Below are positions 1 through 26,762 of a DNA stretch of 26,762 nt, piece by piece. The translations under genes and the position numbers were made by a program. The first letter of the stretch is position 1. Every line of letters begins with the position of its first letter. The stretch spans positions 1-26,762 of the forward strand of contig CAKUNB010000006.1 in the NCBI GenBank assembly GCA_934668285.1, in the 5' to 3' direction. Origin of the DNA: an uncultured Oscillospiraceae bacterium. Its GTDB lineage: Bacteria > Bacillota > Clostridia > Oscillospirales > Oscillospiraceae. Below the pieces are notes generated by a model that had not been told where the DNA came from, ran no database searches, and saw only the letters and a list, made by a program, of their open reading frames with translations.

Positions 1-1
1 C

Positions 2-214
2 ACCAAGACGGTCGTGACCTCGTCGCAGCGGCGCATTGCGGTGGAGATCGGGCGGATCGGGCGGCGCAACGCCTTCCTGTCCGTCGACGGCGGGCGGGCG
101 CTGCGCCTGTGTACCGGCGACCGTATCACCATTACCCGCTCAAAGCACGTAACGCGTCTCGTTCGCCTGAGCAGCAGAGACTTTTTTGACGTTGTGAAAA
201 ATAAGTTTAGGTAG
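2..214 (+). CDS. nadK: NAD kinase, C-terminal fragment
   Basis: This is the 3' end of a gene that begins before the window; the frame is open from base 2 to the TAG at 212-214 and gives about 70 residues. The tail reads as the end of the ATP-NAD kinase fold: an LSVDGG strand-turn, then a GDRITITRS segment and a terminal FFDVVKNKFR helix, which matches how bacterial NAD kinases end (VDG, GD.I.I..S, FFDVL). NAD kinase phosphorylates NAD to NADP in the cytosol. The position just before argR and recN supports the call, because nadK-argR-recN is a common order in Clostridia and Bacilli. The ATP-binding GGDGT motif lies outside the window, so the assignment rests on the tail and the neighbours. The argR start is 8 bases beyond the stop, which suggests co-transcription. 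Confidence 0.85.
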   Translation, partial: TKTVVTSSQRRIAVEIGRIGRRNAFLSVDGGRALRLCTGDRITITRSKHVTRLVRLSSRDFFDVVKNKFR

Positions 215-222
215 GTGCATCT

Positions 223-675
223 ATGAAAGCAGGACGACAGAAGAAAATTTTGGAGCTGATCTCCGAAAAGAACATCGAGACGCAGGAGCAGTTGCTCAAC
301 GAGCTGCACGCATGCGGCTACAAGAGCACGCAGGCGACCGTCTCCCGCGATATCAAGGAGCTGCGCATTGTCAAGTCGCTTGACGGAATCGGCGGCTACC
401 GCTACAGCGTGCCGCACAAGCACGAGGTTGAGCATTTCGACGGGCGCTTCCGCGTGATCTTCCGCGAATGCGTCACGTCCATCGACTGCGCGCAGAACCT
501 GATTGTCATCAAGACCATGCCGGGCCTCGGCGCGGCGGCGGGCGCGAACATCGACGCGCTGCACATGCCCTCGGTCGTCGGCACGCTTTCCGGCGACGAT
601 ACTACACTGGTCATTATGCGCGACAACATCTCGGCGACGGATTTCTGCGACGAAATCCACCGGATGCTCGACTGA
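223..675 (+). CDS. argR: Arginine repressor ArgR
   Basis: The product has 150 residues, the normal length for ArgR/AhrC. The N-terminal winged helix-turn-helix (about residues 1-70) includes QATVSRDIKELRIVK, the DNA-recognition signature. The C-terminal domain (about 80-150) carries IKTMPGLGAAAGANID and GTLSGDDTTLVI; the GDD segment is the arginine-binding, hexamer-forming motif. In this family the arginine-bound hexamer represses arginine biosynthesis and can activate catabolism by binding ARG boxes. The gene starts 8 bases after the nadK stop and ends 13 bases before recN, as in many Gram-positive genomes, so the three are probably one operon. The start is the only ATG that leaves the wing-helix domain complete; the preceding AGGTAGGTG is a modest ribosome site. 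No arginine genes are visible in this window. Confidence 0.96.
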   Translation: MKAGRQKKILELISEKNIETQEQLLNELHACGYKSTQATVSRDIKELRIVKSLDGIGGYRYSVPHKHEVEHFDGRFRVIFRECVTSIDCAQNLIVIKTMPGLGAAAGANIDALHMPSVVGTLSGDDTTLVIMRDNISATDFCDEIHRMLD

Positions 676-688
676 GGGAGGCTGCGCC

Positions 689-2338
689 ATGCTCCGGCTG
701 CTGCATATTGAAAATATCGCCGTCATTGAGCAGGCCAATATCGTCTTTGAGCCGGGCTTCAACGTGATGACCGGCGAAACCGGCGCGGGCAAATCCATCG
801 TCATCGACGCCATTTCCGCAATTCTGGGCGAACGCGCCTACCGCGACATGATCCGCACCGGCGAGAGCAAGGCCTCCGTCCGCGCGATTTTTGACAATGT
901 AGCGCGTCTGCCGTGGTTCGAGGAAAACGGCGTTCCCTACGAGGAGGAGACGATCGTCCAGCGCGAGATTTATCTCGACGGAAAAAACGTCTGCCGCGTC
1001 AACGGAATGCCGGTGAGCGTGAGCCTTTTGAAGAAGCTCGGCATTCAGCTCATCAACATCCACGGCCAGCACGATTCGGCCGCGCTGTTTGACGAGAACT
1101 ACCATCTGTCCTTCCTCGACGGCTTTGCCTGCGACGCGCCCGCGCTGGCGGCCTATACCGAGCGGTATCAGGCCGTGCAGGCCCTGCGGCGGGAGATCGA
1201 GCGGCTTTCCATGGACGAGAGCGAGAAGCTGCGCCGCATGGAGACGCTGAAATATCAGATCGACGAAATCAGCCGCGCCGAGCTGAAGGCCGGCGAGGAC
1301 GACGAGCTGGAAAGCCGCCGCAAGCTGCTGCAAAATTCGGAAAAGCTCTCCGACGGTTTGCAGGAGGCCAACGCCTGCCTCGACGGCGGCGAGGGCACCG
1401 ACGGCGCGGCAGAGCTGCTGGGGCAGGCCGAGCGGGCGCTGGCCAAGCTGTCGCGCTACGACGACTCACTGGCCGCGCTGCACGATACGGTGGCGGACCT
1501 GATGTATCAGGTGCGCGACATGGCCGAGCAGGTCGGCGACCGGCTGTACGCCCTGTCGTACTCCGCCGACGAGCTCGAGCGCATCGAGGAGCGGCTGGAC
1601 ACGATCCACCGCCTGCGCCGCAAGTACGGCGCGGACTGCGCGGAGATTCTGGCCTATCTCGAGCGGGCAAAAAACGAGCTGGACGAGATCGAATTTGCCG
1701 ACGACCGGCTCGAACAGCTGCGCGGCAAGCAGAAAGCTGCCGAGAAGGCCGCGTGGGACGCAGCGCTGGCGCTGCGGGACGTGCGGAAAACCGCCGCCGC
1801 CGCGCTGACGGAGCGGGTTCTAAAGGAGCTGGCCGATCTCGATATGAAGCGGGTGCAGTTTGCCTGCGAATTTACCGAGACGGAGCTGACGCCCCTCGGC
1901 GCGGACGCTGTGGCATTTTATATGTCTGCAAACCTCGGCGAGTCGCTCAAGCCGCTCAACAAGGTCGCCTCCGGCGGCGAGCTGGCGCGCATCATGCTGG
2001 CGCTCAAGAACGTGCTGGCCGAGCGCGACCATGTGCCGACGCTGATTTTTGACGAGGTGGACACCGGCGTTTCCGGCCGCGCCGCACAGCGCGTGGCGGA
2101 GAAGCTGCGCTCCGTCTCCCGCAGTAAGCAGGTCCTGTGCGTGACGCACCTGCCGCAGCTGGCGGCGCTGGCCGACACGCACCTGCTCATTGCCAAGGGC
2201 GAGCACGGCGGCCGCACCTTTACAACCGTGACGCCGCTGGACTTCGAGGGCCGCAAGGCCGAGCTTGCCCGCATCATCGGCGGCACGAATATTACGGAAA
2301 CAACGCTGCAAAGCGCAGCGGAAATGCTGTCTCACTGA
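689..2338 (+). CDS. recN: DNA repair protein RecN
   Basis: The product is 549 residues, the usual RecN length. The frame is open further upstream (to 503), but the ATG at 689 is preceded by GGGAGG and gives the canonical N-terminus MLRLLHIENIAVIE, so the upstream extension inside argR is rejected. The Walker A motif GETGAGKS is at residues 29-36. The central part (about 160-370) is rich in Glu, Lys, Arg and Leu and fits the SMC-like coiled coil. The C-terminal half has the ABC signature KVASGGELARIMLALK, Walker B TLIFDEVDTGVSG and a VTHLPQLAALAD switch histidine. RecN is a cytosolic SMC-like ATPase that helps hold DNA ends during double-strand break repair. In many spore formers spoIVB follows recN; here a secreted glycosidase follows instead. 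Confidence 0.97.
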   Translation: MLRLLHIENIAVIEQANIVFEPGFNVMTGETGAGKSIVIDAISAILGERAYRDMIRTGESKASVRAIFDNVARLPWFEENGVPYEEETIVQREIYLDGKNVCRVNGMPVSVSLLKKLGIQLINIHGQHDSAALFDENYHLSFLDGFACDAPALAAYTERYQAVQALRREIERLSMDESEKLRRMETLKYQIDEISRAELKAGEDDELESRRKLLQNSEKLSDGLQEANACLDGGEGTDGAAELLGQAERALAKLSRYDDSLAALHDTVADLMYQVRDMAEQVGDRLYALSYSADELERIEERLDTIHRLRRKYGADCAEILAYLERAKNELDEIEFADDRLEQLRGKQKAAEKAAWDAALALRDVRKTAAAALTERVLKELADLDMKRVQFACEFTETELTPLGADAVAFYMSANLGESLKPLNKVASGGELARIMLALKNVLAERDHVPTLIFDEVDTGVSGRAAQRVAEKLRSVSRSKQVLCVTHLPQLAALADTHLLIAKGEHGGRTFTTVTPLDFEGRKAELARIIGGTNITETTLQSAAEMLSH

Positions 2339-2383
2339 TGCAATATTTTAATCAGGAATCAGCATCAGAAAGGATGATGTATC

Positions 2384-4582
2384 ATGAAAACCAAGAAATC
2401 TCTGCGTCTGCTTGCGTGCCTCCTGCTGGTGGGCCTGCTGGCGGCGCTGGCGCCGTCGGTTGCGGCCATGCCGTCATGGTTCTTCCACGACCACACCGAC
2501 TGGCACTTTGACCTGACCCAAGAGCCGGACCGCGCCATGACGGTGGAGGAGTACATCGCCCTCGTGCGCGCCTATTCCTACTGGTCGGTCGGCATCGAGG
2601 GCACCGCGCCGCGCGACCGCGACGGCGACCTGCCCGCCGACTGGGCTGCCCCGTATGTCTGCGAGGCCGCGAGCTACGGCATCATCGATCCCTCGGAGCT
2701 GGACTACAGCGAGCCGATCACCCTCGGCAGAGCGGTTGCGATCATGGTGCACAGCAAGGGCCTGTACGGCTTCAACGCGATCAACATGTATCAGTTCCGC
2801 GGCACGTCCGGCCTGACGAACGAGGAGCGCCTGTGCCTGAACACGGCGGTGGACTACGGCATTTTGCAGTACACGCAGAACATGGACGTCAGCAAGCAGC
2901 TGCCGCGGCGCGATCTGGAAACCAAATATCTCATTCCCGACCCAACCGACACGCCCACGCCGGTCGTCGGCCAGAAGCGCTGCGCCGAGAACTTCCGCTA
3001 TTCGATGGGCTTCTTTGAGGACTGCTACAACTCCTACGAGGAGAGCGCACGGCAGGTGGAGCTGCTGAAAAAGAACAGCGCTTCGTTCAATATCGTCACC
3101 ATCGACGCCATCTACATGATGGAAAACAAGGTCGCCGAGGCGAAAAAGGGCGGCCAGTATGTCGGCGAGTTTATCGAGCACCCGAGCATGGGCGAGCAGG
3201 ACCCGCAGCTGGAACTGATCTCCTACTGCAAGGAGCAGGGGATCACGGTGCTCGGCGGCGTGATCGTCTACTACGACGACTCCGTCTTCAAGAAGATGCA
3301 GGCCGACGAGTCCGTGATGGACGTCGCCGTGCAGGAGCTGGCGGAGATCGTGCAGCGCTACGACCTCGACGGCATCAACTTTGACGTGGAATACACCGGC
3401 AACGACTACCGCGCGGTCTATTCAAAGCTGGTAACCAAGCTCTCGCAGCGGCTGCATGCCGACGGCAAGATGCTGATGCTGACCATCGGCGGCTATATGT
3501 GGGACAAGGACGAGGCTACGACGATGTATGATTACGACGTCGTCCGCGAGGTGGCCGACCTTGCCACTATCATAACCTATGACGTCAACAGCGCCCTGTT
3601 CTTCCGCAACAATCCCAGCGCGCCCTATGGCGAGATCAGCAGCCTGACCTACACCGCGCGTAGCGCGCGCTATGCCGCAAGCGTGATCGGCGCGGACAAG
3701 GTGCTGCTCGGCCTAGGCGGCTACGGCATCGACTTTAACCTCAACGACCGCCAGAAGACGCACAATATCACCATGCCCGAGGTATGGGCGCTGCGCGACC
3801 GGTACGGCGCGCAGGAGAAGACGACGGACGACGTCGTGGACGACCGCTACTTTACCTACACGGAAAACGGCGAGCAGCACTTCGTCTACTATGAATCGCC
3901 CAAGGGGATGCGCCGCAGAGTGGAGCTTGGCGTGAATTACGGCCTTGCCGGTGTGGCGGGCTTCTATATCGGCGGCGAGTACGACAGCATGTTTGCCGAT
4001 ATCGCCAAGCATCTGACCGACCTGCCGTTTACCGACCTTGACCCGTCGCAGTGGTACTACGAGGGCGCGAAGTTTGCCGTTGACAACAAGCTCATGAACG
4101 GCATCAGCAGCAGCAAATTTGACCCCGAGGGCACGATGACGCGCGCGATGCTCGTCACCGTCCTCTGGCGCTACGCAGGCTCGCCCGCCGAGGGCGCGAA
4201 TTCCTTCGTTGACGTTCCCTCCGGCCAGTGGTACACGCAGGCCGTCTCGTGGGCGGCCTCGAAGGGCATCGTCAACGGCACGAGCAGAACGACCTTTGAG
4301 CCGGACGGCAACATTACCCGTGAGCAGATGGCGGCGATTCTCTACCGCTACGCCAACTATGCGCAGGTCGATGTCTCTGCGCGGCGGGACTTCAGCAGCT
4401 TCCCCGACAGCGGCAGCGTCAGCGGCTACGCGAAGGACGCGCTGAGCTGGTGCATCGCCAGCGGCATCATCAACGGCTCCCGCGAAAACGGTGTCGACTA
4501 CCTCCTGCCGCAGGGCAACGCTACGCGCGCGCAGGTCGCGACGATCTTCATGCGCTACATCCGCCTTTGCGCAAAGGGATAA
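2384..4582 (+). CDS. Secreted GH18 glycoside hydrolase with SLH domains
   Basis: The product has 732 residues. Residues 1-28 are a signal peptide (KTKK, then a Leu/Ala-rich core, ending near VAAMP). About residues 45-170 hold two degenerate SLH-like units. The catalytic GH18 barrel spans about 195-545, with the active-site motif DGINFDVE: D329, D334 and the catalytic acid E336. Asn at 332, where chitinases have Asp, is the form known from spore-cortex GH18 enzymes such as YaaH/SleL. The C-terminus has three clear SLH repeats (about 550-600, 605-660, 665-730), each with W-Y-AV--A-G-NG and TR---- patterns, which would anchor the protein to cell-wall polymers. The start has an AGAAAGGATG site upstream. 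The likely substrate is an N-acetylglucosamine polymer, perhaps cortex peptidoglycan; which one cannot be read from the sequence. It lies 45 bases after recN with no terminator seen between. Confidence 0.88.
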   Translation: MKTKKSLRLLACLLLVGLLAALAPSVAAMPSWFFHDHTDWHFDLTQEPDRAMTVEEYIALVRAYSYWSVGIEGTAPRDRDGDLPADWAAPYVCEAASYGIIDPSELDYSEPITLGRAVAIMVHSKGLYGFNAINMYQFRGTSGLTNEERLCLNTAVDYGILQYTQNMDVSKQLPRRDLETKYLIPDPTDTPTPVVGQKRCAENFRYSMGFFEDCYNSYEESARQVELLKKNSASFNIVTIDAIYMMENKVAEAKKGGQYVGEFIEHPSMGEQDPQLELISYCKEQGITVLGGVIVYYDDSVFKKMQADESVMDVAVQELAEIVQRYDLDGINFDVEYTGNDYRAVYSKLVTKLSQRLHADGKMLMLTIGGYMWDKDEATTMYDYDVVREVADLATIITYDVNSALFFRNNPSAPYGEISSLTYTARSARYAASVIGADKVLLGLGGYGIDFNLNDRQKTHNITMPEVWALRDRYGAQEKTTDDVVDDRYFTYTENGEQHFVYYESPKGMRRRVELGVNYGLAGVAGFYIGGEYDSMFADIAKHLTDLPFTDLDPSQWYYEGAKFAVDNKLMNGISSSKFDPEGTMTRAMLVTVLWRYAGSPAEGANSFVDVPSGQWYTQAVSWAASKGIVNGTSRTTFEPDGNITREQMAAILYRYANYAQVDVSARRDFSSFPDSGSVSGYAKDALSWCIASGIINGSRENGVDYLLPQGNATRAQVATIFMRYIRLCAKG

Positions 4583-4589
4583 AAAACAC

Positions 4590-4618
4590 TTGACAAACGC
4601 GGCCGCATTTGATACGAT
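4590..4618 (+). promoter_or_regulatory. Promoter for the tyrS T-box transcript
   Basis: A perfect -35 TTGACA (4590-4595) is separated by 17 bases from TACGAT (4613-4618). It lies just after the stop of the GH18 gene and just before the T-box leader, with transcription expected to start near 4625. Confidence 0.8.
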
Positions 4619-4624
4619 GCCCGC

Positions 4625-4894
4625 AGAGAACGCAGTGATGGGACGAAGTAGCCGATTTTGCCCACGCAAAGAGAGCCGCCGGTTGGTGTAAGGCGGTCGG
4701 GGCGGTCGGCGAAATACCTCCCGGAGCGGCTGGCCGGAACGGAAACCAGTAGGGTCAGACGGGTGCGCCCGTGAGCGCGCAGGGGTTTTTGACCGAACCC
4801 GACGAGGCAGCCGCCGCGAGGCCGCTGCGAACCAGAGGTGGTACCGCGTAATTTTTACGCCCTCTGTCCGAACGGACAGAGGGCGTTGTTTTTT
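4625..4894 (+). promoter_or_regulatory. Tyr-specific T-box leader of tyrS
   Basis: This 270-base leader has the parts of a T-box riboswitch. Stem I carries AGTA on its 5' side (near 4648) and GAAATACC on its 3' side (4711-4718), where TAC at 4715-4717 reads as a tyrosine specifier codon. The conserved T-box AGAGGTGGTACCGCG is at 4834-4848; its TGGT bulge fits the ACCA end of a tRNA with discriminator A. The terminator is a perfect inverted repeat, ACGCCCTCTGTC (4857-4868) against its complement ending at 4886, followed by a T-rich run to 4894. AGAGG (4835-4839) can instead pair with CCTCT (4861-4865) as the antiterminator. Uncharged tRNA-Tyr would favour read-through, so tyrS should rise when tyrosine charging falls. 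The match of specifier codon to the downstream gene makes this secure. Confidence 0.93.
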
Positions 4895-4905
4895 AGGAGG
4901 AAACA

Positions 4906-6132
4906 ATGAAAGTTTATGACGAGCTGGTCGCCCGCGGCCTGATTGCGCAGGTGACGAACGAGGAAGAGATCCGCGAAATGATCGACAATGGCAAGGCGAC
5001 GTTCTATATCGGCTTCGACCCGACGGCCGATTCGCTGCACGTCGGCCATTTCATGGCCCTGTGCCTGATGAAGCGCCTGCAAATGGCGGGCAACAAGCCC
5101 ATCGCCCTCATCGGCGGCGGCACGGCCATGATCGGCGACCCGTCCGGCCGCACCGACATGCGCTCGATGATGACGCGCGAAACGATCGACCACAACTGCG
5201 CGTGCTTCAAAAAGCAGATGGAGCGCTTCATCGAATTCGGCGAGGGCAAGGCACGGATGGTCAATAACGCCGACTGGCTGCTCAAGCTGAATTACGTGGA
5301 CTTTATCCGCGACATCGGCGGCTGCTTCTCGGTCAACAACATGCTGCGCGCCGAGTGCTTCAAGCAGCGCATGGAAAAGGGTCTGAGCTTCCTCGAATTC
5401 AACTACATGCCCATGCAGTCCTATGACTTCTACTACCTGTTCCAGCACTACGGCTGCAATATGCAGTTCGGCGGCAACGACCAGTGGAGCAACATGCTCG
5501 GCGGCACCGAGCTGATCCGCCGCAAGCTCGGCAAGGATGCGCACGCCATGACCATCACGCTCCTGCTCAACTCCGAGGGCAAAAAGATGGGCAAAACCGC
5601 CAAGGGCGCGGTCTGGCTCGACCCGAACAAGACCTCGCCGTTCGACTTCTACCAGTACTGGCGCAACATCGACGATGCCGATGTCATGAAGTGCATCCGG
5701 ATGCTGACCTTCCTTCCGCTGGAAGAAATTGACGCGATGGACAAATGGGAGGGCAGCGAGCTGAACAAGGCCAAGGGCATCCTCGCCTACGAGTTGACCA
5801 AGCTCGTCCATGGGCAGGAGGAGGCCGAGAGGGCCAAGGCGGCGGCGCTGGCGCTGTTCGGCGGCGGCGCGGACGACGCCAACATGCCCACCACCGAGCT
5901 GACCGCCGCGCAGCTCACGGACGGAAAAATCGCGATTCTTGACCTGATGCTGGCCTGCAAGCTGGCCCCGTCCAAGTCCGAGGCCCGCCGCCTCGTCCAG
6001 CAGGGCGGCGTGTTCGCCGACGACGAGAAGGTCGCCTCCATCGACGTGACCTTCACCGCCGAGCAGCTCAAAGCCGGCGTCAAGCTCCGTAAGGGCAAAA
6101 AGGTCTACCACAAGGCAATTCTTGCCGAATAA
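4906..6132 (+). CDS. tyrS: Tyrosyl-tRNA synthetase
   Basis: The product has 408 residues, normal for bacterial TyrRS. It charges tRNA-Tyr with tyrosine in two steps through tyrosyl-AMP. The class I HIGH signature appears as HVGH (residues 45-48) after DPTADSL, and the KMSKS loop appears as KMGKT (227-231), a known variant in Tyr[11 protein letters not shown] in the middle is the tyrosine/tRNA pocket segment of this family. The last 65 residues ([20 protein letters not shown] and on) are the S4 RNA-binding domain. An AGGAGG site (4895-4900) sits 5 bases before the ATG. The gene is alone between its T-box and a strong terminator, so it is probably a single-gene unit controlled by tRNA-Tyr charging. 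Confidence 0.98.
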
Positions 6133-6135
6133 AAA

Positions 6136-6176
6136 CCAACCGGCTCCCGAGGCTTTTTCCTCGGGAGCCGGTGGCT
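6136..6176. terminator. Bidirectional terminator between tyrS and the araC-type gene
   Basis: A perfect 13-base-pair stem, CCGGCTCCCGAGG (6140-6152) with its complement at 6159-6171, closes a 6-base loop. Outside the stem one strand has GGCTTTATTATT and the other TTGGTTTTTATT, so it can end transcription of tyrS from one side and the AraC gene from the other. Confidence 0.88.
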
Positions 6177-6179
6177 TTA

Positions 6180-7346
6180 TTATTCGTCCTGCAGGGTTTT
6201 GGCGTATTCGGAGGGCGAGAGGCCGAAATTGTCCTTGAACTGGCGCGAAAAATGGTGAATCGTGGAGTAATGCAGCAGCGCGGCAATCTGGGTCAGGTTG
6301 TGCCGGCCCTCGCGGATGAGCGTCTTGCTCTCCTCGAGCTTGACGCGGCGGATATATTCGCCGGGCGAAATGCTCAGCTGCCGCCGGAACAGCGCCGTCA
6401 GATGCGACGTGCTCACGCCGACCTCCTTTGCCACCAGCTCCACGGAAAGCCGGTCATAGACATGGTCGGCGATGTATTGCAGGGAGCGGCTGATGAGCTG
6501 ATTTTCGTTGTGCAGCGCCAGCGGCGTTTTCAGGCGATCCCTCCGGCCGCCGCTGTCGCGCAGGATGTCCAGCAGCAGGAGCTTGAGGTTGCAGCGGATG
6601 AAATCGCCGCTGTAGGCGTCGTTCTGCTCGGTCTCGCGCAGAACACCCTTCAGCAGCGCCGCCTCCGCTGAGGACAGGTCGATCACGCGGTCGGCCAGCG
6701 GCAGCGGCAGGTCGCTTTCCAGATCGAAGGCAATCGTCAGAAAGCGCACGGGCGCGTCCAGCTCGGCATACTGCATGTGCCACTGGTTCGGGCCGAACAG
6801 CATGAGCTGCCCCTGCTTGAGCGAGTAGCCGCTGCCGTCGACGACGCAGTGCAGGCGGCCCCGATCCACGTAGGTCAGCTCGTACATCGAGTGCGCCTCG
6901 CCCTTGAACAGGAAGCCGCTCTCTTCCTCGTGGTAGAACAGCGTGTAAATTTCGCCCAGCCGCAGGCAGTCACCGATTTTGAGATTGTCCGCGGCGGTCA
7001 GCGGCTGCGTCCGCTCGAGCGCGGCGGCCTTCGGACGGGACAGCCGGACGGAGCACTCCTGCTGATACGGCACGAGGGCAAATTCCACCCCGGCTGCGAG
7101 GCAGACCGGCTTATCCAGATAGAAAAATGCGGCTCGCTGCGCGTCACGGACGGCCAGCACGGTCATGCCCTGCTCAAAGTCCAGGTACAGCGGCTCCGTG
7201 CAGCGCTGAAAGTACGGTTCTCCGGCGGTGTAGCGGCAGACCGCCTCGGCCCAGTCCTCCCCCTGCGGGAAGCCGCGGTTGGGCAGGCGGTCGCGCAGAA
7301 TGCGGCCGTAGCCGGTAAAGGTCTGCCGGTTCAGATTTTCAATCAA
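6180..7346 (-). CDS. AraC-family transcriptional regulator with cupin-type sensor
   Basis: The product has 388 residues. Two C-terminal AraC helix-turn-helix units (about 290-388) are clear: VAKEVGVSTSHLTALFRRQL, then IAALLHYSTIHHFSRQFKDN and the typical ending GLSPSEYAKTL. The middle (about 145-215) looks like an AraC-type cupin, with GEAHSMYELTYVDRGR and a later GPNQWHMQY strand. The first 130 residues are an additional domain I do not recognise. The start is TTG at 7344-7346; AAAGGAGA lies 7-8 bases upstream on the minus strand and no better codon exists. It starts 30 bases after the nucleotidyltransferase stop on the same strand with no terminator seen between, so both probably come from the 8314-8342 promoter. 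Cupin AraC regulators usually sense sugars or small acids; the ligand here is unknown. Confidence 0.9.
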   Translation of the reverse strand: MIENLNRQTFTGYGRILRDRLPNRGFPQGEDWAEAVCRYTAGEPYFQRCTEPLYLDFEQGMTVLAVRDAQRAAFFYLDKPVCLAAGVEFALVPYQQECSVRLSRPKAAALERTQPLTAADNLKIGDCLRLGEIYTLFYHEEESGFLFKGEAHSMYELTYVDRGRLHCVVDGSGYSLKQGQLMLFGPNQWHMQYAELDAPVRFLTIAFDLESDLPLPLADRVIDLSSAEAALLKGVLRETEQNDAYSGDFIRCNLKLLLLDILRDSGGRRDRLKTPLALHNENQLISRSLQYIADHVYDRLSVELVAKEVGVSTSHLTALFRRQLSISPGEYIRRVKLEESKTLIREGRHNLTQIAALLHYSTIHHFSRQFKDNFGLSPSEYAKTLQDE

Positions 7347-7376
7347 GGCGGTGTCTCCTTTTCGTTTCGCTTTCCG

Positions 7377-8282
7377 TCAGGTAAACAGGCGGTCGGGATA
7401 CTGTCCCTGCGCGTGCAGGGCGGCAATGGCGGTCTGCACGTCGGGAAGATCCTCGCGGTAGGTCACGCCGTACCACGCCTCGTCGGTGTGCAGCACGCGC
7501 ACGCTGCCCAAGCCCTCCTGAATCTGCAAGTTCGCGACCGTGGGAAGGAAAAATTCGCATTTCAGGGGATTATCCGGCAGATTTTCCCGCAGGAAAACCG
7601 GGAAGCGGCGCTCCAGCTCGTCAAGAATGCGCGGCGTGAAGCCCCAGAAGTTCATCGACACCACCGTGTCGCCGGAAAGCGGCGTCCAGTGCTCGCCGTC
7701 GTCGGTGTAGGCCGCGTCGTCGCCGCGCTTTTCGATGCACGTGCGCTCGGTCACGCCGGTGAGCAGCCCGTTTTTCGTTTCGCAGATGCCGCGTGCCATC
7801 GTGCCGTTGGCGGTCATGGCGTTGCGCAGGCGGTAGCCGACCATGGCGTACTCATTGTCCGCGTGCGGCTGGCGAAAGAAGTCGGCCAGCGCGGTATAGG
7901 CGCCGCGGCCGTAAAAATCGTCGGCATTGATCGCGGCGAAATCGCCCGCGATCTCGTCCTTTGCGCACAGGATCGCGTGGCCCGTGCCCCACGGCTTCTG
8001 CCGCCCCTCCGGCACGGAGAAGCCTGCGGGCAGGCGGTCGTTCTCCTGATAGACGTAGACCACCTCGATGTGCCGCTCGACGGGCCGCAGCAGACGGCGG
8101 AAATCCTCGTCGATGGCATGCTTGATAATAAAGACCACCTTGCCGAAGCCGGCGGTGATCGCATCGTAGACGGAATAGTGAAGAATGCTGTTGCCCTCGG
8201 CGTCGACGGGGCTAATCTGCTTGAGTCCGCCGAAGCGGCTGCCCATACCCGCTGCCATGACGACCAGCGTGGGTTTGTTCAT
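7377..8282 (-). CDS. Nucleotidyltransferase (sugar-1-phosphate type)
   Basis: The product has 301 residues. The start at 8282 is chosen because GCGAAAGGAAG precedes it and it gives MNKPTLVVMAAGMGSRFGG, the nucleotide-binding loop of the NTP-transferase superfamily (G-x-G-x-R-F-G-G). The frame is open upstream to 8432, but that part covers the promoter region. KQISPVD, a YVYQENDRLPAG segment, KPWGTGHAILCAKD and INADDFYG (the metal-binding Asp region) follow in the order seen in glucose-1-phosphate nucleotidyltransferases. The family joins a sugar-1-phosphate and a nucleoside triphosphate to make a sugar nucleotide; the actual sugar cannot be deduced. The AraC gene follows closely on the same strand, which suggests regulated sugar metabolism. 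It is transcribed divergently from the pyrophosphatase gene, whose enzyme hydrolyses the pyrophosphate such reactions release. Confidence 0.88.
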   Translation of the reverse strand: MNKPTLVVMAAGMGSRFGGLKQISPVDAEGNSILHYSVYDAITAGFGKVVFIIKHAIDEDFRRLLRPVERHIEVVYVYQENDRLPAGFSVPEGRQKPWGTGHAILCAKDEIAGDFAAINADDFYGRGAYTALADFFRQPHADNEYAMVGYRLRNAMTANGTMARGICETKNGLLTGVTERTCIEKRGDDAAYTDDGEHWTPLSGDTVVSMNFWGFTPRILDELERRFPVFLRENLPDNPLKCEFFLPTVANLQIQEGLGSVRVLHTDEAWYGVTYREDLPDVQTAIAALHAQGQYPDRLFT

Positions 8283-8313
8283 GAAAGCACTTCCTTTCGC
8301 AATGTGTCCCGTT

Positions 8314-8342
8314 ATTATAGCAGAAGCAAAAATAAACTGCAA
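8314..8342 (-). promoter_or_regulatory. Promoter for the nucleotidyltransferase-AraC unit
   Basis: On the minus strand TTGCAG (8342-8337) is followed after 17 bases by a perfect TATAAT (8319-8314), about 30 bases before the start codon of the nucleotidyltransferase gene. Confidence 0.8.
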
Positions 8343-8370
8343 CAATTTCAGATATTTCTTTGCAAAAATG

Positions 8371-8399
8371 TTGACACCGCTGCCAAAAATGGGTAGGAT
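8371..8399 (+). promoter_or_regulatory. Promoter for the Mn pyrophosphatase gene
   Basis: TTGACA (8371-8376), 17-base spacer, TAGGAT (8394-8399), placed 23 bases before the start codon. It is back-to-back with the minus-strand promoter at 8314-8342, and only 28 bases separate the two -35 boxes. Confidence 0.8.
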
Positions 8400-8422
8400 G
8401 AAAAGGAAAGGGGGAATGCAGC

Positions 8423-10039
8423 ATGGATCCAATATACGTTACCGGACACCGCAACCCGGACACCGACTCCATCGTCTCGGCCATGGCCTATGCGGCGCTG
8501 CGCAACGCATTGGGAGATCGGGAATATCAGGCCGCACGCCTCGGCCACGTCAGCGACGAAACGCAGATGGTGCTCGACCGCTTCGGCTTTACCGCGCCGG
8601 TGTGGATCAAGACCATGCGCACGCAGGTGCGCGACCTTGCCTACGACACGCCGCCGGTGCTGTCCTCGGCGGTTACGGTCAGCCATGCGTGGTCGCTTCT
8701 GACGGCGGACCGCACCGTCGCCGCCCTGCCGATCACGAACGAGGACGGCACGCTCTACGGCATGCTCTCGGCGGGCGACATCGCCGCCAGCGACATGCAC
8801 TCCATCGAATGCCCCCATGTGGATGAGATTCCGGTGTTCAACCTTCTGAGCGTGCTCGAGGGCCGCATCCTCAACGACGCGGGCAATCTGATCGACACCA
8901 TCGGCGGCAATGTGAGCATCGCCCTGCCGCAGAGCTGCGAGAATCTGCTCTTTTCCGGGCGGGACAGCATCGTCGTCGTCGGCCAGCAGCCGGACATGAT
9001 CCGCCGTGCGCTGGAGCTTGGCGTCCGGTGCATCATCATCTGTCAGGCCGAGCTGCCGGAGGAGCTGCGCTCGCATCCGGCCGAGACGTGCATTATTTCC
9101 ACGCCGTTCGACGCCTACCGCGCGGTGCGGCTGATCTATCAGTCGCTGCCCATTTCCCGCATCTGCCACACCGACTCCATCGTCTGCTTCCATCTGGACG
9201 ATTTCGTGGACGACGTGCGCGAGGCGATGCTCAAAAGCCGCTACCGCTGCTATCCCATTCTGGACGAAAACGAGCGCGTCGTCGGCACGCTGTCGCGCTA
9301 TCACCTGATCCGCCCGCGCAGAAAGCGCGTGGTGCTGGTCGACCACAACGAGGCGGCGCAGTCCGTGCCGGGGCTGGCGCAGGCCGATATTCTGGAGATC
9401 ATCGACCACCACCGGCTGGCCGACATCCAGACGGGGAATCCCATCTATTTCCGCAACGAGCCGGTCGGCAGCACGACGACCATTATTGCCTCGATGTATC
9501 AGGAAAAGGGGCTGATGCCCTCGGAGAAGCTGGCCGGTATGATGGCGGCGGCGATCGTTTCGGACACGGTTATGTTCAAATCGCCCACCTGCACCCAGCG
9601 CGACCGCAACATGGCCGAGCGCATGGCGCGCATTGCCAACGTCTCGCTCGACGAGCTGGGCCAGCAGATCTTCTCGGCCTCGTGGTCGGACGACAAGACC
9701 GCCCGCGAGCTGATGATGGCGGATTTCAAGGATTTCCACATCGCCGGTCACAACCTCGGCGTGGGGCAGATCACCTGCGTCAACTCCGCACACATCCTGG
9801 AGCGCAAGACCGAGTTCCTCGCGGAAATGGAAACCACCATGAAGGAAAAGCACTACGACATGATGCTCTTGATGCTGACGGACGTGCTGCTTGAGGGCAC
9901 GCAGCTCATCTATCTCGGCGGAGAGGACACCATTCGCATGGCCTTCTCTCAGGATGCCAAGCGCAACACCGTGTTCCTGCCCGGCGTGATGTCGCGCAAG
10001 AAGCAGATCATTCCGGCACTCACGGCAATGTGGGGCTGA
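8423..10039 (+). CDS. Mn-dependent inorganic pyrophosphatase with CBS domains
   Basis: The product has 538 residues, much longer than plain family II pyrophosphatases (about 310) and typical of the CBS-containing form. The N-terminal catalytic DHH lobe starts GHRNPDTDSI with metal ligands H9, D13 and D15. Residues about 65-300 are inserted regulatory sequence: a first CBS half (LSSAVTVSHAWSLL...), a middle DRTGG-like region and a second CBS half (ISRICHTDSIVCF... to VVGTLSRYHLI). The catalytic part resumes with VDHNE (307-310) and IDHHR (DHH at 328-330). The C-terminal DHHA2 lobe ends with SRKKQIIP (RKKQ at 525-528). The enzyme hydrolyses pyrophosphate to phosphate and, in studied members, the CBS part responds to adenine nucleotides. 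AGGAAAGGGGG is the ribosome site. Confidence 0.95.
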   Translation: MDPIYVTGHRNPDTDSIVSAMAYAALRNALGDREYQAARLGHVSDETQMVLDRFGFTAPVWIKTMRTQVRDLAYDTPPVLSSAVTVSHAWSLLTADRTVAALPITNEDGTLYGMLSAGDIAASDMHSIECPHVDEIPVFNLLSVLEGRILNDAGNLIDTIGGNVSIALPQSCENLLFSGRDSIVVVGQQPDMIRRALELGVRCIIICQAELPEELRSHPAETCIISTPFDAYRAVRLIYQSLPISRICHTDSIVCFHLDDFVDDVREAMLKSRYRCYPILDENERVVGTLSRYHLIRPRRKRVVLVDHNEAAQSVPGLAQADILEIIDHHRLADIQTGNPIYFRNEPVGSTTTIIASMYQEKGLMPSEKLAGMMAAAIVSDTVMFKSPTCTQRDRNMAERMARIANVSLDELGQQIFSASWSDDKTARELMMADFKDFHIAGHNLGVGQITCVNSAHILERKTEFLAEMETTMKEKHYDMMLLMLTDVLLEGTQLIYLGGEDTIRMAFSQDAKRNTVFLPGVMSRKKQIIPALTAMWG

Positions 10040-10055
10040 TTTTTGCGGATAGCTT

Positions 10056-10084
10056 TTGCGTTTTTCGCCGCGTTGTGCTATAAT
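10056..10084 (+). promoter_or_regulatory. Promoter for the cytidylate-kinase-like gene
   Basis: TTGCGT (10056-10061), 17-base spacer, TATAAT (10079-10084). It lies just after the pyrophosphatase stop and 55 bases before the start codon. The same TTGCGT-17-TATAAT pair is used again for ssnA. Confidence 0.75.
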
Positions 10085-10139
10085 TATGACAGCGGATCGC
10101 ATCCGGTGCGCCGCATCCTTGTGCAAGGAGGAAACCATA

Positions 10140-10733
10140 ATGAAATCTATTATCACCATCAGCCGTGAGTTCGGCAGCGGCGGACGTACCGTCGGCCGGC
10201 TGGTCGCCGAACGCCTCGGCTACGCCTTTTACGATCATGAGCTGGTCAACGAGGTTGCGCGGCGCTGCGGCTTCTCCCCGCGCTTTATCGAGGAGCACGG
10301 CGAGTACGCCAGCGCAAGAAGCAGCCTGCTGTTTTCCATCGCGACCGCCGCGCAGACGCCGGACACGCTGTCCATGTTCGACCGGCTGTACATCGAGCAG
10401 ATGAAGTTCATCGAGGAGCTGGCAGAGAAGGGGAACTGCGTCATCGTCGGCCGCTGCGCGGACTATATCCTGCGCGAGCGCAAGGACTGCCTGCACATCT
10501 TCATCCACGCGGATATGGAAAGCCGCGCCAAGCGCATCGTCGAGCAGTACGGCCAGAGCGACAAATCGCCGGAAAAGCGCCTTGCCGAAAAGGACCAGAA
10601 GCGCAAGGTCTACTACAAGAACTACACCGGCCGCGCATGGGCGCAGGCCAAGAATTACGACATGTGCCTCAACAGCGGCGTCCTCGGTGTCGAAACCTGC
10701 GCCGAGCTTGTCGTCCAGGCCGCGAAGAAGTAA
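10140..10733 (+). CDS. Cytidylate kinase-like family protein
   Basis: The product has 197 residues. The start at 10140 follows GCAAGGAGG by 8 bases; the frame is open back to 10056, but that part contains the promoter. The N-terminal loop ITISREFGSGGRTVG is the phosphate-binding motif of the cytidylate-kinase-like family, a P-loop variant. NCVIVGRCADYIL and a lid-like Arg/Lys-rich stretch (MESRAKRIVEQYGQSDKSPE, then DQKRKVYYKNYTG) follow in the usual order. Such proteins are common as stand-alone genes in Clostridia and are distinct from Cmk of the essential CMP kinase type; the phosphate acceptor is not established. It has its own promoter and a terminator at 10817-10844, so it is probably a single-gene unit. 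Confidence 0.88.
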   Translation: MKSIITISREFGSGGRTVGRLVAERLGYAFYDHELVNEVARRCGFSPRFIEEHGEYASARSSLLFSIATAAQTPDTLSMFDRLYIEQMKFIEELAEKGNCVIVGRCADYILRERKDCLHIFIHADMESRAKRIVEQYGQSDKSPEKRLAEKDQKRKVYYKNYTGRAWAQAKNYDMCLNSGVLGVETCAELVVQAAKK

Positions 10734-10816
10734 GATGGCCGCAGCCTTCGCCATGGCCGAACGTTTTGTCATTGTGTTCAAAAACGGACTGCAAAATTTG
10801 TAAAAATTAGCAATAG

Positions 10817-10844
10817 AAAAAGCCTTGCGTCAGCAGGGCTTTTT
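10817..10844 (+). terminator. Terminator after the cytidylate-kinase-like gene
   Basis: AAAAAGCCTTGC (10817-10828) pairs along its whole length (one G-T) with GCAGGGCTTTTT (10833-10844) around a GTCA loop. The -35 box of the ssnA promoter is inside this stem. Confidence 0.82.
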
Positions 10845-10853
10845 CGATATAAT
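10825..10853 (+). promoter_or_regulatory. Promoter for ssnA-ygfK
   Basis: TTGCGT (10825-10830), 17-base spacer, perfect TATAAT (10848-10853); transcription would begin near 10860. The -35 box and most of the spacer lie within the upstream terminator hairpin. Confidence 0.78.
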
Positions 10854-10861
10854 AATACCGT

Positions 10862-10970
10862 AATTGAAGATTGGTAGCTGTAACGAAGTGCTTAGCGCAC
10901 GGGCTTGTAACTATCACTCAGGTATTCTTGAGTGGAGATGCGGAACGGGAGTTCTGCGTCCCCATTTTTT
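10862..10970 (+). promoter_or_regulatory. Candidate riboswitch/attenuator leader of ssnA
   Basis: The leader folds into two parts. The 5' part has TGGTAG (10872-10877) pairing with CTATCA (10911-10916), an inner hairpin GTGC/GCAC (10888-10900), and CACTCA (10915-10920) pairing with TGAGTG (10929-10934). Near-identical CTGTAAC and CTTGTAAC face each other across the inner loop. The 3' part is a strong intrinsic terminator: the arm at 10933-10946 pairs with 10951-10964 at 13 of 14 positions (two G-T, one A-C mismatch), loop GGGA, then TTTTTT at 10965-10970. The ribosome site of ssnA follows at once. The first stem cluster shares two bases with the terminator arm, so the two could compete. The elements of the guanine/adenine riboswitch are not present. 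The ligand is unknown; purine or purine-derived compounds are a guess from the downstream genes. Confidence 0.65.
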
Positions 10971-10994
10971 GTTTATTCTAAGGAGGTCAACGTC

Positions 10995-12353
10995 ATGTAC
11001 ATTCTCGCAAACGGCAAGCTCATCACCCGCAGCCAGACGACGCCCTATCTGCCCGACGGCGGCGTGGTCATCGACGGCACCAAGATCAAGGAGGTCGGCA
11101 AGACCGCCGATCTGAAGGCGAAATACCCCGATGCAGAGTTCATTGATGCCAAGGGCGGCGTGATCATGCCTGCGTTCATCAATGCGCACACCCACATCTA
11201 TTCCGCCCTCGCCCGCGGCCTGTCCATCAAGGGCAACAACCCCACGAACTTCTTTGAGGTCCTCGACGGCACGTGGTGGGCCATCGACCGCAAGCTGACG
11301 CTCAAGGGAACAAAGGCCTCCGCCGATGCGCTGTATCTCGACTGCATCAAGCAGGGCGTGACGACGATCTTCGACCATCACGCATCCTTCTGCGAGATTC
11401 CCGGCAGCCTGTTTGAGATCGCCAAGTCCGCCAAGGAATTCGGCATCCGCTCCTGCCTGTGCTACGAGGTCTCCGACCGCGACGGCGAGGAGAAGTCCAT
11501 CCAGGCCGTGCAGGAAAACGCCGACTTCATCACCTACTGCGAGAAGGAAAAGGACCCGATGCTCGCCGCAATGTTCGGCGGCCACGCCCTGTTCACCATC
11601 TCCGACAAGACCTTTGACCGCATGGTCGCCGCCAACAATGGCCGCACCGGTTATCACATCCATGTCTCCGAGGGCATGAACGACGTGTACGACTCCCTGC
11701 AGAACTACGGCCGCCGCCCCGTGCAGCGCCTGCACGACCACGGCATTCTGGGCGAAAAGACCATTCTCGGCCACTGCATCCATGTCAATACCGCCGAAAT
11801 TGAACTCATTAAGAACACCGGCACCATGGTCGTCAACAACCCCGAGTCCAATATGGGCAACGCCGTCGGCACCTGCCCGGTGCTGCCGCTTTACAAGGCG
11901 GGCGTGCTGCTCGGCATGGGCACCGACGCTTACACCAACGACATGATCGAGTCCATCAAGGTCGCGCTTCCGGCGCAGCGCCAGAACGCCTGCCTGCCGA
12001 ACGTCGGCTGGTGCGAGGTCACGGACATGCTCTTTAAGAACAACGCCCTGATCGGTGCGAAGTACTTCCCCGACAAGCTCGGTGTCCTCGAGGCCGGTGC
12101 AGCGGCGGACGTGATCGTCATGGATTACAAGCCGTACACCCCGTTCTCCGACGCGAACATCGACGGCCACATCATCTTCGGCATGACCGGCCGCCAGTGC
12201 CAGACCACCATTGCCAACGGCAAGCTCCTCATGAAGGACCGCGAGCTGGTCGGCATCGACGAGGAAGCCGTCAACGCCCACATCCTCGAGGAGTCCAAGA
12301 AGCTCTGGGGCGATCTGAACCACTGCACCTACGACGCCAACGGCGAGTGCTGA
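10995..12353 (+). CDS. ssnA: Amidohydrolase SsnA
   Basis: The product has 452 residues, close to known SsnA proteins. The start at 10995 follows TAAGGAGG by 8 bases; the longer open frame runs through the leader terminator and is rejected. It belongs to the metal-dependent amidohydrolase family related to guanine deaminase and chlorohydrolases: an N-terminal beta strand region, VIMPAFINAHTHIYS with metal ligands H65 and H67, FDHHASF, GGHALFTISD, HIHVSEG, LGHCIHV and LGMGTDAYTND with the late metal-binding Asp. The protein is probably cytosolic. The ssnA-ygfK pair belongs to the gene set linked to anaerobic purine and uric acid degradation in gut bacteria; the exact substrate of SsnA is not certain. 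ygfK lies downstream beyond an intervening transposase-like gene, and the pair is probably one transcript from the 10825 promoter. Confidence 0.9.
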   Translation: MYILANGKLITRSQTTPYLPDGGVVIDGTKIKEVGKTADLKAKYPDAEFIDAKGGVIMPAFINAHTHIYSALARGLSIKGNNPTNFFEVLDGTWWAIDRKLTLKGTKASADALYLDCIKQGVTTIFDHHASFCEIPGSLFEIAKSAKEFGIRSCLCYEVSDRDGEEKSIQAVQENADFITYCEKEKDPMLAAMFGGHALFTISDKTFDRMVAANNGRTGYHIHVSEGMNDVYDSLQNYGRRPVQRLHDHGILGEKTILGHCIHVNTAEIELIKNTGTMVVNNPESNMGNAVGTCPVLPLYKAGVLLGMGTDAYTNDMIESIKVALPAQRQNACLPNVGWCEVTDMLFKNNALIGAKYFPDKLGVLEAGAAADVIVMDYKPYTPFSDANIDGHIIFGMTGRQCQTTIANGKLLMKDRELVGIDEEAVNAHILEESKKLWGDLNHCTYDANGEC

Positions 12354-12470
12354 AAAGACCGAGCTTCAAAGAAATCACCCCCGCCTGACCGAATACGACT
12401 ATACCCAAAACGGCCATTACTTCGTCACGATCTGCACCAAAAATCGAAGGAACTTGTTGAGCAACGTTGC

Positions 12471-12554
12471 CGTAGGGCGGGGTGCCGTTTGCGCAGCCGT
12501 CAGCGACGAAGGAGCGCTACGGATGCGGCATACCCCTTGCGGGTACACCCCGCC
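12471..12554 (+). repeat. Split REP-type element inside the RAYT gene
   Basis: CGTAGGG (12471-12477) leads into GGCGGGGTG (12476-12484); the complementary arm CACCCCGCC is not adjacent but at 12546-12554, with about 60 bases between that include a further TACCC/GGGTA hairpin. It is the same foot and stem as the compact copy at 16064-16089. Confidence 0.6.
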
Positions 12555-12735
12555 GCTGGTACAGCTTACCCCACTCGGTAAAACGGTGGATAAGTTCATC
12601 CGCAGTATCCCGCAGGCCTATCGTGATGTCGCGGTCGAGGCGTATGTCATTATGCCGAATCATGCGCACCTTTTAATTTCTCTCGAACTCCCGCCGGATG
12701 CATCACCGGAAGGTACAAACCTTTCGGAAGCTGGC

Positions 12736-12763
12736 GGCGGGGTGAGGGCACCCCGCCCTACGG
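12736..12763 (-). repeat. REP-type hairpin inside the RAYT gene
   Basis: GGCGGGGTG (12736-12744) pairs perfectly with CACCCCGCC (12749-12757), loop AGGG, followed by CTACGG. Read on the minus strand it is CCGTAGGG plus the hairpin, so it is inverted relative to the copy at 12471. It is translated in frame as GGGVRAPRPTE. Confidence 0.7.
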
Positions 12764-13001
12764 AGCATCCGAAAATCGATGCACATCCCGTTCCAATACA
12801 GTCGCGGACCTCGCTGCACACGGTCGTGCGGGGATTGAAATCACTGGTCACGCGGGCCTGCGGCTATTCGATTTGGCAAACATCCTACTATGACCACATC
12901 ATCCGCAGCGAGGCGGATGAGCTTCGGATACTGGAATATATCCAAACGAACCCCGCCCGTTGGGCGGAGGATGAATACTACCAAACTTAGGAGGTTCTCT
13001 C

Positions 13002-15944
13002 ATGTCTGAAAGAATGTACCCAATTCCCTTTAAGGACCTGATGCGCTGGATTATCACCGAGCGCAAAAACTCCGGCGAGATTTTCGGCATCCACACCGAA
13101 TACAAGGCCGACCCGGCCAAGACCCTGCCGATCTTCGGCGAAAAAATTGAAACCCCGTTCGGCCCCGCCGCCGGCCCGAACAGTCAGCTTGCGCAGAACA
13201 TCATCGCCTCCTACGTCGCGGGCGCCCGCTTCTTCGAGGTCAAAACCGTCCAGAAGATGGACGGCGAGGAGCTTGCCCGCTGTGTGCCGCGTCCCTGCAT
13301 CCTTGCCGACGACGAGGGCTACAACCAGGAATGGTCCACCGAGCTTGAGGTCGGCCAGGCACTGAACGAATACATCAAGGCGTGGTGCGCCCTGAAGGTC
13401 ATGGCGAAAAAATGGGGCTACGGCGATCCTGACGGCTTCGTGTTCAATATGTCCGTCGGCTACGATCTGGAGGGCATCAAGGGCGAGAAGATCGACAACT
13501 ACATCGAGTCCATGAAGGACGCGACCCGCGCGCCGATCTTTGCCGAGTGCAAGACCGTTCTGACCGAGCTGTTCCCCGAGGAGGCGGAGTTTATCGCCGC
13601 CATCTCCCCGCGCGTTTCCCGCTCCGTCACCCTCTCAACGCTGCACGGCTGCCCGCCCGATGAGATCGAGCGCATCGCCTCCTACCTCATCACCGAGAAG
13701 AAGGTCAACACCTTCGTCAAGTGCAACCCCACCATCCTCGGCTACAAGGATGCGCGCAATATCCTCGATTCGATGGGCTATGACTACATCGTCTTCGACG
13801 ACCATCACTTCAACGAGGACCTGCAGTGGAAGGACGCCGTTCCCATGTTCGAGCGCCTGCAGGCGCTGGCCGACAAGAGCGGTCTGGAATTCGGCCTGAA
13901 GCTGTCGAACACCTTCCCCGTCGATACCACCCGCGGCGAGCTGCCGAACAACGAGATGTACATGTCCGGTCGTTCCCTGTTCCCGCTGACGATTGAGATG
14001 TGCCGCCGCATTTCCACACAGTTCGGCGGCAGGATGAAGATCTCCTTCGCCGGCGGCGCGGAATTCTTCAACTGCGACAAGCTGCTGGCAGCGGGCATCT
14101 GGCCCATCACCGTCGCCACCACCATCCTCAAGCCGGGCGGCTACAACCGCCTCGTCCAGATGGCAAAGAAGGTCGAGGGCATGGAGTTCAAGCCCTTCAC
14201 CTCCACCGACACCGAAGCCATTGCCAAAATGTCCCTCGAATGCCGCACGGACTACCACCATGTCAAGCCCGTCAAGCCGCTGCCCTCCCGCAAGAACGAG
14301 GAGCGCGTGCCTTGGATGGATTGCTACATTGCTCCCTGCAAGGGCGGCTGCCCCATCGAGCAGGACATCCCCGAGTACATCGAGCTGTGCAAGAAGGGCC
14401 TGTATAACGAGGCGCTCGCGCTCATCACCGAGAAGAACGCCCTGCCGTTCATCACCGGCACCATCTGCGCCCACCGCTGCATGGGTAAGTGCTCGCGTAA
14501 TTTCTACGACGAGGCCGTCCAGATCCGCGCAACGAAGCTCCTCGCCGCCGAAAACGGCTACGACGCGCTGCTCGCGTCCGTGAAGAAGCCCGCCAAGGTC
14601 GAGGGCAAAAAGGCTGCCATCATCGGCGGCGGCCCGACCGGCATTGCGGCGGCTTACTTCCTCGGCCGCGCCGGTGTGGAGTGCACGATCTTTGAGCGCA
14701 CGAACGCCCTCGGCGGCATCGTTCGCCACGTCATCCCCGAATTCCGCATCAGCCACGAGGCCATTGACAAGGACATCGCCCTCATGCAGGCCTACGGCGC
14801 GGAAATCCGCCTGAACACCGAGGCCCCCTCCGTCGAGGAGCTGAAAAAGCAGGGCTACACTCACATCCTCTATGCCGTCGGCGCATGGAAGCCCGGCAAG
14901 CTCGATATCCCCGGCAATGTCCGCGGCGTTATCGGCTGGCTGGAGGAAATGAAGGCCGGTAAGGGCGGCAAGCTCGGCCACGTCGCCGTCGTCGGCGGCG
15001 GCAACACCGCCATGGACGCAGCCAGAGTCGCAAAGCGCGCAGGCGCAGCCTCCTCCACGCTGGTCTATCGCCGCACGAAGAAGTATATGCCCGCCGATGC
15101 TGAGGAGCTGGAGCTGGCAATTGCCGACGGTGTGGACTTCCTCGAGCTGGTCGCGCCCGTCGAACAGAAGGACGGCAAGCTGATCTGCAACAAGATGGAG
15201 CTTGGCGCACCCGACGCTTCCGGCAGAAGAAGCCCCGTTTCCACCGGTGAGACGGTCGAAATCCCCTGTGACCTCGTCATTTCCGCCGTCGGCGAGCAGG
15301 TCGATGCCGACCTGATGGCGGCCAACGGCATTGAAATGGGCCGCAAGGGTCCCGCGTTCCAGACGAACGTCGAGGGCGTTTACGCCGCAGGCGACTGCCA
15401 CCGCGGCCCCGCCACCGTCGTTGAAGGCATCGCCGACGCTGCGAAGTTTGCGGAGATCGTGATCGGCAAGAAGCACACCTACGAAATTCCCGATGCCGCC
15501 TACCCGACCATGGCCGAGGCCATTGCGAAGAAGGGCATCCTTGCTATGGCGAAGGACGTCAAGTGCGAGGGCGAGCGCTGCCTCGACTGCAACACCGTCT
15601 GCCAGAACTGCGCCGATGTCTGCCCGAACCGCGCCAACGTCGTCATCCGCCTGCCCGACGGCCGGACGGAAATTCTGCATGTCGACCGGATGTGCAACGA
15701 GTGCGGCAACTGCACCGCCTTCTGCCCGTACAACGCCCAGCCGTGCAAGGATAAGTTCACCCTGTTCCAGACCGAAAAGGACATGGACGATTCCAAGAAC
15801 TTCGGCTTCTGCTTCCTCGAGGGCGGCAAGATCCGCGTCCGCCTGTTCACCGAGCAGGTCTGCGGCGCCGACTGCGCCGGTCTGCCGGAGGACATCGCCC
15901 TGTTCATCCGCACCGTCCGCGACGCGTACAGCTACCTGTACTAA
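13002..15944 (+). CDS. ygfK: YgfK-type flavin/iron-sulfur oxidoreductase (putative selenate reductase subunit)
   Basis: The product has 980 residues and an AGGAGG site 8 bases before ATG. Residues 1-420 resemble a dihydroorotate-dehydrogenase-like barrel (TPFGPAAGPNSQLAQN, FEVKTVQKMDG, LSTLHGCPPDEIE). Residues 435-520 are the N-terminal iron-sulfur module of the glutamate-synthase small subunit/dihydropyrimidine dehydrogenase type, with C441, C446, C450 and further Cys. FAD binding is at AAIIGGGPTGIAAAYFLG (near 537-554) and NAD(P) binding at VAVVGGGNTAMDAARVAKRAG (near 661). The C-terminus has two cluster motifs: C863-C867-C870-C874 and C898-C901-C904-C908. This is the full YgfK layout. There is no in-frame TGA, so no selenocysteine. 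Despite the old selenate reductase name, ygfK is linked with ssnA to anaerobic uric acid and purine breakdown; the enzyme chemistry is inferred. Confidence 0.93.
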   Translation: MSERMYPIPFKDLMRWIITERKNSGEIFGIHTEYKADPAKTLPIFGEKIETPFGPAAGPNSQLAQNIIASYVAGARFFEVKTVQKMDGEELARCVPRPCILADDEGYNQEWSTELEVGQALNEYIKAWCALKVMAKKWGYGDPDGFVFNMSVGYDLEGIKGEKIDNYIESMKDATRAPIFAECKTVLTELFPEEAEFIAAISPRVSRSVTLSTLHGCPPDEIERIASYLITEKKVNTFVKCNPTILGYKDARNILDSMGYDYIVFDDHHFNEDLQWKDAVPMFERLQALADKSGLEFGLKLSNTFPVDTTRGELPNNEMYMSGRSLFPLTIEMCRRISTQFGGRMKISFAGGAEFFNCDKLLAAGIWPITVATTILKPGGYNRLVQMAKKVEGMEFKPFTSTDTEAIAKMSLECRTDYHHVKPVKPLPSRKNEERVPWMDCYIAPCKGGCPIEQDIPEYIELCKKGLYNEALALITEKNALPFITGTICAHRCMGKCSRNFYDEAVQIRATKLLAAENGYDALLASVKKPAKVEGKKAAIIGGGPTGIAAAYFLGRAGVECTIFERTNALGGIVRHVIPEFRISHEAIDKDIALMQAYGAEIRLNTEAPSVEELKKQGYTHILYAVGAWKPGKLDIPGNVRGVIGWLEEMKAGKGGKLGHVAVVGGGNTAMDAARVAKRAGAASSTLVYRRTKKYMPADAEELELAIADGVDFLELVAPVEQKDGKLICNKMELGAPDASGRRSPVSTGETVEIPCDLVISAVGEQVDADLMAANGIEMGRKGPAFQTNVEGVYAAGDCHRGPATVVEGIADAAKFAEIVIGKKHTYEIPDAAYPTMAEAIAKKGILAMAKDVKCEGERCLDCNTVCQNCADVCPNRANVVIRLPDGRTEILHVDRMCNECGNCTAFCPYNAQPCKDKFTLFQTEKDMDDSKNFGFCFLEGGKIRVRLFTEQVCGADCAGLPEDIALFIRTVRDAYSYLY

Positions 15945-15959
15945 GCCAAACCAACTTCG

Positions 15960-15989
15960 GGACTGCCCCAACCGGGGCAGTCCTTTTTT
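15960..15989 (+). terminator. Terminator after ygfK
   Basis: GGACTGCCCC (15960-15969) pairs perfectly with GGGGCAGTCC (15974-15983) around AACC, followed by TTTTTT. It ends the ssnA-ygfK unit. Confidence 0.92.
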
Positions 15990-15990
15990 C

Positions 15991-16019
15991 TTGCAAATCC
16001 TGACAATTCATGGTATGCT
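15991..16019 (+). promoter_or_regulatory. Probable promoter for the XRE/TPR regulator
   Basis: TTGCAA (15991-15996), 17-base spacer, TATGCT (16014-16019), immediately after the ygfK terminator. The transcript would carry a leader of about 310 bases made of repeats before the gene at 16337. Confidence 0.55.
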
Positions 16020-16063
16020 ATAGCAAAATTGATGTCCCGCTGCTGACACCTCCCTCCTTGTCT

Positions 16064-16089
16064 GTAGGGCGGGGTGCCCCCACCCCGCC
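16064..16089 (+). repeat. REP-type hairpin, G-rich stem
   Basis: GTAGGG foot, then GGCGGGGTG (16068-16076) pairing perfectly with CACCCCGCC (16081-16089), loop CCCC. The stem is the same as in the copies inside the RAYT gene. Confidence 0.75.
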
Positions 16090-16119
16090 GCGAATTCCGT
16101 ATCGGCTCCCATGGCACGC

Positions 16120-16143
16120 CGTAGGGGCGGTCATCGACCGCCC
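16120..16143 (+). repeat. REP-type hairpin, GGTC stem
   Basis: CGTAGGG foot (16120-16126), GGGCGGTC (16125-16132) pairing with GACCGCCC (16136-16143), loop ATC. Confidence 0.72.
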
Positions 16144-16254
16144 GACCCCGCGCCGCAGCGCGCGTCTCGATATGGTTTGCAGCCAAATCGAAGCTGTCAG
16201 TCTGCCCTACGCATCGAACGGAGCACTGCACGGCGATACGATGGTGCCAGCAGC

Positions 16255-16279
16255 GGGCGCTCAATGAGCGCCCCTACGG
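16255..16279 (-). repeat. REP-type hairpin, GCTC stem, inverted
   Basis: GGGCGCTC (16255-16262) pairs with GAGCGCCC (16266-16273), followed by CTACGG; on the minus strand this is CCGTAGGGGCGC plus the hairpin. It faces the copy at 16120, a tail-to-tail pair like a BIME. Confidence 0.72.
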
Positions 16280-16336
16280 CGTAAAACGATGATTTTTTGC
16301 ATGCCGTTAGGCACACCATTTATGGAGGTTTGAAAC

Positions 16337-17479
16337 ATGAACAACATCGGCCCCTTGTTGCGGCGGGAACGGTTGGCGCGGCACTGGAGTCAGGAGGGGC
16401 TGTGCAAGGGGATTTGCGCGGTTTCGTATCTGTCCAAAATCGAGCAGGGGCAGGTCGAGCCGTCGGAGGAGATTTGCCGCCTGCTGTTTGAGCGCCTTGG
16501 TCTGCCTTCGGAAGAGGACAGCCCGGCCCTTCGGGAGGCCGCGAAGCTGCTGCACCAAATGACGGATCGGCTGTTTCTGGGCGACACGCCGGGGATGTAT
16601 GCGATGGAGGAGGCCTTTGAGGCGGCGCGTCCGCTGCTGTCGCGCAGCCGCTATGCCGCGCAGGCCGACCTGCTGCATGAGGCGCTTCAGCCTATGGGAA
16701 CGCCGCTCCCCGCCGCGCTGGAAAGCGGCCTCGACGAGCGGCTGCTGGCGTATCAGCGCATTTTGCAGGGCCGGTACGACGAGGCGCTGCGCCTGTACCC
16801 GCACGCGTTTACCTATTGCAGCGCCGGAAACGCCGCCTACCAGCGCGGCGATTACCGGACGGCCATCGAGCTGCTGCGCCACGCGCACACGCTGGCTGCC
16901 GAGGACGATGCGGTACATTTAATGCTGCAAAGTCATGCCTTCTTAGGTAACTGCTACTGCAACGAGCTGCGCCTGCCGCAGATGGAGCGGGAATACGCCG
17001 CCGCGCTGCGTTTAGCAGAGCTGTTACACGATACCAGCTTGGCCGACACCATTCGCTACAACGCCGCCGCCGGACAGCTGGAAATCGGGCAGTACGACGC
17101 GGCCTACGCCTATTTTTCCGCGCTGGAAAACCCCGGCCGCATGGCGCTGCACAAGCTGGCCATCTGCTGTGAAAAGCTCGGCCGCGTCGACGAGGCCCGC
17201 GCCGCGCTCGCGCGGGCGCGGGCGGCGGAATGCGATTTTCCCGTCGCGCCGCTGTCGCAGCAGATTTGCGATATCGTCGCCTTTCGCCTCGAGCATGCGG
17301 ACTATTTGCAGCGCGAGGACTACGGCGCGCTGCTGCTCGGCTGCTTCCGAACGATGCGGAAATCGCTCCCCGCGGGCTACGCGTCGTTCCACCTGCCGTG
17401 GGTGCTGGAATGGTACACGGCCAACCGGCGTTATAAGGAGGCCTTCGAGCTGTCGCAGGAGTTTTCCGAAAAGTATTGA
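16337..17479 (+). CDS. XRE-family regulator with TPR-like C-terminal domain
   Basis: The product has 380 residues. Residues 1-65 are a helix-turn-helix of the XRE/Cro type: IGPLLRRERLARHWSQEGLC, then a SYLSKIEQGQVEPSEEICRLL recognition and dimer part. The rest (about 70-380) is helical and repetitive, with TPR-like units such as LYPHAFTYCSAGNAAYQRGDYRTAIELLRHAHTL and FSALENPGRMALHKLAICCEKLGRVDEARAAL. This layout is that of Rgg/PlcR-type regulators, which in other Gram-positive bacteria bind peptides; no peptide gene was identified here. ATG at 16337 is preceded by ATGGAGG. A terminator follows, so the MFS gene downstream is a separate unit although it may be a target. Confidence 0.88.
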   Translation: MNNIGPLLRRERLARHWSQEGLCKGICAVSYLSKIEQGQVEPSEEICRLLFERLGLPSEEDSPALREAAKLLHQMTDRLFLGDTPGMYAMEEAFEAARPLLSRSRYAAQADLLHEALQPMGTPLPAALESGLDERLLAYQRILQGRYDEALRLYPHAFTYCSAGNAAYQRGDYRTAIELLRHAHTLAAEDDAVHLMLQSHAFLGNCYCNELRLPQMEREYAAALRLAELLHDTSLADTIRYNAAAGQLEIGQYDAAYAYFSALENPGRMALHKLAICCEKLGRVDEARAALARARAAECDFPVAPLSQQICDIVAFRLEHADYLQREDYGALLLGCFRTMRKSLPAGYASFHLPWVLEWYTANRRYKEAFELSQEFSEKY

Positions 17480-17494
17480 TTCAATCCGCATTTA

Positions 17495-17540
17495 CCGGTA
17501 GTTTTGAAGAAAATTTTCTCAAAACTACCGGCTATTTTTT
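17495..17540 (+). terminator. Terminator after the XRE regulator
   Basis: CCGGTAGTTTTGA (17495-17507) pairs perfectly with TCAAAACTACCGG (17519-17531); the loop is itself partly self-complementary. A TATTTTTT run follows to 17540. Confidence 0.88.
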
Positions 17541-17552
17541 ACTTCTCCTGCG

Positions 17553-17561
17553 TGCTACAAT
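17553..17561 (+). promoter_or_regulatory. Extended -10 promoter for the MFS gene
   Basis: TGC followed by TACAAT (17556-17561) forms an extended -10 element. No good -35 is seen; the region upstream is the preceding terminator. Transcription would start close to 17568, leaving a leader of about 12 bases. Confidence 0.5.
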
Positions 17562-17579
17562 AGTGCCGAGGTGAGAAAA

Positions 17580-18806
17580 ATGAAGCAGACCCTTTGGACC
17601 AAAAATTTTACGCTCGTGACCGTGGCGACCTCGCTTGGCATGATCGGCGGCATTGCGGGCGGCTTTGCGCTGTCGTTTCTGGTCTTTGACGAAACGGGCA
17701 GCACGCTGGCCGCCGCACTCATCGTCGCCATTCAGCTCGTGCCGACGTTCATCCTGCCGCTGTTCCTCGCGCCGTGGATGGACCGCCTGCCGCGCAAACC
17801 GTTTCTGGTCGGCGGCGACCTCGTGAACGCCGCGCTCTACACGCTCATGGGTGTGTACCTGATGTTTTTCCGCTTTTCCTATATCGGGTATCTTGCCTAT
17901 TCGCTGCTCCTCTCGGCGCTCGGGACGGTCGATGAGCTGGCATATAACAGCATTTATCCGAAGCTCATTCCGATGGGCATGGAGCAGAAGGGCTACGCTG
18001 TTTCGTCCATGCTCTATCCCGTCATGCGCGTGCTGCTGATGCCGGTTTCTGCTGTCCTGTTAGAAGTGTTCGGTGTTTCGTGGCTGCTTGTCATGCAAGG
18101 TGGCCTTTCGCTGGCGGCAGCTCTAATTGAAAGCCGCATCTGCGTCCACGAGGAAAAGCGCCTCGACGAGCGCGGCTACAGCTTCCGCCTCTGGCGCGAG
18201 GACATCCGCGAGGCCGCGCAGTACCTCCGGAAGGAGCGCGGGCTGCGCAATATTTACGGTTACATGGCATTTACCAACGGCGTCGCGGGCGGCTACGGGC
18301 CGATTCTGGTTGCGTTTTTCCGCACCATGCCGGGCTTCACGGCGGCGATGTATTCGCTCTTCTCCGTCGCGGAGTTTCTGGGCCGGACGGTCGGCGGCGC
18401 GGTGCAGTACCGGCTGAAGCTGCCGCCGAGGAAGAAATTCTCCTTCACATTTTTCGTCTACCAGTTCTACGAGACGATGGACATGACGCTCCTCTGGCTG
18501 CCCTACCCGCTGATGCTCGCCAATCGCGCCGCGGCGGGCTTCCTCGGCACGAACAGCGCGACGCTCCGACGGGCGGCGGTGCAGCGCTACATTCCCGAGC
18601 AGCTCCGCGCGCGCATCAACGCCTTTGAAAACATGCTCATCATGGCAGCGACGAGCGGCCTATCGCTGGCCGTCGGCGCGCTGGGCGAGATCGCGGACTA
18701 CCGCGTCTGCCTGACCCTCTGCGGTGCGGCCTCGATGCTCGTCTGCTGGCTGACCATCTGGCGCTCCCGCAAATCCGTTTGCGCCGTCTACGAGACAGTA
18801 GAATAA
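17580..18806 (+). CDS. MFS transporter
   Basis: The product has 408 residues from the ATG at 17580; a GTG at 17571 is in frame, but AGGTGAG sits 4-5 bases before the ATG and MKQTLWTKNFTLVTVATSLG is the usual start of this group. The protein is strongly hydrophobic, with about ten to twelve membrane segments and short charged loops. The loop MDRLPRKPFLVGGDLVNA between the second and third segments is the MFS motif A position (D-R-x-x-R-K/R). The group resembles export-type MFS proteins of Firmicutes. Substrate and direction cannot be stated. It is probably transcribed alone from the extended -10 promoter, next to the XRE/TPR regulator, a natural candidate for its control. Confidence 0.87.
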   Translation: MKQTLWTKNFTLVTVATSLGMIGGIAGGFALSFLVFDETGSTLAAALIVAIQLVPTFILPLFLAPWMDRLPRKPFLVGGDLVNAALYTLMGVYLMFFRFSYIGYLAYSLLLSALGTVDELAYNSIYPKLIPMGMEQKGYAVSSMLYPVMRVLLMPVSAVLLEVFGVSWLLVMQGGLSLAAALIESRICVHEEKRLDERGYSFRLWREDIREAAQYLRKERGLRNIYGYMAFTNGVAGGYGPILVAFFRTMPGFTAAMYSLFSVAEFLGRTVGGAVQYRLKLPPRKKFSFTFFVYQFYETMDMTLLWLPYPLMLANRAAAGFLGTNSATLRRAAVQRYIPEQLRARINAFENMLIMAATSGLSLAVGALGEIADYRVCLTLCGAASMLVCWLTIWRSRKSVCAVYETVE

Positions 18807-18844
18807 GCCTAAATCCACGCGGAAAGTGCCGTTAAACGTCGCAT

Positions 18845-19035
18845 GGGCGCTCATCGAGCGCCCGCGTGCAGGCGGTGTCGATTTAGTGAGTAGTGAATAA
18901 TATGATAGGTGTGCCTTTGGCACGAATAAAAAATCCGCTGCGGCGGGGGCGGGCGCTCGATGAGCGCCCCTACGGAGTATAACGATACTTTTAACATTTA
19001 CACGAAACGTGAAAAAGCGCCAAGTGCCTGCACGG
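18845..19035 (+). repeat. Composite interspersed repeat, copy A
   Basis: The unit opens with a GGGCGCTC/GAGCGCCC hairpin (18845-18863), then GCGTGCAGGC, an AT-rich AGTGAATAATAT part, a GTGCC-TTT-GGCAC hairpin (18911-18923), ATAAAAAATCCGC, a second GGGCGCTC/GAGCGCCC hairpin followed by CTACGG (18951-18975), and ends near AGTGCCTGCACGGC. The copy at 22666-22867 has the same order of parts and long stretches of identity. Confidence 0.75.
18951..18975 (-). repeat. REP-type hairpin within composite repeat A
   Basis: GGGCGCTC (18951-18958) pairs with GAGCGCCC (18962-18969), loop GAT, followed by CTACGG; inverted orientation, same stem as 16255 and 22781. Confidence 0.7.
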
Positions 19036-19043
19036 CTGATACT

Positions 19044-19183
19044 GATTCTTGATTAAAAATTTAATCAAGAATCCCGTGTGCTGCGCACACGCGCATCGTG
19101 CGAACGCACGATGCGCCGTCTCATGCAGAATCTGACGCGCCTTTGGCGCGATAAAAAGCTTTTCAAGCTTTTTAACAGATTCT
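19044..19183. repeat. Cluster of perfect hairpins including a three-way junction
   Basis: Back to back are: GATTCTTGATTAAA (19044-19057) with its complement to 19073, 14 pairs; CGTGTGC/GCACACG (19075-19091), 7 pairs; CGCATCGTGCG/CGCACGATGCG (19092-19115), 11 pairs; and an outer stem AGAATCTG (19127-19134) with CAGATTCT (19176-19183) that encloses two hairpins, CGCGCC/GGCGCG (19136-19150) and AAAAAGCTT/AAGCTTTTT (19153-19173). GATTCT and AGAATC occur twice each, so other pairings across the whole element are possible. No protein gene fits. Confidence 0.7.
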
Positions 19184-19209
19184 AGTATGAGTAGTTTTTT
19201 GACGTACTC

Positions 19210-19246
19210 AAACGCGCTGCCCCTTTGGATGGGGCAGCGCGTTTTT
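19210..19246. terminator. Terminator-like hairpin at the end of the small minus-strand gene
   Basis: AAACGCGCTGCCCC (19210-19223) pairs perfectly with GGGGCAGCGCGTTT (19231-19244) around a 7-base loop. The T run is better on the plus strand (TTTTT), but the hairpin lies directly after the stop of the minus-strand gene at 19250, so it may work for both strands. Confidence 0.72.
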
Positions 19247-19249
19247 GGG

Positions 19250-19402
19250 TCAGCTCATCATGTTGGAAATGCCCTGCTCCATGGAATCGACCGCCTCTTG
19301 TGCGGTCTTGCGGACCTTCGACTGCTGCGGCAGCATCAGCGCCGCCGCGCCGCCTGCGACCATGCCGAGACCCAAGGTCAGCAAAAAGCCCTTCACCTGC
19401 AT
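19250..19402 (-). CDS. Small single-pass membrane protein (50 residues)
   Basis: This short minus-strand gene runs from ATG at 19402 to TGA at 19250-19252. A GGGAGG site lies 7 bases before the ATG, and a terminator-like hairpin follows the stop. The product begins MQVKGFLLTLGLGMVAGGAA, a one-segment membrane anchor (about residues 5-24), followed by LMLPQQSKVRKTAQEAVDS, a charged amphipathic tail. The pattern of a Gly-rich anchor and short helical tail is like small YtxH-type proteins, but the length is too short for a firm family call. Function is unknown. It lies opposite to pyrF and has no obvious partner; its promoter was not identified. Confidence 0.75.
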   Translation of the reverse strand: MQVKGFLLTLGLGMVAGGAAALMLPQQSKVRKTAQEAVDSMEQGISNMMS

Positions 19403-19522
19403 CGTACATCCTCCCTTCCAATAAACTTGCCGAATCCGGCGGTTTTAGCTTTCCCGCCGCGGAGAAAAACTTGCAGAAGCGGCGAAATTGTCGAAAAACG
19501 TCTTTTCCGCCAGCGTTTTTTG

Positions 19523-19531
19523 TGGTATAAT
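19523..19531 (+). promoter_or_regulatory. Extended -10 promoter for pyrF
   Basis: TGG followed by a perfect TATAAT (19526-19531) forms an extended -10 element; the region 17 bases upstream (TTTTCC) is a poor -35. The start codon of pyrF is about 40 bases downstream. Confidence 0.6.
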
Positions 19532-19571
19532 TGCCGTATTGAAGGAATTCTATGCACAGGAGGTTTTTTCC

Positions 19572-20495
19572 ATGTCCTTTGACGTTTTGCAGGAACAGAT
19601 TCGCGCGGTAAAAAACCCCGTGATGCTGGGGCTGGATCCGTATCTTCCCATTTTGCCGCAGCACATTTTACGCGACGCTTACGAGGAGCACGGCCAGACG
19701 CTTGCCGGTGCGGCGGCGGCCTACTACCGCTTCTGCACGGAGCTTCTTGACGCGCTATGCGGCATGATTCCGGCGGTGAAGCTGCAAAGCGCGTGCTTTG
19801 AGGCGCTTGGCGCGGACGGCATTGCGCAGATGCAGGCGGTCAGCCGCTACGCGAAAAAGCTGGGCTTCTACGTCCTGATCGATTCGATGCGCGGCGACGT
19901 GGGCAATATCGCGGAGATTTACGCGCAGGCGATGTTCGGCGAGGTGCCGGTCGGCGAAACATCGCATAAGCTGTATGACTGCGACGCGCTGACGCTCAAT
20001 CCGTACCTCGGCAGCGACGGTGTCAAGCCTTTCCTGCCGTACTGTAAAAAGGACGGGAAGAATATTTTCCTTCTGCTCAAAACCTCAAACAAATCCTCCC
20101 GCGAGGTGCAGGATCTGCTCTCGGGCGACCGCGTGATCTACACGGCCATGGCCGACCTTGCGATGCGCTGGAGCACGGGCCTGTTCGGCCGGAACGGCTA
20201 CAGCCAGATCGGCGCGGTCGTCGGCGCGACCTTCCCGCAGACGATGCACCTGCTGCGCGAAAAATACGACCGCCTGTTCTTCCTCGTGCCCGGTTACGGT
20301 GCGCAGGGCGGCACGGCGAAAAACGTGCGCTTTGCCTTCGACCGCTTCGGCCACGGCGCAATTATTTCCGCCTCACGCAGCATCCTCTGCGCGTGGCAGA
20401 AGGCCGGCAGCGACGGCACGGACTACCTTGACCATGCCAAGGCGGCGGCGGAGAAAATGCGCCGTGACATTTCGAAACTTGTGGTGATTCTATGA
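19572..20495 (+). CDS. pyrF: Orotidine 5'-phosphate decarboxylase (subfamily 2) with altered catalytic motif
   Basis: The product has 307 residues, normal for the long PyrF type 2. The ATG at 19572 follows ACAGGAGG by 8 bases; the open frame further upstream covers the promoter. Conserved parts are LGLDP (19-23), AVKLQSACFEALG with K70, LNPYLGSDGVKPFLPY, KTSNKSS, IGAVVGATFPQ and FLVPGYGAQGG. The enzyme makes UMP from OMP, the last step of de novo pyrimidine synthesis. The core motif DxKxxD reads D104-S-M106-R-G-D109: both Asp are kept but the essential Lys is Met (codon ATG; Lys would be AAG). The protein may be inactive, changed in function, or the base may be an error. The next gene overlaps by 4 bases (ATGA), so both are co-transcribed. 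No other pyr gene is in the window. Confidence 0.88.
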   Translation: MSFDVLQEQIRAVKNPVMLGLDPYLPILPQHILRDAYEEHGQTLAGAAAAYYRFCTELLDALCGMIPAVKLQSACFEALGADGIAQMQAVSRYAKKLGFYVLIDSMRGDVGNIAEIYAQAMFGEVPVGETSHKLYDCDALTLNPYLGSDGVKPFLPYCKKDGKNIFLLLKTSNKSSREVQDLLSGDRVIYTAMADLAMRWSTGLFGRNGYSQIGAVVGATFPQTMHLLREKYDRLFFLVPGYGAQGGTAKNVRFAFDRFGHGAIISASRSILCAWQKAGSDGTDYLDHAKAAAEKMRRDISKLVVIL

Positions 20496-21538
20496 CGACC
20501 GTTTATCTGATCCGGCATGCCGAGGCGGAGGGCAACGTGTTCCGCCGCCTGCATGGCCAGTATAATTCTAACATTACTCCGAATGGCCTACGCCAGATCG
20601 CGGCGCTGGCTGAGCGCTTCCGCGACGTGCAAATTGACGCGGTATATGCAAGTGACCTTAACAGGACGCGGGTCACGTCGGCGGCGATTTACGTTCCGAA
20701 AAAGCTTCCGCTGCACACCGACCCGCGCTTCCGCGAGATCAAGTGCGGCGTCTGGGAGGACACGCCCTTCGGCCAGTTCGACCGGCTGGACCATCAGAGC
20801 AGCTATGACTTTTCCCACCATCCGCACCGCTGGCATGCCGAGGGCAGCGAGCGCTTCGCCGACTATACCGGCCGCTTTCTCCGCGCGCTGGACGAGGTCG
20901 TGCGCGAAAACGAGGGAAAAACCGTTGCGATTTTCTCGCACGGCATGGTGCTGCGCGGCGTGCTGCAGTCGCTGTTCTTCCCCGAAAACGAAGCCGCCGT
21001 GCCGCACAGCGAAAACACCGCCGTTTCCCGCCTGCGCTGGGAAAACGGCGCGTACACGCTCGACTACCTGAATGACGCGTCGCACCTTCCCTATGAAATC
21101 TCTACGGTCGGCAAGCAGCGCTGGTGGCGCAGCGACGAAACGAAGGATTTTAATCTTTGGTACCGCCCTGCAGAGGACGCAGACGCGGCGTTTCTGGCCG
21201 CGCTCGGCTTCACCCCGCAGGCGGGGCAGCACGTCGAGCTTGGCATGCTTGGCGAGGAGCCGATCGGCGTTGTAGCAACCTCATATTGCGATAATAAAGC
21301 CACTTTAGATTTTATCGGCGTAACGGAGGCGCAGCGCGGCAAGGGCTTTGCGCCGCAGCTGCTCGGCGAGGCCATCTGCCCCCTGCGGACGCGCGGCGCG
21401 GCGCGGCTGACCGCCGCTCCGACGGCGCACCCGGGCGCCCTGCGCCTGCTGGAGCGCTACGGCTTTGACCCCGAAACGCGGGCGCTGGAGCTTGCGATTG
21501 ACACGGAAAAATGCGTATCCTGCCTGAGCTTTTCCTGA
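20492..21538 (+). CDS. Histidine phosphatase-GNAT acetyltransferase fusion
   Basis: The product has 348 residues. The N-terminal domain (1-205) is of the phosphoglycerate-mutase-like histidine phosphatase type: YLIRHAEAEGN with R8 and the phosphate-accepting H9, YASDLNRTRVTS, REIKCGVWED and VAIFSHGMVLRGV with the second His, H150. The C-terminal domain (about 220-345) is a GNAT acetyltransferase: ELGMLGEEPIGVVATSY, then DFIGVTEAQRGKGFAPQLLG, where RGKGFA is the acetyl-CoA loop, and ALRLLERYGFDPE. Similar two-domain proteins are known in Clostridia; the substrates are unknown. The ATG overlaps the pyrF stop by 4 bases, and the last 28 bases overlap the first chromate-transporter gene, a sign of one tight transcript. 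Confidence 0.86.
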   Translation: MTTVYLIRHAEAEGNVFRRLHGQYNSNITPNGLRQIAALAERFRDVQIDAVYASDLNRTRVTSAAIYVPKKLPLHTDPRFREIKCGVWEDTPFGQFDRLDHQSSYDFSHHPHRWHAEGSERFADYTGRFLRALDEVVRENEGKTVAIFSHGMVLRGVLQSLFFPENEAAVPHSENTAVSRLRWENGAYTLDYLNDASHLPYEISTVGKQRWWRSDETKDFNLWYRPAEDADAAFLAALGFTPQAGQHVELGMLGEEPIGVVATSYCDNKATLDFIGVTEAQRGKGFAPQLLGEAICPLRTRGAARLTAAPTAHPGALRLLERYGFDPETRALELAIDTEKCVSCLSFS

Positions 21539-22083
21539 CGTTCGCGCGGATCGGCCTGTTCACCTTCGGCGGCGGCTACGCCATGATCCCGCTGATCGAG
21601 TCCGTCTGCGTGGACAAAAAGCACTGGCTCACGCAGGAGGAGCTGCTGAACATGACCGTGCTGGCCGAGTCCACGCCCGGGCCGATCGCCATCAACTGCG
21701 CCACCTACACGGGTTATCAGCGCGCGGGCTTCCCCGGTGCGCTGGCGGCGACGGTCGGCGTAATTCTTCCGTCCTTCGCCGTGATCTACCTGATCTCGAT
21801 GTTTTTGGAGAATTTCCTCGCGCTGACCGTCGTGGCCAACGCCTTTCGCGGCATCAAGATCGCCGTCGGCGTATTGATTTTTAACGCTGCGCTGCGTATG
21901 CTGAAAAAGCAGCGGCGGGACTGGCTTTCTATTGTAATTTTAAACGCCTCTGCTGCTGCCGTATTATGCAGCAATATATTCTCTTGGGGTCTTTCGTCGA
22001 TCCGGCTGATGCTGGCCGCTGCCGCCGTCAGTCTGACGGCCTTCGCGCTCGGCCTCGCGGCAAAACGGAGGAAGGGGCTATGA
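21511..22083 (+). CDS. Chromate transporter, first half
   Basis: The product has 190 residues, one ChrA domain as in short-chain chromate transporters that work as pairs. The characteristic LFTFGGGYAMIPLIE comes near the start and STPGPIAINCATYTGYQRAG follows, the two conserved membrane motifs of the family. Five or six membrane segments are expected. ATG at 21511 is inside the end of the phosphatase-GNAT gene (28-base overlap) and has only a weak ribosome site (ACGGAAAA), so translation may be coupled. Such proteins are named for chromate efflux, but in gut anaerobes the real ion is uncertain. The partner half starts in an ATGA overlap with the stop. Confidence 0.92.
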   Translation: MRILPELFLTFARIGLFTFGGGYAMIPLIESVCVDKKHWLTQEELLNMTVLAESTPGPIAINCATYTGYQRAGFPGALAATVGVILPSFAVIYLISMFLENFLALTVVANAFRGIKIAVGVLIFNAALRMLKKQRRDWLSIVILNASAAAVLCSNIFSWGLSSIRLMLAAAAVSLTAFALGLAAKRRKGL

Positions 22084-22643
22084 TCTATCTCGAGCTGTTT
22101 CTCGGCTTTTTGAAGGTCGGTTTTTTTACCTTCGGCGGCTCCTACGGCGCGATTCCGCTCATCCGCGACGTCGTCCTGTCACACGGCTGGCTCAGCGACG
22201 AAACGCTGACCTATATGATTGCCGTCAGCGAGAGCACTCCCGGCCCGATCATGGTCAATATGGCGACGTACATCGGCAGCCGGCAGGCGGGCTTCCTCGG
22301 CGCGCTGGTCGCGACGGCTGCCGTGGCGCTGCCCGCGTTTGCGGTCATCCTGCTGCTGACGGCGCTGCTGAGATCCGCAATGAAGAACCGCTGGGTGCAG
22401 GCGGCAATGAACGGACTGTCTCCCTGCGTGGTCGGCATCGTGCTTGCTACGGGTCTTTACCTCCTGCTCGAGGGCTGCCTCGGCGCGGTCCGAGCGCCGC
22501 AGCCCGATCTTCGTGCCCTCGTTCTGACTGTGGTTTTGCTGGCTGTTGGCCTATTATATCGTAAGCTAACAAAAAGGACGCTCTCTCCCATTGCCCTCAT
22601 CGTCCTCGCCGCCGTGTTAGGTGCGGGAGTATACGCCATTTAA
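22080..22643 (+). CDS. Chromate transporter, second half
   Basis: The product has 187 residues. The start at 22080 overlaps the previous stop by 4 bases (ATGA) and follows GGAGGAAGGGG; the frame is open further upstream but there reads the previous gene in a wrong frame. It has the same motifs as its partner, FFTFGGSYGAIPLIRD and STPGPIMVNMATYIGSRQAG, and about six membrane segments. The two half-size proteins together correspond to one full-length ChrA with two homologous domains, and probably form a heterodimer in the membrane. No chromate resistance regulator is seen nearby. No terminator follows; the downstream stretch is repeats. Confidence 0.92.
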   Translation: MIYLELFLGFLKVGFFTFGGSYGAIPLIRDVVLSHGWLSDETLTYMIAVSESTPGPIMVNMATYIGSRQAGFLGALVATAAVALPAFAVILLLTALLRSAMKNRWVQAAMNGLSPCVVGIVLATGLYLLLEGCLGAVRAPQPDLRALVLTVVLLAVGLLYRKLTKRTLSPIALIVLAAVLGAGVYAI

Positions 22644-22665
22644 CAATGACGCTATCGATTCTGCC

Positions 22666-22867
22666 CGTAGGGCGGGCTGCCCCAGCCCGCCGCGTGCAGG
22701 CAGTATCGATTAGTGAATAGTGAATAATATAATTCGGTGTGCCTTCGGCACGGATTAAAAAATCCGCTGCGGCGGGGAGCGGGCGCTCGATGAGCGCCCC
22801 TACGGCGTATAACGGGGCTTTTTACCATTCAACCAAGCCAATGAAAAACCGTTAGTGCCTGCGCGGC
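22666..22867 (+). repeat. Composite interspersed repeat, copy B
   Basis: The parts come in the same order as in 18845-19035: hairpin (here CGTAGGG with GGCGGGCTG/CAGCCCGCC, 22671-22691), GCGTGCAGGC, AGTGAATAATAT, GTGCC-TTC-GGCAC (22739-22751), ATTAAAAAATCCGC, GGGCGCTC/GAGCGCCC with CTACGG (22781-22805), TATAACG and finally AGTGCCTGCGCGGC. The first hairpin differs in stem sequence from copy A, while the flanking body is nearly the same. Confidence 0.75.
22781..22805 (-). repeat. REP-type hairpin within composite repeat B
   Basis: GGGCGCTC (22781-22788) pairs with GAGCGCCC (22792-22799), loop GAT, followed by CTACGG. It has the same stem and loop as the copy at 18951. Confidence 0.7.
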
Positions 22868-22891
22868 GCGATGTGGGCATCGCGCCCTACG
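22865..22891 (-). repeat. REP-type hairpin, CGATG stem
   Basis: GGCGCGATG (22865-22873) pairs perfectly with CATCGCGCC (22878-22886), loop TGGG, followed by CTACG. The foot is the same as in the other hairpins; the stem is different. Confidence 0.7.
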
Positions 22892-22976
22892 CAAAGTATG
22901 ACCTTGGGAGCAATAACGCAGTCTTGCTGCAACATGCCTCGCGGGCGGCGGGGAAGCAATCACAAAGGAGTATTCT

Positions 22977-23846
22977 ATGGAAATTTATGACCGCCGGACG
23001 GGCGAGGTGCGGGCGATCCCTGAGGTCGGCGCGGGCGCGATCCGGTTTACTTACGGCACCGTCCTCGGGCGGCTGCTGGCCAAGGGAATTCTGTGCCGGA
23101 AATTCGTTTCGAACGTGTACGCCGCGTGGCAGAAAAGCCGCCTTTCGCGGAATAAGGTGAAGCGCTTTATTGCGCAATATCACATTGACGTTTCCGACTG
23201 CACGGCGGCGGAATTTTCCTGCTTCAACGACTTTTTCACCCGCCAGAGGAAGAATTATGTAAACCTGACGGCAGAAAACGAGCTGCCCGCGATTGCTGAC
23301 TCCAAGCTGCTGGCGCTGCCCATCGGCGAGGACGCGGTGTTTTCCATCAAGGGCGTGCCGTACACGACGGCGCAGCTTCTGGAAAACGAAGCGCTGGCGC
23401 GGGAATTTGCCGGCGGCACCTGCCTGATCTTCCGCCTCGCGCCGGAGGATTATCACCGTTACGTTTATCCGGATGGCGGCACACAGGACGCGACCGTCCA
23501 TATCCCCGGCGTGCTGCACACGGTCAATCCCATCGCGGCCGATATGGCCGTCTACCGCCGCAACACCCGCGCCTACACCGTCCTGCACACGGCGCACTTC
23601 GGCGCAATGGTGCAGATGGAGGTCGGCGCGCTGCTCGTCGGCAAAATCATCAACCACACGGAGCAGCCCGGCGCAATTGAAAAGCTGGGCGAAAAGGGCT
23701 TCTTTGCCTACGGTGGCTCGACCGTTATTTTGCTGGCAAAGCGCGGCGCGATCACGGTCGACGCGGACATTCAGGAGCAGTCCGCGCGGGGCGTTGAGAC
23801 GCTGGTTCGGCTGGGCGAGCGCGTCGCACAGAAGGAGGACGCATGA
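22977..23846 (+). CDS. psd: Phosphatidylserine decarboxylase
   Basis: The product has 289 residues, normal for bacterial Psd proenzymes. AEFSCFNDFFTRQ is the conserved N-terminal part; FRLAPEDYHRYVYP holds the conserved His of the active-site region, and PIAADMAVYRRNTRAY follows. The autocleavage site near the C-terminus reads YGGSTVILL: the Ser in GGST becomes the pyruvoyl group, a variant of LGST. The enzyme turns phosphatidylserine into phosphatidylethanolamine at the membrane; no pssA gene is in the window. ATG at 22977 has AAAGGAG 6 bases before it. The next small gene starts in an ATGA overlap, so both are translated from one message. Confidence 0.95.
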   Translation: MEIYDRRTGEVRAIPEVGAGAIRFTYGTVLGRLLAKGILCRKFVSNVYAAWQKSRLSRNKVKRFIAQYHIDVSDCTAAEFSCFNDFFTRQRKNYVNLTAENELPAIADSKLLALPIGEDAVFSIKGVPYTTAQLLENEALAREFAGGTCLIFRLAPEDYHRYVYPDGGTQDATVHIPGVLHTVNPIAADMAVYRRNTRAYTVLHTAHFGAMVQMEVGALLVGKIINHTEQPGAIEKLGEKGFFAYGGSTVILLAKRGAITVDADIQEQSARGVETLVRLGERVAQKEDA

Positions 23847-24103
23847 GCTATCGTTATTTTCAGAATCAGGACTGCGAATATTTCCCCTGCCACGCGGGGG
23901 CCGACGTGGAAAATTTCAACTGCCTGTTCTGCTTCTGCCCGCTGTACGCCCTCGGCGAGAAGTGCGGGGGCGGCTTTGTCTATACTGAGCGCGGCATCAA
24001 GGACTGCTCGGCCTGCCTTTTTCCGCACAAAAGGGAAAACTACGATACGATTTGCGACCGTTTTTCGGAGATTGCGGAAATTTGCAGAAAAAAACAAAAA
24101 TAG
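23843..24103 (+). CDS. Cysteine-rich small domain protein
   Basis: The product has 86 residues and nine Cys. It reads QDCEYFPCHAGADVENFNC, then LFCFCPLYALGEKCGGGF, and IKDCSACLFPHKRENYD, the pattern of the Cys-rich small domain family (Cys spaced as in a metal or cluster site: CEYFPCH, CLFCFCPLY, CSAC). Members occur alone or near cobamide and lipid genes; the function is unknown and metal binding is inferred from the Cys pattern. The ATG overlaps the psd stop by 4 bases, so the two are translationally coupled, and its partner may be Psd. The folate-riboswitch promoter follows directly after the stop. Confidence 0.85.
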   Translation: MSYRYFQNQDCEYFPCHAGADVENFNCLFCFCPLYALGEKCGGGFVYTERGIKDCSACLFPHKRENYDTICDRFSEIAEICRKKQK

Positions 24104-24106
24104 GGC

Positions 24107-24134
24107 TTGCATTTTTGAAAAAAATCGATACAAT
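24107..24134 (+). promoter_or_regulatory. Promoter for the folT-folC unit
   Basis: TTGCAT (24107-24112), 16-base spacer, TACAAT (24129-24134), just before the riboswitch. Transcription would start near 24141. Confidence 0.68.
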
Positions 24135-24149
24135 AATATCGACAAAGCG

Positions 24150-24322
24150 ATGCTGCAGGGAGTAGGAACAGTGCGTTAAGTACCGATCGGATGGGAGGTT
24201 GCCGTCGGGCGAAGGCGTTTTCGGATGCCGCGATACTGTTACCGCAACCGCCTGGCAAGACGCCCGATGATTCTTGGCGTAGCATCGCGCATATTTTCAA
24301 CCTCCTCCAAATCTAAGGAGGA
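24150..24322 (+). promoter_or_regulatory. Tetrahydrofolate-type riboswitch in front of folT
   Basis: The aptamer (about 24150-24250) has the order of conserved parts known from tetrahydrofolate riboswitches: GGAGTAG (24159-24165), GCGTTAAGT (24173-24181), GATGGGAGGTTG, GGCGAAGG and a closing ACCGCA. AACAGT (24167-24172) pairs with ACTGTT (24235-24240) and TGCAGG with CCGCA closes the base. The expression platform is translational: CCTCCT (24301-24306) can pair with the ribosome site AGGAGG (24316-24321). GGAGGTT inside the aptamer (24194-24200) is perfectly complementary to AACCTCC (24299-24305), so folded and unfolded aptamer would give opposite states. The downstream genes, folT and folC, fit the ligand. 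Confidence 0.85.
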
Positions 24323-24329
24323 ATTTTTT

Positions 24330-24908
24330 ATGTCCAAGACCCGTTTCCCCGTCCGCCGCATCGCGATTGACGCGGTGCTCATCGCCATGTACTTCGGCCT
24401 GTCGCTGCTCTCCGTGGAGATCGGCGGCATCAAGCTGACCTTCGCCTCGCTGCCGACGCTGATCTGCGCCATGCTGTTCGGGCCGGTCGACGGCTTCCTC
24501 GTCGGCTTCCTCGGCGCCTTTATGGAGCAGATGATCAAGTACGGCTTTACGGCCACCACACTGCTGTGGGTGCTGCCGCCGGCCATCCGCGGCCTGTTTG
24601 TCGGCGTGTGCGCGCTGCTGCTGAAGAAGTACATGTCTGTCGATGCGATCCTGTCCACCAAGCGGCCGTATGTCTACTTCGTCGTGACGCTGCTCTCCGG
24701 CGCGATCGTTTCCACGCTCAACACGCTGGTGTATTACGTGGACGCGAAGATGTTCGGCTACTATGAGTACCACATGATCTTCGGCGTATTCTGGCTCCGC
24801 ATCGCGTCGGGCCTGCTTTCGACGCTGCTGATGGCGGTCGTCGCGCTGCCGGTCGTGGCCGCGCTGCAGCGGGCAAATTTTGTTCCACATAAGAAGGCGA
24901 GAGCATGA
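24330..24908 (+). CDS. folT: Folate ECF transporter S component FolT
   Basis: The product has 192 residues, typical of ECF S components, with about six membrane segments. IAIDAVLIAMYFGLSLLSVE at the start carries the small-residue pattern that contacts the ECF-T subunit; later LTFASLPTLICAMLFGPVDG and GFLGAFMEQMIKYGFTATT fit the folate family. It binds folate outside and works with the shared EcfA/A'/T module, which is not in this window. The ATG at 24330 follows AGGAGG by 8 bases; the longer open frame upstream (24225) lies in the riboswitch and is rejected. Control by the tetrahydrofolate riboswitch and co-transcription with folC, whose start overlaps the stop by 4 bases, support the folate call. 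Confidence 0.93.
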   Translation: MSKTRFPVRRIAIDAVLIAMYFGLSLLSVEIGGIKLTFASLPTLICAMLFGPVDGFLVGFLGAFMEQMIKYGFTATTLLWVLPPAIRGLFVGVCALLLKKYMSVDAILSTKRPYVYFVVTLLSGAIVSTLNTLVYYVDAKMFGYYEYHMIFGVFWLRIASGLLSTLLMAVVALPVVAALQRANFVPHKKARA

Positions 24909-26170
24909 ACGTTAACGAAGCACTCAATTACATCCATTCCGTCTGCTGGAAGGGGTCGATTCCCGGCCTTTCCCGCACGCAGGAGCTGCTGCGGCGGCTC
25001 GGCGACCCGCAGAAAACACTGAAATTTATCCACATTGCCGGTACGAACGGCAAAGGCTCGACCGCCGCAATGCTTGACTCCATTCTCCGCGCGGCGGGCT
25101 ATCGTTCGGGCCTCTATACGTCGCCCTACATTACCTGTTTCAATGAGCGCATGCAGGTCAACGGCGAAATGATCTCCGACGAGGAACTGGCCGAAATTAC
25201 TGAGCAGGTCAAGCCCCATGCCGAGGCCATGGCCGACCATCCGACGGAGTTCGAGCTGGTTACGGCCATCGCGATGGTCTATTTCGCGCGCCACGCCTGC
25301 GATATCGTCGTTTTAGAGGTCGGACTCGGCGGCGAGCTGGACTCGACGAATGTCATTGACACGCCCGAGGCCGCTGTCATCTGCAACATCGGCTACGACC
25401 ACATGGAGGTTCTCGGCGACACGCTGGAGAAAATCGCAAGCGCCAAGGCCGGTATCATCAAGGGCGGCGACGCGGTCATTTACCGCTGCGCCGACTCCGT
25501 CGAGGCCGTGTTTGCCGACCGCTGCAAGGCGACCGGCGCGGCGCTGCACAGGGCGGACTTTGACGGTTTGCATCTGGTTCGCAGCAGCTTTAAAGGACAG
25601 ATTTTCGACTGCGGCGCGCGCAAGGCGCTGGAGCTGCCGCTGCTGGGGCAGCATCAGCTCAAAAATGCCGCCGTCGTGCTGGCCACGGTCGACGTCCTGA
25701 CGAAAAAGGGCTGGAAGATTTCCGAGGCGCAGCTCCGCGCCGGTCTGAAGACCGTTTCGTGGCCCGGCCGCTTTGAGCTGCTGCGCAAGGATCCGGTGTT
25801 CATCGTCGACGGCGGCCACAACCCGCAGTGCATCGAGGCGCTGGCGAAGAATATCGCCGACTATCTGCCCAATATGGAAATTACCGGCCTGACCGGCGTG
25901 ATGGCCGACAAGGATTATGCGGATATGTACCGCATCGTTGCGCCGTATATCACGCGCTTTGTCACCGTTACGCCCGGCAATCCCCGCGCCCTGCCCGCCG
26001 AAAAACTGGCCGAGGCGCTGGCGCGCTACGAAAAGCCCGTCACCGCCTGCGCCACCGTGGCCGAGGGCGTCCGGACGGCGATTGCCCAGACCGCCCCGAC
26101 CGGCGCCGTCGTCGCCTTCGGCAGTCTCTACATGGTCGGCGACATCCGCGCCGCTGCACGGGCGGACTGA
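24905..26170 (+). CDS. folC: Folylpolyglutamate synthase/dihydrofolate synthase
   Basis: The product has 421 residues, normal for FolC. IHIAGTNGKGSTAAMLDSIL is the P-loop of the Mur ligase-like family, and YTSPYITCFNERMQVNG is the substrate loop. VLEVGLGGELDSTNVID is the FolC signature, CNIGYDHMEVLGDTLEKIA follows, and GRFELL with VDGGHNPQ opens the C-terminal domain. The enzyme adds glutamate to dihydropteroate or to folates, which retains folates in the cell. The ATG overlaps the folT stop by 4 bases, so import and retention of folate share one transcript under the folate riboswitch. No other folate synthesis gene is in the window, which fits an organism depending at least partly on imported folate. 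Confidence 0.97.
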   Translation: MNVNEALNYIHSVCWKGSIPGLSRTQELLRRLGDPQKTLKFIHIAGTNGKGSTAAMLDSILRAAGYRSGLYTSPYITCFNERMQVNGEMISDEELAEITEQVKPHAEAMADHPTEFELVTAIAMVYFARHACDIVVLEVGLGGELDSTNVIDTPEAAVICNIGYDHMEVLGDTLEKIASAKAGIIKGGDAVIYRCADSVEAVFADRCKATGAALHRADFDGLHLVRSSFKGQIFDCGARKALELPLLGQHQLKNAAVVLATVDVLTKKGWKISEAQLRAGLKTVSWPGRFELLRKDPVFIVDGGHNPQCIEALAKNIADYLPNMEITGLTGVMADKDYADMYRIVAPYITRFVTVTPGNPRALPAEKLAEALARYEKPVTACATVAEGVRTAIAQTAPTGAVVAFGSLYMVGDIRAAARAD

Positions 26171-26194
26171 CCGGAAGCAGCCATTACGCAGTGC

Positions 26195-26229
26195 AAGCCC
26201 GCCTCGGAGCCGCTCCGAGCCGGGCTTTT
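26195..26229 (+). terminator. Terminator after folC
   Basis: AAGCCCG (26195-26201) pairs with CGGGCTT (26221-26227) and inside it CTCGGAG (26203-26209) pairs with CTCCGAG (26213-26219), separated by a C-C mismatch; the T run is short (TTTT). Confidence 0.72.
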
Positions 26230-26267
26230 GCGCTGCTTTGCCAACATTTTTTGGAGGAATTGATGCC

Positions 26268-26762
26268 ATGACACGCGACTTGACAAGGGGGCCGGTGCTG
26301 CGATCCATGCTGCGCTTCGCCGTCCCGATGATTCTCGGCGATCTGCTGCAGCAGTGCTATAACATTGCAGACACGCTGATCGTCGGGCGCGTGCTCGGGC
26401 GCGACGCGCTGGCGGCGGTCGGCTCGTCGTTCACGCTGATGACGTTCCTGACCTCCGTGCTGCTGGGCCTGTGCATGGGCAGCGGCGCACTGTTTTCCAT
26501 CCGCTTCGGCCAGCGCGACGAGCAGGGACTGCGGGAAAATCTCTGCGCATCCTTCGTCTTTACCGCTGCTGCGGCGGCTCTGCTGACCGGTGCGGCCTTT
26601 GCCTGCCTTGACCTGTTACGGAGTTTTTTACAGGTGCCGACAGAGGCCGTCTGGCGGGCGATGCGGGCGTACTTGTTTGTCATTTTCTGGGGAATTCCCG
26701 CGACGTTTCTGTATAATTTCTTCGCGTCCTATCTGCGGGCGCTCGGCAACTCGCTGACACCG
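26268..26762 (+). CDS. MATE family efflux transporter, N-terminal part
   Basis: The frame is open from ATG at 26268 to the window end and gives 165 residues without a stop, so the gene is truncated by the window. TTGGAGGAA precedes the ATG. The start MTRDLTRGPVLRSMLRFAVP is the usual MATE opening, followed by MILGDLLQQCYNIADTLIVG, GRDALAAVGSSFTLMTFL and FWGIPATFLYNFFASYLRAL, all family signatures. Four membrane segments fall in this part; full proteins have twelve and about 450 residues. MATE proteins export cationic compounds using Na+ or H+ gradients. The preceding terminator makes it a separate unit from folC; its promoter was not found. Confidence 0.94.
   Translation, partial: MTRDLTRGPVLRSMLRFAVPMILGDLLQQCYNIADTLIVGRVLGRDALAAVGSSFTLMTFLTSVLLGLCMGSGALFSIRFGQRDEQGLRENLCASFVFTAAAAALLTGAAFACLDLLRSFLQVPTEAVWRAMRAYLFVIFWGIPATFLYNFFASYLRALGNSLTP

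Follow-up and report, generated by a model that had tools for sequence, protein, structure and literature searches.

The window analyzed here, a stretch of 26,762 nucleotides from an uncultured Oscillospiraceae bacterium, carries ssnA on the forward strand at 10995..12353 (NF005540, 626.5 bits, cut-off 444; TIGR03314, 549.9 bits, cut-off 455.5). The gene starts with an ATG at 10995, behind the sequence of a ribosome site, AAGGAGG (10980..10986, +), and is followed by the next pathway gene, ygfK (13002..15944, +; TIGR03315, 1260.4 bits, cut-off 835.3). An ORF between the two (12454-12990) bears a weak resemblance to REP-associated tyrosine transposases (50.9 bits, below the cut-off of 80), and a small ORF is also present between ssnA and ygfK in several relatives (L111, L127, and L142). 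Upstream of the ssnA leader, the intrinsic terminator of the preceding gene (10817..10844, +; stem strands aaaaagccttgc and gcagggcttttt, loop gtca) overlaps the weak -35 element of the ssnA promoter.

A covariance-model search of the whole window identified the leader as a copy of ssnA RNA (Rfam RF03031, Cis-reg). The match spans 10868..10915 (+), corresponds to positions 1-48 of the 48 in the model, and scores 56.1 bits against a curated gathering score of 37.3 (E 3.4e-13); ssnA begins downstream of it, at 10995. ssnA RNA was reportedly first described by Weinberg et al. 2017, from which the Rfam entry presumably derives. An earlier note on this DNA had proposed an undescribed riboswitch, a reading that it staked on the leader matching no known Rfam family. 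The full-length match, ∼19 bits above the gathering score, rules out a new riboswitch class, and we regard the chance that the class is undescribed as negligible. A permissive search of 10600-11200 returned, besides RF03031, two weak sRNA matches below their cut-offs and nothing else. At E <= 1 the purine, THF, ZTP, guanidine, and Mn riboswitch families gave no match in this interval, in line with the earlier note's remark that the fold shows none of their conserved parts, and neither did the model of the NMT1 xanthine riboswitch. The leader thus belongs to a known family of orphan RNAs, of which it is a genuine and in other respects unremarkable member. Our literature search, judged by titles, abstract openings, and word counts and with subscription journals mostly outside its reach, found no named ligand of ssnA RNA among the matches listed. 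The present analysis adds the proposed ON logic, the anatomy of the expression platform, further gene contexts, and a testable pair of ligands.

In sequence, structure, and position before ssnA the leader is the same as RF03031, and its aptamer shows no difference from the family. Guanine-class (purine) riboswitches, which are built around a three-way junction, have no Rfam match at the ssnA leader. They and their xanthine variants have purine ligands in common with the candidate considered below (PMC9295807). The NMT1 xanthine riboswitch is likewise a small RNA with a conserved junction that is associated with purine-breakdown genes and binds oxidised purines, but it differs from ssnA RNA in its conserved bases and is reported to be an OFF switch, probably a translational one (PMC7373994 and PMC8266621). 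A by-eye comparison with the published structure description, as far as that was accessible, revealed no core common to NMT1 and ssnA RNA, and kinship through conserved bases was rejected.

The aptamer core lies at 10875..10906 (+) and is formed by P1 (10875-10879/10902-10906), the conserved GUAACGAA (10880-10887) between the P1 and P2 5' strands, P2 (10888-10891/10897-10900), and a bulged G10901 that follows P2. U10875 and U10906 are unpaired, so that the P1 helix of the window lacks one outer pair and has four. UGGUAG (10872..10877, +) can pair with CUAUCA (10911..10916, +) in competition with P1. The CUAUCA element is common to this pairing and to an antiterminator hairpin, CACUCAGG-UAUU-CUUGAGUG (10915..10934, +), whose 3' arm overlaps the foot of an intrinsic terminator (10934..10970, +; 5' arm 10934-10946, 3' arm 10951-10963, six T at 10965-10970). 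The terminator core consists of ten unbroken pairs (10937-10946/10951-10960), extended across one A-C mismatch by 10934-10935/10962-10963 and U10933-A10964, which fits the 14 positions and six T counted previously. The RF03031 match and the hairpin behind it bear out the structured cis-regulatory leader that the earlier note had placed before ssnA-ygfK.

The window by itself makes structure and terminator only moderately convincing. The fold of 10862-10975 has a z-score of -2.4, with 3 of 200 shuffles equally good, and a plain scan finds two terminator-like sites in 1.5 kb where 1.5 are expected. We accept the leader as real because the Rfam match and the relatives settle what the window alone leaves moderate.

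To place the RNA among relatives, we used a collection of one genome per species (84,980 species), in which the core pattern matched 52 stretches; their records are named as Oscillospiraceae and its genera, or just as Clostridia or Bacillota. With the covariance model, the family yielded the RNA in 110 of 400 genomes, 103 of them over the cut-off, and the order in 18 of 394 (16 over the cut-off); in the class, 6 of 391 genomes had a match at E <= 0.001, and the starting genome was the sole one over the cut-off. The core pattern had no exact match in viral contigs, and spread of ssnA RNA by phages was rejected on this result.

From 158 distinct loose matches, 26 fell to a filter that tested spacing and the bases on either side of the hairpin, and another 4 were removed as duplicates, leaving 128 distinct leaders, window included; these are related by descent, and counts among them are not independent. 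Because the core was used in selecting the leaders, part of its conservation is built in; no selection was made on flanks, terminators, or genes. Two of the 26 filtered-out matches are probably genuine divergent copies, one at L176, which precedes ssnA, and one on the minus strand of L151. Both, together with a third divergent copy at L195, stand outside all counts of 128, and L195 alone is among the cores aligned below. A looser scan of all collected loci, the energy filter of which would miss copies like L195, returned none beyond the 128 and these three. The L195 copy has no RF03031 match, carries the loop GAAACUAA, and belongs to a genome with two ssnA-like genes. When the leaders of 26 ssnA-like genes from 25 genomes that pass the SsnA cut-off and lack an RNA match were read by eye, L195 was the only one with a variant. 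In the L151 copy (∼1776-1742, minus strand), P2 is rewritten and the P1 3' strand is covered by a terminator with a T-run; the single RF03031 match in that genome (G640) is the copy before ssnA, not the one before a hydantoinase gene.

Covariation was analyzed in an alignment of 98 distinct cores; the 128 leaders contributed 97, and L195 was entered by hand. P1 and P2 together pair in 97.2% of cells (94.9% for P1 and 100% for P2), compared with 96.0% in shuffled alignments. Double-sided changes occur in 13 cells versus 3.3 in shuffles, and the covariation score is 0.141 versus 0.113, with 0 of 500 shuffles as high. The double-sided changes fall at four of the nine pairs, three in P1 and one in P2; the remaining pairs hardly vary. 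The pairing is lost when the partners are shifted by 1-3 columns. In L195 four of the five P1 pairs differ and all five stay Watson-Crick, and the L151 minus-strand copy, which is outside the 98 cores, retains a weak hairpin (-2.2 kcal/mol) with a different P2 sequence. P1 and P2 of RF03031 are thus supported by covariation in the relatives. Four bases of the internal loop GNAANNNA (G, A, A, and A) never vary among the 98 cores, nor do three G that precede the end of P1. The earlier note had named two features to look for in homologous ssnA leaders, pairs that covary and loop bases that are conserved; both are present. An orphan core of 38 nt with two short helices could also serve as a protein site, and a protein or another trans-acting factor might bind the RNA in place of a metabolite. 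We consider this improbable, as the conserved bases reside largely in an asymmetric internal loop and its G-rich partner, an arrangement found in aptamers.

The relatives also bear on the promoter. In the window a perfect -10 box, TATAAT (10848..10853, +), is separated by a 17-nt spacer from the weak -35 sequence TTGCGT (10825-10830, +; 3/6), and would direct transcription from a start near 10860. A consensus scan reports no promoter, because the -35 element is weak and lies inside the terminator stem of the upstream gene. A perfect TATAAT is found in 44 of 127 leaders (26 nt searched), compared with 27 of 635 shuffles. From TATAAT to P1 the family most often has 21 nt, as does the window. The promoter that had been read here previously is therefore backed by the family in its -10 box, but not by its -35 element or by the scan.

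Hairpins of -14 kcal/mol or below in front of a T-run are present in 102 of the 128 leaders, as opposed to 5 of 384 shuffles. A first scan assigned terminators to 117 of the 128 and a wider scan to 123. In the wider scan, 104 leaders have a terminator separate from P1, 19 have one that uses 1-5 P1 bases, and 5 have none; the terminator was picked automatically as the most stable hairpin before a T-run and is possibly wrong for individual leaders, L121, L083, and L041 among them. Sorted by reading, the terminators fall into five architectures. In type (a), to which the window belongs, a TGRTAG element precedes P1 and a CTATC-type element follows it; 69 of 128 leaders carry the two together, 55 lack both, and 4 carry one alone. 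The CTATC-type element also starts a hairpin, the 3' arm of which usually runs into the foot of the terminator. In type (b), seen for example in L069, the strand right after P1 is complementary to the terminator 5' arm. In type (c) the P1 3' strand is itself the terminator 5' arm, as in L005 and L050, which precede a hydantoinase gene. P2 and its loop supply this arm in type (d) (L134, L161, and L164, among 23 loci chosen as unusual); these are three of the five leaders scored as terminator-less in the wider scan. In type (e) a long terminator stem takes up the P1 5' strand along with the conserved GUAAC (L061, L062, L156, and the first copy of L075). Folded aptamer and terminator cannot coexist in types (c)-(e). 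The L075 locus has tandem ssnA RNAs before one ssnA (1336-1373 and 1505-1542), each followed by a terminator whose stem includes the 5' half of the aptamer.

In the 104 leaders whose terminators share no base with P1, we forced the aptamer in a transcript that stops at the terminator 5' arm, and calculated what it costs to open this arm. The forced aptamer raises the cost by a median of 3.0 kcal/mol, with 85 leaders above +0.5, 13 below -0.5, and 6 near zero (kcal/mol). In 20 sets of shuffled linkers the medians range from 0.09 to 0.53, with 36-53 leaders above +0.5 and 15-33 below -0.5. The increase in the window is 3.1 kcal/mol. The UGGUAG/CUAUCA helix is part of the minimum-energy fold of 10862-10975. 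When the transcript is cut at the terminator 5' arm, the free fold of the window contains the antiterminator and a P1-like helix and no UGGUAG helix, and we therefore describe the competition between aptamer and terminator as a bias and not as all-or-none. The expression platform is coupled to the aptamer in silico, with 13 of the 104 leaders contrary.

Aptamer and terminator thus mostly exclude each other, which argues for a transcriptional ON switch and agrees with the earlier suggestion of a conditional terminator, which the terminator, on these calculations, probably is. On balance, the data favor that the genes are turned on when the aptamer is held. Under the opposite logic a ligand, such as an end product or a cofactor, would promote termination. 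The opposite coupling seen in 13 of 104 leaders speaks for such an OFF switch. Against it stand the 85 of 104 leaders with positive coupling, the 19 further leaders whose terminators share bases with P1, and the kind of genes controlled, since catabolic genes are usually induced; we find it very unlikely. The competition between aptamer and terminator in most of the family is, like family membership, the covarying P1 and P2, and the gene contexts, a computed result.

An SsnA match lies downstream of 121 of the 128 leaders, within 250 nt in 119. The remaining seven precede D-hydantoinase (2) or NfnA-like genes (3) or are found where the sequence ends first (2). Of 75 leaders with at least 3.5 kb behind them, 73 are followed by ygfK; the exceptions, L005 and L050, precede D-hydantoinase (551.8 and 545.7 bits, cut-off 393), in L050 with a MocA/YgfJ-like protein below its own cut-off behind it. 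The divergent minus-strand copy in L151 also lies directly before a D-hydantoinase gene (529.4 bits), divergent to the ssnA copy ∼4 kb away. Near-identical proteins are encoded behind the leaders in L061, L062, and L156; the one in L156 matches NF004862 (396 bits, cut-off 220), which we take to be NfnA-like, and an incomplete GltA-like protein follows it. This NfnA/NfnB-like pair suggests that in these genomes the supply of electrons to the pathway is controlled in the same way. In 10 chosen loci, the gene after ygfK encodes YgeY (2), a selenium-dependent xanthine dehydrogenase (3, all incomplete genes below the cut-off), D-hydantoinase (1), or no family at threshold (4).

Of 80 RNA-bearing genomes, 76 have a selenium-dependent xanthine dehydrogenase that passes its cut-off (78 at E <= 1e-100) and 74 a YgeY that does so (75 at E <= 1e-60), compared with none over either cut-off in 20 relatives without RNA or SsnA, four of which have weaker dehydrogenase matches. 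Of the 128 genomes that pass the SsnA cut-off, 103 have the RNA and 25 do not, by a comparison made by eye. Seven genomes have an RNA match without an SsnA over the cut-off: three with no more than a partial SsnA match, two with a weak RNA (23-24 bits), and two showing no SsnA match. Inspection of 78 genomes by eye placed the dehydrogenase no more than 10 kb downstream of the RNA and on its strand in 12 genomes, close by but on the opposite strand in another 3, and elsewhere in 63, although contigs are fragmented and nearness can be missed.

These are enzymes of the reductive urate pathway, which begins with the reduction of uric acid to yanthine by XdhD. YgfK and SsnA then take yanthine on to ureidomethyl-hydantoin, which HyuA opens, and YgeW or UacY, YgeY, and YgeX complete the pathway (PMC12507026). 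ygfK and ssnA are among the urate-induced genes common to distant gut bacteria (PMC12990295). The controlled enzymes make a purine breakdown product a plausible candidate ligand, as had been proposed before, and from this gene content our best guess is yanthine (2,8-dioxopurine) first and uric acid second. We place yanthine before urate because the dehydrogenase is mostly away from the RNA, and the yanthine-consuming YgfK and SsnA are encoded behind it.

We thus interpret the leader, with about even confidence, as a copy of ssnA RNA that acts as an ON riboswitch, regulating the genes of the reductive urate pathway at the level of transcription and most likely responding to yanthine. That the signal is a small molecule, which molecule it is, and how the events are timed during transcription are what we infer. 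In the absence of ligand, P1 would not be held and UGGUAG (10872-10877) would pair with CUAUCA (10911-10916); the small hairpin at 10915-10934 would be weakened, and the terminator (10934-10963) would form before ssnA. Upon ligand binding, P1 and the conserved internal loop would lock and CUAUCA would be freed. The hairpin at 10915-10934 could then form fully and tie up the foot of the terminator's 5' arm; the polymerase would read through into ssnA-ygfK.

The same ON switch could instead respond to uric acid, or to another oxidised purine such as xanthine, and not to yanthine, which we judge rather unlikely. Uric acid is the substrate of the pathway, and urate induces ygfK and ssnA in other gut bacteria (PMC12990295), but this published induction could work via yanthine. 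The 12 genomes with the dehydrogenase downstream on the same strand within 10 kb suit urate as well as yanthine; in 63 of 78, on fragmented contigs, this urate-consuming enzyme is not near the RNA. NMT1 already provides a natural class that binds xanthine and uric acid, yet it has no match at this leader.

Returning to yanthine, we tentatively entertain a wider reading, in which ssnA RNA would be the first natural yanthine aptamer and an ON switch dedicated to the reductive urate pathway of Oscillospiraceae, with terminators rebuilt several times on one aptamer, each time so as to be incompatible with it. The routes would be the P1 3' strand, P2 with its loop, the P1 5' strand with GUAAC, and a separate antiterminator. 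The RNA class is catalogued already and the locus is otherwise ordinary. With yanthine and urate as named candidates and ON logic expected, an orphan riboswitch candidate becomes directly testable, and ssnA RNA could provide a genetic sensor of microbial urate breakdown. The description of the pathway dates from 2025, and the same work reports that yanthine, the first intermediate, is raised in the serum of gout patients (PMC12507026).

Elsewhere in the window, a T-box leader (RF00230, 4626-4867, 115.8 bits) precedes a tyrosyl-tRNA-synthetase-like gene (4906-6132). T-box leaders, which are a different Rfam family from ssnA RNA, sense uncharged tRNA and have a conditional terminator that is read through when the signal is present, as we propose for ssnA RNA. 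A THF riboswitch (RF01831, 24156-24255, 65.3 bits) lies before genes for an ECF transporter S component and a Mur-ligase-type protein. The ORF start listed at 24225 overlaps this riboswitch, and the true start is therefore probably later.
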